Shown here piece after piece: positions 1 to 64,000 of a stretch of 64,000 nt of DNA. The notes under the pieces were generated by a model. The model was not told the DNA's origin. It saw nothing but the letters and a program-made list of their open reading frames with translations, and searched no databases. Numbering within the stretch: position 1 is the stretch's first letter; each line of letters begins with the position of its first letter. This DNA is from Bacteroidaceae bacterium (lineage in GTDB: Bacteria > Bacteroidota > Bacteroidia > Bacteroidales > Bacteroidaceae): positions 1 through 64,000 of the forward strand of contig JAKSLJ010000008.1 in NCBI GenBank assembly GCA_024401275.1, in the 5' to 3' direction. The position numbers and the translations under genes were made by a program.

Positions 1-53
1 AGAGCATCTGACTACGGATCAGAAGGTTACAGGTTTGAATCCTGTCGGAGTCA
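1..53 (+). tRNA. tRNA-Arg (ACG), 5' end cut by the window
   Basis: These bases are identical to the last 53 bases of the complete tRNA at 108-181, covering the anticodon arm with loop CTACGGA, the T arm and the 3' acceptor strand. The start of the gene lies outside the window. The two copies form a tandem repeat with a 128-bp period. Confidence 0.93.
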
Positions 54-107
54 CTGAAGCTCGCCGAAAGGCAAGGTTCACTCAGATAGCAAAGACAAAT
101 AACGGAT

Positions 108-181
108 GGCTCCGTAGCTCAACTGAATAGAGCATCTGACTACGGATCAGAAGGTTACAGGTTTGAATCCTGTCGGAGTCA
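108..181 (+). tRNA. tRNA-Arg (anticodon ACG)
   Basis: A complete cloverleaf can be drawn. The acceptor stem GGCTCCG pairs with CGGAGTC (one G-U), the discriminator is A, the anticodon loop is CTACGGA giving anticodon ACG, and the T loop is GTTTGAATC-like. CCA is not encoded. It reads CGN arginine codons, probably after deamination of A34 to inosine. It is the second copy of a tandem pair, and a rho-independent terminator follows at once. Confidence 0.96.
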
Positions 182-190
182 CAAGGTACG

Positions 191-219
191 CCCAGTCAAG
201 TCAACTTGATTGGGTTTTT
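191..219 (+). terminator. Terminator of the tRNA-Arg pair
   Basis: The arms CCCAGTCAAG and CTTGATTGGG form a 10-bp stem with one G-T pair around a TCAA loop, followed by a run of five T. It sits 9 bases after the tRNA. Confidence 0.85.
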
Positions 220-246
220 CTATGTGTAAGCAAACGCAGCGATAAG

Positions 247-450
247 CTTACAAAATGTCAGTTCGGGCGTTGTACGGATTTTCGGGCAGATAATTAAAAA
301 TAACGAAAATAGCCTTCTAAAACGCTTGTTTTTTCGCTCATTAACGATGCCATGAGGCATCGTTTCCATTTCGCAGTCAGTTTTGAGTAATTTCCCTAGG
401 CGTTTTGATGCGTTTCGCAGGGCGTTTTGATGCGAAAGAGAGCCGAAAAT
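247..450. repeat. 22-bp-period degenerate repeat array 1
   Basis: Non-coding. Units of 22 bp occupy 385-406 and 407-428, with looser units on both sides; they share GATGCG-TTTCG and GGCGTTTT words. Read on the minus strand the unit resembles those of the arrays at 13621-13724 and 32493-32650. The 17-mer at 247-263 is the exact reverse complement of AACTGACATTTTGTAAG at 32673-32689, which follows array 3. A 92-residue ORF crossing the array looks fortuitous. Confidence 0.6.
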
Positions 451-648
451 GCGTGACATACACCGATTTTCGGCAACATTATCGTGTTTATGATACAAAG
501 AAAACTGATAATCAGACAGTTACAATTCCGCGAGAGTTCCATATCTGCGCACACTTACGCGCACGGCACATTATAAGCCAAGGAAATCGGGTTTCAAAAA
601 AGCAAAGTGTAAGGAAAAGTGGCGATTTTGCTAACAGGGGGCGCAGAG

Positions 649-828
649 CGTCCGTCCGTCCGTCCGCAAAAAATATATACCCCACAATGTTTTTTAATCT
701 CCATTCATAATATTACTTACTTTCATTAATTAAATTAATTATATATATATGAGTAAGAGAGTTTTGTATGTACAAAATTTGCGGACGGACGGACGGACGA
801 AAAAAGGCGAAAAAAGCGTCCGTCCGTG
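649..828. repeat. Inverted CGTC-tetranucleotide repeats
   Basis: A 19-bp run of CGTC units (649-667) is repeated as an exact inverted copy at 781-799, with a third shorter direct copy at 817-828. The 113-bp loop is AT-rich and holds no credible gene. An analogous CTGT/CGTC inverted pair lies at 55331-55388. Together with array 1 this accounts for most of the gap between the tRNA and trmD; I see nothing else in it. Confidence 0.8.
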
Positions 829-985
829 AATAAAATAGCTAAAATCACGGGCGGACAAAAAACATATACATACCTCCCTAATTATGGAAGTATTCTTTCC
901 ATCTTATACCCATCAGAATACGTTCGTGTTGGGAGAACAAAAGAGCTCCCTTGAAACAAAGTTCATGAGAGCTATTATGAATTTC

Positions 986-1660
986 TTACTTCAAGAGATC
1001 TGGACGGAGGCGCTGCGTGCGCTCAATGGCTTGCTCCATCTCCCAATCTCGGATTCTTGCCTCGTGACCGGAGAGAAGAATGTCTGGCACTTTCCATCCC
1101 TTGTAATCGGCAGGACGAGTGTATATCGGAGCTGAGAGCAGATTGTCCTGGAAACAATCAGAAAGGGCGCTCTGTTCATCGGTGATAACACCAGGTATTA
1201 TGCGTACGATGGCATCTGTCATCACTGCTGCTGCAAGTTCACCACCAGTGAGAACATAATCACCAATGGAAATCTCGCGTGTGATGAGGTGCTCACGGAT
1301 GCGCTGGTCAATGCCCTTGTAATGTCCACAGAGTATGATGATGTTGTTGAGCATGGACATCTCATTGGCTATTGGCTGTGAGAACTTTTCGCCGTCTGGT
1401 GAGGTAAAGATGACTTCATCGTATTCGCGCTCAGCCTTGAGCGAGGTGATGCAGCGGTCAATAGGCTCGCACTGCATTACCATGCCAGCCTGTCCGCCAT
1501 AAGCGTAATCGTCAACACGACGCCATTTGTCGAGCGTGTAGTCGCGGAGGTTATGTAGATGTATTTCTGCAAGTCCTTTCTTCTGGGCACGTCCAAGTAT
1601 GGAGTTTGTCATGAAACTGTCGAGAATCTCGGGAAGTACAGATATTATGTCTATTCGCAT
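986..1660 (-). CDS. trmD: tRNA (guanine37-N1)-methyltransferase TrmD
   Basis: Methylates N1 of G37 next to the anticodon of tRNAs reading CNN codons, using S-adenosylmethionine, which prevents +1 frameshifting. The 224-residue length is typical. Signature segments of the trefoil-knot SPOUT fold are visible: YGGQAGMVM (54-62), GHYKGIDQR (112-120) and [11 protein letters not shown] (131-141). It is the last gene of a minus-strand run, and its start lies inside the 3' end of the preceding small gene (10-bp overlap), suggesting translational coupling. Identification is secure. Confidence 0.97.
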
Positions 1661-1968
1661 GTTTCTTCAGGATTGTTTTTCTCCCACTCTACGTAGGCAA
1701 GGATGAGTTGATGAAGTCCGAATGCCTTCATGTTGAGATTGAAAATCACATCGAAGGCAAGGCTCATGAGTGAGTGCTGCTCTTGGGCAGAGGCAGACTC
1801 AAGAAGTGAACGGAGGTTCAGTTGAAGCTTCTCCAGTACGCCTTCGTCAATAAATCCATTGCTGTCAACAAGATTCTTCAAGAGCGAGTATTTCTTCAAT
1901 GTCTCAAAGTGCTGATCAGTAACAGCTATGGAGCGTGTGCCGCGTTCGTTGGCTTGTATGAGTTTCAT
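1651..1968 (-). CDS. Small conserved protein of unknown function, upstream of trmD
   Basis: A 105-residue, probably soluble and mostly helical protein with no signal peptide or membrane segment. The C-terminal part (about 55-95) is rich in Leu, Phe and Ala and may form a helical bundle. Its stop overlaps the trmD start by 10 bp and it lies 17 bp after the sugar transferase, so it is probably co-transcribed with both. I do not recognise the family. The tight coupling and ordinary codon use support a real gene. Confidence 0.75.
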
Positions 1969-1985
1969 ATTATGAGGTTTTTAGG

Positions 1986-2558
1986 TTAAAACTTTTTGCC
2001 TGATACAACTTTCATTACGGTAAGATAGAGTATCTTAAGGTCGAAAAGTAAGGAATGATGCTCAAGATAGTAGAGGTCGTACTCCAAACGGCGAAGCATC
2101 TTCTCCATGGTGTCTGTGTAGCCGTTGTATAGCGTAGCATAACTAGTTACGCCAGGGCGCATCTTATAGAGTTGCTCATAACGGCTGTCTTGCGCCATGA
2201 TTTTATCTATAAAATATTGGCGTTCAGGACGATAGCCTATGAACGACATGTCGCCCTTCATCACATTCCAAAGCTGGGGAAGCTCGTCAAGATGATGAGC
2301 TCGAAGGAAACGGCCTATTCGGGTAAGTCGGTTGTCGTTTTCCTCAGTCAGCTTAGGCACAGACTCCTCTGCATCGACAATCATTGAACGAAACTTGTAG
2401 ATGAAGAACGGTTTGCCATGAAGTCCGATTCGCTCCTGCTTGAAGATAATCGGACGGCAGCCGCCAAGTAGCATGCTCAGAATGATGATTGCGAAGAGTG
2501 GAGAAAGGATTATTATCGCTATCAGTGAAATCAGTATGTCAAATATTCGTTTCTGCAT
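1986..2558 (-). CDS. Bacterial sugar transferase (undecaprenyl-phosphate glycosylphosphotransferase type)
   Basis: This 190-residue protein is the short catalytic form of the family: one N-terminal hydrophobic helix (about 9-31) followed by the cytosolic domain with FKQERIG, KFRSM and DELPQLWNV-like motifs and a conserved SFIGYRPE segment. Such enzymes move a sugar-1-phosphate from a nucleotide sugar onto undecaprenyl phosphate at the inner membrane, starting capsule, O-antigen or exopolysaccharide units. It lacks the extra N-terminal membrane domain of WcaJ-type members. No other polysaccharide cluster genes surround it apart from the deacetylase two genes away, so its product is unknown. 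Its start base coincides with the last base of the era ORF. Confidence 0.9.
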   Translation of the reverse strand: MQKRIFDILISLIAIIILSPLFAIIILSMLLGGCRPIIFKQERIGLHGKPFFIYKFRSMIVDAEESVPKLTEENDNRLTRIGRFLRAHHLDELPQLWNVMKGDMSFIGYRPERQYFIDKIMAQDSRYEQLYKMRPGVTSYATLYNGYTDTMEKMLRRLEYDLYYLEHHSLLFDLKILYLTVMKVVSGKKF

Positions 2559-3439
2559 TAGTTTGGATTATAACCGAATCCGTCGAGTGCTTTCTGTGAA
2601 GAGCACCAGTCTTTGTCAACCTTGACGTAACATTCCAAATAGATTTGCTTACCAAAGAACTTTTCCAGTGTCTTGCGTGCCTCAGAAGAGACTTTCTTGA
2701 GGGCAACGCCTTGATGACCAATGATTATGCCTTTCTGCGAGTCTCGCTCAACATAGATTATGGCACGAATTCGGATAATCTTATTGTCTTCCTTGAACGA
2801 TTCAACGGCAACTTCCACCGAGTAAGGGATTTCCTTATCATAGTAGAGCAAAATCTTCTCGCGGATGATTTCGCTCACGAAGAAGCGTGCAGGCTTGTCG
2901 GTAAGCTGGTCTTTATCGAAGAACGGAGGCGACTCTGGCAGCAGTTCCTTAATGCGAGTCATGAGCATGTCAATGCCAAACTTATTGCTGGCAGACATTG
3001 GGAGAATCTCGGCATTAGGCAGAAGTTTGTGCCATTTCTCAACAATCTTTGGCAGATCCTTCTGGTTTGAAAGGTCAATCTTATTGATAAGCAGAAGAAC
3101 AGGAATCTTCATTTTCTGGACCTTCTCAAGAAACTCCATGTTCTTCTCTGAACTTTCAATGACATCCGTTACATAAAGCAGTATGTCGGCGTCTTGAAGG
3201 GCTGATTCGGAGAAGGCAAGCATTGACTCCTGAAGCTTGTAGTTAGGCTTCAGTACGCCAGGAGTGTCGGAGAATACTATCTGGGAATCCTCTGTGTTGA
3301 CGATGCCCATGATGCGATGGCGTGTGGTCTGAGCCTTGAAAGTGGCTATTGATATGCGCTCGCCAACGAGCTGATTCATCAATGTGGATTTTCCTACATT
3401 CGGATTACCAACTATGTTTACAAAACCGGATTTGTGCAT
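2558..3439 (-). CDS. era: GTPase Era
   Basis: Era binds the 3' end of 16S rRNA and aids 30S subunit maturation. The start was set at 3439, giving MHKSGFVNIVGNPNVGKST; a longer reading to 3490 would run into the deacetylase gene and add residues foreign to the family. With this start the protein has 293 residues, typical for Era. Walker A/G1 is GNPNVGKS (11-18), then DTPGV (G3) and NKID (G4), and a C-terminal KH domain with the GHQG loop that contacts RNA. Confidence 0.96.
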   Translation of the reverse strand: MHKSGFVNIVGNPNVGKSTLMNQLVGERISIATFKAQTTRHRIMGIVNTEDSQIVFSDTPGVLKPNYKLQESMLAFSESALQDADILLYVTDVIESSEKNMEFLEKVQKMKIPVLLLINKIDLSNQKDLPKIVEKWHKLLPNAEILPMSASNKFGIDMLMTRIKELLPESPPFFDKDQLTDKPARFFVSEIIREKILLYYDKEIPYSVEVAVESFKEDNKIIRIRAIIYVERDSQKGIIIGHQGVALKKVSSEARKTLEKFFGKQIYLECYVKVDKDWCSSQKALDGFGYNPN

Positions 3440-3443
3440 ATGA

Positions 3444-4055
3444 TCAATCAAAGACTTTGAATTCGTAACCTTGGCTAATAAGCCATTCAAGTGACTCAGG
3501 CAAGGCTGTTTTTAGTTTATCAATGCTCTTCAGTGAATCGTGGAACGTTATGATGGAGCCGTTGCGACTGAAGCGCTTTACATTGTTCACTACATCTTCC
3601 GCAGTCAGACGGTTGCTATAGTCTCGGGTTACGAGATCCCACATTATGACTTTATAGTTTAGCGCAAGAAGCCCGAACTGAGGATATCTCATCCATCCAT
3701 GAGGCGGTCGGAAAAGGTCGGTATGGAGCAAGTCGTTAGCCTTCTTTACGTTTGCGATGTATTTTACCGTGCTATGGCGCATTCCGCTGAGGTGATTGAA
3801 GGTGTGGTTTCCTATGCGGTGACCTTCAGCCTTGACCTTCTCAAAGAGCTCAGGATACTTCCTTACGTTGTCGCCAACCATGAAGAACGTAGCCTTTATG
3901 TCGTATTTTCTTAGTGTTTCAAGAATGAAAGGCGTTGCTTCTGGTATCGGGCCATCATCGAAAGTCAGATAGACGGCTTTCGTCTTCTTGTCCATTCGCC
4001 AGATAGCCTTCGGATGAAGCCAACGGAGAAATATAGCGGGTTGTTCTATTATCAT
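3444..4055 (-). CDS. Polysaccharide deacetylase (NodB/CE4 family)
   Basis: A 203-residue single-domain CE4 enzyme. Visible motifs are TFDDGP (31-36) with the catalytic Asp and a metal-binding Asp, HTFNH (84-88) with the two metal His, RPPHG (116-120) and FHDS (171-174) with the catalytic His. These metal-dependent enzymes remove N-acetyl groups from GlcNAc-containing polymers such as peptidoglycan. No signal peptide is seen, which is unusual for a peptidoglycan enzyme; a shorter or unprocessed form, or a cytosolic precursor as substrate, is possible. It lies 4 bp upstream of era and 3 bp after the antiporter gene. Confidence 0.9.
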   Translation of the reverse strand: MIIEQPAIFLRWLHPKAIWRMDKKTKAVYLTFDDGPIPEATPFILETLRKYDIKATFFMVGDNVRKYPELFEKVKAEGHRIGNHTFNHLSGMRHSTVKYIANVKKANDLLHTDLFRPPHGWMRYPQFGLLALNYKVIMWDLVTRDYSNRLTAEDVVNNVKRFSRNGSIITFHDSLKSIDKLKTALPESLEWLISQGYEFKVFD

Positions 4056-4058
4056 ATC

Positions 4059-5015
4059 TTATGCGTTGACTACCAACCAGGTGATGTAACCGGCGCAAAG
4101 GGCGAGTAGAACGCAGCCTTCCCAACGCTCAAGTTTGTACTTTGTAAAAGAGAACAGCCAAAAGAGCAAGGCTGCCAAGATAAGCACACCGAGGTCGATA
4201 AAATTTATGGTTATTCCCTCTATCGGCTGAATAAGGCCTGTAAGACCAAGAATCATAAGGATGTTGAAGATGTTACTTCCGATAACATTGCCAATAGCCA
4301 TGTCTCCCTGTCCCTTACGAGCTGCCATTATAGAGGTGGCAAGCTCTGGAGCAGAAGTTCCTGCACCTACAATGGTGAGACCAACTATTTTTTCAGAAAC
4401 ATCAAGTCTCGTAGCAATGTCAGAAGCATATTCCACAAACTTGTCCGAAGCATAGACAAGAACCGCCAAACCTATGATTATCAGCAATATGGCTTTCCAC
4501 AGCGGCATTTCCTTCACGCCTTCTACCTGCTCATCATCACTGTCAGAAGTCTTTGCGCTACGCACGGTCATCCACATATACAATACAAAGCAGACGCAAA
4601 AAAATGCTCCTTCCAGGCGATTGAGATTGCCATTGAGAAGGAAGAGCAAAAGCGCAAGAGAGGCAAGAGCGACAATAGGCAAGTCGCGCTTCACGGTGAT
4701 CGTCTTTACTGCAAGAGGTGCAATGAGTGATACACTACCTACTATGAGCAGATTATTGAAGATGTTGCTACCTACAACATTTCCGACTGCAATGTCGCCC
4801 ATTCCTGCATTTCCGCTATTCGCAGCCTCGAGAGCCGAACTCAAGGAGACGAAAAGCTCAGGAGCGGATGTACCCATAGCTACAATAGTAAGACCAACAA
4901 TGAATGGTTTAATATTCATTTTGATTGCTATTGCAGAGGCTCCATTTGTCATCTGGTCAGCACCAACAATGATGACAAAGAGCGAAATTATCAGTTTTAG
5001 TAATAGAAGTAACAA
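4059..5015 (-). CDS. Calcium/sodium antiporter (CaCA family, YrbG-like)
   Basis: An inner-membrane exchanger of 318 residues with two homologous halves of about five helices, in inverted repeat. Each half carries the alpha-repeat signature: GTSAPELFVSLSSA with GNVVGSNIFN in the first, and GTSAPELATSIMAA with GNVIGSNIFN in the second; the acidic residues coordinate Ca2+ and Na+. An acidic loop (about 152-170) joins the halves, as in the family. First gene of the run down to trmD. Ion selectivity is inferred from the family. Confidence 0.92.
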   Translation of the reverse strand: MLLLLLKLIISLFVIIVGADQMTNGASAIAIKMNIKPFIVGLTIVAMGTSAPELFVSLSSALEAANSGNAGMGDIAVGNVVGSNIFNNLLIVGSVSLIAPLAVKTITVKRDLPIVALASLALLLFLLNGNLNRLEGAFFCVCFVLYMWMTVRSAKTSDSDDEQVEGVKEMPLWKAILLIIIGLAVLVYASDKFVEYASDIATRLDVSEKIVGLTIVGAGTSAPELATSIMAARKGQGDMAIGNVIGSNIFNILMILGLTGLIQPIEGITINFIDLGVLILAALLFWLFSFTKYKLERWEGCVLLALCAGYITWLVVNA

Positions 5016-5097
5016 GGGAATCTGAGAAAGTGTGAATAGAATGAATATGAAAGATTAAAGAAGAAAGATTTGATGGAAGGGTTGCGTTCTCACATTA

Positions 5098-5158
5098 TTG
5101 TAGGGCGAAGTTTACTGAGCCGCTATAGAAAAACTGCTCGGAAATCCTCGCCCTACAA
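5098..5158. repeat. Small palindromic intergenic repeat (GTAGGGCGA type)
   Basis: TTGTAGGGCGA (5098-5108) is matched by its exact inverted copy TCGCCCTACAA (5148-5158), so 61 bases can fold into a hairpin. A diverged second copy of similar size is at 38827-38880; the two right-hand arms align over about 21 bases. The element occupies the gap between the antiporter and DUF349 genes. Confidence 0.75.
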
Positions 5159-5176
5159 CTATCCTTGTTCCGTGAC

Positions 5177-6970
5177 TTAATCTTCCTTTTCGTCGATAGC
5201 CTTAATCTTTTCGATTGTAAGTGCTATCTCGTCCTTGATTTTCTCCATTTGTTTCTTTACGCCATCAAGAAGCGGATTTGCCTTCTTGGTGTTAGAAACA
5301 GAGAAGAATGAGAGATTGTTCTCAACAGTTGCAAGTTCTTTCTTGAGGTTCTCAAGACGGCGAGAAAGGCTTGAACGCTCATCACCGAGATTTTCAGTAG
5401 AGTTCTTAATAGCCTTCTTGAAACGGTCAAGACGCTTGCCGGCATTTGCCTTGTTGAGCTTAGCGTATGCTGCGTCAAGAGCCTGCTTGTATTCTGTATA
5501 AAGGGTATCCTTGTCCTTGAAAGGAACATGACCGATCTTGCTAAACTCTTCTGAGAGTGCCTTCAGAACATCGCGCATGTTATCAACTGGTTCCTCAACA
5601 AGGGCCTTGAGACGAGCTACAACATCATACTTCTTCTGGAGATTCTCCTGCTGCTCGCTTCTCTGACCTGCATTTGCAGCATTACGCGCATCAAAGAACT
5701 TGTTGCAAGCACCGATGAACTCTGCCCAAAGCTCTTCACCAATCTTGTGTGGTGTTGGTCCGACAGCTTTCCATTCCTTCTGAAGATTTACGAGCTTATC
5801 GGAAGTAGCACGCCATTCTGTTGATTCAGCCAACTCCTTAGCCTTCTCAATGAGAGCCTTCTTCTTGTCAATGTTTTGAGAATATGACTCCTTGAGTTCT
5901 GCGTAGAATTGGTTCTTCTTTGTAAAGAATGCATCGCAAGCAGCGCGGAAACGCTCAAAGATCTTGGCATTCATCTTCTGAGCAGTGAAGCCTATAGTCT
6001 TCCACTCAGCCTGAAGCTCAAGCATAATCTTTGTATGTTCGTCCCAGGCAGCTGAGTTTGAAGGAACGGTCTCTGCAGCAGTCATAGCCTCTGCCTTCTC
6101 GCAAAGAGCAGTCTTGAGCTCGAGATTCTTTTCTTCCTTCTCCTTGATTGCGATATAGTGATCCTGGTAACGCTTGTTTATAACTGTAGAAGCCGTCTTG
6201 AAACGATTCCACATTTCCTCGCGCAGTTCCTTCGCAACAGGACCTGACTCACGCCACTGGTCGTGGAGAGTCTGAAGCTGATAGAAAGCGCTAATTACAT
6301 CTTCTTCCTCAGCAAGCTTCTCTGCTGTTTCAATAATCTGAGTCTTTATTTCAAGGTTCTTCTTGAAGTCATATTCACGAGCCTCGCGGTTGAGCTGAAG
6401 AAGATCGTAGAATTGCTCACAGTAAAGCTGATAATTCTTCCAAAGCTCGGTAGCTTTTTCTGCTGGAACAGGGTTGATAGTCTTCCACTCTTCCTGCAGA
6501 GTTTTGAATTCCTGATAGTGTGCGCCAGTTTCCTCTGGAGTGGTTGTCATAGCCTTGATCTTGTCAAGGATATCTATCTTCTTCATGAGATTGTCAGCCT
6601 TTAGCTGCTCAAGCTCGAGGAATGCTTTCTGGCGTCTCTCACGAATAACGGAGAGTTCCGCTTTGAATTTTTCTTCGTTTTCGTCCTGTTCTGGCTGAAA
6701 TTCCTCAGCTTTTCCACCAGCCTCAACGAAGGCTTGCTTCTTTGCTTCGTTGTCAGCATTACGGAACTTGTAGAAAAGGCTCTTCAGAAGGTCCACCTCC
6801 TGACGTTCTGGATCTTGCTCCATGTGAGCGAGTTCTGTAATTCTTTCTACGATTTCCTGAGTTGTCTTGTAAACAGGATACTTGTTTGTTTCTTCAACAG
6901 CGTTCTGAACTTCTACTTTCTGAACTTCTGCTGTTGCTTCCGTGAGAGATTTGTTTTCGTTTTCCATCAT
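5177..6970 (-). CDS. DUF349-repeat protein
   Basis: A 597-residue, highly charged, almost entirely helical protein without signal peptide. It consists of about five repeats of roughly 75 residues, each with a W-K-x-[IV]-G-P/N-V/T-P-like centre (for example LQEEWKTINPVP, LQAEWKTIGFTA, LQKEWKAVGPTP), the DUF349 signature, ending in a coiled coil (about 515-597). The molecular function of this Bacteroidota family is not established. It has its own promoter box at 7034-7041 and forms a single-gene unit. Confidence 0.88.
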   Translation of the reverse strand: MMENENKSLTEATAEVQKVEVQNAVEETNKYPVYKTTQEIVERITELAHMEQDPERQEVDLLKSLFYKFRNADNEAKKQAFVEAGGKAEEFQPEQDENEEKFKAELSVIRERRQKAFLELEQLKADNLMKKIDILDKIKAMTTTPEETGAHYQEFKTLQEEWKTINPVPAEKATELWKNYQLYCEQFYDLLQLNREAREYDFKKNLEIKTQIIETAEKLAEEEDVISAFYQLQTLHDQWRESGPVAKELREEMWNRFKTASTVINKRYQDHYIAIKEKEEKNLELKTALCEKAEAMTAAETVPSNSAAWDEHTKIMLELQAEWKTIGFTAQKMNAKIFERFRAACDAFFTKKNQFYAELKESYSQNIDKKKALIEKAKELAESTEWRATSDKLVNLQKEWKAVGPTPHKIGEELWAEFIGACNKFFDARNAANAGQRSEQQENLQKKYDVVARLKALVEEPVDNMRDVLKALSEEFSKIGHVPFKDKDTLYTEYKQALDAAYAKLNKANAGKRLDRFKKAIKNSTENLGDERSSLSRRLENLKKELATVENNLSFFSVSNTKKANPLLDGVKKQMEKIKDEIALTIEKIKAIDEKED

Positions 6971-7033
6971 AAAAGTTATTGAGTGGAGCGGGTTACCTAT
7001 TATTTATGCTCCACATTAATCTTATATAGGGCG

Positions 7034-7041
7034 CAAAGTTA
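7034..7041 (-). promoter_or_regulatory. -7 promoter box for the DUF349 gene
   Basis: On the minus strand it reads TAACTTTG, the Bacteroidota -7 consensus TAnnTTTG, about 64 bases before the start codon in AT-rich DNA. No clear -33 TTG is seen. Confidence 0.65.
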
Positions 7042-7173
7042 AAAAATATTTTTGTTATGAAGAAAAAATCTTGAAAAAATGTTAATTCTTCATGACTGAA
7101 ATGTTAATTTTTGATTATTTTACTGCGTAATGAACCGATTTTCAGTCTTTTTTAGTCTCAATTTTTCAATATT

Positions 7174-9123
7174 TTATTCTTGTATTTCAAGCCATCGCAT
7201 CTCTTTTTCCTCAAGCAAAGCTTCCACTTCTGGCAGGCGCTTTCCGTGGGCAATGATTTTTTCAGTATCAATGTTGCCTGCGGAAAGTTCTTCCACGATT
7301 TGCGCTTTTTCTGCTTCAAGGGCAGCTATGTCTTTCTCAAGTTGTTCCAATTCGCGAGTTTCCTTATAGGAAAGTTTCTTCGGTTTGGAAGAATTGGAAG
7401 CCGACTGAACTGTGTCATTGGAAGAAAGCGTAGAGTTGAGCTTTGTATTTTGCTTGTTATTCGCCTTATTTTCCTTGGCAGTTTCCTGTGTTTTAAGCTT
7501 CTGGTAAATGCGATATTGAGAATAATTGCCAGGGAAATCCTGAACTTTTCCTTCGCCATGAAAGACAAGAAGATGATCGACAACTTTGTCTGTGAAGAAA
7601 CGGTCATGGCTTACAACAATAACACAGCCAGGGAAGTCTTGAAGATATTCCTCAAGGACTTCAAGTGTCTGAATGTCAAGGTCATTGGTCGGCTCGTCAA
7701 GAATCAGGAAGTTTGGATCTTGCATAAGCACGGTACAGAGATAAAGCTTACGCTGCTCGCCGCCGGAAAGTTTCTCAATATAGTCGTATTGCTGCTTGCG
7801 AGAGAATAGGAATCTTTCAAGGAGTTGTGCTGCCGTGAGATGCTTTCCGTTGCCAAGATTCACATATTCCGCAATGTCGCGAACAACATCTATGACGCGC
7901 TGATCAGGACGAAACTGAAGACCTTCCTGAGAGAAATAACCGAACTTCACTGTTTGTCCGATATCAAACTGTCCACTATCAGGCTTTTCTAGGCCTAAAA
8001 GAAGTTTTATGAAGGTTGATTTGCCTGCACCATTATTACCCACAATTCCCATTTTCTCGTAACGGGAGAAATTGTAGTAGAAATCCTTCAATATGACAAG
8101 CTCTTCCTGCTGCGCTGAAGGCATCTTGAAAGACTTGCTAACATACTGGCATTCAAAGATTTTAGAGCCTATATAAACATTATTGTTCTTCAGGCGAACC
8201 TGACGCTCTTGAATGCGTTGCTTTGCTATTTTCTCCAGCTCATAAAAAGCCTCTTCACGATAGCGTGCCTTGTGTCCACGAGCTTGTGGCTGACGGCGCA
8301 TCCACTCGAGTTCTGTACGGTAGAGGTTATTTGCACGAGCAATGGTAGCATTTCTGACATCTATTCGCTCCTGTCGTTTCTCCAGATAGTACGAGAAATT
8401 ACCACGATAGGTATAGATTGTCTGGTCATCAAGTTCAAGAATAAGGTTGCAGACATTGTCCAGGAAATAGCGGTCGTGAGTAACCATCAGCAAAGTCTTA
8501 TTGCCTCGACGCAAAAAGCCTTCAAGCCATTCAATCATCTCCAAATCAAGATGGTTTGTCGGCTCATCAAGAATAAAAAGGTCTGGTTCTGTAATAAGCA
8601 CATTTGCCAAAGCAACGCGTTTCTGCTGACCTCCACTGAGTTCCTTGATTTTCTGATTCAAGTTCTTGATTTTCAGCGAGGTTAGAATTTGCTTTGCTTT
8701 CAGGATGCGGTTATCTTCGGCATAGTCGTAGGAATACGGATCTGAAGACGAATCTTCCGACACGAGAGCATTTGCTGAAGTTTCTGCGCTGTTAGGAGAT
8801 TCAGATACCGACGCATTAAAATCGTTAGTATCAAAATCAAAGTCGGGATGTTTGCCAAAGCAAGCTTCGAGGACAGTGGATTCTGGATTGAAATTCTGCT
8901 TTTGCTTAAGAAAACCAACACGAATGCCATTGCGAAAGATAACCGAACCAGAATCTTGCGGTTCATCACCAGCAATAATAGAAAGTAAAGTGGATTTGCC
9001 GGTTCCATTCTGGGCAATAAGTCCAACTTTTTCACCTTCACCAATAGCAAAGGAAATATCATCAAAAAGCAGACGCTCGCCAAATCGTTTGCTTAAGTTC
9101 TGTATGTCAAGAAATGGTATCAT
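7174..9123 (-). CDS. ABC-F family ATPase (Uup-like)
   Basis: A 649-residue soluble protein with two ABC domains and no membrane segment. Domain 1 has NGTGKST, LSGGQQKR and LDEPTNHLD; domain 2 has NNGAGKST, LSGGEQRK and LDEPTNDLD. The linker between them is rich in Arg and aromatic residues (the P-site tRNA interaction motif region), and a coiled-coil tail (about 570-649) resembles that of Uup. ABC-F proteins act on the ribosome, some relieving stalling and others giving antibiotic protection. A Ser/Asp-rich insertion of about 40 residues (about 95-138) lies within domain 1. The start overlaps the stop of the upstream gene as ATGA, so the pair is translationally coupled. Confidence 0.92.
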   Translation of the reverse strand: MIPFLDIQNLSKRFGERLLFDDISFAIGEGEKVGLIAQNGTGKSTLLSIIAGDEPQDSGSVIFRNGIRVGFLKQKQNFNPESTVLEACFGKHPDFDFDTNDFNASVSESPNSAETSANALVSEDSSSDPYSYDYAEDNRILKAKQILTSLKIKNLNQKIKELSGGQQKRVALANVLITEPDLFILDEPTNHLDLEMIEWLEGFLRRGNKTLLMVTHDRYFLDNVCNLILELDDQTIYTYRGNFSYYLEKRQERIDVRNATIARANNLYRTELEWMRRQPQARGHKARYREEAFYELEKIAKQRIQERQVRLKNNNVYIGSKIFECQYVSKSFKMPSAQQEELVILKDFYYNFSRYEKMGIVGNNGAGKSTFIKLLLGLEKPDSGQFDIGQTVKFGYFSQEGLQFRPDQRVIDVVRDIAEYVNLGNGKHLTAAQLLERFLFSRKQQYDYIEKLSGGEQRKLYLCTVLMQDPNFLILDEPTNDLDIQTLEVLEEYLQDFPGCVIVVSHDRFFTDKVVDHLLVFHGEGKVQDFPGNYSQYRIYQKLKTQETAKENKANNKQNTKLNSTLSSNDTVQSASNSSKPKKLSYKETRELEQLEKDIAALEAEKAQIVEELSAGNIDTEKIIAHGKRLPEVEALLEEKEMRWLEIQE

Positions 9124-9491
9124 CCTTTATTTTCCCTTTCCCAATCTTCCCATTCTTTCATTGCTTCCTTCCAGTCGGTTTGTTCACCTGACTCAATGGC
9201 TTCCTGCTGCGCTTTGGCTGCATCTTTCTGCTTGTCACGCTCGCGTTTTTCCTTCATGGAAGCGATTGTTGCGTCGTCAAGAATGCGAATGGCACCGCGC
9301 TTTATGCACTCTTGCAAATCTTCTTCGCCAAATGCCTTGCCCTGAACATTGAAGTCAGAGATATTGAACTCAAAGTCAACACGCAGAGTATGGCGAACTT
9401 GTTTCTGCTGAAAACGAGTGCCAGTACATTTCAGTTTCAGAAGTTTGCTTATCTGATTTATTTCGCTTTGTGAGTATTTGTTTCTGCCCAT
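9120..9491 (-). CDS. Conserved protein of unknown function coupled to the ABC-F gene
   Basis: A 123-residue, charged, cytosolic protein. The N-terminal half is a small alpha/beta region including KQVRHTLRVDFEFNISDF; the C-terminal half (about 78-123) is a Glu/Lys-rich helix with a WKEAMKEWEDWE segment. Not recognised. It ends in a 4-bp ATGA overlap with the ABC-F gene, so it may act with it, for example in translation, but that is inference from position only. Confidence 0.75.
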   Translation of the reverse strand: MGRNKYSQSEINQISKLLKLKCTGTRFQQKQVRHTLRVDFEFNISDFNVQGKAFGEEDLQECIKRGAIRILDDATIASMKEKRERDKQKDAAKAQQEAIESGEQTDWKEAMKEWEDWERENKG

Positions 9492-9502
9492 ATCTTAAAA
9501 AC

Positions 9503-9543
9503 AACTGAAGCAATTACGCACAAAATGCGCATTTGCTTCAGTT
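9503..9543. terminator. Hairpin terminator between nhaD and the 9120-9491 gene
   Basis: AACTGAAGCAA (9503-9513) pairs with TTGCTTCAGTT (9533-9543), with an inner CGCA/TGCG stem. T-rich tracts follow on both strands. On the minus strand it would end the nhaD transcript. Confidence 0.75.
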
Positions 9544-9591
9544 TTTTCATGCCTCACGCGCAAAGACATGAGGCAAGTGGATATTCTAAAT

Positions 9592-10911
9592 TTAGAAGAG
9601 GAATGTCTTCTCAAGCCAATAGCAAGCGATACCTGCGATGTAACCTACGAAGGCAATCCATGTAACGTTCTTGAGGTACCAGCCGAATGAGATGTGCTCA
9701 AGACCCATAACAACAACACCTGCTGCAGAACCGATGATAAGCATAGAACCACCAACACCAGCGCAGTAAGCGAGAAGCTGCCAGAAGATACCGTCAACCA
9801 TAAGGTTTGGAGCAGAGTCAATAACATACATCTTCATAGAAGCTGCTACGAGAGGTACGTTGTCAACGATTGAAGAAAGAATACCGATAGCACCTGTAAT
9901 GAGATAGTCATTACCAATAGCCTCATCAAGCCACTGTCCCATTGCTGTAAGTACGCCGATTTCAGAGAGAGTAGCAACAGCCATGAGGATGCCGAGGAAG
10001 AACATGATTGTTGACATATCGATACGAGAGAGCATCTTTGTTACACGCTTAGCGAGTGGATCGTGCTCTTCCTTCTTGCGATAGATAAGTTCAGTGACTG
10101 TCCAAAGGATACCAAGTACGCCGAGGATTCCGATGAAAGCAGGAAGCTCAGTGAGAGTGTGGAAAACTGGTACAGAGCAAAGACCACCTACACCAAGGCA
10201 GAAGATAAGGTTACGCTGAAACTTTGTCAGTTCAGAAACAGAAGATTCCTTCTTGTCAACAACCTCAGGAAGTTCGCCATGGAGATGCATCTGCATAACG
10301 AATGTTGGCACGATGAATGCAACGAAAGAAGGTACGATAATCTCAGAAATTACGCCTGCTGCTGTAATTGTCTTACCTGCCCAAAGCATGATAGTAGTAA
10401 CGTCACCTATAGGTGAGAATGCACCACCGGCATTAGCTGCAATGATTACGCAGACAGCATACCAGATACGGTCTTTCTTGTCCTGAACGAGCTTACGGAG
10501 GATCATGATCATCACGATGGATGTTGTAAGGTTGTCAAGAACAGCAGAAAGAATGGCTGTCATGAAGGCAATCTTCCAAAGAAGAGAACGCTTTGTCTTT
10601 GACTTGAGAGCACCACGAACCCAGTTGAAACCACCGTGCTGATCGACAATCTCAACGATTGTCATCGCACCCATAAGGAAGAAGAGTGTTGTACCAGCCT
10701 CACCGAGGTTCTTCTCGATAGCTTCACCTAGTTCCCAACTTGCAGGAAGAGCTGAGCCAAGAAGGCCCTCATGACCAAGTGCAAGGAGTGTCCAGCACAC
10801 AACACACATCAAGACAGAGATAGCTGCCTTGTTGATTTTTGTTACGCTTTCAATGGCAATGAAGAAGTAGCCAATGACGAAAGCAGCAACGATAATTGTA
10901 ATAGTTGACAT
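9592..10911 (-). CDS. nhaD: Na+/H+ antiporter NhaD
   Basis: A 439-residue inner-membrane protein with about 11-12 hydrophobic helices, matching the NhaD family (ion transporter superfamily). Conserved polar motifs inside membrane segments include LDNLTTSIVM, NAGGAFSPIGDVTT and SIVDNVPLVAASM, which supply the acidic and polar residues thought to carry Na+ and H+. It expels Na+ in exchange for protons and supports pH and sodium homeostasis. Single-gene unit with a promoter box at 10977-10984 and a hairpin terminator downstream. Confidence 0.95.
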   Translation of the reverse strand: MSTITIIVAAFVIGYFFIAIESVTKINKAAISVLMCVVCWTLLALGHEGLLGSALPASWELGEAIEKNLGEAGTTLFFLMGAMTIVEIVDQHGGFNWVRGALKSKTKRSLLWKIAFMTAILSAVLDNLTTSIVMIMILRKLVQDKKDRIWYAVCVIIAANAGGAFSPIGDVTTIMLWAGKTITAAGVISEIIVPSFVAFIVPTFVMQMHLHGELPEVVDKKESSVSELTKFQRNLIFCLGVGGLCSVPVFHTLTELPAFIGILGVLGILWTVTELIYRKKEEHDPLAKRVTKMLSRIDMSTIMFFLGILMAVATLSEIGVLTAMGQWLDEAIGNDYLITGAIGILSSIVDNVPLVAASMKMYVIDSAPNLMVDGIFWQLLAYCAGVGGSMLIIGSAAGVVVMGLEHISFGWYLKNVTWIAFVGYIAGIACYWLEKTFLF

Positions 10912-10976
10912 TTTATTTTTAGATTTTGTTAAGTTTTTATTGCCTCAAAAAAGCGAAAAAACCATTTTTTCGGGCG

Positions 10977-10984
10977 CAAAGTTA
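10977..10984 (-). promoter_or_regulatory. -7 promoter box for nhaD
   Basis: Minus strand TAACTTTG, matching TAnnTTTG, about 66 bases before the nhaD start. It is divergent to the phosphatase promoter at 11027-11034. Confidence 0.65.
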
Positions 10985-11026
10985 CATTTTTTTTCCCATT
11001 TACTAAATAATATATAAAATAATTGT

Positions 11027-11034
11027 TAATTTTG
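11027..11034 (+). promoter_or_regulatory. -7 promoter box for the alkaline phosphatase gene
   Basis: TAATTTTG matches TAnnTTTG and lies 84 bases before the start codon in AT-rich DNA. I see no Pho-box-like direct repeat. Confidence 0.6.
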
Positions 11035-11118
11035 CACTCAATATTTACTTACTAATCAATCTTTATCAACCGAGGAACTTTCTAATACTACAAAAAATCA
11101 AAATAATTATATTATAAT

Positions 11119-12582
11119 ATGAAAAAAACATTTATCACTCTTTCAGTTGCACTCATCTCTCTCTGCTTCTCTGTAGAATGTGTTGCAAAGAAGGCTCCAA
11201 AGTACGTATTCTACTTCATAAGCGATGGAACTGGCTTGAACATCGTCCAAGCAGCAGAACATTACCGTGCAGACATTAAGGGCTACACAAAGACAGGACT
11301 TAACAACGAAGTTTGCGCATACGCCAACGAGCCTTTCATCTTCTCGCAGTTCCCTGTTGTTGGCGCAGCAACTACTTACAGTGCAAGTTCTCGTGTAACC
11401 GACTCTGCGGCGTCAGGTACAGCTCTTGCTTCAGGACATAAGACAACTAACGGATTCATCGGTGTACTTCCTGATAAGACAACTGAGGTTTACAGCATAG
11501 CAAAGAATGCGAAAGCTCTTGGTATGGCTGTCGGTGTTGCTACAAGCGTAACAATCAACCACGCAACTCCTGCAGCTTTCTTTGGTCATTATCCTGACCG
11601 CAACAAGTATCATGCCCTTGGCCACCAACTCGTTGATTGCGACTATGTGGATTTCTTCGGCGGTGCTGCCATTGCTCAACATTTTGACGAAAAGTGCGAC
11701 TGCAAGAGCGACCTCTATGACCTTGCAGAGAAGAAGGATTTCGCTGTTTGCCGTGGTGTTGCAGAATATGACAAGCGTGCAAAGAATGCGAAAAAGATGA
11801 TTCTCATCCAGAACGCGGAATTCGGCGAAAACATCAATTACGCTATGGATCGCAAGCCAGGTGAACTTACTATTGAGCAGGTTCTTGAAAAGGAAATCGA
11901 CTTCCTCATGAAGAAGAACAACGGCAAGGGTTTCTTCCTTATGAACGAAATTGGAGGTCGTGTTGACTGGGCAGATCATTCTGACGATGCAGGTGGTGCG
12001 TTCGCTGAACTTGAAGCCGTAAACCGCTGCGTTCAGATTGCATACGAATTCTACAAAAAGCATCCAAACGAAACTCTTATCGTGATGACTGCCGACCATG
12101 ACACTGGTGGCCCTAACCTTGGTATTGGAAAGTATGAGATGAACCTCAAAGCCCTCCAAAGCCAGAAAATCACAAAAGATTCTTATACTGACTATCTCGC
12201 AAAGCTTCGCAAGGAGACAAACAACAACGTTTCTTGGGAACAGATAGAGCAAAGCCTCAAGGATCTTTGGGGACTTGGTTCTGTACACAAGCTCACAATG
12301 AAGCAGAGAGCAGAACTCATGACTGTCTATGAGGAAACTTTCGGCGAAGGCAGCAAAATGATGATGGAAAGATCTCTCTATAAGAGCAACGAAAGACTCT
12401 CTACCGTTGCTTGCAGAATGCTTGGAGACATCGCTCAGATTGGCTATGCTCATGGCGCACATACAGCTGACTATGTTCCAGTTTACGCAATCGGTGTTGG
12501 AGCTGATGAGTTCAAAGGAATGAACGACAACGCAGAAATTCCACAGAAGATTGCTAAACTCATGGGCAAAGAACTGAAGTAA
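11119..12582 (+). CDS. Alkaline phosphatase (PhoA family), exported
   Basis: A 487-residue precursor with a Sec signal peptide (about 1-23). The metal site is visible: SDGTG (35-39), the nucleophile Ser96 in TDSAASGTA followed by SGHKT, then E-x-G-G-R-V-D-W-A-D-H, TADHDTGG and GAHTADYVP with the Asp/His ligands for the two Zn and the Mg. The enzyme hydrolyses phosphomonoesters outside the cytoplasm to release phosphate. Some members of the family prefer phosphodiesters; the sequence alone does not settle substrate. Transcribed toward plsC with a 49-bp gap. Confidence 0.94.
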   Translation: MKKTFITLSVALISLCFSVECVAKKAPKYVFYFISDGTGLNIVQAAEHYRADIKGYTKTGLNNEVCAYANEPFIFSQFPVVGAATTYSASSRVTDSAASGTALASGHKTTNGFIGVLPDKTTEVYSIAKNAKALGMAVGVATSVTINHATPAAFFGHYPDRNKYHALGHQLVDCDYVDFFGGAAIAQHFDEKCDCKSDLYDLAEKKDFAVCRGVAEYDKRAKNAKKMILIQNAEFGENINYAMDRKPGELTIEQVLEKEIDFLMKKNNGKGFFLMNEIGGRVDWADHSDDAGGAFAELEAVNRCVQIAYEFYKKHPNETLIVMTADHDTGGPNLGIGKYEMNLKALQSQKITKDSYTDYLAKLRKETNNNVSWEQIEQSLKDLWGLGSVHKLTMKQRAELMTVYEETFGEGSKMMMERSLYKSNERLSTVACRMLGDIAQIGYAHGAHTADYVPVYAIGVGADEFKGMNDNAEIPQKIAKLMGKELK

Positions 12583-12631
12583 TCGGACAGAAACAACAAG
12601 TTCAGAAGTTAACGTTAACCTTCCCCACCCT

Positions 12632-13360
12632 ATGCTGGCATTCCTATTTCGTTTCTATCAGATAGCCTTTGCAATTCCAGTATTCTTTATATGGACATTG
12701 TTTATCTGCATTGTCATCATCATAGGTACACTCTGTGGTGGCGGAAAATTCTTTGGCTATCAGCCGGCAAAATGGTGGGGATGGGTCGTTATTCGAATGC
12801 TCTTTCTTCCTGTAAAGGTAGAAGGAAAAGAGAATCTGGAAAAAGGGAAATCTTACGTTTTTTTGGCAAACCATCAAGGCGTTTTTGACATTCTTCTCAT
12901 ATATGGTTTTCTCGGATACGATATACGTTGGATGATGAAATATCAGCTTGGCAACATTCCTGTTTTTGGCACTGCATGTAAGAAGATGAGAAACATCATG
13001 GTTGACAACAGATCTGTCGCCAAGGTCAAGAAATGTTATCGTGAAGCTCGCGAAATACTGAAAGGTGGTACTTCTGTTGTCGTTTTTCCGGAAGGAGCTC
13101 GCACATGGGACGGCAAGTTGCGTCCTTTCAAGAAAGGAGCTTTCATGCTTGCAGACGAGTTGCAACTGCCAGTCGTTCCAATGACGATAAATGGCTCGTT
13201 CAAGGTAAAGCCACGCTCCAAAGACTTTTATTTCTGCTTTTGGAGCCCGTTAAAGCTTACCATTCACAAGCCTATAGAACCAATCGGACAGGGCAGCGAC
13301 AACATTGATCGCCTCATGAAACTCAGTTACGCCGAGATAGAAAAAGACGTCGAAGTTTGA
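12632..13360 (+). CDS. plsC: 1-acyl-sn-glycerol-3-phosphate acyltransferase
   Basis: A 242-residue inner-membrane enzyme with an N-terminal hydrophobic hairpin (about 4-34). It has the acyltransferase HX4D motif as HQGVFD (81-86) and FPEGAR (152-157), the glycerol-phosphate-binding motif with Ala in place of the usual Thr. It adds the second acyl chain to lysophosphatidic acid, giving phosphatidic acid. Other lysophospholipid acyltransferases share these motifs, so the exact acceptor is inferred. Confidence 0.9.
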   Translation: MLAFLFRFYQIAFAIPVFFIWTLFICIVIIIGTLCGGGKFFGYQPAKWWGWVVIRMLFLPVKVEGKENLEKGKSYVFLANHQGVFDILLIYGFLGYDIRWMMKYQLGNIPVFGTACKKMRNIMVDNRSVAKVKKCYREAREILKGGTSVVVFPEGARTWDGKLRPFKKGAFMLADELQLPVVPMTINGSFKVKPRSKDFYFCFWSPLKLTIHKPIEPIGQGSDNIDRLMKLSYAEIEKDVEV

Positions 13361-13374
13361 TTATCATCAAAACG

Positions 13375-13395
13375 GAATGTGTTAATGGCACATTC
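13375..13395 (+). terminator. Weak hairpin after plsC
   Basis: GAATGTG (13375-13381) pairs with CACATTC (13389-13395), followed by a T-rich stretch interrupted by A. A plausible but short terminator before the tRNA-Thr promoter. Confidence 0.4.
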
Positions 13396-13421
13396 TTTAA
13401 ACTTTAACCTATAAATGTTTG

Positions 13422-13429
13422 TAACTTTG
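13422..13429 (+). promoter_or_regulatory. -7 promoter box for tRNA-Thr
   Basis: TAACTTTG ends 14 bases before the first base of the mature tRNA, a normal distance for a tRNA promoter with a short leader. Confidence 0.75.
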
Positions 13430-13443
13430 CAGTTGCAAATATT

Positions 13444-13516
<73 letters not shown>

Positions 13517-13620
13517 CAAGTTGAGTATTCTTTCATTTATATAAGAATATTTACGTCAAAATCTTTCATTTTTTGACAACATAGTATTTTGCATTTTTTG
13601 CGCAAAAATTAAGGAAACAA

Positions 13621-13724
13621 AAAATCCATAGGAAAACGATGTAAAAGGCATAGGATTTTGATGCGTTTTCCTATGACTTTTAATACGTTTTCCTATGGCT
13701 TTTGGTACGTATTCCTTTGCTTTT
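13621..13724. repeat. 22-bp-period degenerate repeat array 2
   Basis: Unit lengths are exactly 22 bp at 13621-13642, 13660-13681 and 13682-13703, and 21 bp at 13704-13724. The first unit (core CATAGGAAAACGAT) and a partial one at 13643-13655 are in plus orientation and the last three are inverted, so the array is palindromic. It lies between tRNA-Thr and the PBP gene; no coding sequence is credible here and the rest of this 280-bp gap shows only AT-rich DNA. Confidence 0.75.
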
Positions 13725-13800
13725 CCACAAATTGACAACCGACAAACACATTGCTGCCTTCTGTTGCGCAACAAAAATATACGCAGAAAACCTTTATCTA

Positions 13801-16305
13801 TCAGTATCTGTTATTGATTAGATTCTCGTCAACATCATAGTCATTACGGCGGCGATTGCCTTCATCACGATATGAATTGTCATCGCGACGATTACTCTCG
13901 CCAAGATCTTCCTCATTTATGAGAGCGTCTTGGTCAATGTTTCTGAGATATTCGTCATAGTCAACAGTATCTGTTTCCGAATAATATGTGCTATCGTTGT
14001 AATTAGCCTTACGCACTGGCTCGCAAGTAAACATTGCCTCATCAAAATCAACTCCTGACGGAATTTGGAAATGACCGCGATATTTATAGAATCTGGAGTC
14101 GCCGAGCACTGCATGCATAAAGCGTCCGCAAATTGGCAGAGCAGTCCTTCCACCATAACCTCCTGTACGGAAATGGATGCCTCTGTATTCTCCTCCTACC
14201 CACGCTCCACAAACAAGATTTGGAGAGACACACATGTACCAACCGTCAGAGTTGTTATTCGTTGTACCTGTCTTTCCACCGAAATCCGTATCGGTAAAGC
14301 CTTCTACATAAGAGCGGAGAGGAACAGATGTGCCATGTGCGTCTTGCATACCGCCTTTGAGAAGCTGTTGAACATAGAAAGCAGAGACAGCTGGAATTGC
14401 ACGATCTTCTTTTGTTTTTGAAGTATAAACTACATTTCCATCATGGTCGAGAATCTTCGTTACCAGAACCGGCTTGACATGCACTCCGTTGTTAGCTATC
14501 GTAGAATAGGCATTGACCATCTCAAAAAGCGTAACATCCGACGCTCCTAAAGCGAGCGAAGGTTGTACATCCAACTTGCTTTGGATGCCCATATCATGAG
14601 CAGTTTCGGCTATTCGCTCCACTCCAAGTTCCTGACCAAGACGAACAGCAATGGAGTTAATGCTTCGTGCAAAGGCAGTTTTCAGCGTAAGAGAGTCACC
14701 AGAGAACCTGCCGCCAGCATTTCCAGGTGACCAAACAACATTCTTATGCTGTTTGGAATCCCAAACTGTAAGCGTAAAGTTTTCGTCGCGACGACGGTCG
14801 CACGGCGTAAGTCCCTGATTCATAGCTTCTGTATAAACAAAAAGCTTGAATGTAGATCCGGGCTGACGCATTGCTCTTGCCTTATCGTATTGCCATGTGT
14901 TGAAATCCACATCTCCTACATAAGCACGAACATAACCCGTACTTGGTTCCATCGCAACAAAGCTGCAATGCAAGAACTTCACCATGTATTTAAGAGAATC
15001 AATAGTTGACATCTCCTTCTCAACATAGTGCTTACTATTTTCGTAAGTGAATACCTTAACCTTATGTTTCTTATTCAGATAATAATTGATGGAATCCGGA
15101 TCATTCGGGAATTTAGCATTCAACTGCTCATACACAGGGAGTTTCTTGATAGTTTTATTAATAAACTCAGAATCAGGATTACCATGTTCATCGCGCCAAG
15201 GGCTATCCCCACTCCACTCCGCATTGAACGAAGATTGAAGAGAACTCATCTGATTCCACGCAGCTTGCTCAGCAAACTTCTGCATACGAGTATCAATGGT
15301 GGTGTATATTTTCAAGCCGTCTTCGTATAAATCGTAGCCTTCTTCATCGCAGAATTCTTCAAGTTCCTTGGCAACAGCTTCGCGGAAATAAGGTGCCTGA
15401 CCATCCATTGTCTTCTCAAAATTGAGCGAAAGAGAGATCGGCAAGGCAGAATATCGCTCCAACTCTGCCGCAGAAAGATGTCCGTGCTTATGCATAAGCT
15501 GCATAACTACATTTCGACGCTGCAGCGAGTTCTCCGGATTAATACGCGGATTATATGTAGTAATGGCTTTGAGCATACCGACAAGTATGGCACATTCATC
15601 AACGGACAACTCTTTTGGTGTTTTGTTAAAATAAGCCTTAGCAGCCGTCTTTATACCATATATATTGCCACCAAACTCAACCGTATTGGCATACATAAGA
15701 AGAATCTCATCCTTGGAATACGAGAACTCAAGCAAGAGAGCAGTAAACCACTCCTTCGTCTTCGTTATTGCCATACCAAGCCCAGGCACATGACAGAGAG
15801 GTCCTGTGCTATGACTTGAGCGCGTATGAAAAAGATTCTTTGCCAGCTGTTGCGTAATAGTAGAAGCACCGCGCGCCTTGTTTCTCAAAGCGGCATCCTT
15901 CATAGCTCCAAGAACTGCCTCCAAATCTATACCGTTATGCTCATAGAAACGCTCATCCTCAGTATCTACAAGTGCATGCCAAAACTCTGGTGTAATGGCT
16001 TTATAGCTTACAGGAGAACGATTTTCGTTATAGAATTTTCCAATCTGGACACCATCGTCGCTATAAACTTCCGATGCTATAGGGCTTTTTATGTGCTTAA
16101 CATCATAAGGCGTAGGACAGCTACCGAAAAGTCCTAGAAAGTTTACAAGAACCATCAGGACAAACATCAGGAAAGCAACTATAAGAGACGCAACAAACAG
16201 AAGCGCTTTAGTGTACCAAGCTCTTCCACGGTATAGTTTGATATACCAACGCAACATCCTATAAATCAGCTTGAACGGCCATGTTAATATACGCAATAAT
16301 ATCAT
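13801..16305 (-). CDS. Class A penicillin-binding protein (PBP1A type)
   Basis: A bifunctional peptidoglycan synthase of 834 residues. A basic N-terminus and one membrane helix (about 35-59) are followed by the GT51 glycosyltransferase domain with EDERFYEH (116-123, catalytic Glu) and [14 protein letters not shown] (146-159), then the transpeptidase with STFK (Ser484, Lys487), SIN (548-550) and KTGT (678-681). The tail (about 765-834) is a low-complexity Asp/Asn/Arg-rich stretch. The given start overlaps miaA by 47 bp; the ATG at 16257 (Met17), one base after the miaA stop, is an equally plausible start. It is downstream of miaA on the same strand. Confidence 0.94.
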
Positions 16306-17161
16306 CTTCTTCGTTTGGATTAAACCATTTTATGCTTTTGTCGCGACGGAACCAAGTCAATTGCTTCCGGGCATATTTTCGGGAATTGTTCTGAATCTTT
16401 TCGATAGCTTCAGGTAGCGTCAAAGCACCATCGAAGTATTGAAAGAGTTCTTTATAACCAACGGTGTTAAGAGAATTCAGATCGCGATATGGATATACAC
16501 TTCGCGCTTCTTCTATCATGCCATCGTCTATCATTTGCAGAACACGTTTGTTGATACGGTCGTAGAGTTCCTCTCGCGGACGATCAAGTCCTATCTTCAC
16601 CACCTTGAAAGGACGCTTTATTCTTGTATTGGTGCGGAAAGAAGTGTATGTCTTCCCTGTTTGATAGCAGATTTCAAGGGCATGAATGATGCGTTTAGGG
16701 TTCTTGAGATCAACGATGGCATAATACTCAGGATCAAGCAGACGCAGTTCATCGCGCAACTTTTCAATACCTTCTTTCTCATAGCGGCTGAGCAGTTCCT
16801 GGCGTATTTCCATCTGAACGGTCGGGATATCATCAATACCATTGCATACGGCATCAATATACATCATTGAACCGCCAGAAAGAAGGTGGATTTTCTGCTC
16901 AGAGTGCTCATCAATCAAAGCAAGTACATCTTTCTCATAGCGGGAGGCACTATAGTAATCATGGATGGTAAGATTTCCCACAAAGAAATGCTTCACCAAG
17001 CTAAGATCTTCAGGCGTAGGCGCAGCAGTACCTATCGGCAACTCCCGATACATTTGTCGGGAGTCACAGTTAATCAGCGGAATGCCAAGGTGCGTAGCAA
17101 CCTTCATGCATAATGCCGACTTTCCCACACCTGTAGGACCTAGGATTACTATCAGCGTCAC
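16259..17161 (-). CDS. miaA: tRNA dimethylallyltransferase MiaA
   Basis: Transfers a dimethylallyl group to N6 of A37 in tRNAs that read UNN codons. The 300-residue length is normal. The P-loop GPTGVGKS (8-15), the substrate-binding [16 protein letters not shown] segment and the C-terminal [13 protein letters not shown] motif are all present. It follows the DUF4954 gene with 1 bp between and precedes the PBP gene, so the three are probably co-transcribed. The dimethylallyl donor derives from the pathway started by Dxs, encoded 5 kb away. Confidence 0.97.
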
Positions 17162-17162
17162 C

Positions 17163-18893
17163 TTATTCTATCTTCAAAGATTCGTAAGCTTCTTTCTCAA
17201 CATCACCCATCTCATATTCCTTGGCTGCATCTGCCTTAATAGCAGCAATCCACTCATTATAAGCGTCTTCCGAATCCTCATCTATTGTCTCAAGATCAGA
17301 GAAATACTTATCAACAATGTAGAGAGTGTACTGTCCAAGGTATGATTCATAAGCCGCAAAAGCCTCATGGAGAGAGTTTTCGAGCGACTCTATTGACTTA
17401 TAGTCGTTATATTCAAGGCTATTGATAATGTTGTCAAGGTCAACTTTCGGAAGCAGAAGGCCACCAAGATCATGCCACTGGCGAATGTACTCGCGTTCGT
17501 AGCTGTCAGTAGCAATATTCTCCTTGTTCATGTAAACGAACATGAGCAATGCCTGACGGTAGATTTCAAGTCCTTTGACAAGTGAACTTCTCTTAATAAC
17601 ACATCCGTTGTACTCGTATTCAGCTACATCGTAACCGTATTCGCTCTGCAGATATTCAAGCGTGTCTATAGCTTTTTCAATCTTCTCAACAACATAAGGT
17701 GAGAGCCAAGAGAAGTTGATAAGGCTTCGCTTGTAGTTGTTCTCGCGCTTGTCTCGCTTTGGCCATTTGTTCACATCGCGGTAAGTTCCAAGAGTCAGAA
17801 GGTTACGAGCAGGCACAAGCCATGTTTTCTTGCCATCTCCGAACACATAAGAGAAAGGAATATTGCGAGTATCTGGATGTGTGGAAATCTTGTTCATGCA
17901 CATAGAGAACGCACCGATGTTTGCTGGATGGAGAATGTGAGCTCCACTGGCTGTCTTGCTTCCGCGCTCAAGTGTTCCGTAGTGAACAGGGCCTATCTTA
18001 TATGCATGGTTAGAATAGTTTGTAGCAGAACCGGCATTATAGAATGAAATGTCAACTCCGATGAGCAATGTACTCTTATGGTGAGAAGCAGAGAAAGGTC
18101 CGCAGAAAGCAGCACATGCCTCACCGTTACTCATGTATGAGTTAGCAAAGAACACTGCATTTTCTGCTTGGAAACCATTGGAAATGGTACATGCCTCACC
18201 TACAAAGCAATTTGTAAGAAGAGCATTGTTCAATACGGAAGCACCATTTACGAGAATACAATCTTCCATGACAACGCCTGTTCCGACATAAATATTAGCA
18301 TCGCCTGAACCCTCTATTGAGCATTCTGTTAGTCGCTGTGCGCCCGTTATTTCGCAGTAATTGCCTATCTGACAGTTGATGATTTCCTTGACATCATGTA
18401 TGATAGTATCATGACCAACATGTCCGAAAGCAGTATTGATGTTGAGGGTTTCGTTGCGAACAAGGTTATAGAGGTTATCATAAGCCTGCTTCTTATGCTT
18501 GTTGCAATATACCATCAAGGCAGCAATATTACTTGTAAGACCATTGAAAGCAATGATATTTCCATCACCAGCTTCGTTGAGAACAGCGATTGTCTTTGTC
18601 TTTGTATCTGCGTCGCCGGTATTCTGAAGCAAACCAACCTTAGAGATATAGCAGTTGTCGCCAATCTCGTAATTACCTATAGCAGAATAAAAAACTCCAG
18701 AATGGCGCTTCACATTAGGAGCAATCTCCACTTCCTTGTCAAAAGAGCCAAGAGAAACTTCTCCGTAAAACTCTACACCACGAACATATTCTGGCGAGAA
18801 ATTCTCTGCCACTGTGATACTTCTCCAGTTTTCAGCTACACATCCCTGGCGCTGCAACTGTTCAATTTCATCTATTCTAAGACTGCGATACAT
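17163..18893 (-). CDS. DUF4954 family protein (left-handed beta-helix)
   Basis: A 576-residue cytosolic protein. The first 380 residues contain many hexapeptide-like repeats ([LIV]-G-x-x-x-x, for example [42 protein letters not shown]), the pattern of a left-handed beta-helix as in acyltransferases and nucleotidyltransferases; the C-terminal 190 residues are helical. This matches the Bacteroidota family DUF4954, whose function is unknown. The start ATG gives [14 protein letters not shown], typical of the family as I recall it. It ends 1 bp before miaA. Confidence 0.82.
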
Positions 18894-18999
18894 AGTATTT
18901 TGTTTGATATTGTTTTTATGGTTTATATTTTTATCATTTCAATTCGTCTCTGCCTCGCTTTAACATTCATACCAATTATTACACCGAGACATTTGAATT

Positions 19000-20373
19000 C
19001 TACTCATAATCGTCAAGACGGTTGTTCCAAAGGTATTTACGCGTCTCATTTACGATTACTCCACTGAGGAAGATGAGAGCAATAAGGTTAGGAATAGTCA
19101 TGAGCGCATTTAGACAGTCGGCAAATGTCCAAACAAGGCCAAGATCCATCGTTGCGCCCACAAAAATTGCAATTACATAAGCTATTCGGTAATAAACAGC
19201 TTTAATATTCAGATACTGCGCAGCACGCTCTCCATAGATCTCCCAACCGATTATCGTAGAGAAAGCAAAGGTGAGAAGGCCAAAAGCGAGGAAAGGTGCG
19301 CCGTAAGGAATCATCGAGAATGCCAATTCTGTAAGAGTGTTTCCATTGGCACTTGAACCATCAGTAATTCCAGGATTTGCGATAATCGTGCTGACGATGA
19401 CAAGGCCTGTAAGCAAACAGATGACAACGCTGTCCCAGAATGTTCCACTTGAACTTACCAAAGCCTGACGGACAGGGTTTCTTGTCTTTGCAGAAGCAGC
19501 GACAATAGGCGCACTACCCATACCCGATTCATTCGAGAACAAACCTCTAGCTACACCATAACGACAGGCAAGCATTACCGTACTACCGACAAATCCACCA
19601 CCTGCAGCAGAAGGCGAAAAAGCTCTCTCGAGAATCATCTGAATGGCTGGCCATATATAGGCGTGGTTCATGCAAAGGATCACCAGACATCCTATTATAT
19701 AAAGCACTGCCATGAAAGGAACAAGTGCGGTACAAACTCTTGCTATGCTCTTGATTCCACCAAGAAGAACAGCTCCGGCAAGAGCCATGACTATCAAGCC
19801 ACTTATCCAAGTTGGAATGCCAAAGGCTTTGTCAGCAAAAGTGGAAATGGCATTTGCCTGAACAGTGTCGCCGATGCCAAAGGCAGCCAAGGCAGTAAAA
19901 AGAGCGAAAGTAATACCAAGTTTCTTCCAACCAAGTCCTCTTTCAAGGGCGTACATAGGACCGCCATTTACCTTTCCGTCTTTATCCGTAACACGGTATT
20001 TCACGGCGAGCAAGCCTTCCGCATATTTTGTAGCAATGCCGAAAATAGCTGTTATCCAACACCAGAATATTGCACCAGGACCTCCAAGCGAGATTGCTGT
20101 TGCCACTCCTACGATGTTTCCTGTTCCGATAGTCGCAGCAAGAGCTGTTGCAAGAGCGCCAAACTGAGACACTTCACCGTCGGCACCATGATCTTTCTTA
20201 AGCGAGAGCTTTATAGCTTTGAAGATATGTCGCTGTGGAAATTTAAGGCGAATAGTCAAGAAGATGTGAGTGCCAAGCAGCAAGATCATCATCGGCCAAC
20301 CCCATAAAGCGTCAGCCAAAGCGGTTATTCCGTCTGCAAGGAGCGTTCCAATATTGTCAAAAAAATCAGCCAT
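19000..20373 (-). CDS. Sodium:alanine/glycine symporter (AGCS family)
   Basis: A 457-residue inner-membrane transporter with about 11 helices in the LeuT-like fold of the amino acid:cation symporter family. Recognisable segments are the GATGTGNIVGVA-like region (here ALAATIGTGNIVGVATAI), GGPMYALERGLG, and the ACRYGVARGLFSNESGMGSAPI signature. It imports small neutral amino acids, usually Ala or Gly, with Na+. It stands between the DUF4954 and LOG genes on the same strand with about 50-100 bp gaps, and no clear promoter box was found. Confidence 0.94.
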   Translation of the reverse strand: MADFFDNIGTLLADGITALADALWGWPMMILLLGTHIFLTIRLKFPQRHIFKAIKLSLKKDHGADGEVSQFGALATALAATIGTGNIVGVATAISLGGPGAIFWCWITAIFGIATKYAEGLLAVKYRVTDKDGKVNGGPMYALERGLGWKKLGITFALFTALAAFGIGDTVQANAISTFADKAFGIPTWISGLIVMALAGAVLLGGIKSIARVCTALVPFMAVLYIIGCLVILCMNHAYIWPAIQMILERAFSPSAAGGGFVGSTVMLACRYGVARGLFSNESGMGSAPIVAASAKTRNPVRQALVSSSGTFWDSVVICLLTGLVIVSTIIANPGITDGSSANGNTLTELAFSMIPYGAPFLAFGLLTFAFSTIIGWEIYGERAAQYLNIKAVYYRIAYVIAIFVGATMDLGLVWTFADCLNALMTIPNLIALIFLSGVIVNETRKYLWNNRLDDYE

Positions 20374-20422
20374 AATAAATAATATATGTATAAGTTTAGT
20401 TGTGTTGAGACAGACGAATCAA

Positions 20423-21370
20423 TCATTCTTTTCCGGAAAATTCTTTCATTACCTTAAGAATGTCTTCTTGGGAATCTGTAAGTGTAAGAAGAAGATTCTT
20501 CATTTTTCCGGTTGCCATCAAACCTTCAAGCAGAGGATAGATAGGCATTTCCTTTGTCCAGAATTCCTTGCCAAAGAACACCATAGGGCTACTATACCCG
20601 AAACTGAGGTAGTGGTTTTGCGTTACATCCTGGAAAATTTCCTGAACAGTACCTGCACTTCCAGGAGTATAAATTATACCGCCGAAAGCGTAAGTCAGTA
20701 TGGTATCTTCGCGAATACTGTTGTCAAAGAACTTTGCGATATGAGTTGCTAGCGGAGTAGCAGGTTCATGACCATAAAGCCATGTAGGAATGCCTAAACT
20801 ACGGAATCTCTTCTGAGGGAAACGCTTCATGACGGCAAGCGCTGTTTCAAGCCATAGTTCATCCTTGTAGCAAGGCGCTTTTCGCATTATATCAAGGGCG
20901 AGTTTCACCTCATCGTTTTTTCGTCCTGCCATCCATGCACCCAAATGAGTAGCTTCCATCGCACCAGGGCCACCGCCACTTATCATGAGAAAGCCTTCTT
21001 CGGTAAGGCGCTTACTGATATAAACGACATCAGCATATTGCTTATCAGTACGCAGCAAACCGTGACCGCCCATTATTCCCACCTGAGTTTTCTCTGGGTA
21101 GTCAGAAAGGAAATCACGCATCAGTCGGCTTATGCAGCTGTCATGAAGCGACCGTGCCAGCATCTCGTCTTCAGGTGCCTTGCAGCCTTTGCCAGATTTC
21201 ATATAATGATTATAGACGCGAGTGTCAAAACAATCATTAAAAGAATCTGGTTGTCCCGGCTTATATTCATTATATAATAGTTCAGCATTATAGAGTTTAT
21301 CAACGAAAAGCTTGTAAGGCTTGTCCGCCGCTGCATCTCTAAACTGTTGTATGATTTCTGTTTTTGTCAT
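20423..21370 (-). CDS. LOG-family Rossmann-fold nucleotide-binding protein
   Basis: A 315-residue cytosolic protein of the LOG/lysine-decarboxylase-like group. It has MISGGGPGAMEA (129-140) and the catalytic-type motif PGSAGTVQEI (236-245), where the family usually shows PGG-x-GT-x-x-E; a Ser replaces the second Gly. Relatives hydrolyse nucleoside monophosphates to the base and ribose 5-phosphate (cytokinin activation in plants, PpnN in E. coli). Substrate cannot be assigned here. It follows trkA with a 61-bp gap, where a trkH gene would often be expected. Confidence 0.85.
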   Translation of the reverse strand: MTKTEIIQQFRDAAADKPYKLFVDKLYNAELLYNEYKPGQPDSFNDCFDTRVYNHYMKSGKGCKAPEDEMLARSLHDSCISRLMRDFLSDYPEKTQVGIMGGHGLLRTDKQYADVVYISKRLTEEGFLMISGGGPGAMEATHLGAWMAGRKNDEVKLALDIMRKAPCYKDELWLETALAVMKRFPQKRFRSLGIPTWLYGHEPATPLATHIAKFFDNSIREDTILTYAFGGIIYTPGSAGTVQEIFQDVTQNHYLSFGYSSPMVFFGKEFWTKEMPIYPLLEGLMATGKMKNLLLTLTDSQEDILKVMKEFSGKE

Positions 21371-21431
21371 ATTATGTCTGGATATTCTTATTTATAGAAC
21401 TAAGTATTTGCTAATTCTTTTAGTGGCAAAA

Positions 21432-22784
21432 TCAATTCTTATAAAAATATCTTTCAATCTTGCTTTCGTCTGAGTTTTTCCAGAACACGACTACCTTGTC
21501 GTCTGGCAACAACTGAGTGCCACCACTAACAAGTTGTCCTTGACCATTGCGGACAAGACCACCAATAGTACAATTCTTCGGCAATCCTAGTTCAAAGACT
21601 TTCTTCTTTGCGGCTTTGGATTCTGCATGTACCACAAACTCAGCAACATAAGCGTCAGCGGTAGTAAGATAACTCAAGTTAGAAACTTCGCTCTTGTTGA
21701 GTAGCATCTGATAGATTGTTGATGCTGCAATAGCTTTCTTGTTTACAATCGTACCGATATCAAGCCCAACTGCCATTTCTGCATAATCCGGGTTTTCTAT
21801 GACACAAACTGTCTTTCTCACACCAAGTTTCTTTGCTGCGAGGCAGGCAAGGATGTTTGTCTCAGCATTTCCGGTACAAGCAACAAAAGCCTGCATTCCC
21901 ATAATACCGTCGCGCTTGAGGGCAGACATATCTCGACCATCCTCCTTAAGAAGAAGGAAATTCTTTCTGTCAACAATGCTCGCAACCTTATCGCCTCTCT
22001 TACCATTCTTTTCAAGAACAGTAATATTCATATAGTCAGGAATTTCCTCCAAAGCCCTAAGTGCCGTATCGCCAGCGCCCATGACCATTACATTCTTAAT
22101 ATCAGCGTAGTTCTCCTTTCCCACTATCTTGCGAATATAGGAAATGTATTGTGGCGTTGTCATGAAATAGACAAGATCAAGGAGTTTCAGCATATCTGAT
22201 CCTCCAGGCACCAACGTTTCATTGCCACGCTTTATAGCCACGATGTGGAACGGTGTTGCTGCATCAGAAAGCTCACACAAAGGAACATTCAGTATCTGTG
22301 CATTTTCGCGCAACTTTATACCGAGCATCACAAGCTGGTTGTCGCAGAAGTCAACTCGCTGTCTAACCCACGAGAGTTTAAGACCTGCCGCTATCTCCCT
22401 TGCTCCGAGATGTTCCGGATAAATGATTGAATCTATTCCGAGTGACTTGAATGTTTCGCGATTCCTTTCGTTATTGTTCTCGCTACTATTCACCTTTGCC
22501 ACACATTGTTTGGCACCAAGATTCTTTGCCAAAGAACAAGCATACAGGTTCTTCTCCTCACTAAGCGAAACTGCAATAAAAAGATCACAAACATTCACTT
22601 CTATAGCCATAAGATCGTTGATAGAGGTAGGAGAACCGCAATAAGTAAGTAGGTCGAATTCTTCTGACAACTTGTTAAGCCTATCAGCTTCAGGATCAAT
22701 AACCGTTATATCATGGTCGTAACGGGTAAAAAGCCCTGATAGATAGGTACCAATGTCGTGAGCACCAGCAATTATAATTCTCAT
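21432..22784 (-). CDS. trkA: Trk potassium uptake regulatory subunit TrkA
   Basis: A 450-residue cytosolic protein with two tandem RCK units. Each has an NAD-binding TrkA_N domain (residues about 1-120, beginning MRIIIAGAHDIGTYL, and about 228-345, beginning KNVMVMGAGDTALRAL) and a TrkA_C domain. In the first glycine motif His replaces the usual central Gly. TrkA gates the membrane channel TrkH or TrkG in response to nucleotides. It starts 16 bp after dxs. No trkH is in the window. Confidence 0.95.
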   Translation of the reverse strand: MRIIIAGAHDIGTYLSGLFTRYDHDITVIDPEADRLNKLSEEFDLLTYCGSPTSINDLMAIEVNVCDLFIAVSLSEEKNLYACSLAKNLGAKQCVAKVNSSENNNERNRETFKSLGIDSIIYPEHLGAREIAAGLKLSWVRQRVDFCDNQLVMLGIKLRENAQILNVPLCELSDAATPFHIVAIKRGNETLVPGGSDMLKLLDLVYFMTTPQYISYIRKIVGKENYADIKNVMVMGAGDTALRALEEIPDYMNITVLEKNGKRGDKVASIVDRKNFLLLKEDGRDMSALKRDGIMGMQAFVACTGNAETNILACLAAKKLGVRKTVCVIENPDYAEMAVGLDIGTIVNKKAIAASTIYQMLLNKSEVSNLSYLTTADAYVAEFVVHAESKAAKKKVFELGLPKNCTIGGLVRNGQGQLVSGGTQLLPDDKVVVFWKNSDESKIERYFYKN

Positions 22785-22800
22785 ATATAGTTTATTCCTT

Positions 22801-24756
22801 CTATATTAATGCCACCGATTGTTTTATTCCATCCACATCAATTCCACAAATTTCCTGCAATTGTGAAACAGTTCCGTGGTCAATGAATTTATCTGGTATT
22901 CCCAGAATCTTAATCTTAGGCATCATTAAATTTTCTTCATCACATATTTCGCAAATAGCTTCAAGCACAGCAGAGCCAAAACCGCCTTTTCGGCAGCCAT
23001 CCTCTACGGTAACAATCTTCTTGAATTTGCGTACTACATCCTTTAGGATATTCATATCCAGAGGTTTCAGGAAACGCATGTCATAATGTGCAATCGTCTT
23101 TCCCGGATTTTCCTCTTCATATTCAGCTATCGCTTTTGCAGCATTATTACCGATATTGCCGAGCGAAAGAATTGCCACATCATCGCCATCCTTTAACATC
23201 CGGCCTTTTCCTATTTCCATTTCCTCAAAAGGTTGCTGCCAATCAGCTACAGCACCACAACCACGAGGATAACGGATAACAAAAGGCGAATTACCGTCAG
23301 AGTTCTTTTTGCTTTCTCCTGAATTTACAGCAACAGCCGTAAACATCATATTGCGCAGTTCCACTTCATTCATAGGTGCGCAAATCGCAAGATTCGGCAC
23401 AGGGCGAAGGAAAGCGAGATCGTAAGCACCATGATGAGTAGAGCCATCTTCTCCGACAATGCCTGCCCTGTCAAGGCAGATCACGACAGGAAGCTTGAGA
23501 ATAGCCACATCGTGAATGACATTGTCGTAAGCACGCTGTGAGAAACTGCTGTATATGTTACAGAAAGGAAGAAGCCCTTCCTTTGCCAAACCGCCGGAGA
23601 ATGTTACGGCATGACCTTCTGCAATACCCACATCGAAAACCCTATCAGGCATTTCTTTCTGCATGATGTTCAGGGAGCAACCCGTTGGCATGGCAGGAGT
23701 AATGCCTACAATCTTCAGATTTGTCCGTGCCAATTCCAACAATGTATTGCCAAAGACATCCTGATACTTTGTGAGTTCCTGGGTTTTCTTCACGCGTTCT
23801 CCTGTCTCTGCATCGAACTTTCCCGGTGCATGCCAAACGCGCGGATTCTCTTCGGCTGGCTCATAGCCGTGGCCTTTCTTTGTATGGATGTGGAGAAGTC
23901 GTGGACCTTTCATGTCCTTTATCTGACGGAGTATGCGTACAAGTTCCATGACGTTATGTCCGTCGAAAGGTCCGAAATAGCGTATATTGAGTCCTTCGAA
24001 GATGTTTTGCTGTCCGCTGATAGCTGACTTCACTGCATTACTGAAACGAAGGATCTTGTTTTTCCTTTGCAAGTCAAGGTGACCGGAATCTTTCATCCAA
24101 GAAGAAATCTTGAACTTCACCTTGTTGTAGGTTTCGTTTGTGTTGAGGTTCTTCAGGTATTCCTTCATTCCTCCGACACTGTTGTCGATACTCATGTCGT
24201 TGTCGTTGAGTATGATAAGGAGGTTGTTAGGAGTTGAAGAAACATTGTTCAAACCCTCAAAAGCCAAACCGCCGCTCATGGCGCCATCGCCAATGAGGGC
24301 AACGATGTTGCGCTTGCGTTTTTCTACCGAAGGAGATGCTTCGGAAACGGTGGCAGTTTGCAGGTTATTTGCCACAGCCATGCCAAGTGCAGCAGAAATG
24401 GAGTTTGAAGCATGACCGCAAGTGAAGGTGTCGTACTCGCTTTCCTTAGGTGATGGGAAAGGACGAATGCCCCCAAATTTGCGATTTGTACAGAATTTCT
24501 CTCTTCTTCCTGTCAGTATTTTATGGCCATAAGCCTGATGACCGACATCCCATACGATACGGTCTTCCGGAGTTTCAAAAACATAATGCATGGCAACCGT
24601 AATCTCCACAGCACCAAGGCTTGAAGCCAAATGGCCAGGATTTACGGATAGTTCACGCACAATGTCTTCGCGAAGTTCATTGCATAGCTGCGGCAGATCC
24701 TCGACTTTAAGTCGTCGAAGATCCGCCGGATAGTTTATTGTTTCAAGTAATGTCAT
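22801..24756 (-). CDS. dxs: 1-deoxy-D-xylulose-5-phosphate synthase
   Basis: Condenses pyruvate and glyceraldehyde 3-phosphate using thiamine diphosphate, the first step of the MEP isoprenoid pathway. At 651 residues it is slightly long. Visible are the GDGAMSGG and NDN thiamine/Mg motif, the conserved [15 protein letters not shown] segment near the N-terminus, and [15 protein letters not shown] in the second half. A local insertion with the residues [10 protein letters not shown] precedes the GDGAMSGG region and is encoded by a palindrome (see 24327-24344). The start overlaps the ackA stop by one base (TAATG), so the two are coupled. Confidence 0.96.
24327..24344. repeat. Palindromic micro-insertion inside dxs
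   Basis: CCGAAG and CTTCGG flank GAGATG. The 18-bp palindrome encodes part of a Ser/Glu-rich stretch absent, as far as I recall, from typical Dxs proteins. A very similar palindrome is inside queA at 61080-61099. Confidence 0.55.
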
Positions 24757-25946
24757 TAGAGAAGAGCCATTGTGTCAGAAGCAATCATAAGTTCCTCGTC
24801 AGTAGGAATTACGACAACCTTAACCTTTGAGTCAGGAGTAGAAATTACTGCCTCTTCACCACGGATTGTAGCATTCTTTGCAGCGTCAATCTTGATGCCC
24901 ATGAATTCAAGTCCCTTGCATACTTCCTCGCGCATAGGTGTCTGGTTCTCACCAACACCCGCAGTGAACACGAGAACATCAATGCCACCCATTGCAGCAG
25001 CGTATGCACCGACATACTTCTTGATGCGATAGAAGTAAGAATCCTGTGCAGTTACTGCCTTTGGCTCGCCAGCAGCAGCAGCGTTCTCAACATCACGCAT
25101 ATCTGTGAAACCGCAAAGGCCATATACACCTGACTTCTTGTTCAGGAGATTAGACATGCCGTCAGCGTCAAGGCCAAGCTTCTTCTGGATGAAAGTGATA
25201 GCACCACCGTCGATGTCACCAGAACGAGTACCCATCATTACACCCTCAAGTGGAGTAAGACCCATTGTAGTATCAACACACTTGCCGTCAACAACAGCAG
25301 CAAGAGAACCGCCGTTACCGATGTGAGCAGTTACCATCTTTGTGCCTTCTGCCTGCATTCCGAGGAACTCAAGTGCACGAGCAGAAACATAACGATGAGA
25401 TGTTCCGTGGAAACCATAGCGACGAACACCGTACTTCTCATAGAGCTCGTAAGGAACAGCATAGAGATAAGCCTTAGCTGGCATTGTCTGGTGGAAAGCT
25501 GTATCGAACACACCTACCTGTGGAAGACTTGGCATAAGTTCCTTAACAGCGTTTACACCCTTGAGGTTTGCAGGGTTGTGGAGAGGAGCGAGGTCGTTGC
25601 AAGCTTCAAAAGCAGCAAGCACTTCGTCAGTAAGAACAACACTCTGGTTGAACTTCTCACCACCATGCACCATACGATGACCTACAGCATCAATCTCAGA
25701 AAGGTCCTTGATAACGCCGATTTCAGGGTCAGTAAGGAGAGAGAAAATGAACTTGACACCCTCAGTATGCTCAGGGATGTCGTGCATAATCTGCTTCTTC
25801 TCGCCGTTAGCGAGCTTAACCTTAACGAAAGCGTTGTCCAAACCTACGCGCTCAGCACCACCGCTTGTCATTACGCTCTTGTCGTCCATGTTGTAAAGAG
25901 CGTACTTAATTGAAGATGAACCGCAATTCAATACAAGAATTTTCAT
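24756..25946 (-). CDS. ackA: Acetate kinase
   Basis: Makes ATP and acetate from acetyl phosphate, the last step of acetate fermentation. The ATG at 25946 gives [15 protein letters not shown], the standard start; a further in-frame ATG 15 bp upstream is within the repeat-rich spacer and is not needed. The 396 residues are typical. Conserved ASKHA-fold motifs include NCGSSS (7-12), the HGGE segment, FHGTSH, the nucleotide-binding HIGNG, and GVGENQ near the C-terminus. It lies downstream of pta, separated by a 159-bp inverted-repeat element, and is coupled to dxs. Confidence 0.97.
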
Positions 25947-25948
25947 TT

Positions 25949-26105
25949 GACCTTCCCCCATCCCCTTCCTTGCAGGACGGGGAGTTAAATGTTTATTCTC
26001 CAGAGGGAAATGGAGTTTATTGTGTTAATTATTTTGTTCTATTATAGACCTTACCAACCAGAGCATTCTCTTCCCCGTCCTAAAAGGAAGGGGTTAGGAA
26101 GGTCC
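25949..26105. repeat. Inverted-repeat element filling the pta-ackA gap
   Basis: A left arm of about 35 bp (25949-25983) and a right arm (26072-26105) are imperfect inverted copies, both containing CCCCTTCCTT and AGGACGGGG words. The 88-bp centre is AT-rich. The element begins 2 bases from the ackA start and ends at the pta stop codon, so it fills the whole spacer. It could be a MITE-like insertion or fold as mRNA hairpin controlling ackA-dxs expression. Confidence 0.75.
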
Positions 26106-27113
26106 TTATTTCGCATCCATTGCCTGGCAAGCTGTGATAGCCACCATCTTGTAGATGTCGTCAACAGAACAGCCGCGAGAAAGGTCGTTTACAGGACGAG
26201 CGATACCCTGAAGGATAGGGCCGAGAGCCTCAGCACCAGCAAGACGCTGAACGAGCTTGTAACTGATGTTACCTACTTCAAGGCAAGGGAATACGAGAGT
26301 GTTTGCGTGACCAGCAATAGCAGAACCTGGAGCCTTCTTCTCGCCAACAGATGGAACGAGAGCTGCGTCTGCCTGGAGCTCACCGTCAACCTTGAGCTCA
26401 GGAGCAAGTTCCTTTGCCAACTTAGTTGCCTCAACAACCTTGTCAACGACTTCGTGCTTTGCAGAACCCTTTGTAGAGAAGCTGAGCATAGCAACGCGTG
26501 GATCCTCGAAACCAGCCACACTCTTTGCTGTCTGTGCTGTACAAACGGCAATCTGAGCGAGCTGAGCTGCATCTGGCATAGGAGTAACGGCAACGTCACC
26601 TACAACGAGTACACCGTTCTCGCCATATTCTGGCTTGTCTGTGATAAGGAGCATAGCACCGGAAACGCAAGAGATGCCAGGAGCACACTTGATGATCTGA
26701 AGTGCAGGACGAAGAGTTTCGCCTGTTGTAGAGAGAGCACCAGAGATCTGACCGTCAGCGTCACCCATTTTGATGATCATACATCCGTAGTAGAGAGGAT
26801 CCTTGACGAGTTCGCGAGCTTGCTCAATAGTCATGCCCTTCTTCTTGCGAAGTTCAGCGAGAGCAGCAGCATATTCCTCTGCCTTGTCGCTGTTTTCTGG
26901 GTCGATGAGAGTAGCCTTGTCAATATTCTTAAGACCGAGTTTGTCGGCAAGTGCATGAATCTTGTCGATGTTACCAAGCAGAATGAGATCTGCAATGTCC
27001 TCAGCGAGACACTTGTCTGCTGCAGTAAGAGTGCGCTCTTCCAAAGCTTCTGGAAGAACAATGCGCTGCTTGTTAGCTTTAGCGCGAGCGATAATTTGTT
27101 CTACTAAACTCAT
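26106..27113 (-). CDS. pta: Phosphate acetyltransferase
   Basis: Converts acetyl-CoA and phosphate to acetyl phosphate, feeding AckA. The 335-residue length matches the short, single-domain Pta lacking the N-terminal DRTGG/BioD-like extension of E. coli. The family signature in the C-terminal half, with GPILQGIARPVNDLSRGCS, and the middle SGALSTTGETLRPALQII are clear. It is first in the pta-ackA-dxs-trkA run and has a promoter box at 27160-27167. Confidence 0.97.
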   Translation of the reverse strand: MSLVEQIIARAKANKQRIVLPEALEERTLTAADKCLAEDIADLILLGNIDKIHALADKLGLKNIDKATLIDPENSDKAEEYAAALAELRKKKGMTIEQARELVKDPLYYGCMIIKMGDADGQISGALSTTGETLRPALQIIKCAPGISCVSGAMLLITDKPEYGENGVLVVGDVAVTPMPDAAQLAQIAVCTAQTAKSVAGFEDPRVAMLSFSTKGSAKHEVVDKVVEATKLAKELAPELKVDGELQADAALVPSVGEKKAPGSAIAGHANTLVFPCLEVGNISYKLVQRLAGAEALGPILQGIARPVNDLSRGCSVDDIYKMVAITACQAMDAK

Positions 27114-27159
27114 GGTAGTTATGATTTATTATTATTTGATTAGTTGTATAATATCGCAG

Positions 27160-27167
27160 CAAAGTTA
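27160..27167 (-). promoter_or_regulatory. -7 promoter box for pta
   Basis: Minus strand TAACTTTG, matching TAnnTTTG, 46 bases before the pta start codon. It is divergent to the tonB promoter. Confidence 0.7.
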
Positions 27168-27282
27168 AGAATAATTAGCCAATAGACAAAAAAAATATTG
27201 AATTTCATTATAAAAAAATCAAAAAACATGGCATTATTGCATAATTTTCCTTACTTTATTAATGATAAGGGAGATTTTTTTC

Positions 27283-27290
27283 TAACTTTG
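27283..27290 (+). promoter_or_regulatory. -7 promoter box for tonB; nearly leaderless mRNA
   Basis: TAACTTTG ends only 10 bases before the ATG. With the usual Bacteroidota spacing the transcript would start about 4-7 bases before the start codon. Confidence 0.7.
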
Positions 27291-27300
27291 CGCACTAAAT

Positions 27301-28041
27301 ATGGAGCTAAAAAAATCAAAAAAATATGACCTTGAACGCACCAGGCCTCTCAGATTGGTGCTTTCTTTCATGTCTGTCATCGCCGCTGTTGCCATGATTG
27401 CAAGTGCTCCATTCATTCTGTCTTCCGTCATGCAAAACAGCATGTATGACGACGAGACGATAGAAGATCTCAACCTTGAGTTTGACGACGAAGACATGAT
27501 TGCAGCCGTACAGACGGAGGTGCAAGACGAGGTTACTGAAATACTGAAGCCCGTGGAAACAATCACGGAAGCCATAGAACCGCCAGAAGTGAACGAAATG
27601 GAGGCGGTGAAGGAAGAAATCGTCGAAACGGAAACTCCACCAGATGTTGTGGAAAACATACCCGAAGAACTTCCCATGCAGGAATCGGAAGACGCAAAGC
27701 CGATAGATCGACCTGATCAGGAAGATCCTGAACTTGCAGAGCAACTTCCTGAATATCCTGGTGGAATGACGGAGTTCGTTACATGGCTTACACGCACCAT
27801 AAAATATCCGCAGCAAGCCATTAACCAAAAGCTAAAAGGCGAGGTTCAGATTTCGTTCTTCATAGAAAAAGACGGTTCGCTGACAGACATAAAGGTCTAT
27901 AAATCAGCCAATCCGATACTTGACGAAGAAGCTCTACGCGTGGCAAAGATGATGCCAAACTGGAAGCCAGGAAAACGAAAAGGCAAAGTATGCCGAACAT
28001 TCTTCATAGTACCAATTGAATTCAATCCAATACAATTATAA
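27301..28041 (+). CDS. TonB family energy transducer
   Basis: A 246-residue envelope protein with one N-terminal membrane anchor (about 18-43), a long Glu/Pro/Val-rich periplasmic spacer (about 50-150) and a C-terminal TonB domain (about 160-246) with YPGG, the KYPQQAINQKLKGEV-like start and the WKPGKRKGKVCRTFFIVPIEF end. It couples inner-membrane proton motive force to TonB-dependent receptors, such as the one encoded at 40322. The spacer is unusually acidic. No exbB or exbD lies alongside. It is followed at 2 bp by the polyprenyl synthase gene. Confidence 0.92.
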   Translation: MELKKSKKYDLERTRPLRLVLSFMSVIAAVAMIASAPFILSSVMQNSMYDDETIEDLNLEFDDEDMIAAVQTEVQDEVTEILKPVETITEAIEPPEVNEMEAVKEEIVETETPPDVVENIPEELPMQESEDAKPIDRPDQEDPELAEQLPEYPGGMTEFVTWLTRTIKYPQQAINQKLKGEVQISFFIEKDGSLTDIKVYKSANPILDEEALRVAKMMPNWKPGKRKGKVCRTFFIVPIEFNPIQL

Positions 28042-28043
28042 AA

Positions 28044-28979
28044 ATGCTTTCTCTCTTCACAAAATATCTTGAGCAGTCGGAAATCCACAAAGCTCCGCAA
28101 GGCATCTACGACCCGATAAACTATGTGCTCTCAATGGGTGGCAAGCGCATTCGCCCAGTGCTTATGCTCATGGCTTATTCGCTTTACAAGGATGATCCTG
28201 AGACGATTCTTCCTGCCGCTCTTGCCATTGAAACCTACCACAACTATACGCTTCTTCACGACGATGTGATGGACAAGGCGGATGTGCGTCGCGGTAAACC
28301 TACCGTCCACAAGAAATGGAACGAGAACGCGGCAATTCTTTCAGGCGATTCCATGCTCGTTCTGGCTTACCAGCGAATGCTCGAGGTAAAGAACAAGCGT
28401 CTGAAGGAAGTGCTTGATCTTTTCACGACAACAGCATTGGAGATTGGCGAAGGTCAGCAGTACGACCTTGAGTTTGAATCTCGCATGGATGTTGCTGAGG
28501 AAGAATATATTGAGATGATTCGCTTGAAGACATCCGTTCTTCTGGCATGCGCATTGAAGATTGGTGCAATCCTTGCCGATGCTCCTGAGGAAGAGTGCAA
28601 CAAGCTCTACGACTTTGGCATCAATATGGGCTTGGCGTTCCAACTTCAGGACGATTATCTTGACGTTTATGGCGACTTCAAGACTTTCGGAAAGGCTATC
28701 GGCGGCGACATTCTCTGCGACAAGAAGACATTCATGCTCATCAACGCCATCAACAAGGCAGACGGCTTTGATTTCGGCAAGCAGTATGATACTCCACAGG
28801 AGAAAATCTCTGCCGTGACGAATCTCTACAACGAATTGGGCATTGACCGTCTGGCTCAGGAGAAGATAGAATATTACTTCAACCTTGCACGAAAGAACCT
28901 CGACTCCGTTTCCTTGCCACTGGCTACCAAGCAGCCGCTGTATGACTATCTTAATGATATGCTAAAGCGCGAGAAATAA
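28044..28979 (+). CDS. Polyprenyl diphosphate synthase
   Basis: A 311-residue trans-prenyltransferase. The first Asp-rich motif is DDVMD (73-77) followed by RRGKPTVH; the second is LQDDYLDVYGD; both bind Mg-diphosphate. It elongates dimethylallyl diphosphate with isopentenyl diphosphate to a C15, C20 or longer chain. The residues before the first motif include Tyr and Leu, which limit chain length in some members, but length cannot be read reliably. It lies between tonB and xseB with gaps of 2 bp each, so all three are probably in one operon. Confidence 0.92.
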   Translation: MLSLFTKYLEQSEIHKAPQGIYDPINYVLSMGGKRIRPVLMLMAYSLYKDDPETILPAALAIETYHNYTLLHDDVMDKADVRRGKPTVHKKWNENAAILSGDSMLVLAYQRMLEVKNKRLKEVLDLFTTTALEIGEGQQYDLEFESRMDVAEEEYIEMIRLKTSVLLACALKIGAILADAPEEECNKLYDFGINMGLAFQLQDDYLDVYGDFKTFGKAIGGDILCDKKTFMLINAINKADGFDFGKQYDTPQEKISAVTNLYNELGIDRLAQEKIEYYFNLARKNLDSVSLPLATKQPLYDYLNDMLKREK

Positions 28980-28981
28980 AT

Positions 28982-29164
28982 ATGAACTACAACGAATCTC
29001 TTCAAGAACTCCAGCGCATAGTCATGGAACTTGAAAATAATCCGACAGACATTGAGGAACTGTCCAAGAAGCTTAAAAGAGCGCAGGAACTGATAAAAGC
29101 CTGCAAGGACAAGCTCACTAAAACAGACGAGGAAATACAGAAACTAATAGAAAACAAAAACTAA
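28982..29164 (+). CDS. xseB: Exodeoxyribonuclease VII small subunit
   Basis: A 60-residue helical protein with the family pattern: YNESLQELQRIVMELE at the start, a middle DIEELSKKLKRA and a C-terminal coiled coil. Several copies wrap the XseA large subunit to form the ssDNA exonuclease ExoVII. XseA is often encoded just upstream, but here the upstream gene is the polyprenyl synthase, an arrangement also common in other phyla. It starts 2 bp after that gene. Confidence 0.9.
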   Translation: MNYNESLQELQRIVMELENNPTDIEELSKKLKRAQELIKACKDKLTKTDEEIQKLIENKN

Positions 29165-29179
29165 AACATCTAATATATT

Positions 29180-30199
29180 ATGAAAGAAGAACTTGATTGG
29201 GCCAATCTCGGCTTCGGTTATCGCAAAACCGACTACAATGTACGCTGCTACTATCGCAACGGTGAATGGGGCGAAATAGAAGTATGTTCAGAGGAAACTA
29301 TTCCTCTCCACATGGCTGCCACTTGCCTCCACTACGGACAAGAGTGTTTCGAAGGACTCAAGGCTTACCGCTGTCCTGACGGCAAGGTGCGCGTATTCCG
29401 CAGCGAAGAGAACGCTGCTCGTATGCAATCAACATGCCGCGGCACACTCATGCCAGAGCTTCCTACTGAGAAATTCAACGAGATGGTTGACAAGGTTGTC
29501 CGTCTCAACGAGCGTTTCATCCCACCTTACGAAAGCGGCGCTACCCTCTATATCCGTCCACTCCTTATCGGTACTGGCGCTCAGGTTGGTGTTCATCCAG
29601 CTAATGAATACATCTTCCTTATCTTCGTTACTCCGGTAGGTCCTTACTTCAAGGGCGGTTTCTTCGCTAACCCATATGTTATCATCCGCGAGTTCGACCG
29701 TTCGGCTCCTCTCGGAACTGGTATCTACAAGGTTGGTGGAAACTACGCTGCTTCTCTGCAGGCAAACAAGAAGGCTCACGACATGGGCTATGCTTGTGAG
29801 TTCTATCTCGACGCAAAGGAGAAGAAGTACATCGACGAAGCTGGTGCAGCTAACTTCTTTGGTATCAAGAACAATACATACGTTACTCCAAAATCAACTT
29901 CTATCCTTCCTTCCATCACAAACAAGTCACTCATGCAGCTTGCAGAGGACCTTGGCATGAAGGTTGAGCGTCGCGCTATTCCTGTAGAGGAACTCGCTGA
30001 GTTTGAAGAGGCAGGCGCATGCGGTACAGCTGCCGTTATCTCTCCAATCTCCAAGATTGACGACCCTGAGGTTGGCAAGTCATACGTTTTCGGCGACAAG
30101 CCAGGACCATGGTCAGAGAAACTCTTCAAGAAGCTCGTTAATATCCAGTACGGTATTGAAGAGGATGTTCACGGATGGACACGCGTAGTAATCGGCTAA
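29180..30199 (+). CDS. ilvE: Branched-chain amino acid aminotransferase
   Basis: A PLP-dependent class IV aminotransferase of 339 residues that interconverts Val, Leu, Ile and their 2-oxoacids with 2-oxoglutarate/Glu. Family features are HYGQECFEGLKAYR near residue 55, the YIRPLLIGTG segment, IYKVGGNYAASLQ with the PLP lysine, and the C-terminal EAGACGTAAVISPI phosphate-binding loop. The length and GNYA region fit the type II BCAT of bacteria and eukaryotes rather than the shorter E. coli IlvE. Its gene has the Tyr/Leu codon usage of highly expressed genes in the window. Confidence 0.95.
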   Translation: MKEELDWANLGFGYRKTDYNVRCYYRNGEWGEIEVCSEETIPLHMAATCLHYGQECFEGLKAYRCPDGKVRVFRSEENAARMQSTCRGTLMPELPTEKFNEMVDKVVRLNERFIPPYESGATLYIRPLLIGTGAQVGVHPANEYIFLIFVTPVGPYFKGGFFANPYVIIREFDRSAPLGTGIYKVGGNYAASLQANKKAHDMGYACEFYLDAKEKKYIDEAGAANFFGIKNNTYVTPKSTSILPSITNKSLMQLAEDLGMKVERRAIPVEELAEFEEAGACGTAAVISPISKIDDPEVGKSYVFGDKPGPWSEKLFKKLVNIQYGIEEDVHGWTRVVIG

Positions 30200-30212
30200 T
30201 TGATAGAATGAT

Positions 30213-30407
30213 ATGAAAAAGAAAGCCCTTATTTATGTGATTACGGTATTGATTCTAACAGTTATTGGTTTCGTAATCAGATTACTTTTGAATTTAATAG
30301 TTGGCTATACATCTGAAAGTTACACCGAACTATTAATAGAATCATTGGGCTTTTCTATCGTATTTATTCCTATTTATAACTGGTCACAAAATAAATTTAA
30401 GAGTTAA
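30213..30407 (+). CDS. Small two-helix membrane protein, unknown function
   Basis: A 64-residue protein: two hydrophobic segments (about 5-30 and 42-57) around a short polar loop, ending in a basic NKFKS tail. The gene is much more AT-rich than ilvE and trmB around it, suggesting recent arrival or low expression. It begins 13 bp after ilvE. It was not recognised; it is reported because the frame is compact, has a good start and encodes a coherent membrane protein. Confidence 0.5.
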
Positions 30408-30440
30408 TTTGCACAAAAGGGTCAGACCCCTTTGTGCAAA
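30408..30440. repeat. Palindromic repeat with a GGGTCAGACCC-type centre
   Basis: TTTGCACAAAAGGG (30408-30421) pairs with CCCCTTTGTGCAAA (30427-30440) with one mismatch around TCAGA. No T tract follows on either strand, so it is more like a REP-type dispersed palindrome than a terminator. It lies just before trmB. Confidence 0.7.
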
Positions 30441-30460
30441 AATCTCTCAAACGACCTAAT

Positions 30461-31231
30461 ATGGGCAAAGGAAAACTTGCGAAATTCGCTGATATGGCAT
30501 CATACGAGAACGTGTTTGAATACCCGTTCTCTGTGATGCAAGATGTTCCTTTTGACATGAAGGGACATTGGCATGAGCTGTACTTCAAGAACAATAACCC
30601 TATCGTGCTCGAACTCGGGTGCGGTAAGGGTGAATATACTGTGGGCTTGGCGAAGAAGTTCCCTGACATGAACTTCATCGGCATTGATATCAAGGGTGCG
30701 CGAATGTGGACAGGTGCCACACAAGCCATTCAGGAAAAGCTGCCGAATGTTGCCTTCATCCGTACGAATATCGAACTCATAGAACGCTTCTTCACTCAAG
30801 GCGAAGTGAGCGAGATATGGGTTACTTTCGCCGATCCTCAGATGAAGAAAGTGAACAAGCGCCTCACTTGCACCATGTTCCTTGAGCGTTACCGTAAGAT
30901 ACTGAAAGACAACGGCTTGGTACATCTTAAAACCGACTCCAACTTCCTCTTTACTTATACGGAATACATGGCTGAGCATAACAATCTCAAAGTGCTTACC
31001 AGTACCCGAAATCTCTACGAAGATTGCAAGAAGGTTAACAAACTTTCCCTCGCCGCTTCCATACAGACATACTACGAGTCAATGTGGATAGATCGCGGCC
31101 TTGACATCAAATACATGGTGTTTGAGCTTCCGCAGGAAGGCACCCTTACCGAGAGCGAACGCGAAATTCCGCTCGACGAATACCGCTCATACCAACGCGA
31201 CAAACGCTCGCCAAAGGATTCTGCGGTGTAA
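30461..31231 (+). CDS. trmB: tRNA (guanine46-N7)-methyltransferase TrmB
   Basis: Methylates G46 in the variable loop of tRNAs using SAM. The ATG at 30461 ([12 protein letters not shown]) was chosen because a GTG 27 bp upstream lies within the palindrome. The protein is 256 residues. Visible are [19 protein letters not shown] (SAM-binding motif I), [22 protein letters not shown], and the substrate-binding [15 protein letters not shown]. The C-terminal extension after about residue 215 is Arg/Glu-rich. Identification is secure. Confidence 0.94.
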
Positions 31232-31282
31232 GGACCCGCCCCCTAAAATTGTAAATTGTAAATCAGTAAATTGTAAATCCCC

Positions 31283-32113
31283 TTGAATAACCGAAAAGAA
31301 CAACTTGCCGCCCTTGAGCGCCTGCTCGATGTGCTTGACCGCCTTCGTGCAGAATGTCCTTGGGACAAGAAGCAAACATATCAGTCGCTACGTCCGAACA
31401 CCATAGAGGAAACTTTCGAACTCTGCGACGCCCTCATGAAAGAAGACAAGAAGAACATCTGCAAGGAACTTGGAGACGTTCTCATGCACGTCATGTTCTA
31501 CTCAAAGATCGGTTCCGAGACCGAAGACTTTGATATTGCCGATGTTGCTAACCAGCAGGCAGATAAGCTCATCTTCCGTCATCCTCACATCTATGGTGAG
31601 GTTAAGGCAGATACTGCTGACGATGTTCTCAAGACTTGGGAGAAGATTAAGCTTAAGGAGAAAGATGGCAATAAGACAGTTCTTGCCGGCGTTCCGGCTT
31701 CGCTTCCTTCGCTCATCAAGGCTTATCGCATTCAGGACAAAACGCGAAATGTCGGCTTCGATTGGGACAACCGCAAGGATATCTGGAAGAAAGTTCATGA
31801 AGAAATCGATGAACTTCAGGCAGAACTTGAGCGCATAGATGCGGCTGTAGCCAACGGAAACGACGAAGAGAAGAAGCTGGCAAAGGCTGATGCAGAGATG
31901 GAATTCGGCGATGTGCTTTTCTCTATGATAAATGCGGCGCGTCTATATAAGCTAAATCCGGACAATGCCCTAGAATCAACAAACCAGAAGTTTATCAAAC
32001 GCTTCAATTATATTGAGCAAAAGGCTGTTGAATCCGGCAGATCCATTGCTGACCTGACATTGGCTGAAATGGATAAATACTGGGAAGAAGCAAAGACACT
32101 TCCTAAGGATTGA
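31283..32113 (+). CDS. mazG: Nucleoside triphosphate pyrophosphohydrolase MazG
   Basis: A 276-residue all-alpha NTP pyrophosphatase with two MazG units. Unit 1 has LRAECPWDKKQTYQSL and the metal-binding EETFELCDA and ELGDVLMHV; unit 2 repeats E-x-x-E as EEIDELQAEL with MEFGDVLFSM. It converts non-canonical or excess NTPs to NMPs. The frame has no ATG near the conserved start; TTG at 31283 (MNNRKEQLAALERLL) is the best start. The gap after trmB has direct repeats of TAAATTGTAAAT (31249-31279). Confidence 0.93.
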   Translation: MNNRKEQLAALERLLDVLDRLRAECPWDKKQTYQSLRPNTIEETFELCDALMKEDKKNICKELGDVLMHVMFYSKIGSETEDFDIADVANQQADKLIFRHPHIYGEVKADTADDVLKTWEKIKLKEKDGNKTVLAGVPASLPSLIKAYRIQDKTRNVGFDWDNRKDIWKKVHEEIDELQAELERIDAAVANGNDEEKKLAKADAEMEFGDVLFSMINAARLYKLNPDNALESTNQKFIKRFNYIEQKAVESGRSIADLTLAEMDKYWEEAKTLPKD

Positions 32114-32128
32114 TAGCTGTCGGGGTAT

Positions 32129-32349
32129 GGGTGTCCTATTTGGGTAACAGTTATTATGTTACTTTGTATATATTTTCTTATGAAAGGCAACTATATTTTC
32201 TTATGAAAGGTAACATAGTAACATAATAACTGTTACTTTTATAACTGAGGGGGAGTGTTACTTTGAAATTCTATTATAATATAATAGGCTTCTTGAGTGA
32301 GGGGGTGGGTGTCCTATTTTGGTAACAGTTATTATGTTACTATGTTACC
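32129..32349. repeat. Three copies of a GTAACAGTTATTATGTTAC repeat, one inverted
   Basis: Copy A begins GGGTGTCCTATT (32129-32165), copy C is at 32307-32349, and copy B (32209-32236) is an exact 28-bp inverted match to part of C. Between A and B a short direct repeat with TTTTCTTATGAAAGG occurs twice. The arrangement can form alternative hairpins. Non-coding. Confidence 0.8.
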
Positions 32350-32474
32350 AAATTGCCATTTTTGCATTATTGGAATTTTCCCCTAAAAGAACGCATAATT
32401 CCATTTTCGGAAAATGAAGCATGGGAAAAGGTCACTTTTTTCGCGAATTATTTTTTTATAGAAAAAATTATCCT

Positions 32475-32482
32475 TACCTTTG
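32475..32482 (+). promoter_or_regulatory. Orphan -7 promoter box in front of repeat array 3
   Basis: TACCTTTG followed by CAGCG matches the box upstream of korA almost exactly. No gene follows for 380 bases; array 3 begins 10 bases downstream, so a transcript from here would consist of the repeats. Confidence 0.55.
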
Positions 32483-32492
32483 CAGCGAAAAC

Positions 32493-32650
32493 AAAAGCCA
32501 TTGGCAAACGAGGCGGAACAAATAGGCAAACGATGTGAAAGTCATAGAAAAACGGGGGGAAACAAATAGTGGGACAAGGCGGTTACGAATGGGGCAAACG
32601 AAGCGGTTACGAATGGGGCAAACGAGGCGAAACGAAAAGGTAGCCGAATC
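32493..32650. repeat. 22-bp-period degenerate repeat array 3
   Basis: Seven head-to-tail units: 32493-32514, 32515-32536, 32537-32558, 32559-32580 (22 bp each), 32581-32604 and 32605-32628 (24 bp, nearly identical to each other) and 32629-32650 (22 bp). The shared core is ATAGGCAAACGA-like. The 17-mer AACTGACATTTTGTAAG follows at 32673-32689 and also flanks array 1. With the repeats at 32129-32349 this explains most of the 755-bp gap between mazG and korA; I find no gene in it. Confidence 0.8.
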
Positions 32651-32772
32651 AAATGCTAGAAGAAACATGTAAAACTGACATTTTGTAAGGTTCAAAGATG
32701 ATATAACTCATGCTTTGTGTGCGCAAACAGCATTTTTACTGACACTTTGCTACAAAATACGCAAAAAATGCT

Positions 32773-32780
32773 TACCTTTG
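32773..32780 (+). promoter_or_regulatory. -7 promoter box for korA
   Basis: TACCTTTG fits TAnnTTTG; the start codon is 88 bases downstream, giving a leader of about 80 bases. Confidence 0.7.
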
Positions 32781-32868
32781 CACATGAAAACGGTAAGGCG
32801 CAGATTGCCTCCGTACCAAAGCACGCTTTGGATCAAAATGAAATCTTCAAAAAACTAAACACTTAAAC

Positions 32869-34695
32869 ATGGAAATCAAAGAACTAGACAGCGTTGTAGT
32901 ACGCTTTTCAGGTGACTCCGGCGACGGTATGCAGCTCGCTGGAAACATTTTCTCTACCGTTTCCGCAACAATCGGTAACGGTATCTCTACTTTCCCTGAC
33001 TATCCTGCCGACATCCGCGCTCCGCAGGGTTCTCTTACTGGAGTTTCGGGCTTCCAGGTACACATTGGTGCCGGTGCAGTTTACACTCCTGGTGACAAGT
33101 GCGACGTGCTCGTAGCAATGAATGCTGCTGCACTCAAGACTCAATATAAGTACGCAAAGAAGGGCGCCACCATCATCATCGACACAGACTCTTTCGGTCC
33201 TAAGGATCTCCAGAAGGCTGAGTTCAAGACTGAGGACTACCTCGGCGAGATGAACATCGACCCTGATTGCGTTATCCAGTGTCCACTCACTCAGATGGTT
33301 AAGGATTGTCTCGCTGAGTCTGGCATGGACAACAAGGCTATCATGAAGTGCCGTAACATGTTCGCTCTCGGACTTGTTTGTTGGCTCTTCAACCGTGACC
33401 TCGAACTCGTGAACAACTTCCTCCGCGAGAAGTTCGCCAAGAAGCCAGCTATCGCAGAGAACAATATTAAGGTTGTTCAGGCAGGTTTCGACTACGGTCA
33501 CAACGTACACGCTTCTGTACCAAACACTTACCGCATCGAGACAAAGAACAAGGTGCCAGGACGCTACATGGACATCACTGGTAACAAGGCTACGGCTTAC
33601 GGTCTTATCGCAGCTGCTGAGAAGGCTGGCTTGAAGCTTTACCTCGGTTCTTATCCTATCACTCCTGCAACTGACGTTCTCCACGAACTCTCTAAGCATA
33701 AGTCACTCGGCGTTACAACTGTTCAGTGTGAAGACGAAATCGCTGGTTGCGCTTCTTCTCTCGGCGCTTCTTTCGCAGGTGCTCTCGCCGTAACTTCTAC
33801 ATCAGGTCCTGGTATCTGCTTGAAGTCAGAGGCTATGAACCTCGCTGTTATCATGGAACTTCCACTCGTTGTTCTTGATGTTCAGCGTGGTGGTCCTGCT
33901 ACAGGTCTTCCTACTAAGTCAGAGCAGACAGACCTTCTCCAGGTTCTCTTCGGACGTAACGGTGAATCTCCAATGCCTGTTATGGCTGCAACTTCTCCAG
34001 TTGACTGCTTCGACGCTGCTTACGAGGCTTCAAAGATGGCACTCGAGTACATGACTCCAGTCGTTCTCCTCACAGACGCTTATGTAGCAAACGGTTCTGG
34101 CGCATTCAAGCTCCCTAACCTCGAGGATTATCCAGCTATCAATCCTCCTTACGTACCAGAGGAAATGAAGGGCACTTGGGCACCTTACAACCGCAACGAG
34201 AAGGGCGTTCGCTACTGGGCTGTTCCTGGTCGTGAAGGTTTCACTCACATCCTCGGTGGTCTTGAGAAGGACAACAAGACAGGCGCTATCTCTACTAACC
34301 CTGAGAACCACGACCTCATGACTCGTCTCCGTCAGCAGAAGATCGACAATATCGAGGTTCCAGATCTCGTTGTTGAAGGCGATGTTGACGACGCAGAACT
34401 CCTCATCGTAGGCTTCGGTGGTACTTACGGTCATCTCCACGCAGCAATGGACGAGATGCGTGCCGCAGGCAAGAAGGTTGCACAGGCACACTTCAAGTTC
34501 ATCAACCCACTTCCAAAGAACACAGAAGAGGTTCTCAAGAAGTATCCGAAGGTTGTGGTAGCAGAGCAGAACATGGGTCAGCTCGCCGGCTTCCTCCGCA
34601 TGAAGATCGACAACTTCGTTCCAGCACAGTACAACGAAGTTAAGGGCCAGCCATTCGTAGTAGAGGAACTCGTTAAGGCTTTCAACAAGATCTAG
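32869..34695 (+). CDS. korA: 2-oxoacid (2-oxoglutarate):ferredoxin oxidoreductase, alpha subunit with fused gamma domain
   Basis: A 608-residue subunit. Residues about 1-190 are the gamma domain (FSGDSGDGMQLAGNIFS start); the rest is the alpha pyrimidine-binding and transketolase-C-like domain with LGSYPITPATDVLHELSK and TSTSGPGICLKSE. With KorB it decarboxylates 2-oxoglutarate to succinyl-CoA, or runs in reverse, passing electrons to ferredoxin. The gene uses many C-ending codons, as highly expressed genes here do. Normally korB would follow closely, but a 680-bp repeat cassette with its own gene intervenes. Related KGOR/POR subunits are the alternative; 2-oxoglutarate is the usual call for this two-subunit form. 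Confidence 0.93.
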   Translation: MEIKELDSVVVRFSGDSGDGMQLAGNIFSTVSATIGNGISTFPDYPADIRAPQGSLTGVSGFQVHIGAGAVYTPGDKCDVLVAMNAAALKTQYKYAKKGATIIIDTDSFGPKDLQKAEFKTEDYLGEMNIDPDCVIQCPLTQMVKDCLAESGMDNKAIMKCRNMFALGLVCWLFNRDLELVNNFLREKFAKKPAIAENNIKVVQAGFDYGHNVHASVPNTYRIETKNKVPGRYMDITGNKATAYGLIAAAEKAGLKLYLGSYPITPATDVLHELSKHKSLGVTTVQCEDEIAGCASSLGASFAGALAVTSTSGPGICLKSEAMNLAVIMELPLVVLDVQRGGPATGLPTKSEQTDLLQVLFGRNGESPMPVMAATSPVDCFDAAYEASKMALEYMTPVVLLTDAYVANGSGAFKLPNLEDYPAINPPYVPEEMKGTWAPYNRNEKGVRYWAVPGREGFTHILGGLEKDNKTGAISTNPENHDLMTRLRQQKIDNIEVPDLVVEGDVDDAELLIVGFGGTYGHLHAAMDEMRAAGKKVAQAHFKFINPLPKNTEEVLKKYPKVVVAEQNMGQLAGFLRMKIDNFVPAQYNEVKGQPFVVEELVKAFNKI

Positions 34696-34719
34696 GGATC
34701 TTTGATCAAGTAATAAAAA

Positions 34720-35399
34720 ATCAAGAATTAGAGAATTAGAGAATTTTTATCCGCCAAGTTCTTTTATTCTCTTGAATTCAATAAGAATTTTGAGAAAATA
34801 GCACAAAATAAATTCTCTAATTCTTGATTATAAAAATAAATATAGTCACTAACTTATAAAATATAATATCAAGAATTATAGAATTTAAGAATTTTATCAC
34901 ATGGCCTTGTTGTACGAAAAAGAAAGTAACATTCTTTTAGGATTGGCTTTGCAATTGCATCGAGAACTGGGATGTGGATTTAAGGAGAAAATCTATCAAG
35001 ATGCTTTTGAGATACTACTCCAAGAGAATAAGATTCCTTATGAAAGGGAAAAGAACATAAGTTTGACTTTCCATGGGAAGATTCTTCAGCATGAGTTCTA
35101 CTATGATTTTCTTTGCTTTGACAAAGTCGGAATTGAAATAAAGGCTGTATCTGAGTTGACGGGTGAGTTTGAAGCCCAGATAATAAATTATCTACACGTC
35201 AGCAACCATAAGTTGGGACTTCTTTTAAACTTTGGAACCCAAAGTCTTGAGTATAAGTGGTATCCCAATGAATGGCATTACAGAACAAGAAATGAAATAG
35301 GATAAAATATAATCAAAACATTTGAAATAATTCTCCAATTCTTGATAATAAACGAGTAAAAATAATCGTCAGGAAAAAGAAAATTCTCTAATTCTTGAT
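34720..35399. mobile_element. Repeat-bounded GxxExxY cassette between korA and korB
   Basis: The 18-bp word ATCAAGAATTAGAGAATT occurs at 34720-34737 (plus), 34811-34828 (exact, inverted), 34868-34885 (plus, one change), 35329-35346 (inverted, one change) and 35382-35399 (exact, inverted). The outermost copies form perfect terminal inverted repeats around one ORF. The cassette lies entirely in the korA-korB spacer (25 bases after korA, 17 before korB) and is far more AT-rich than its neighbours. No transposase or target-site duplication is evident, so mobility is inferred. Confidence 0.65.
34901..35305 (+). CDS. GxxExxY protein (PD-(D/E)XK nuclease superfamily)
   Basis: A 134-residue cytosolic protein. 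The name-giving motif is GFKEKIY (Gly26, Glu29, Tyr32). The nuclease-fold core is visible as FYYDFL (Asp69) followed by GIEIKAV (Glu79, Lys81), so the D..ExK triad is intact; HVSNHKLGLLLNFG follows as the family's last strand. Function of these widespread small proteins is not established; the fold suggests DNA binding or cleavage. It is the only gene in the repeat cassette, is AT-rich, and has AT-rich codon use unlike korA and korB, all signs of separate origin. Confidence 0.88.
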   Translation: MALLYEKESNILLGLALQLHRELGCGFKEKIYQDAFEILLQENKIPYEREKNISLTFHGKILQHEFYYDFLCFDKVGIEIKAVSELTGEFEAQIINYLHVSNHKLGLLLNFGTQSLEYKWYPNEWHYRTRNEIG

Positions 35400-35416
35400 A
35401 TTAAAAAAGAATAGTT

Positions 35417-36421
35417 ATGGAATACTCTCCGAATTCTTATAAAAAAGGACAGCCACGTTGGTGTCCTGGATGCGGCGACCACTTCTTCCTCGCATCTCTT
35501 CATAAGGCAATGGCTGAGATCGGCGTTGCTCCACAGGATATTGCAGTAATCTCTGGTATCGGTTGTTCATCTCGTCTGCCACACTACATGGCAACTTACG
35601 GCATGAACACTATCCACGGTCGTGCAGCAGCTATCGCTACTGGTGCAAAGGTTGCAAATCCAAACCTCACAGTATGGCAGATCTCTGGTGATGGTGACGG
35701 ACTCGCTATCGGTGGTAACCACTTCATCCACGCTAACCGTCGTAACATCGACCTCAACATGATCCTCCTCAACAACCGTATCTACGGTTTGACTAAGGGT
35801 CAGTACTCTCCAACATCTCCACGCGGATTCGTCAGCAAGTCGTCTCCATACGGAACTGTTGAGGATCCATTCCGCCCAGCAGAACTCTGCTTCGGTGCTC
35901 GCGGTCACTTCTTCGCTCGTGCCGTTGCCACAGATGCTCCTGGCACTGTTGACGTGCTCAAGGCAGCTTACAACCATAAGGGCGCTTCTGTCTGCGAGAT
36001 CCTCCAGAACTGCGTTATCTTCAACAACGGTACTCACGACTCTGTATATTCTAAGGAAGGACGTGCCAAGAACGCTATCTACGTAAAGCACGGTCAGCCA
36101 CTCATCTTCGGTGAGAACAACGAGTACGGTATCATGCAGGACGGCTTCTCTCTCAAGGTCGTAAAGATCGGCGAGAACGGCATCACAGAGAAGGACATCC
36201 TTGTTCACGATGCTCATTGCGAGGACAACACTCTCCAGCTCAAGCTTGCCATGATGGACGGCACAAACGGTTTCCCTATCGCTCTCGGCGTAATCCGTGA
36301 TGTTGACGCTCCTACATACAACGATGCTGTAGAGGCACAGATTGAGGAAGTGAAGGCTGCTAAGAAGTACCACACTTTCGCAGAACTTCTTGAGACAAAC
36401 GATACATGGGTTGTTGAATAA
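35417..36421 (+). CDS. korB: 2-oxoacid (2-oxoglutarate):ferredoxin oxidoreductase, beta subunit
   Basis: A 334-residue subunit that binds thiamine diphosphate and a [4Fe-4S] cluster. The N-terminus has RWCPGCGDH with the first Cys pair, then GIGCSSRLPHY, GRAAAIATGAK, and the Mg/TPP motif GDGDGLAIGGNH with LNNRIYGLTKGQYSPTS. Cys in the SVCEILQNC segment may be a further ligand. It works with KorA. It begins 17 bp after the last copy of the cassette repeat and is followed by nfnAB, so ferredoxin reduced here could feed that enzyme. Confidence 0.94.
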   Translation: MEYSPNSYKKGQPRWCPGCGDHFFLASLHKAMAEIGVAPQDIAVISGIGCSSRLPHYMATYGMNTIHGRAAAIATGAKVANPNLTVWQISGDGDGLAIGGNHFIHANRRNIDLNMILLNNRIYGLTKGQYSPTSPRGFVSKSSPYGTVEDPFRPAELCFGARGHFFARAVATDAPGTVDVLKAAYNHKGASVCEILQNCVIFNNGTHDSVYSKEGRAKNAIYVKHGQPLIFGENNEYGIMQDGFSLKVVKIGENGITEKDILVHDAHCEDNTLQLKLAMMDGTNGFPIALGVIRDVDAPTYNDAVEAQIEEVKAAKKYHTFAELLETNDTWVVE

Positions 36422-36455
36422 AGACAACCCATATCTTAAATAACCAATAAAAGAT

Positions 36456-38801
36456 ATGAACAAAATCATCCGTAAGCAACAATTCTCTGAGAAGGTTTTC
36501 CTCTTTGAGATTGAAGCTCCCCTGATTGCCAAGAGCCGTAAAGCCGGCAACTTTGTAATCGTACGCGTTGACAAGCGTGGCGAGCGTATGCCGCTGACCA
36601 TTGCCGATGCAGACATCCAGAAAGGCACTATCACACTTGTTGTCCAGGAAGTGGGCTTGTCAAGTAAGAAACTCTGTCAGCTCAATGAAGGCGACTATGT
36701 ACTTGACATCGTAGGTCCTCTCGGTCAGGCAACTCACATCGAGAACTTCGGTACTGTTATCTGCGCCGGTGGTGGTGTGGGCGTTGCTCCTATGCTTCCT
36801 ATCATCAAGGCTTTGAAGGCTGCCGGAAACCGCGTTCTTTCTGTTATCGCAGGTCGTAACAAGGATCTCGTAATCCTTGAAGACGAAGTTCGCGCCAACT
36901 CTGACGAGCTCATCATCATGACTGACGATGGGTCTAATGGCGAGCAGGGCGTTGTGACTGTCGGTATCGAGAAGTTCATCAAGCAGGAACCAAAGATTGA
37001 CAAGGCTTTCGCTATCGGTCCTCCTATCATGATGAAGTTCTCTTGCCTCCTCACTCAGAAGTACAACATTCCTACTGACGTTTCGCTCAACACAATCATG
37101 GTTGACGGAACTGGTATGTGTGGTGCTTGTCGTCTTACTATCGGTGGCAAGACAAAGTTCGTCTGCATCGACGGTCCTGAATTTGACGGAGCTCTCGTTG
37201 ACTGGGATGAGATGTTCAAGCGCATGGGCACTTTCAAGGCTGCCGAGCGCGAAGAAATGGAGAACTTCGAGCAGCATGTTTGCCAGCTTGAAGCTCCTGC
37301 AGAATCTGCCCCTGTGGCTGAAGCATCAGCTTCTGCTCCAACAACAGAGCCACTTGAGGTTCTTATCGACCGCAAGGCAGAATGGCGTGAAGCTCTCCGC
37401 AAGAGCATGAAGGCAAAGGAGCGCACTCAGATTGAGCGTGTTGTTATGCCTGAGCTTGATCCTGTTTACCGTGCTACAACTCGTCTTGAGGAAGTAAATA
37501 CAGGTCTTACTGAAGAACAGGCTCTCTGCGAAGCTAAGCGTTGTCTCGACTGCGTTAACCCAGAGTGTGTTCAGGGTTGTCCTGTAAACATCAATATCCC
37601 ATCATTCGTTAAGAACATCGAGCGCGGCGAATTCCTCGCAGCAGCAAAGGTTCTCAAATCTACATCTACTCTTCCAGCTGTCTGCGGTCGTGTTTGTCCA
37701 CAGGAGAAGCAGTGTGAGAGCAAGTGTATGCACATCAAGATGGGCAAGAAGCCGGTTGCCATCGGTTATCTTGAGCGCTTCGCTGCTGACTACGAGCGTG
37801 AGAGCGGAAACATTTCTGTTCCAGAACTCGCACCAAAGAACGGCAAGAAGGTTGCTTGCGTAGGTTCAGGTCCTGCTGGTTTGAGCTTCGCTGGTGAGAT
37901 GGCTAAGTACGGTTATGAGGTTACAGTCTTCGAAGCTCTCCACGAGATTGGTGGTGTGCTCAAGTATGGTATTCCTGAATTCCGTCTGCCAAACGCTATC
38001 GTTGACGTTGAGATTGACAACCTCAAGAAGATGGGCGTGAACTTCGTTTGCGACTGCATTGTCGGCAAGACAATCTCTGTAGAGGAACTTGAAGCAGAAG
38101 GCTTCAGCGGAATCTTCGTTGCTTCTGGTGCTGGTCTTCCTAACTTCATGAACATCCCTGGCGAGAACGCTATCAACATCATGTCTTCTAACGAGTACCT
38201 CACTCGTGTGAACCTCATGGATGCTGCTAACCCTAAGACAGATACTCCTATCAATTTCGGTAAGAAGGTTCTCGTAGTTGGTGGTGGTAACACAGCTATG
38301 GACTCTGTCCGCACAGCTAAGCGTCTCGGTGCTGAGGTTACTCTCGTTTACCGTCGTTCTGACGCAGAGCTTCCTGCTCGTGCTGAGGAAGTTAAGCATG
38401 CCAAGGAAGAAGGCATTATCTTCAAGACTCTCCACAACCCAGTGGAATACATCGCTGACGAGAATGGTTGCGTAAAGCAGGCTGTACTCGCAGTAATGGA
38501 ACTCGGTGAGCCAGACGCTTCAGGTCGTCGTTCTCCTGTTGACACAGGCGAGCGCGTGACTATCGACTGCGACCAGGTTGTTGTTGCCGTAGGTGTTTCT
38601 CCAAACCCACTCGTGCCAACATCTATCAAGGGCCTTGAGCTCGGCAGAAAGAACACAATTGCCGTTGACGACACAATGAAGTCTTCACGCGACAATCTCT
38701 ATGCCGGTGGTGACATCGTTCGCGGTGGTGCAACAGTTATCCTCGCTATGGGTGACGGTCGCCGTGCTGCCCTGAACATGCACGAGAAGCTTTCCAAGTA
38801 A
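36456..38801 (+). CDS. NfnA-NfnB fusion: NADH-dependent ferredoxin:NADP+ oxidoreductase / glutamate synthase small-subunit-like protein
   Basis: A 781-residue flavoprotein. Residues 1-250 are a ferredoxin-reductase-like domain (CAGGGVGVAPMLPI near 103, NAD site) with a [2Fe-2S] centre from Cys222, Cys225 and Cys237. A linker (about 270-310, Ala/Pro/Glu-rich) leads to a GltD-like part with cysteine clusters in RCLDCVNPECVQGCP and CGRVCPQEKQCESKC (two [4Fe-4S]) and two dinucleotide-binding folds (GSGPAGLSFAGEMA and GGGNTAMDSVR). Separate NfnA and NfnB bifurcate electrons between NAD(H), NADP(H) and ferredoxin. The fused form is often annotated as dihydroorotate dehydrogenase subunit/glutamate synthase. 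Position after korAB supports a ferredoxin-linked role. Confidence 0.9.
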   Translation: MNKIIRKQQFSEKVFLFEIEAPLIAKSRKAGNFVIVRVDKRGERMPLTIADADIQKGTITLVVQEVGLSSKKLCQLNEGDYVLDIVGPLGQATHIENFGTVICAGGGVGVAPMLPIIKALKAAGNRVLSVIAGRNKDLVILEDEVRANSDELIIMTDDGSNGEQGVVTVGIEKFIKQEPKIDKAFAIGPPIMMKFSCLLTQKYNIPTDVSLNTIMVDGTGMCGACRLTIGGKTKFVCIDGPEFDGALVDWDEMFKRMGTFKAAEREEMENFEQHVCQLEAPAESAPVAEASASAPTTEPLEVLIDRKAEWREALRKSMKAKERTQIERVVMPELDPVYRATTRLEEVNTGLTEEQALCEAKRCLDCVNPECVQGCPVNINIPSFVKNIERGEFLAAAKVLKSTSTLPAVCGRVCPQEKQCESKCMHIKMGKKPVAIGYLERFAADYERESGNISVPELAPKNGKKVACVGSGPAGLSFAGEMAKYGYEVTVFEALHEIGGVLKYGIPEFRLPNAIVDVEIDNLKKMGVNFVCDCIVGKTISVEELEAEGFSGIFVASGAGLPNFMNIPGENAINIMSSNEYLTRVNLMDAANPKTDTPINFGKKVLVVGGGNTAMDSVRTAKRLGAEVTLVYRRSDAELPARAEEVKHAKEEGIIFKTLHNPVEYIADENGCVKQAVLAVMELGEPDASGRRSPVDTGERVTIDCDQVVVAVGVSPNPLVPTSIKGLELGRKNTIAVDDTMKSSRDNLYAGGDIVRGGATVILAMGDGRRAALNMHEKLSK

Positions 38802-38826
38802 TTTGGAGTATCTCTAAAAATATAAA

Positions 38827-38880
38827 TGTAGGACGATGCTTTTTGAGCAAACAATAAAAGCTCTGAAATATCCGCCCTAC
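38827..38880. repeat. Second copy of the GTAGGGCG palindromic repeat
   Basis: GTAGGACG (38828-38835) and CGCCCTAC (38873-38880) form imperfect terminal inverted repeats. The right part matches that of the copy at 5098-5158 over about 21 bases with few changes. It lies in the short gap between nfnAB and the next gene. Confidence 0.65.
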
Positions 38881-38896
38881 TTTACGTTTTTATATA

Positions 38897-40180
38897 ATGC
38901 GTGTTATCTACAACAAATATTTTCCTTTCAAACCTTTTCTGGCGACAAACATATTTGGCGTTATCCTCTGCCGTGGAAAGAAAGGAAGATTAAGCGATGT
39001 AGATATCAACCACGAATACATTCATACACTTCAGCAGCGTGAACTCTTTTTCATAGGGTTCATGCTGCTGTATTATTTTGAGTGGCTTTACTGGCTGTGC
39101 AAATTGCGTGGTTTCATGAAAGCATATTACGCAATAAGCTTTGAGAGAGAAGCATATCGCAACGAGAAGAATCTGAAATACAGCAAGACAAGGAAGAGAT
39201 TTGCGTGGTTTAAGATTCTGCGCGAAACATCACCTATAGTTCATGAAAGCTACAATTTCTTCAAGGATATTGCGAACTTCATAAAGGACGACTTCCGACT
39301 GTCAAAGTATCTTTATGTAGCTTTGCTTGCCGTCACAATAGTTATCGGGCAGGTTTACTTCAACATCTACGACATTATCATTGCTCCTTCCTATAAGGAC
39401 GGAACTTCCATGCTGCGTTTGCCGTTGGTTTATTCGACGGCTTACTTTCTCGTCCTTATTCCTACGCTCTACATGCATGGAGAAATCCATCGCCTAAAAC
39501 AATGGCAAGCATGGATTTTTCCTCTTATCCTTGTGTCTATAGACGGCGCAGGACAAGGTTTTGACGCCTATCGCCAATGGATAAACAATGCGGAAATGTA
39601 TAATAAAGAGCGATTTTATCTGAAACTTGTCAGCTCTTTCTTTTTCCGTTCCATAGCTATTGTTTTCTCTTTGTGCTGCTTCAGATGGCTGACAACAGGC
39701 AAGTTCGGATTGTTCGGATTAAAGCGTTCAGGCAAATACCTGAAAACCTATGGTTTGATCTATTGCCTATTGGTTCCAATTTTCGTCGCTATTTCCTTCA
39801 CACCGCAGTTCCTCAATTTCTATCCAAAGATGAACATCGAGTACTGTCATGGTTGTTTCGATTGGGCAGATTGGAAGATAATCTCCCTGTTCGAACTCTG
39901 CTATGCAAACGATTTTATCGGAGTAGAAGGAATGTTCCGTGGCGCTTTGGTAATTGGAATGACAAAGTGGCTAGGACCTCGTGCAGTATTGCCTATGGCA
40001 ATAACCTACATGTGCATCCATCTCGGCAAACCTGACCTTGAGCTTTGCTCATCAATCTTCGGTGGCTACATTCTCGGCATTCTTGCCTATCGCACACAAC
40101 ATCTTTGGGGTGGAATAATCATTCACCTTGGGATAGCCATGCTCTTTGAAGCGCTTGGATTGTTTCGCTTTTATCTATAA
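38897..40180 (+). CDS. Membrane protein with N-terminal HExxH domain and C-terminal CPBP-type protease domain
   Basis: A 427-residue protein with two parts. Residues 1-125 carry HEYIH (39-43), a zinc-protease HExxH motif, with a membrane-like stretch (50-68) and FEREAY (82-87), whose Glu could be the third ligand. The rest has about seven hydrophobic helices; the end resembles CPBP/Abi intramembrane proteases with GVEGMFRG (E-x3-R; the usual first Glu of EExxxR is Val), CIHLGK and a later IIIHLG. CPBP proteins process membrane substrates or act in immunity and envelope maintenance. Substrate unknown. The gap before the next gene holds the TonB-receptor promoter. Confidence 0.75.
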   Translation: MRVIYNKYFPFKPFLATNIFGVILCRGKKGRLSDVDINHEYIHTLQQRELFFIGFMLLYYFEWLYWLCKLRGFMKAYYAISFEREAYRNEKNLKYSKTRKRFAWFKILRETSPIVHESYNFFKDIANFIKDDFRLSKYLYVALLAVTIVIGQVYFNIYDIIIAPSYKDGTSMLRLPLVYSTAYFLVLIPTLYMHGEIHRLKQWQAWIFPLILVSIDGAGQGFDAYRQWINNAEMYNKERFYLKLVSSFFFRSIAIVFSLCCFRWLTTGKFGLFGLKRSGKYLKTYGLIYCLLVPIFVAISFTPQFLNFYPKMNIEYCHGCFDWADWKIISLFELCYANDFIGVEGMFRGALVIGMTKWLGPRAVLPMAITYMCIHLGKPDLELCSSIFGGYILGILAYRTQHLWGGIIIHLGIAMLFEALGLFRFYL

Positions 40181-40270
40181 CTTTTTTCGCTTTGCTTCTG
40201 ATTTTCGCAACTTCGCTCAAGTTTCATACAATTGTAATCTTAAAAGTTGTTAAGTCATTATTATTTTTCG

Positions 40271-40278
40271 TAATTTTG
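40271..40278 (+). promoter_or_regulatory. Promoter of the TonB-dependent receptor gene
   Basis: TAATTTTG is the -7 box; TTG at 40247-40249 lies 21 bases upstream, fitting the -33 element. The start codon is 44 bases downstream. This is the best-matched promoter in the window. Confidence 0.78.
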
Positions 40279-40321
40279 CAGCCGAAAACAAAATTATTTA
40301 TTAACAAAACCAATATTTATT

Positions 40322-43300
40322 ATGGCAAAACTTAAGCATGTTGCCCTTCTTTTGGTGCTCCTTTTGAGCGCTATGGGCGTACAGGCACAGGTGACAACAT
40401 CGTCTTTGAGCGGTAAGGTCACTGACAAGGAAAACCTTGAAGTTATTGGCGCTTCAGTGAAGGCTACTCACACTCCTTCGGGAACTCAGTACACAGCCAT
40501 CACAAACATTAACGGCCAATTCAACATTCAGGGTATGCGAGTAGGAGGACCTTACACAGTTGAGGTTTCTTACATCGGTTACGAAACAAAGAAAATCTCT
40601 GGCATCACTCTCCAGCTTGCCGAAAACACAGAGATCAAGGCTGTTCTCGGCGAATCTGCAGAATTGCTCAACGAGATTGTTGTTGTTGGTCGTGGCACAA
40701 AGTTCAACCAGATGAAAACTGGTGCTGCAACAAACATCACTCAATCCATGATTGCAGAAATGCCTACAGTCAGCCGTAGTATTACTGACTACACTCGCCT
40801 CTCTCCTTACGGCGGCAACGGCATGACATTCGGCGGTTCTGACGGTCGTACTGCAAACTTCACTGTCGATGGTGCTGACTTCAACAACAACTTCGGCCTT
40901 TCTGACAAGCTTCCTGGTGGCGGTAATCCTATCTCTATCGAAGCAATCCAGGAAATTCAGGTTGTAGTTTCTCCTTACGATGTTCGTCAAACAAACTTCA
41001 TCGGCGGTGGTGTGAACGCTGTTACAAAGTCAGGTACTAACGAGTTCCAGGGAACAGCTTATGTTTACCACCAGAACGAAAACATGCGTGGTTCTTCTGT
41101 TGATGGCACTCAGATTACAACTGCTCGCGACAAGGATCGCAAGACAACTTACGGTTTCACTCTCGGTGGCCCTATCATCAAGAACAAGCTCTTCTTCTTC
41201 GCAAACTACGAGGCATCTCGCGTTCCTACTCAGGTTAACCGCTGGCGTGCAAATGGCAACACAGGCATAAGCAATGTTACCGACTATCTCTCTCGTACTA
41301 AGGAAAGCGATCTTCAGTCAGTTTCTGATTATGCTAAGAGCAAATACGGTTACGACACTGGTTCATACAATTCTTTCCCTGCTGACGAGAAAACCGACCG
41401 CTACATGGCTCGCCTTGACTGGAACATCAATAACAACCACCGTGTTGCTCTCCGTTACAACTACACAAAGAACCTTATCTGGAACTCTCCTAACGGAACT
41501 TCCATGGATGGTGGCGCTCGTATGCCTAGCTATCGTATGTCAGACAGATCAATGTCATTTGCCAACTCAATGTACTCTATGGAGAACATCTCTAAGTCTT
41601 GGTCATTCGACTTGAACAGCCGGTTCTCTAACAACATCCAGAACCAGCTCCTCGCTACTTATTCTCAGCACGATGACATCCGCGGCACAAACTCTGCAGA
41701 TTTCCCATTCATCGACATCCTTGATGGCGACATCACTGGTGGCGCTGGCGAAGACAACTACATCGCTCTCGGTTACGAGCTCTTCACATATAATAATGGT
41801 GTACACAACAATGTGCTCAACATCAAGGACGACGTAAACATTGACCTTGGCAAGCACAAGCTCCTCGTTGGTGCTTACTACGAGCATCAGATGGCTGACA
41901 ACGCTTACATGCGTAACGGTACTGGCTATTATCGCTACAACTCAGTAAGCGACTTCCTCAACGGCGCTGCTCCTGAAACAGTTTGTCTTACTTACGGTTA
42001 TGGCGATGAGAAAAATCCTGCTGCTCGCGTAACATTCAACAAGGCAGCAGTTTACGCTCAGGACAACTGGACAGTAAACGACAAGTTCAAGCTCAACCTT
42101 GGTATTCGTTTCGATGGGCTTTTCTTCGACAACAAGGACCTCATGACAAACAACGCCATCCTTGACCTTGACTACAACGGTCGCCACATTGATACAGGCA
42201 AGTGGCCTTCTGCTGGTATTTCCATCTCTCCTCGTATCGGTTTCACATACGATGTTCTCGGCGACAAGAGCCTTACTCTTCGTGGTGGTACAGGATTCTT
42301 CTCAGGACGTATTCCTCTCGTGTTCTTCACAAACATGCCAACAAACGGTGGTATGGTGCAGTATCAGGCACAGCTCACTGCAAAGAAGAACGACCTCAGC
42401 AAGTTTGCTGGCGGCCTTATCAAGGAAGAAGGAAAGTCATATGCAGAATCTCTCAAGAACTTCCTCGTTCAGAACTATGGAATGCCTGCGACAATCACTC
42501 CAGATCAGGGTTCTAAGCCATCTGCAGTAAACGGCGTAGATTCTAAGTTCAAGATGCCACAGGTATGGAAGACTTCTCTCGCTCTTGACTATCAGTTCCC
42601 TACAAGCTTCCCTCTCATGGCTTCTGTAGAAGGAGTTTTCACAAAGACACTCAACGACGTTTGCATCTCTGACTGGAGCATCAATCCTGTAGGTGGCTAT
42701 GCTCGTTTCAACGGCGCAGACAATCGTCCTATCTACCCAGATAATTTCCGTTCTGGCACAAAGGCTTTCGTTCTCGAGAACACAAACAAGGGTTACGGTT
42801 TCCAGGGCAACATCACTCTCAAATCTAATCCAACAAAGTGGCTTAGCCTTGAAGCTTCCTACACTCACACAGTTAAGAAGGAACTCACTTCTATGCCAGG
42901 TTCTGCTGCTGAATCAGCATTCACTTACGTTCCTACAGTGGAAGGTCCTAACAACATCCGCCTCCACAACGCTCTCAATGTTACTCCAAACCGCTACTAC
43001 GTAAAGGCAGCTGTTCATGACAAGAATGGCAATCACTTCAGCGCCCTCCTCGAAGGCTTCCAAGCTTCAGAGAGCTGCTCTTACATGATGCAGAACGACA
43101 TGAATGGCGACGGTTACAACTACGATGCTGTTTACATCCCAACAGACGCTCAGGTTGCTAACGGCGAGTTCCGTTTCAAGACACAGGACGATGCTGACCG
43201 CTTCATGGCTTATGTTCACAACAGCGACTACCTAAAGGGCATTCAGGGCAAATATACTGAAGCTTACTCCGTTTACAAGCCTTGGGTTCACCGTGTTGAT

Positions 43301-43606
43301 GTTTCTTACAAGCACGACTTCAAGTTCAAGGTAGGTCCTACTGCTCACAAGTTCCAGCTCTCTGCTGATGTAAAGAACTTAATGAACCTCTTCAAGAGCT
43401 CATGGGGCGTAATGAAAGGCCTTGACGCTTCTCTCGGTTCTTCTGGTGCTGCTCGTATCCTCAAGTACGAAGGTGTTGACAAGGAAGGTTACGCTACATT
43501 CTCAACTCCAAAGGCAGTTAGCGGCAAGACAGAGACATTCACTTTCAACCACGCAATCTCTCAGTGCTGGTACATGTCTATCGGTATCAAGTATTTCTTT
43601 AACTAA
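40322..43606 (+). CDS. TonB-dependent receptor, Oar-like, with carboxypeptidase-regulatory-like N-terminal domain
   Basis: A 1094-residue outer-membrane protein. It has a signal peptide (about 1-23, ending VQAQ), a carboxypeptidase regulatory-like beta-sandwich (about 27-112; SGKVTDKENLEVIGASV), a plug domain (about 120-235; FTVDGADFNN, IEAIQEIQVV, GGGVNAVTKSGTNEFQG) and a long beta-barrel ending in aromatic residues (YFFN). Such receptors import large or scarce substrates with TonB energy. No SusD partner is next to it; instead an OB-fold lipoprotein follows after 21 bp and is probably its surface partner. Ligand unknown; nearby nuclease and uridine kinase suggest nucleic acid or its fragments. 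Confidence 0.9.
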   Translation: MAKLKHVALLLVLLLSAMGVQAQVTTSSLSGKVTDKENLEVIGASVKATHTPSGTQYTAITNINGQFNIQGMRVGGPYTVEVSYIGYETKKISGITLQLAENTEIKAVLGESAELLNEIVVVGRGTKFNQMKTGAATNITQSMIAEMPTVSRSITDYTRLSPYGGNGMTFGGSDGRTANFTVDGADFNNNFGLSDKLPGGGNPISIEAIQEIQVVVSPYDVRQTNFIGGGVNAVTKSGTNEFQGTAYVYHQNENMRGSSVDGTQITTARDKDRKTTYGFTLGGPIIKNKLFFFANYEASRVPTQVNRWRANGNTGISNVTDYLSRTKESDLQSVSDYAKSKYGYDTGSYNSFPADEKTDRYMARLDWNINNNHRVALRYNYTKNLIWNSPNGTSMDGGARMPSYRMSDRSMSFANSMYSMENISKSWSFDLNSRFSNNIQNQLLATYSQHDDIRGTNSADFPFIDILDGDITGGAGEDNYIALGYELFTYNNGVHNNVLNIKDDVNIDLGKHKLLVGAYYEHQMADNAYMRNGTGYYRYNSVSDFLNGAAPETVCLTYGYGDEKNPAARVTFNKAAVYAQDNWTVNDKFKLNLGIRFDGLFFDNKDLMTNNAILDLDYNGRHIDTGKWPSAGISISPRIGFTYDVLGDKSLTLRGGTGFFSGRIPLVFFTNMPTNGGMVQYQAQLTAKKNDLSKFAGGLIKEEGKSYAESLKNFLVQNYGMPATITPDQGSKPSAVNGVDSKFKMPQVWKTSLALDYQFPTSFPLMASVEGVFTKTLNDVCISDWSINPVGGYARFNGADNRPIYPDNFRSGTKAFVLENTNKGYGFQGNITLKSNPTKWLSLEASYTHTVKKELTSMPGSAAESAFTYVPTVEGPNNIRLHNALNVTPNRYYVKAAVHDKNGNHFSALLEGFQASESCSYMMQNDMNGDGYNYDAVYIPTDAQVANGEFRFKTQDDADRFMAYVHNSDYLKGIQGKYTEAYSVYKPWVHRVDVSYKHDFKFKVGPTAHKFQLSADVKNLMNLFKSSWGVMKGLDASLGSSGAARILKYEGVDKEGYATFSTPKAVSGKTETFTFNHAISQCWYMSIGIKYFFN

Positions 43607-43627
43607 TAATTAATAACTGATAAAATC

Positions 43628-45166
43628 ATGAAACTTAAAAATTTCTTTATTGCGATACTCGCTATAGTAGGTCTTACTTCAGTTATTAGCTGTAGTGAAG
43701 ATTTTAAGCCAACATACCTCAATGGTTTGACTGTTTCTCAGTCATATGTGTCTCTCAACGACAAGGACACTTCTACTGTTAATATCACTGTCAATGCCAA
43801 TGCCGACTGGTCAATCGAAATGGATGAAGCTACTGCTAAGTGGCTTAAGATATCTCCTATGAACGGCAGCGCTGGTTCTACGAATGTAGCTTTCTCTGCT
43901 GGAGCTTACGAAGGACGTGAGGCTACCGTTAAGATTGTTTGTGGCGATAAAACTCAGATCATCAACGTCATTCAGGGCAAGGCAACAGTGCAAACTGCCA
44001 CTTGCGCAGAGGTGCTCAAACCCGCAACCCCAGATGGCAAGACATTTCAGTTAAAGGGTACTGTTACCCGTATTGCCAACACTACTTACGGCAACTGGTA
44101 TCTTGACGATGGCACTGGCGAAGTTTACATCTATGGAACTCTCGACAAGAACGGTGGCGAAAAGAACTTCACTTCTCTCGGCATTGAGGTTGGCGACGAG
44201 GTAACTGTACAGGGCCCTAAGTCAACTTATGGCACTACTGTAGAACTCGTTAACGTAACTGTTGTGAAGATTACCAAGTCACTCATCAAGGTGGCTGCTA
44301 TTGATCCTGAAAACGCAACATTCCCTAAGGAAGGCGGCGACATCACTGTTCAACTTGACTGCAAGGGTTATGGTGTTGGTGTAGAGGTTCCAGAGGATGC
44401 TCAGGATTGGCTTTCTATAAAGAAGGTTAACGGAAACTTCGTGACTTTCCACGCTACAGCAAATGCTGGTGGCGCTCGCGAAACAACTGTTAGTTTCACA
44501 ACTGCTGACGGCAGCAAAACTTACTCTGCTGATCAGGTTCTTATCCAGGAAGGTGCTGTTCAGGACGTAACTTGCACTCAGTTCAACACCCTTGAGGATG
44601 GTGCGGCAGAATATAAGGTTCACGGCGTCATCACTTCTATCGCTAGCGATCTATACGGAAATGTTTACATCAACGATGGTACAGGTGAGGTTTACGTTTA
44701 CGGTATCCTTGATGCAGAAGGCAACGCAAAGAACTTCGCTTCTCTCGGCCTTAAGGTTGGCGACGAGGTTACTCTCCAAAGTGTTAAGACATCTTACAAG
44801 GGTGCTCCTCAGATGAAGAACGCAGTTGTTGTTTCTTCAATTGCTCACGAAACAAAGAGAGCTGCTGAGCTCAAGGCTCTTCCAGACGACACTAAGACTT
44901 ACTACTATGTCAAGGGAGTTGTTTGCCACGCAGAGGAAGAAGGCACTAAGTTCGACCTTGACACTTATGGTAACTTCGGCCTTAAGGACGAAACTGGCAC
45001 TATCTATGTTTACGGCGTTGCAGACGCTCTTGACGGTGCAACAAAGAACTTCAAGGCAACTGGCGTTCAGGAAGGTGACATCATCACTATCCTCGCTTAC
45101 AAGACTTCTTACAAGGGCACTAACGAACTCGTTGGTAAGTTCATCAAGAAGGAGTCAGCAAAATAA
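43628..45166 (+). CDS. Surface lipoprotein with BACON-like and OB-fold repeats
   Basis: A 512-residue protein with a lipoprotein signal (about 1-22, lipobox-like TSVISC, Cys22). Two BACON-like beta-sandwiches (about 33-118 and 222-312) alternate with three OB-fold-like units (about 123-216, 318-400, 405-508), each with a Y-G-N-[WVF]-x-[LI]-x-D-x-[TG]-G-x-[IV]-Y-[VI]-Y-G core. BACON modules usually position other domains on the cell surface; the OB units resemble those found beside secreted nucleases, though binding to nucleic acid is not shown. It follows the receptor by 21 bp and ends with a hairpin terminator. Confidence 0.82.
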   Translation: MKLKNFFIAILAIVGLTSVISCSEDFKPTYLNGLTVSQSYVSLNDKDTSTVNITVNANADWSIEMDEATAKWLKISPMNGSAGSTNVAFSAGAYEGREATVKIVCGDKTQIINVIQGKATVQTATCAEVLKPATPDGKTFQLKGTVTRIANTTYGNWYLDDGTGEVYIYGTLDKNGGEKNFTSLGIEVGDEVTVQGPKSTYGTTVELVNVTVVKITKSLIKVAAIDPENATFPKEGGDITVQLDCKGYGVGVEVPEDAQDWLSIKKVNGNFVTFHATANAGGARETTVSFTTADGSKTYSADQVLIQEGAVQDVTCTQFNTLEDGAAEYKVHGVITSIASDLYGNVYINDGTGEVYVYGILDAEGNAKNFASLGLKVGDEVTLQSVKTSYKGAPQMKNAVVVSSIAHETKRAAELKALPDDTKTYYYVKGVVCHAEEEGTKFDLDTYGNFGLKDETGTIYVYGVADALDGATKNFKATGVQEGDIITILAYKTSYKGTNELVGKFIKKESAK

Positions 45167-45189
45167 CGAAATTCTCTCTCTTCAAAATA

Positions 45190-45226
45190 AAAGATGCAGG
45201 TTCGGAATGAATCTGCATCTTTTTTA
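45190..45226. terminator. Bidirectional terminator between the lipoprotein gene and udk
   Basis: AAAGATGCAG (45190-45199) pairs with CTGCATCTTT (45213-45222) around a 13-base loop, with a T run after it on the plus strand and T-rich DNA on the minus strand. It serves two converging transcripts. Confidence 0.88.
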
Positions 45227-45268
45227 TTGCTAAATGAAAGCTTTACTTTCTATTGTATGTTGAAAACT

Positions 45269-45883
45269 TTACTTTTCCTCCACAAGCCTCTTGATATACT
45301 GGCAAATCATATTTATTCCTTTAGCATTGTCGCCGCCATTCGGAATTATCACATCCGCATATTTCTTTGAAGGCTCAATAAACTGCTCGTGCATTGGCTT
45401 CAGCACTTCAAGATAGCGATCGATAACCATGCTTACAGTTCGTCCACGGTCAACAGTATCACGAAGAATGTTTCGGATAAGACGTTCATCGGCATCAGTA
45501 TCAACGAATATCTTCAAATCCATCATATCGCGAATTTCCGGCTGAGTCAGTGTCATAATGCCTTCAATTATCATCACTTTATGAGGTTCTACATGAACAG
45601 TTTCCGGCAAGCGATTGGAAATGATGTAACTATATGTAGGTTGCTCTATCGCCTGACCTTTCTTCAACATTTCAATCTGCTCAAGAAGAAGTTTCCAGTC
45701 AAAAGCATCAGGATGGTCAAAGTTTATCTGCTTACGCTCTTCTGGCGTAAGTTCTGATGTGTCATTATAGTAAGAGTCAAGCGGAACGACTGCCACATAA
45801 TTCTTTGGCAACGCTTCTACGATCTTCTTTACAACAGTTGTCTTTCCAGAGCCAGTTCCACCAGCAATACCTATTATTGTCAT
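45269..45883 (-). CDS. udk: Uridine kinase
   Basis: Phosphorylates uridine and cytidine with ATP or GTP in pyrimidine salvage. The 204-residue length is typical. Walker A is GGTGSGKT (8-15), followed by the substrate-binding VPLDSYYNDTSEL, FDHPDAFDW, and RLIRNILRDTVDRGR. It follows the secreted nuclease gene by 54 bp on the same strand, so RNA breakdown and uridine salvage may be co-expressed. Confidence 0.95.
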   Translation of the reverse strand: MTIIGIAGGTGSGKTTVVKKIVEALPKNYVAVVPLDSYYNDTSELTPEERKQINFDHPDAFDWKLLLEQIEMLKKGQAIEQPTYSYIISNRLPETVHVEPHKVMIIEGIMTLTQPEIRDMMDLKIFVDTDADERLIRNILRDTVDRGRTVSMVIDRYLEVLKPMHEQFIEPSKKYADVIIPNGGDNAKGINMICQYIKRLVEEK

Positions 45884-45937
45884 ATTGTATGAATTGCTAC
45901 TGCTTTAACGCAGCAAAATTGTACATTGTAAATGTAA

Positions 45938-46975
45938 TTACTTCATCTTCTTTGCAAGGTACATCACTACAGGGAGGTGGTCAGAATATCCGTTAAGCCA
46001 AGAGCCACCTGCGTGAGTACGCTTTGGATTTCCCTTATATTTTCCTTCTGAGGTAATCAGATATGGGCGTTTGAAGATGTGGCTTGAATGATACTTGAGA
46101 GTTGAGAAATCCTTCTTTCCATGCTGGTTGAGAAGATTTTGGCTTATAACAATCTGGTCAAAAAGGTTCCAAGAACCGTCCCAGGCAAGCGTACCTTCGC
46201 CTTTCTTCACAAGCGTGTTATACCAAGGATTATACATATCGCCCTTCTCCACATCGTCAATCTCTGACTTGCAACCAAGATACTTCATCATAGATTCGTT
46301 GCTTGGATCGTCATTCATGTCTCCCATGATGAAGAGCTTTATCTTTTTGTTCTCCTTTTGGATTTTGTCTCTAAGCTCGTGCACCTGGCGACCGCCTTCA
46401 TTCCTGTAAAAAGCAGACGCTCCACGAGAAGGCCAGTGGCATACGATAACGCAAATCTCTTCACCAGCCATCTTTCCTTTTACGGTCAAGAATCCGCGTG
46501 TTTGACGACCTTGATCTTCCGGCTTTGTATAGACATAAGGGAAAAGTTCCACTGATTCTACTGTGAAATATTTCGGATTGTAAAGAAAAGCACAATCCAC
46601 ACCACGCTTATCCGGGCCTTCAATATGGCAGAACTGCATGTTTCTTGCCTTCAGAGGCGGCTGATTAACGAGATCTGACAGCGCATGAGCATTCTCAACT
46701 TCGGAAACACCGATGAAAGCACAGCCTTCAGGGCTTCTGTCCGTTCCCATGTCGGCAAGGGCTTGCGCCATGTTCTTCAGTTTACTTTCGTACTTCTGCT
46801 GTGTCCATCCGTAAGAACCGTCGGGAAGAAATTCGTAGTCGTTCTTTCCTTCATCATGCTGAGTATCGAAGAGGTTCTCAAGATTATAGAAACCGACTGC
46901 AAAACCCGCATACTGCGCATTGACAGCAAGAGAAACAAGAAGAACAAGTGCTGATATAAATGACTTTCTAATCAT
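45938..46975 (-). CDS. Exported endonuclease/exonuclease/phosphatase-family protein
   Basis: A 345-residue protein with a signal peptide (about 1-21, NAQ end). The ATG at 46975 was chosen; the ATG at 47005 sits almost on the transcription start predicted from the box at 47010-47017. EEP-fold motifs are visible: NLENLFD (31-37, metal Asn/Glu), GVSEVEN, KRGVDCAF, CHWPSRG with the catalytic His, MGDMNDDP, and SDHLPV near the end with the last His. Family members are metal-dependent nucleases or phosphoesterases. It is co-directional with udk, so an extracellular or periplasmic nuclease is the best call, but phospholipid or other phosphodiesters remain possible. Confidence 0.85.
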   Translation of the reverse strand: MIRKSFISALVLLVSLAVNAQYAGFAVGFYNLENLFDTQHDEGKNDYEFLPDGSYGWTQQKYESKLKNMAQALADMGTDRSPEGCAFIGVSEVENAHALSDLVNQPPLKARNMQFCHIEGPDKRGVDCAFLYNPKYFTVESVELFPYVYTKPEDQGRQTRGFLTVKGKMAGEEICVIVCHWPSRGASAFYRNEGGRQVHELRDKIQKENKKIKLFIMGDMNDDPSNESMMKYLGCKSEIDDVEKGDMYNPWYNTLVKKGEGTLAWDGSWNLFDQIVISQNLLNQHGKKDFSTLKYHSSHIFKRPYLITSEGKYKGNPKRTHAGGSWLNGYSDHLPVVMYLAKKMK

Positions 46976-47009
46976 GGTAGTATAATCTAATACATAGTTT
47001 TTCAAAGTG

Positions 47010-47017
47010 CAAAATTA
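47010..47017 (-). promoter_or_regulatory. -7 promoter box for the EEP gene
   Basis: Minus strand TAATTTTG, 34 bases before the chosen start codon. It supports the shorter reading of the EEP gene. Confidence 0.7.
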
Positions 47018-47112
47018 CACATTATTATTGAAATACAAAATTTTTTCAAAACTAATATCTATTTATCTCTAATTTCTTCACAAAAACGGCCTTCATTTTT
47101 GCTTTTTATTGC

Positions 47113-47120
47113 TAACTTTG
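47113..47120 (+). promoter_or_regulatory. -7 promoter box for the ROK kinase gene
   Basis: TAACTTTG matches TAnnTTTG; the start codon follows after 47 bases of A-rich leader. Confidence 0.7.
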
Positions 47121-47167
47121 CTGTGTCTAATAACTAAAATAACACTAAACAAACAAAAACAAAAATC

Positions 47168-48112
47168 ATGAAATTAGGACTTGATATAGGTGGAACAAAC
47201 TCCGTATTCGGAGTTGTTGACGATAACGGCAAAGTACTTACCACAGGTGCACTCAAAACTGCTGCTTATGCCACAGTTGAAGAATTCGTTGCTGATGCCA
47301 AGGTGTTGGTAGAGAAGCTTGGTGCGGAAGTAGGCGGCAAAGAGAACATCACTGGCTTCGGAATTGCAGCACCTAACGCAAACCATTATACAGGCGAAAT
47401 CTGGACAGCTCCAAATGTTCGTTGGGCACATGAGGGCAAAACTCCACTCGCAGCACTCCTTCAGGAAGCTACTGGCATTCCTTGCTCTATCACAAACGAC
47501 GCTAACGCAGCTGCTCTCGGTGAGAAGAAATACGGCGCAGGCAAGGAATTCAAGGATTTCATTGAAATCACTCTTGGAACAGGCCTCGGCTCTGGTATCA
47601 TCGTAAACAACGATCTTCTCTACGGAAAGAACGGCTTTGCTGGTGAACTTGGCCATGTCTATCGCGAGGAAGCTAAGGACAGAGTTTGCGGATGTGGCAG
47701 AAAAGGTTGCCTTGAAACCATCTGCTCTGCTACAGGCGTTGCAAAGACAGCAAGAAAGATGCTTGCCGAAAGCGATGAACCGTCTCTCCTTCGCGACATC
47801 AAGCCAGAAGACATCACTTCTTACGATGTTTCTGTAGCTGCAGAAAAAGGCGACAAGATTGCAAATGCTGTTTATGAGTTCACTGGTACTGTTCTCGGAA
47901 AGGCTTGTGCTGACTTCGCCACTTTCCTCTCTCCAGAAGCATTCATCTTCTTCGGAGGTATGGCAAAATCAGGCGACTTGCTCATGAAGCCGCTCGTTAA
48001 GGCATACAAGGAGAACTCGCTCTCACTCTTCAGAGACAGCGTACAGTTCCTCACAAGCACCGTTGAAGGCAGCAATGCAGCTGTTATCGGCGCAGCAGCT
48101 GTTGCACCATAA
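47168..48112 (+). CDS. ROK family sugar kinase (probable glucokinase)
   Basis: A 314-residue cytosolic kinase of the ASKHA fold. The phosphate-1 motif is LDIGGTNSVFGVV near the N-terminus, followed by NDANAAALGE, GTGLGSGIIVNNDLLYG, the ExGH motif GELGHVY and the ROK zinc-binding CGCGRKGCLET. It phosphorylates glucose or a related hexose, using ATP. ROK kinases differ in sugar, so glucokinase is the likeliest but not certain. It has its own promoter; fmt follows after 73 bp of AT-rich repeats. Confidence 0.9.
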   Translation: MKLGLDIGGTNSVFGVVDDNGKVLTTGALKTAAYATVEEFVADAKVLVEKLGAEVGGKENITGFGIAAPNANHYTGEIWTAPNVRWAHEGKTPLAALLQEATGIPCSITNDANAAALGEKKYGAGKEFKDFIEITLGTGLGSGIIVNNDLLYGKNGFAGELGHVYREEAKDRVCGCGRKGCLETICSATGVAKTARKMLAESDEPSLLRDIKPEDITSYDVSVAAEKGDKIANAVYEFTGTVLGKACADFATFLSPEAFIFFGGMAKSGDLLMKPLVKAYKENSLSLFRDSVQFLTSTVEGSNAAVIGAAAVAP

Positions 48113-48113
48113 A

Positions 48114-48184
48114 AATGTAAATTGAAAATTGAAAATTGGCTGGCGCGCAGCACTTTTCATTTTTAATTTTTCACTTTTAATTAA
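48114..48184. repeat. AT-rich repeats between the ROK gene and fmt
   Basis: Two GAAAATT words on the left (about 48124-48140) oppose CATTTTTAATTTTTC on the right (about 48157-48171), flanking a GC-rich centre with GGCGCGC. The spacing of AATT words recalls the repeat words of the cassettes at 34720 and 52054, but identity is low. Confidence 0.4.
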
Positions 48185-48185
48185 T

Positions 48186-49163
48186 ATGACAAAAGAATCT
48201 CTTAGAATAATTTTCATGGGCACTCCAGAGTTCGCAGTTGGCACTCTGGAGCGTCTTGTTAAAGACAATTTCAACGTCGTTGCCGTAGTAACGCAACCAG
48301 ACAAACCCGTTGGAAGACATCAAGACACTCTTCAGCCACCAGCAGTAAAAGTATTTGCTCAGGAACATAACATTCCCGTATTGCAGCCGGTGAAGATGAA
48401 AGACGAAGCTTTCGTGGAAGAACTCCGCAGCTATGACGCAGACATCTTTGTTGTCGTTGCCTTCCGAATGCTGCCGGAAGTTGTCTGGTCAATGCCACGC
48501 TTCGGTACGTTCAATGTCCACGCTGCCCTTCTTCCGCAGTATCGCGGTGCAGCACCTATCAACTGGGCAATCATAAACGGAGAAAAGCAGACAGGCGTTA
48601 CCACTTTCTTCCTTGATCACGACATTGATACGGGCAGAATAATAATGAAGAAGACATTCGAGATTGCCGACGATTTCAATGTGGAGAATGTCTATGACGG
48701 CTTGATGCTTCTCGGAGCAGACATTGCGGTGGAAACTTTGCAGAAAGTTATTGAAACAGAAGGTAACATCGACACCATAGCACAGGAAGACACCGTCAGC
48801 GAAGAAGAGCTCAACAACTTGAAGCCAGCTCCGAAAATCTTCCGCGAAACTTGCGAGATTAATTGGCAACAACCTTGCAAGAACATCTACGATTTCATCC
48901 GTGGCCTCTCCCCTATCCCAGGCTCTTGGACAACTCTCGTGCAAGGCGAGAAGCGAACTGTGCTGAAAATCTATCGTGCTAGCAAGACAGAAAAATCTTC
49001 TGCCGATTACGCTCCAGGCACAATACTTATAGAGAACAAGCAGCTTCTCGTTGCCACTTCCGACTATTTCCTTGAACTCAATACACTCCAACTTCAGGGC
49101 AAGAAACGCACCGAAGCCAAGGATTTCCTTAACGGTTTCCGTCAGGATGGCATCTTAGCTTAA
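48186..49163 (+). CDS. fmt: Methionyl-tRNA formyltransferase
   Basis: Formylates the amino group of Met-tRNAfMet for initiation. The ATG at 48186 (MTKESLRIIFMGTPEFAVG) fits the family; the frame runs 57 bp further upstream into AT-rich repeats. 325 residues. Motifs: MGTPEFAV, VVTQPDKPVGR, the catalytic NVHAALLPQYRGAAPINWAI with Asn/His, and HDIDTG with the Asp, then a C-terminal OB-like domain (about 215-325). Confidence 0.96.
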   Translation: MTKESLRIIFMGTPEFAVGTLERLVKDNFNVVAVVTQPDKPVGRHQDTLQPPAVKVFAQEHNIPVLQPVKMKDEAFVEELRSYDADIFVVVAFRMLPEVVWSMPRFGTFNVHAALLPQYRGAAPINWAIINGEKQTGVTTFFLDHDIDTGRIIMKKTFEIADDFNVENVYDGLMLLGADIAVETLQKVIETEGNIDTIAQEDTVSEEELNNLKPAPKIFRETCEINWQQPCKNIYDFIRGLSPIPGSWTTLVQGEKRTVLKIYRASKTEKSSADYAPGTILIENKQLLVATSDYFLELNTLQLQGKKRTEAKDFLNGFRQDGILA

Positions 49164-49184
49164 ACATTTTCACTTATAACAAAT

Positions 49185-51020
49185 ATGAAAATCAAACTAA
49201 CCTTTTTATTACTTTGCTTTTCTTGCCTAGCTGTCATGGCAGACAACGAAGACGAGAACGGCATTGATTCTATTGATTATGCTACGGAAGCAAATGCTAC
49301 ACAGATGTCAGTGCAAAATGCTACGCAGATGTCTATGGCAAATGCTACGCAGATACAGGAGCAAACTTTTGAGTTTGACACCGACTATCTTTCCCACATC
49401 TACGGAAAGAAATCCGATGCCGAAAGCGTAAACTCCGAACTCAGTAGCATTTCCTCTGTAGTCCTTACGGCTCCAGAGCTTCTTTCTGCTCAGACAACAG
49501 AACCAGGATTCCTCAAGACAATCTTCAACAAAGAACTCGCAAACGAAAAGTACGGCGTTTACACTCCATTGAAAGAATTCGAGTGGACAACTGTTCCTCT
49601 CGTTGCTTTCGGTTTCATCGCCAAAGGCAACAAGAAGAATTTCCGTGCTGCCCGCAACAACTTCATTCCGAGCTACAAGAACCGCTTTGATGATAATTTG
49701 CAGCTCGTGCCGGTTGGCGTTTCTACGATACTCAATGTAGCCGGCTATCAAGGTCGCAGCAAGACAGGTCGCTATTTCGCCAACACTGCTTTGTCATACG
49801 CTTGGTGCGCTCTGTTCGTCAACTCCATCAAATACACCGCTAAGGAGATGCGTCCAGACGGTTCCACAGCCAACTCCTTCCCTTCTGGTCATACCGCAAC
49901 AGCCTTCACCGCAGCCACAATCCTTCATAAGGAGTATGGTCTTACACGCTCGCCATGGTGGTCAATCCTCGGTTATGGTTGTGCCACGACAACAGGTATC
50001 ATGCGTACGCTCAACAACCGCCACTGGATAAGCGACGTGCTTGTAGGCGCCGGAATTGGTGTCATTTCCACCGACCTCGGCTACATGATTGGTGACATGA
50101 TTTTCAAGAAGAAAGGCATCAATAGAGAACCACGCAAGGATGTTACAAACCTCCTCGAGAACTCCTCATTCTTCCGCCTTGAGCTCGGCATGCAGTTCAA
50201 CAACAAGATCAAGTTGCCTACAGAGTGTTCTTTCCTCACAATGGCAAATCTTTACAATCAGCCGGGTGCATCTTCTATGGAAGACGATTTCTACACAATT
50301 CAGCGAAAGGGAAATCCATTCCGCATTCCTGATTCGTACGATGTTGAAAGCAGCAAGCGCACATACAAGAACTACGCATCTGGAAAACCTGCTTACGCAC
50401 AGGGCGTTACGCCTACCATAAAGGTTGCCGTAGGTACTACCGTTGGTGCAGAAGCGGCTTATTTCTTCAACAAATACATAGGTCTCGGCGCTCGTGCACG
50501 CATCACAACTGCTCCTGTCACTGCCGAAGGACTTTACTGCTACGAAGGCAACAAGCTCATGAGCAAATCGGCTTCTGCTTCAGATGTTTGGGCAATAGCA
50601 GATGCAAGCACAGGCATCTACCTCTCTTTGCCATTCAGCGCAAAGCATAATATTGGCGTGAAAGCACTCTACGGTCGCCGTTTCTTCGGAGAACTTGACC
50701 TCACTGCCGCTTACGACGAAGTCTTTATTGAGACAGCTACAGGCGACTTGCAGACAGTTACATTCTACGGAGACAACCTTAACATCAAACGCACAAACGC
50801 CGACAACTTTGCTCTTGGCATGCACTACACTTACGCCATGAACTCCGGCGTAGCTCTCTCTGCCTTTGTTGACTACGACTACGCAAAGCCTGAGTTCAGC
50901 GTGTCTTACACTCCGTACAATTCCGACATCACAAAGATGATACAGACATCTTCGCAGTTCTCGTTCAAGAACAAGATCAATTCGCTCACACTCGGAGCAT
51001 CAATGACTGTTCTCTTCTAA
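49185..51020 (+). CDS. PAP2-family phosphatase with C-terminal outer-membrane barrel-like domain
   Basis: A 611-residue exported protein with a signal peptide (about 1-19). Residues 28-60 contain three copies of a NATQM/I-containing repeat. The PAP2 domain (about 130-310) has K-x6-RP (KYTAKEMRP), the PSGH motif SFPSGHTA and RHWISD with the catalytic His. The C-terminal 270 residues lack hydrophobic helices, alternate in beta pattern and end in Phe (MTVLF), like outer-membrane barrels. It may remove phosphate from lipid A or undecaprenyl diphosphate in the envelope. It follows fmt by 21 bp and precedes a lipoprotein gene by 21 bp. Confidence 0.87.
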   Translation: MKIKLTFLLLCFSCLAVMADNEDENGIDSIDYATEANATQMSVQNATQMSMANATQIQEQTFEFDTDYLSHIYGKKSDAESVNSELSSISSVVLTAPELLSAQTTEPGFLKTIFNKELANEKYGVYTPLKEFEWTTVPLVAFGFIAKGNKKNFRAARNNFIPSYKNRFDDNLQLVPVGVSTILNVAGYQGRSKTGRYFANTALSYAWCALFVNSIKYTAKEMRPDGSTANSFPSGHTATAFTAATILHKEYGLTRSPWWSILGYGCATTTGIMRTLNNRHWISDVLVGAGIGVISTDLGYMIGDMIFKKKGINREPRKDVTNLLENSSFFRLELGMQFNNKIKLPTECSFLTMANLYNQPGASSMEDDFYTIQRKGNPFRIPDSYDVESSKRTYKNYASGKPAYAQGVTPTIKVAVGTTVGAEAAYFFNKYIGLGARARITTAPVTAEGLYCYEGNKLMSKSASASDVWAIADASTGIYLSLPFSAKHNIGVKALYGRRFFGELDLTAAYDEVFIETATGDLQTVTFYGDNLNIKRTNADNFALGMHYTYAMNSGVALSAFVDYDYAKPEFSVSYTPYNSDITKMIQTSSQFSFKNKINSLTLGASMTVLF

Positions 51021-51041
51021 TCACTAACCATTCCGAAAACA

Positions 51042-52013
51042 ATGAGAAATATAATACGCTTTTGCATGGCAGCCATCGTGGCTGTAGCCTTTACCAGTTG
51101 CGACAAAGATGCCGACAATGTAAAGTTGGTGACTGTTTCGGGTACTTACGGTGGCGACATCGTTGCCGAGCTTTACATGCCTGACTATGATGTGGAACAA
51201 TACTACCTCTACCTGAACGAAAACGGCGAGACATACATTGCTTCAGACACCATCAAGGGTGGCGAGGTTGAGCTGCATTTCGCCAGCGACGACAACGCCC
51301 ATTTCGGTTTCAACCATCTCTCTGGCATAAATTTCAAGGTTCAGTATGCCTTTGTTTCCGAAGAAGATGACTACGCCTTGCTGAATCCTCTTTACGAAGG
51401 CGGCTCGCTTGCCAAGCTCTTCTACATGGTGAAGAACCATTACCTCAATGGCAATCTTACAAAGGAAGACTTCTACAGCTTTGCCAAGAACATTGAGTAT
51501 ATCGAGGACAATATCACAATCCACGATTTCTCCGTTCAGCCTTTCAAGATGCGCGAGAAAGGTGCCATGTACTCCACTTACGACTTTGAGCAGAACTCAG
51601 TCTATGTTCGCACCACTATCAATCCGTTCAAGTTCAGCCGCAAGACAAACATCTCCGACGCAATGCAGTTTGCAGAGGAAAAGCTCTCGTCTTATCTCAG
51701 CAGCGAAGAAAAGACTCTCCTTGCCAATCTGAAGGCAGGTACAAAACTCGAAGGCACAATCAGCGGAGCTGGTGGTTGGACAAGTATGGGTTATTCCAAC
51801 TACAAGCCAAACCTTGACTTCACCATCGACGAGGCTCCAGGACTTCTTGATGTTCTCTCAAAAGGTCTTTTCGGCGAATACAAGCTTGACGACAACGGCA
51901 ACATCCAGAAAGACTCAGAAGGAAATCCTGTTCCAAGAAAATCTCTCGTTCTCGATGTGTTCTACGAAGGAACAATCGCCAACATGAACTCATACGAGCG
52001 AGTTGAGAAATAA
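51042..52013 (+). CDS. Lipoprotein of unknown function
   Basis: A 323-residue protein with a lipoprotein signal (about 1-20; VAFTSC, Cys20). The first third is a small beta-rich domain resembling the N-terminal domain of DUF4369-type proteins (VSGTYGGDIVAELYMPDYDVEQYYLYL); the middle is helical, with LSSYLSSEEKTLLANLKAG, and the end is acidic. Function not recognised. It is encoded 21 bp after the PAP2-barrel gene, so the two probably act together in the envelope. A repeat element and a shared terminator follow. Confidence 0.78.
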   Translation: MRNIIRFCMAAIVAVAFTSCDKDADNVKLVTVSGTYGGDIVAELYMPDYDVEQYYLYLNENGETYIASDTIKGGEVELHFASDDNAHFGFNHLSGINFKVQYAFVSEEDDYALLNPLYEGGSLAKLFYMVKNHYLNGNLTKEDFYSFAKNIEYIEDNITIHDFSVQPFKMREKGAMYSTYDFEQNSVYVRTTINPFKFSRKTNISDAMQFAEEKLSSYLSSEEKTLLANLKAGTKLEGTISGAGGWTSMGYSNYKPNLDFTIDEAPGLLDVLSKGLFGEYKLDDNGNIQKDSEGNPVPRKSLVLDVFYEGTIANMNSYERVEK

Positions 52014-52053
52014 AACAAAAAAACTATATATGTGTCGTCAACCGCAATGCTTT

Positions 52054-52204
52054 AACTACGAATTCTCACAAATAATACGAATATTTTATCGTTAAATGAT
52101 TTCGTGTCATTCGTAGTTGACACATTATAGGGATTGTTCCAATAACTTATACTACGAATAATTACGAATATAAGGAGAACCCAAAATTCGTTTAATTCGT
52201 GGTT
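52054..52204. mobile_element. ORF-less repeat element with the layout of the korA-korB cassette
   Basis: ACTACGAAT-type words occur in the order plus (52054-52063), minus (52109-52118), plus (52151-52159) and minus (52186-52204, as ATTCGTTTAATTCGTGGTT). The outermost words form imperfect terminal inverted repeats. The layout +, -, + and terminal - equals the cassette at 34720-35399 without its gene, and TAACTTAT precedes the third word in both. Non-coding. Confidence 0.5.
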
Positions 52205-52240
52205 TATTAAGGACAACTGCTATATTATCCACTAAAAGAA

Positions 52241-52275
52241 AAAGGGATTGCACGCAAATGCAATCCCTTTTATTT
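52241..52275. terminator. Bidirectional terminator between the lipoprotein gene and pnp
   Basis: AAAGGGATTGCA (52241-52252) pairs with TGCAATCCCTTT (52259-52270) around a 6-base loop; T-rich tracts follow on both strands. Confidence 0.9.
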
Positions 52276-52297
52276 ATGCTTTAGCAATTAGTTGCTT

Positions 52298-54634
52298 TTA
52301 GATATCATCGCTGATGCGGTCGAGGGAGTCATTGAAGTCCTTTGGCTCCTTTGGAGCGTATGGATCATTTGCCTGCTCGCGCTGCTTGTGCTCGAAACGG
52401 CGTGGCTCGCCATCGAAGTTGTTGCGACGCTCTGGACGAGGACGACGCTCACCGCGCTCTGGGCGCTCGCGGCGTGGACGAGCTTCACGCTCTACATAGC
52501 CTTCTGGCTTCTCAACGAGTACGCGATGAGAGAGCTTGTACTTGCCAGTCTTTGAGTCGATGTCAAGGAGCTTAACCTGAATCTTGTCGCCTTCCTTGAT
52601 GCCAGCTTCCTCTACAGTAGCAAGGCGCTTCCACTCAATCTCTGAGATGTGGAGAAGACCGTCCTTACCTGGCATGATCTCTACGAAGCAACCATAAGGC
52701 ATGATTGAACGAACAGTACCTTCGTAAACCTCGCCAACCTCAGGAACAGCAACGATAGCCTTGATCTTGCCGAGAGCAGCGTCGATAGACTCCTTGTTAG
52801 GACCAGAAACCTGAACCTTGCCTACGCCGTCAGTCTCTTCGATAGTGATTGTTGCACCAGTATCTTCCTGCATCTGCTGGATAATCTTGCCACCAGGGCC
52901 GATAACAGCACCGATGAACTCCTTAGGAATAGTGATCTGAACGATGCGTGGTACGTGTGGCTTAAGCTCTGCACGTGGCTCAGCGATAGTATCTGTGATG
53001 CAACCGAGGATGTGCTCACGACCTTCCTTAGCCTGCTGGAGAGCCTTCTCAAGAATTTCGTAAGAAAGACCGTCGCACTTGATATCCATCTGAGTAGCAG
53101 TAAGACCGTCCTTAGTACCAGTAGTCTTGAAGTCCATATCGCCCAAGTGGTCCTCATCGCCGAGGATGTCAGAGAGAACAGCATACTTGTCCTCACCTGG
53201 GTTCTTGATAAGACCCATTGCTATACCAGAAACAGGCTTCTTCATTGGTACACCAGCGTCCATGAGAGCGAGTGTACCAGCACAAACTGTAGCCATTGAT
53301 GAAGAACCGTTTGACTCAAGAATCTGAGAAACTACGCGCACTGTGTAAGGATAGTCAGTAGGAATCTGACCCTTGAGACCGCGCCATGCAAGGTGACCGT
53401 GACCGATTTCACGACGACCTACGCCGCGCTGAGCCTTAGCCTCACCAGTACAGAATGGAGGGAAGTTATAGTGGAGAAGGAAGCGCATGTAGCTCTTGTC
53501 GAGAACATCGTCAACCATCTTTTCGTCCATCTTTGTGCCGAGAGTAACAGTTGTGAGTGACTGTGTCTCACCACGAGTGAAGATAGAGCTTCCGTGTGGC
53601 ATTGGGAGTGGAGAAACCTCGCACCAGATTGGGCGGATTTCGTTTGTCTTACGACCGTCGAGACGAACACCCTCGTCGAGGATGCAACGGCGCATAGCGT
53701 CCTTCTCTACGTCGTGATAGTACTTGTCGATAAGAGCGCACTTCTCTTCGAGTTCGTCCTCAGTAAGATCAGTGTGAGCCTCGCAGTAAGCAGTCTTGAA
53801 CTCTTCCTTGATAGCCTCGAAAGCTTCAGCACGAGCGTGCTTCTCGAGAGCCTGCTTTACTACGTCGTAGCACTTCTGGTAAGTATCCTTCTTAACCTGC
53901 TCCTTGAGTTCGTCGTCGTTCACCTCGTGGCAGTATTCGCGCTTAACGTCAGTACCGAGTTCCTTCATGAGCTCTTCCTGGAGCACGCACATAGGCTTGA
54001 TAGCTTCGTGAGCAGCCTTGAGAGCGCCGAGAAGGTCAGCCTCAGAAACCTCGTCCATCTCACCTTCCACCATCATGATGTTGTCCTTGGTAGCACCTAC
54101 CATGAGGTCCATGTCGGCAGACTTCATCTGTTCGAAAGTTGGGTTGATGACATATTCTCCGTTTACACGAGCTACGCGAACTTCTGAAATAGGACACTCG
54201 AAAGGAATGTCAGAGCAAGCGAGAGCTGCAGAAGCGGCAAAACCTGCGAGAGCGTCTGGCTGATCAACGCCATCAGCAGAGAAAAGAATTACATTTACAA
54301 AGACCTCAGCGTGGAAGTCTGAAGGGAAAAGTGGACGGAGTGCACGGTCAACGAGGCGGCAAGTAAGGATTTCATTGTCTGAAGCCTTGCCCTCGCGCTT
54401 TGTGAAGCCACCAGGGAAGCGGCCTGCTGCTGCATACTGTTCACGATACTCAACCTGGAGTGGCATGAAATCTGTTCCAGGAACTGCGTCTTTTGCGGCA
54501 CAAACAGTTGCTAGGAGCACAGTGTTACCCATACGGAGGGTACAGCTACCATCAGCCTGCTTTGCCAGCTTTCCGGTCTCAATTGTGATGGTACGACCAT
54601 CTGCCAATGTGAGAGTTTTCTGAATTACGTTCAT
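52298..54634 (-). CDS. pnp: Polyribonucleotide nucleotidyltransferase (PNPase)
   Basis: A 3'-5' phosphorolytic exoribonuclease that degrades mRNA with phosphate and can also add tails. 778 residues: two RNase PH domains (about 1-225 and 320-560) around a helical linker, then a KH domain ([15 protein letters not shown], about 575) and an S1 domain ([21 protein letters not shown], about 640-710). A tail of about 65 residues rich in Arg and Pro ([17 protein letters not shown]) follows; it resembles RNA-binding RG/RP tails. Single gene with a promoter at 54734-54741 and leader of about 95 bases. Confidence 0.97.
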
Positions 54635-54733
54635 CTAAGTTTTTAAAGTTTCATCTTTGGAGCACATCCCAAGCCTTTCCTGAGCGGCTCCGTATTTATG
54701 GATTGTTTTGTTCTTTTTTACAATAAATCGCGG

Positions 54734-54741
54734 CAAAGTTA
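54734..54741 (-). promoter_or_regulatory. -7 promoter box for pnp
   Basis: Minus strand TAACTTTG, 99 bases before the pnp start codon. The leader of about 95 bases holds no evident hairpin of the type used for E. coli pnp autoregulation. Confidence 0.68.
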
Positions 54742-54835
54742 TGAAAAAATATTCACAAAAACCAACTTTTGCCCGAAAAACTGTTAATTAATGATAAATA
54801 TTTGATGTTATAAGCCTTATTTTTGGACAAAGTTG

Positions 54836-54843
54836 TAATTTTG
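54836..54843 (+). promoter_or_regulatory. -7 promoter box for the small secreted protein gene
   Basis: TAATTTTG, 52 bases before the start codon, followed by an A-rich leader. The same arrangement (TAATTTTGCAGCC) precedes the TonB-receptor gene. Confidence 0.7.
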
Positions 54844-54895
54844 CAGCCAGAAATCATTCAATCAACATATCAGCAAATCAACAAAAAAGCAAATT

Positions 54896-55258
54896 ATGAA
54901 AAAATTCATCTTCTGCCTTGCTGCCCTTATTATCTCGCTCGGCGCAAGCGCACAAAACGAATCCAAGGCAAAGCCATTCCTCGACAAGATGGAGAAGTTC
55001 GTTGTCTCTGTAGAAAAAACCGACACCATTTCTGAGGAAAAATGGAAGGAACTCAATGCCGACTACAAGCTTCTCCGAACAGAGTATCGCGAGAAGTACA
55101 AGGAGAACATTTCCAACGAAGATCTGCAGAGATACACCAGCCTCAAGACTCGCTATGTCAAGCAGGTCGCACAGAAGAAGGTTGGAAGAGACATCAAGAA
55201 GCAGGCACAGAAGCTCGGACACAGCATCCAGGGCATCGCTGACGGCATCATGAAATAG
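54896..55258 (+). CDS. Small secreted helical protein of unknown function
   Basis: A 120-residue precursor with a signal peptide (about 1-20, ending ASAQ). The mature part is helical, charged, and has WKELNADYKLLRTEYREKY-like sequence (about 49-67). It resembles small secreted Bacteroidota proteins of the DUF6565 type, but I am not sure of that assignment. It is a single-gene unit with a good promoter box and a terminator. Confidence 0.75.
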   Translation: MKKFIFCLAALIISLGASAQNESKAKPFLDKMEKFVVSVEKTDTISEEKWKELNADYKLLRTEYREKYKENISNEDLQRYTSLKTRYVKQVAQKKVGRDIKKQAQKLGHSIQGIADGIMK

Positions 55259-55288
55259 AAATCCAGAAGAAAACATGAACAACAGAAG

Positions 55289-55330
55289 AAATCCTTAGGA
55301 ACAATTCGTCGCCCTAAGGATTTCTTTTTT
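55289..55330 (+). terminator. Terminator of the small secreted protein gene
   Basis: AAATCCTTAGG pairs with CCTAAGGATTT around a 13-base loop, followed by a T-rich tract interrupted by one C. Confidence 0.85.
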
Positions 55331-55388
55331 TGTCTGTCCGTCTGTCTGTCGGACTTAAAAATACGAAAATCAGACAGACGGACAGACA
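55331..55388. repeat. Inverted CTGT/CGTC tetranucleotide repeats
   Basis: The 18-bp arm TGTCTGTCCGTCTGTCTG (55331-55348) and its exact inverted copy (55371-55388) enclose a 22-bp loop. Similar in kind to the pair at 649-799. It follows the terminator directly. Confidence 0.85.
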
Positions 55389-55433
55389 GACAGAAAAAAA
55401 CATTAAGGGAGAAGAGATTGTCTCTACTTGACC

Positions 55434-59340
<3,907 letters not shown>

Positions 59341-59371
59341 GTTTTCGGGAATTTTATGTTAAATATTGGTG

Positions 59372-59379
59372 CAAAATTA
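59372..59379 (-). promoter_or_regulatory. -7 promoter box for the OPT-esterase operon
   Basis: Minus strand TAATTTTG, 31 bases before the OPT start codon; divergent to the Bax-inhibitor promoter. Confidence 0.7.
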
Positions 59380-59421
59380 CAAAAATTTATTAAAATGTGC
59401 GCGTAATTCAAAATAAGTTTC

Positions 59422-59429
59422 TAACTTTG
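59422..59429 (+). promoter_or_regulatory. -7 promoter box for the Bax-inhibitor-1 gene
   Basis: TAACTTTG, 33 bases before the start codon, with an A-rich leader. Confidence 0.7.
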
Positions 59430-59462
59430 TCTTGAAAATAAACCAAAAATACAACAATAACA

Positions 59463-60176
59463 ATGGATTACTCACAGTTCAATCAAATGGTAAACGAGCG
59501 CGAGAACATCGTTTCACGCTCATTCCCTGCAGTTATGAAGAAGGTCTATACCTGGATGACACTTGCACTCGCCATCACGGGCATGACAGCTTGGCTTGTG
59601 GCTTCCAGCCCTGCCATCATGGCAACAATCTTCAGCAACTCAATCCTCTTCTGGGGCTTGCTTCTCGGCGAATTAGGCTTGGTTATCTGGCTCTCTGCCG
59701 GCATCAACAAGATGTCGCTGACCACCGCTACCCTACTCTTCATTGCCTACTCCGTCGTAAACGGTCTGACGATGTCGTTCATCTTCCTTGCTTACACCGC
59801 AAGTTCCATCGCAACGACATTCTTCATCACGGCAGGAACATTCGGTGCCATGTCTCTCTTTGGCTACACAACGGGCAAAGACCTCTCCGGCATGGGCAAG
59901 ATTCTCTTCATGGCGCTCATCGGACTTATCATAGCAACAATCGTAAACATCTTTGTGGGCAACGGTATGATGGATATGATCATCTCTTACGCTGGCGTGC
60001 TCATCTTTGTTGGTCTGACTGCTTATGACACTCAGAAAATCAAGCAGATGTTCTGGGAGGCTGACGAGTATAACCCTGATGTTCAGAAGTATGCTGTGCT
60101 CGGCGCTCTCACTCTCTATCTCGACTTCATCAACCTCTTCCTCTATCTGCTCAGAATATTCGGAAGAAGGGATTAA
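59463..60176 (+). CDS. Bax inhibitor-1/YccA-family membrane protein
   Basis: A 237-residue inner-membrane protein with seven hydrophobic helices and a polar N-terminus. Family segments are FPAVMKKVYTWMTLALAITGMTAW, FGAMSLFGYTTGKDLS, and AYDTQKIKQMFWEADEYNPDVQKYAVLGALTLYLDFINLF with the conserved Asp residues that in YetJ form a pH-dependent calcium leak. It converges on queA with 11 bp between stop codons, so terminators must overlap the genes. Confidence 0.93.
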   Translation: MDYSQFNQMVNERENIVSRSFPAVMKKVYTWMTLALAITGMTAWLVASSPAIMATIFSNSILFWGLLLGELGLVIWLSAGINKMSLTTATLLFIAYSVVNGLTMSFIFLAYTASSIATTFFITAGTFGAMSLFGYTTGKDLSGMGKILFMALIGLIIATIVNIFVGNGMMDMIISYAGVLIFVGLTAYDTQKIKQMFWEADEYNPDVQKYAVLGALTLYLDFINLFLYLLRIFGRRD

Positions 60177-60187
60177 AGGTAAATATT

Positions 60188-61525
60188 CTACGGTATGAGC
60201 AGGGAGCTGTCGCCGTAAGAAAGGAAGCGGAAATCGTGGGCAAGGGCGTAGTCATAGACTTCGTGCCACTTGTCGCCGATAAGCGCGGAAACAAGCAATA
60301 GCAAGGTGCTCTGAGGCTGATGGAAATTAGTGACGAGCATCTTTACTATTTTATAGTCATAGCCGGCAGGAGTGATGATAATCTGCGTTGAAGCGTGAAG
60401 CGTATCAAGCTTATTGTCAAGCAGATAACCTTCAATAGCCTTCAAAGCGTCAAGCGCAGGAACTTCGTTCGCTCCCGGCTGGTAAGGCTCCCACTGAGAA
60501 ACCTTGAATTCAAGAAGCTCCCCTCCTTTTTTCCCCTCAGGGGTGGAGAGATTATCAATAGGATTTGACTGGGAATCTTTACAGCCTACCGGGGGGTGGC
60601 TCAGTTGCGCGCCAATGTAATAAAGGCTTTCGAGAGTACGGACAGATGTTGTGCCAACAGCTATGGCTTTTCCACCATGTTTTATGAGATTCTGGATAGT
60701 GGAAAGGCTGACGGCAAAATGCTCTGCGTGCATCTCGTGATCGGCAACATTCTCTGACTTCACGGGCTTGAAAGTGCCTGCGCCAACATGGAGCGTAACC
60801 TCGTCGCGCTCTATACCGAGAGAGTCAAGACCGGAAAGAACAGCTGGCGTAAAGTGAAGTCCTGCCGTTGGAGCTGCAACGGAACCCTTGATCTTGGAAT
60901 AGACTGTCTGATAGGTGGTTAGGTCGCTCTTCTCCGTATCGCGGTTGAGATACGGCGGAATAGGAAGCTCGCCAGCAAGATCAACAATCTCGGCAAAGGA
61001 GTGGTCGGAATCCCAGCTGAACTCAACTATCTGAGAAGTGGCGTGAGGAGCGATGTAGCGGGCTGAGAGGGTGATGACGCCCGAAGCGGACGCTTCGGGA
61101 ACAGGGGCTCCGTTGGAAGAAGGAACGGGAGCTCCGTTGGAAGAAGCGGCAGGGAGTTTTTGGCTGAGCTCGCCGTCTTTCCATTTCTTCTTATTGCCGA
61201 TAAGGCAAAGCCACTGGCACTTGCCGCGCGACTGGAACATCTGCTCATAATCGGCTGGAAGATAAGGCTCCAGAAGAAAAATCTCGATAAGAGCGCCTGT
61301 CTCCTTGCGGAAATGCATACGGGCACGAATAACCTTGGTGTTGTTGAACACCATGAGTTCGCCCTTTGGCAGATAATTGCCAATATTATAGAAAGTATCT
61401 TCCTGAATGTTTCCCTTGTTATAGACAAGCAACTTGCTGCGATCACGCTCAGCAACAGGAAACTTCGCTATGCGCTCATCAGGAAGGTTGTAATTATAGT
61501 CTGCTATTTTTATATCTACGCTCAT
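60188..61525 (-). CDS. queA: S-adenosylmethionine:tRNA ribosyltransferase-isomerase QueA
   Basis: Builds the cyclopentenediol ring of queuosine by moving the ribose of SAM onto preQ1 at tRNA position 34. At 445 residues it exceeds the usual 340-360. The core is intact: DYNYNLPDERIAKFPVAERD, APTAGLHFT, HVGAGTFKPV, and LVTNFHQPQSTLLLLVSA. Two insertions explain the length: a tandem SSNGAPVP repeat ending in PEASASG (about residues 127-149) and a stretch with HPPVGCKDSQSNPIDNLS (about 308-334). Both are encoded by repeat-like DNA. The start overlaps the batDE stop as ATGA. Confidence 0.93.
   Translation of the reverse strand: MSVDIKIADYNYNLPDERIAKFPVAERDRSKLLVYNKGNIQEDTFYNIGNYLPKGELMVFNNTKVIRARMHFRKETGALIEIFLLEPYLPADYEQMFQSRGKCQWLCLIGNKKKWKDGELSQKLPAASSNGAPVPSSNGAPVPEASASGVITLSARYIAPHATSQIVEFSWDSDHSFAEIVDLAGELPIPPYLNRDTEKSDLTTYQTVYSKIKGSVAAPTAGLHFTPAVLSGLDSLGIERDEVTLHVGAGTFKPVKSENVADHEMHAEHFAVSLSTIQNLIKHGGKAIAVGTTSVRTLESLYYIGAQLSHPPVGCKDSQSNPIDNLSTPEGKKGGELLEFKVSQWEPYQPGANEVPALDALKAIEGYLLDNKLDTLHASTQIIITPAGYDYKIVKMLVTNFHQPQSTLLLLVSALIGDKWHEVYDYALAHDFRFLSYGDSSLLIP
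60518..60602. repeat. GC-rich repeat-like insertion in queA (second insertion)
   Basis: The segment is bounded by CTCCCCTCC and GGGGGGTGG words and contains CCCCTCAGGGG, in contrast to the surrounding gene. It keeps the frame (about 28 codons) in a loop between the FHxP-containing core halves, where Bacteroidota QueA proteins normally have a short variable loop. Confidence 0.55.
61080..61145. repeat. Palindrome and 24-bp tandem repeat inside queA (first insertion)
   Basis: A perfect palindrome CCCGAAGCG-GA-CGCTTCGGG (61080-61099) is followed by two 24-bp repeats (61098-61121 and 61122-61145) encoding two SSNGAPVP-like units. The palindrome resembles that in dxs (24327-24344). Confidence 0.7.
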
Positions 61526-64000
61526 CAGTTCTTCTTTTCAATAACGATTCTCATGAAGATGTCAGACTTCACCCAACCAATCTTACCGTCAGGCAGTTCA
61601 ATCTCCTTCCAGTCTTTCATTGCATCGTCAATAATGTCGATGTGGGTGCCTTCATGAATTGTTGCCACATCAGAGCTGCCAGCCTCAGGAGCCTTCTTAA
61701 TGACAGCCTCTTTTGCCGTTACGATAGCGCCCTTGTTATTGTTGATGAAATATGACTGCTGAAGGGCAAAGACTATGCTCAAGACGAAAAGAACCAAGGA
61801 AAGGAATGTCGCCCAGAAACTAATCTTGCGAAGAAGCAGGTTTGGAGTGAACAAATACACGAGGAAGGCTGCAAGGCTGAGAAGAATCATCACGATGGAG
61901 AAAATAGCCCAGCCATAGATGGAGAACATGTAAGTAAGACTCTTATACCAAGTGACAAAGAACATGTCGGCTGCCGGCAACTGCTTATCGACAGTATTTG
62001 TACGGACATAGTCGAGATTGTGCCTTACATCTGCGTCTGCCGGATTATAGAGATACGCCTTCTCGTAGTTGAGAAGAGCTTTGGTAATCTGGTTTGTGCG
62101 ATAGTAGGCATTGCCAAGATTGTAGAACAATTCCGGGCTGTCGCCAGCCTTCAAAGCCTGCTCGTAGAGAGTGATTGCCTGCTGGTAATTGCCTGACTGA
62201 TAGGCTGAATTGGCAGATTCGATAGTCGTTGCCGCATGAGATGCCTGTGAGGCAAAAGTCATGGCGAAGAACAGCATCAGGGTAACAGTCAAGGCAGAAG
62301 CCGACTTTGAACGCATCTTCAACGAATCTTCTATCTCCGTTATCGCAGTAACAGCCATGTCATAAATATTCTTCATACTTGATTTTTCGTCTTGTGAAGG
62401 TGCATAACGAGCAAACTCGCACTCGGAAATGGCATCCGTGAATTTCTCGACTGAGTAAGAATTGCAATTATGGTCGAGCAACTGATCCTGGATATTTTCC
62501 TTTGAAAGATTCTCAACCGGAATGTTAATCTTGTCAGCGGCATAGCCCCAAAGTGCGCGGAGAACTTCGTCATAGAACTCGTCTTTCTTGCGCAAACGCA
62601 TGAGAACAGCTGCCTTCTGGAGTTTCTTTGACGCAACCTTGTTGGCTCTGTTAGCCTTCATTCGGACAACATCGACACGCTCAAGAGCACGCTTGCGGAA
62701 GATGTAGAGCAGAACGAAGAAGGTAACGAGAAGCAGCAACATTATTATAATGTAGCCTACGGAAAGGAAGAAGCTGTCGTTATTGTGGAATTCTATCTCC
62801 TTGAAATGCTTGATGGAATAAATGTCGGAATTGCGAAGTTCCTCCTGATAAGACTCTGCAGAGGAAGAGGAAGCATCAGCCTCGTCAACCTTGAGCTTCA
62901 TGTCGTTGCTCTTTATTGTCTTGTAGCCACTGGTCTGAGTGTCGTAATATGTAAACTCAACAGCAGGAATAGTGAAATTGCCCTTATTCTGCGGAACAGC
63001 AATGAACTCGTAAGTCATGCTGCCTTCTACGCCGGCATTCGTGTTCTGAGTGTTGTCCGTAACCTTCGGATCGTAAACCTCAAAGTCCTTAGGGAAATTG
63101 ACGGTAGGCTGCTTTACGAGCTTCATATTGCCGACACCGGAGAGTGAAACCCTAACGGTAACAGGTTCGCCAGCCTTAACCTGGCTCTTTGAAATGGCTG
63201 CATTCATGTTGAAATGGCCAACACCGCCAGAGAAATTTGCCGGACGCTGAGGCAGCGGAACAACATTGACGGTAAGAGCTGGAACTGCTATGTCCATCTC
63301 TTCCTCATGATAAGTGGAGCCAGGATTGAACATCTGCTCGATAGGATCCACATTATTATGATGGACAACGCGATTTATCTGAACGCTACTGCCTGGAACA
63401 GTGAGTTTTCCTGTGCTTTGCGGATAAACAATATACTGCTTCCAAACGGCACATTTATATGCCTTGCCGTTAACGCTTTCCGTAGTCCACTGCGCTGTCT
63501 TAGGCTGTTCAATCTCATAGATTGTAAAGTCCTGGACATTAGGCATCTTAAGGTCAGAAGGAACCGTAATCTGCGACGCTGTATAAAGCTTGTATGTGAG
63601 TTTTATAGGCTCCTGCTCAACAACGGTGTTCTTGTTTGCCGTTACTCGGATGAAGACATTCGAAGAGTTGGCTGGAGCAGAACTTACTGCGGCATTGTCT
63701 GACTGCTGGTGCTGCTGTTGTTGCGGATTTCGCATGTAAGGAGCTGACTGTGGCTGACCGCCCTGCATGTTATTGCCGGAACCGCTAACCTTTACTTGGA
63801 CAGCACGAGAAGTGAGTGTCTTACCCCCTACCCTAATATTTACAGCAGGAATAGTGTAAGAACCTGGCTTGGCAGCAAAGAATACATAAGAAATGCGCGC
63901 GCTGCTGCTGCTTGAAGTATGACCGTTGATTATCTGATAACTAGACTGCGTGGACATATAAGGTCCGGCAATTTCCTCAAGACCTTCCGGAATTTTTCCG
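61525..64000 (-). CDS. BatD-BatE fusion protein (5' end outside the window)
   Basis: The frame has 810 codons from an internal ATG at 63957 but continues without a stop to the window edge, reading GKIPEGLEEIAGPYMSTQSS, which matches the interior of BatD; the true start is therefore outside. The BatD part is beta-rich and periplasmic, with a Gln-rich stretch, and ends at a membrane helix (about 405-430 of the visible part). A cytosolic segment (about 430-550) leads to a second hydrophobic segment that looks like an internal signal peptide (SASALTVTLMLFFAMTFASQA), then TPR repeats (SAYQSGNYQQAITLYEQAL), two helices and an SH3-like domain. BatD and BatE belong to the Bacteroidota aerotolerance cluster. 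It overlaps queA as ATGA. Confidence 0.88.
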   Translation of the reverse strand, partial: GKIPEGLEEIAGPYMSTQSSYQIINGHTSSSSSARISYVFFAAKPGSYTIPAVNIRVGGKTLTSRAVQVKVSGSGNNMQGGQPQSAPYMRNPQQQQHQQSDNAAVSSAPANSSNVFIRVTANKNTVVEQEPIKLTYKLYTASQITVPSDLKMPNVQDFTIYEIEQPKTAQWTTESVNGKAYKCAVWKQYIVYPQSTGKLTVPGSSVQINRVVHHNNVDPIEQMFNPGSTYHEEEMDIAVPALTVNVVPLPQRPANFSGGVGHFNMNAAISKSQVKAGEPVTVRVSLSGVGNMKLVKQPTVNFPKDFEVYDPKVTDNTQNTNAGVEGSMTYEFIAVPQNKGNFTIPAVEFTYYDTQTSGYKTIKSNDMKLKVDEADASSSSAESYQEELRNSDIYSIKHFKEIEFHNNDSFFLSVGYIIIMLLLLVTFFVLLYIFRKRALERVDVVRMKANRANKVASKKLQKAAVLMRLRKKDEFYDEVLRALWGYAADKINIPVENLSKENIQDQLLDHNCNSYSVEKFTDAISECEFARYAPSQDEKSSMKNIYDMAVTAITEIEDSLKMRSKSASALTVTLMLFFAMTFASQASHAATTIESANSAYQSGNYQQAITLYEQALKAGDSPELFYNLGNAYYRTNQITKALLNYEKAYLYNPADADVRHNLDYVRTNTVDKQLPAADMFFVTWYKSLTYMFSIYGWAIFSIVMILLSLAAFLVYLFTPNLLLRKISFWATFLSLVLFVLSIVFALQQSYFINNNKGAIVTAKEAVIKKAPEAGSSDVATIHEGTHIDIIDDAMKDWKEIELPDGKIGWVKSDIFMRIVIEKKN

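Follow-up and report, generated by a model that had tools for sequence, protein, structure and literature searches.

The 680-bp block that separates a korA-like from a korB-like gene in this Bacteroidaceae genome is best explained as a tiny element that moves. In the explanation that we favor, and to which we would give about an even chance, the block is a small, likely selfish mobile cassette whose predicted Cas4/RecB-like PD-(D/E)XK protein would recognize and cut the repeated words around its own gene, copying the cassette into further gaps that separate co-transcribed genes. The original prediction had left a choice between a mobile element of an unusual type and a system that recognizes the repeated word as its target, and the first of these branches is now well supported. 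Because the word stands at both of its ends and close relatives of the gene carry the word at many other gaps, the package is likely mobile, and it would spread without a transposase.

Structure of the block

The window analyzed here is the whole stretch of 64,000 nucleotides, and the features of the block and its host genes within it are collected in Table 1. The letters alone had suggested five copies of an 18-bp word in the order +, -, +, gene, -, -, with the outermost pair forming a perfect inverted repeat. The number, the order and the perfect outer pair all hold; three copies are exact and two carry one mismatch. It is likewise borne out that the block separates two subunit genes of one enzyme, since the profile matches of its neighbors are to the alpha and beta subunits of an oxidoreductase, and that it is AT-rich, with GC content dropping from ~0.50 to 0.20-0.37. 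A transposase is absent, as had been claimed, because the sole ORF of at least 80 aa in the block is the GxxExxY gene.

Table 1. Features of the word-bounded block and of the host genes on either side
Feature	Coordinates	Length	Strand	Description
korA-like host gene, 2-oxoacid:acceptor oxidoreductase alpha	32869..34695		+	TIGR03710 656.9 bits, cut-off 482.75; upstream
Cassette block	34720..35399	680 bp		Between korA-like and korB-like genes
Word copy 1	34720..34737		+	Exact ATCAAGAATTAGAGAATT; cassette left end; motif runs on to ~34747
Word copy 2	34811..34828		-	Exact ATCAAGAATTAGAGAATT
Word copy 3	34868..34885		+	1 mismatch to ATCAAGAATTAGAGAATT; directly upstream of GxxExxY gene
GxxExxY / PDDEXK_3 gene	34901..35305	134 aa	+	Intact
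Word copy 4	35329..35346		-	1 mismatch to ATCAAGAATTAGAGAATT
Word copy 5	35382..35399		-	Exact ATCAAGAATTAGAGAATT; cassette right end
korB-like host gene, 2-oxoacid:acceptor oxidoreductase beta (PorB_KorB-type)	35417..36421		+	TIGR02177 244.4 bits, below cut-off 261.9; downstream

The word ATCAAGAATTAGAGAATT lies at the core of a longer motif that has an 8-bp periodicity (TCAAGAATT-AGAGAATT-AGAGAATT), and its first two copies make up a gene-less inverted pair of 109 bp. The organism's own genome (3.2 Mb, 71 contigs) holds 10 word copies at no more than 2 mismatches, five of them within the block, and the reversed word pattern has 0 matches there at the same tolerance. Across the genus, TCAAGAATTNGAGAATT is present in 54 of 200 genomes and its reversed control in 0 of 200. 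Because the reversed-pattern controls are zero and 5 of the 10 genome copies fall in one block, the clustering of words is not a product of chance.

On the upstream side, the korA-like frame ends at a TAG at 34693-34695. The codons ATC AAG TAA follow in the same frame, 18 nt past this TAG (34693-34713), and by eye resemble the usual korA end of relatives.

The GxxExxY protein

The block's gene belongs to the GxxExxY family. Its 134-aa product matches PF13366 at 109.9 bits (cut-off 22) and TIGR04256 GxxExxY at 116 bits (cut-off 35), and the motif that names the family is present (G26, E29, Y32). The D..ExK nuclease center, previously described as apparently intact, is so: Asp69, Glu79 and Lys81 are in place, and every one of the 87 aligned proteins has these three residues along with E29, Q93, Y97 and N110. 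Q93 and Y97 also form, in all 87, the QxxxY downstream of ExK that is a motif of Cas4/RecB-like nucleases.

The structure model agrees with these residues. In a Foldseek search, the AlphaFold2 model (pLDDT 90.2, pTM 0.83) had as its best match SSO0001 (4ic1), which we take to be a Cas4 protein, and lambda exonuclease as its second; MGME1, AddAB, AdnAB and Cas4 entries came lower, amid other restriction-endonuclease-like folds. The QxxxY and the fold matches presumably place the protein in the Cas4/RecB branch of PD-(D/E)XK nucleases. Searched by sequence, the PDB held no relative (best E 0.81). The protein is under purifying selection, with dN/dS ~0.05 over the 22 of 406 pairs in which the ratio was defined. 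Invariant residues, a model fold with QxxxY and a low dN/dS lead us to predict an active nuclease, and it is plausible that the protein would bind or cut its word.

The korA-korB gap across the genus

Among 150 genomes of the same genus, 149 contained a KorB. Of 129 korA-korB loci scored, two were set aside, L029 for want of a korA and L120 for a negative gap; this left 127, to which a few genomes contribute two loci. Empty sites, sought in relatives as the original prediction had advised, do occur: 64 of the 127 gaps are shorter than 70 nt and 43 of these measure at most 30 nt, 33 more fall at 70-299 nt, and 30 reach at least 300 nt. Each of the 30 long gaps is filled by a small gene, always on the operon strand. 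By tblastn, the residents are 19 GxxExxY genes (the window's included), 8 four-helix IVP genes and 3 DUF559 genes; Pfam was applied to three of these residents, an IVP gene, a DUF559 gene and a GxxExxY gene other than the window's. Inverted arms occur in 30 of 30 filled gaps, with scores that exceed the 99th percentile obtained when arms are exchanged between kinds.

Some resident genes are broken, for example at L090, L094 and L097, and among the 33 middle gaps three (L025, L034 and L112) retain inverted arms without a gene. By eye, L112 resembles a GxxExxY cassette with its gene mostly deleted. The DUF559 genes of the korA-korB gap are flanked by GC-rich palindromes of the GCCCCCGAGGGGGC type, and similar palindromes are also seen without a gene (loci L097, L148, L157, L034 and L019).

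A protein with words beside its gene might serve as part of a regulatory or toxin-antitoxin-like module, binding them so as to regulate either the operon or its own production, with ordinary gene transfer accounting for its spread. Words just ahead of the start codon and in between the host genes would suit this role, as would purifying selection on the protein. However, the host gene pairs are unrelated, 97 of the 127 korA-korB gaps lack a cassette gene, three unrelated gene families colonize that same gap, and the block contains no second gene and has no PADLOC or PHROGs match. We regard a module of this kind as quite improbable. A defense or phage origin was rejected, PADLOC and PHROGs having given no match at E 0.001.

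Cassettes at other sites

The own genome carries four GxxExxY and two IVP genes. The original prediction had advised a search for other GxxExxY genes flanked by words of different sequence, and four of the five further GxxExxY/IVP genes in this genome are so flanked: inverted words enclose the genes at L011, L013, L015 and L016, and their sequence differs from locus to locus. At the remaining locus, L012, which is at the end of a contig, no inverted words are seen (score 13). In the inverted-flank test, which leaves out rows with a flank shorter than 100 nt, the own genome accordingly passes at 4 of 4 with L012 not counted.

Beyond this genome, PF13366 was detected in 101 of 198 genomes of the phylum and PF05635 in 131 of 150 genomes of the genus. 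Inverted flanks exceeded the control at 23 of 29 unique top-scoring loci of the phylum, 22 of 26 IVP loci of the genus, 7 of 12 close same-genus relatives and 6 of 9 other genus loci; failures thus numbered 6 of 29 phylum-wide, 4 of 26 among IVP loci and 5 of 12 among the close relatives.

In co-directional gaps outside korA-korB, 77 elements are co-oriented with their neighbors and 2 are opposed, a count that represents fewer than 79 independent events because many elements are related, and in which some neighbors are shadow ORFs and the window's own korB was scored as opposed. Co-orientation by itself says little, as both neighbors are co-directional for 29 of 45 genes of the window too; the tally within co-directional gaps is the better guide. 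The names used here for neighbor genes (ychF, lgt, gmd, fcl, wecB, sdhA/B, trpE/G) are presumed assignments. A gap that by eye is sdhA-sdhB-like carries IVP cassettes in 14 genus loci (L229-L235, L239 and others).

Words follow protein lineages

The nearest relatives of the window's protein, at 65-77% identity, lie at other sites, and the other GxxExxY residents of korA-korB gaps are only 32-50% identical to it. Flanking words were looked for in these close relatives, and 27 of the 28 homologues elsewhere share the window's word (score at least 36), the 28th, L057, having a variant (score 26). The clade spans ~14 labelled sites. Over 3753 different-site pairs, word similarity is correlated with protein identity (r 0.394, 0 of 1000 permutations), and a word is shared by 85% of different-site pairs at 60% identity or more, as against 2% of those under 40%. 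The word therefore belongs to the protein lineage rather than to the site. Among korA-korB residents words diverge fast: of 94 pairs that are at least 60% identical, only 56% have a word in common.

The protein tree gives the same picture. It places the window in a clade of 29 members from many sites, outside a separate clade of 18 korA-korB rows (support 90/72), and it puts a further korA-korB resident, L152, in a third lineage together with L012. A single clade of all korA-korB GxxExxY rows was rejected by the tree test. With three GxxExxY lineages in the gap and the single clade rejected, the sequences suggest that these cassettes likely entered korA-korB at least three times. Because the protein tree mismatches the site and the ends are bounded by the word, movement of the cassette between sites is implied. 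The reading that the cassette moves with its own words is thus upheld: empty gaps exist, and relatives elsewhere keep the word.

Vertical inheritance at the site does occur, as the 18 korA-korB rows in one clade indicate, and in its simplest form the block would be a vertically inherited gene surrounded by chance AT-rich repeats. The window's copy nevertheless falls outside that clade, the reversed-word controls are zero and complementary arms are present in all 30 filled gaps. We find this account scarcely credible, and the correlation of word with lineage, the rejected single clade and those 30 pairs of arms refute it.

The ychF-lgt-like gap was surveyed with loci from 30 of 133 matching genomes and 5 added ones; both genes were found in 25 of the 35 loci scored. 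GxxExxY genes with the window's word or a variant occupy 4 of these 25 usable loci, 4 of the 25 having been added as already known to be filled. IVP genes occupy 2 of the 25, one of them in the own genome, and in 19 of the 25 the gap measures at most 224 nt and contains neither kind of gene. The gmd-fcl-like gap houses two GxxExxY clades.

Cassette ends

When 14 labelled clade sites were aligned on the outer exact word at the 5' end, the mean majority was 0.85 inward and 0.44 outside, which gives the cassette a sharp 5' edge where the word begins. Outside the 3' end there is an A-rich tendency (0.52), and this boundary is less sharp than the 5' one. The smallest cassettes consist of word, gene and word in ~450 bp.

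A target-site duplication was absent from 20 clade members, in which the common substring of the outside flanks averaged 4.25, vs 4.18 in shuffles. Nor was there a near-identical filled and empty pair among the korA-korB gaps: the window's closest short-gap relative has 0.81 flank identity, and the best short-gap partner of any filled gap reaches 0.91 but carries a word remnant.

Unusual arrangements were also seen. At L190, by eye, the end of the upstream gene is seemingly tandem-duplicated beside a truncated cassette copy, which might be an intermediate of insertion or repair. One-sided tandem arrays of arms occur at L149 and L163 (by eye) and at L011 (113-bp period).

Words without the nuclease

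The window's word occurs in 44 of 188 same-genus genomes that lack the window clade's gene, vs 10 of the 12 that have it; the remaining 2 of the 12 have variant words. Eight of these 44 genomes contain 15-64 copies each. G071, G148, G111 and G047 hold 26-64 exact core-word copies and no window-clade gene, and in G047 many of the words adjoin a REP-like repeat. In G032 (L365, L378 and L379), a three-copy gene-less word unit is nested in an outer element with inverted ends AAGTTTCCCACC / GGTGGGAAACTT. No ORF of at least 70 aa lay inside a word pair in 40 word regions from six genomes.

Within the own genome, the exact motif is found outside the block at five places on four contigs, with a REP family beside two of them. 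This family, TGTAGGGCGAGGATTTCCGAGCCG, is of high copy number (166 matches at no more than 3 mismatches, often as inverted pairs). Examples stand at G000:C14:13669-13741 and C27:3400-3472. At two gene-less places, one of them in a gap that by eye is trpE-trpG-like, TGTAGGGCGAGGATTTCCGAGCCG is nested in or beside the window's word.

The dispersed gene-less copies that we examined are partly passengers. Gene-less multi-copy units were considered as proof of autonomous movement and set aside, because aligned copies show outer inverted ends or REP neighbors. Other machines can thus carry words, since word-rich genomes hold them within or next to other repeat families. Such observations favor a different view, that of a mobile cassette in which the nuclease only rides along or acts as a resident guardian: a RAYT, an IS transposase or general repeat recombination of the host would move word-bounded DNA, and the GxxExxY protein would benefit from this or limit it. 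The REP family adjoining words at two places, the words inside an outer inverted-ended unit or beside REP-like repeats elsewhere, and the 44 genomes with the word and without the clade's gene all fit. Nevertheless, the word follows the nuclease lineage across sites, nuclease clades differ in word, and on the 5' side of gene-bearing cassettes conservation ends with the word. We consider a passenger nuclease rather unlikely.

Comparison with known systems

Parts of this architecture are familiar from ribosomal intervening sequences (IVS). The 428-nt IVS of Coxiella 23S rRNA has one small S23/IVP ORF, terminal inverted repeats and tandem heptamer units, and is called selfish (PMC4990558); IVP genes are reported from CPR rRNA insertions as well (PMC11270868). 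Like the ribosomal IVS so described, the block is a short element with a single small ORF and terminal inverted repeats, and IVP cassettes of IVS-like layout share its type of gap. Ribosomal IVS lie in rRNA genes and are cut by RNase III, whereas the block sits between protein genes, with no rRNA match in 34600-35500. In addition, its gene matches PF13366 only and encodes a nuclease-fold protein, unlike the S23/IVP genes of IVS (PF05635), and each nuclease lineage has its own word.

These likenesses would suit an RNA-level element of the IVS sort, in which the word stem in the operon mRNA would be cut out by RNase III or by the protein. The occupation of the same gaps by IVP cassettes of the same layout is consistent with it, as are the position of the elements on the transcript strand and the description of the Coxiella 23S IVS, which is excised by RNase III and has heptamer repeats and a terminal stem of 28 bp (PMC4990558). 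Mismatches in the arms point the other way. On the sense strand, A.C mismatches number 94 vs 55 G.T in 92 elements (p 0.002), and 67 vs 47 in GxxExxY elements only. A conserved stem in the sense RNA should show the opposite bias, and the arms thus lend it no support. The elements also occupy many different sites. In 20 related loci nothing in Rfam reached the gathering score, and the window's block gave nothing stronger than a sub-threshold snoRNA match (E 0.14). On balance, we think an RNA-level element improbable.

In REPIN-RAYT systems, the RAYT is a Y1/HUH transposase. The block resembles these systems in that its one gene, for a nuclease, is enclosed by inverted repeats that belong to it, and perhaps in the presence of gene-less inverted pairs elsewhere; it differs in that its protein is an unrelated PD-(D/E)XK protein and in that gene-less word copies are few in its own genome. 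Measured against IS elements and MITEs, the cassette has inverted ends and no transposase; 20 elements showed no target duplication, and no near-identical empty site was found for comparison. The Cas4 / RecB / lambda-exonuclease branch shares the model fold and the E, D, ExK and QxxxY residues, yet the protein here is only 134 aa long and its gene is bounded by cognate repeats. The Beggiatoaceae TAACTGA repeats are heptamers of intergenic and operon-internal gaps that are almost only direct, and their authors consider it possible that a repeat-binding protein is the mobile element (PMC4679880). The block shares this location in operon gaps but, unlike the repeats as described, has a linked nuclease gene and inverted words. 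Among the matches listed, none of the open-licence titles and abstract openings deals with GxxExxY cassettes that carry cognate words. The block probably belongs, as a variant form, with the small selfish elements that have inverted repeats at their ends.

Proposed mechanism and implications

In the mechanism that we favor, the cassette would be expressed on the host operon transcript, as its strand and gap suggest. Where the DNA is single-stranded or supercoiled, paired words could form hairpins or cruciforms; the predicted nuclease would recognize these and nick at or near them, and repair or replication would then place a copy of the cassette in a new gap. It would persist there because both neighboring reading frames stay whole. 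More tentatively, and with confidence somewhat short of even, we suggest a widespread class of transposase-free elements: Cas4-like mini-nucleases, each with its own hairpin word, that would hop between operon gaps while the nuclease diverges in step with its word. IVP and DUF559 cassettes would then be parallel forms of this lifestyle, and ribosomal IVS a special case of it.

The literature searched, as far as its text was available, gave no established role for PF13366 or PF05635 genes. If their proteins are cassette enzymes, many genes now called hypothetical, together with the repeats in the gaps around them, would become one class of selfish DNA. Recognition would then be directly testable, because each nuclease has a candidate target beside it, and bacteria would possess a route of transposition driven by a Cas4-like nuclease without a transposase.
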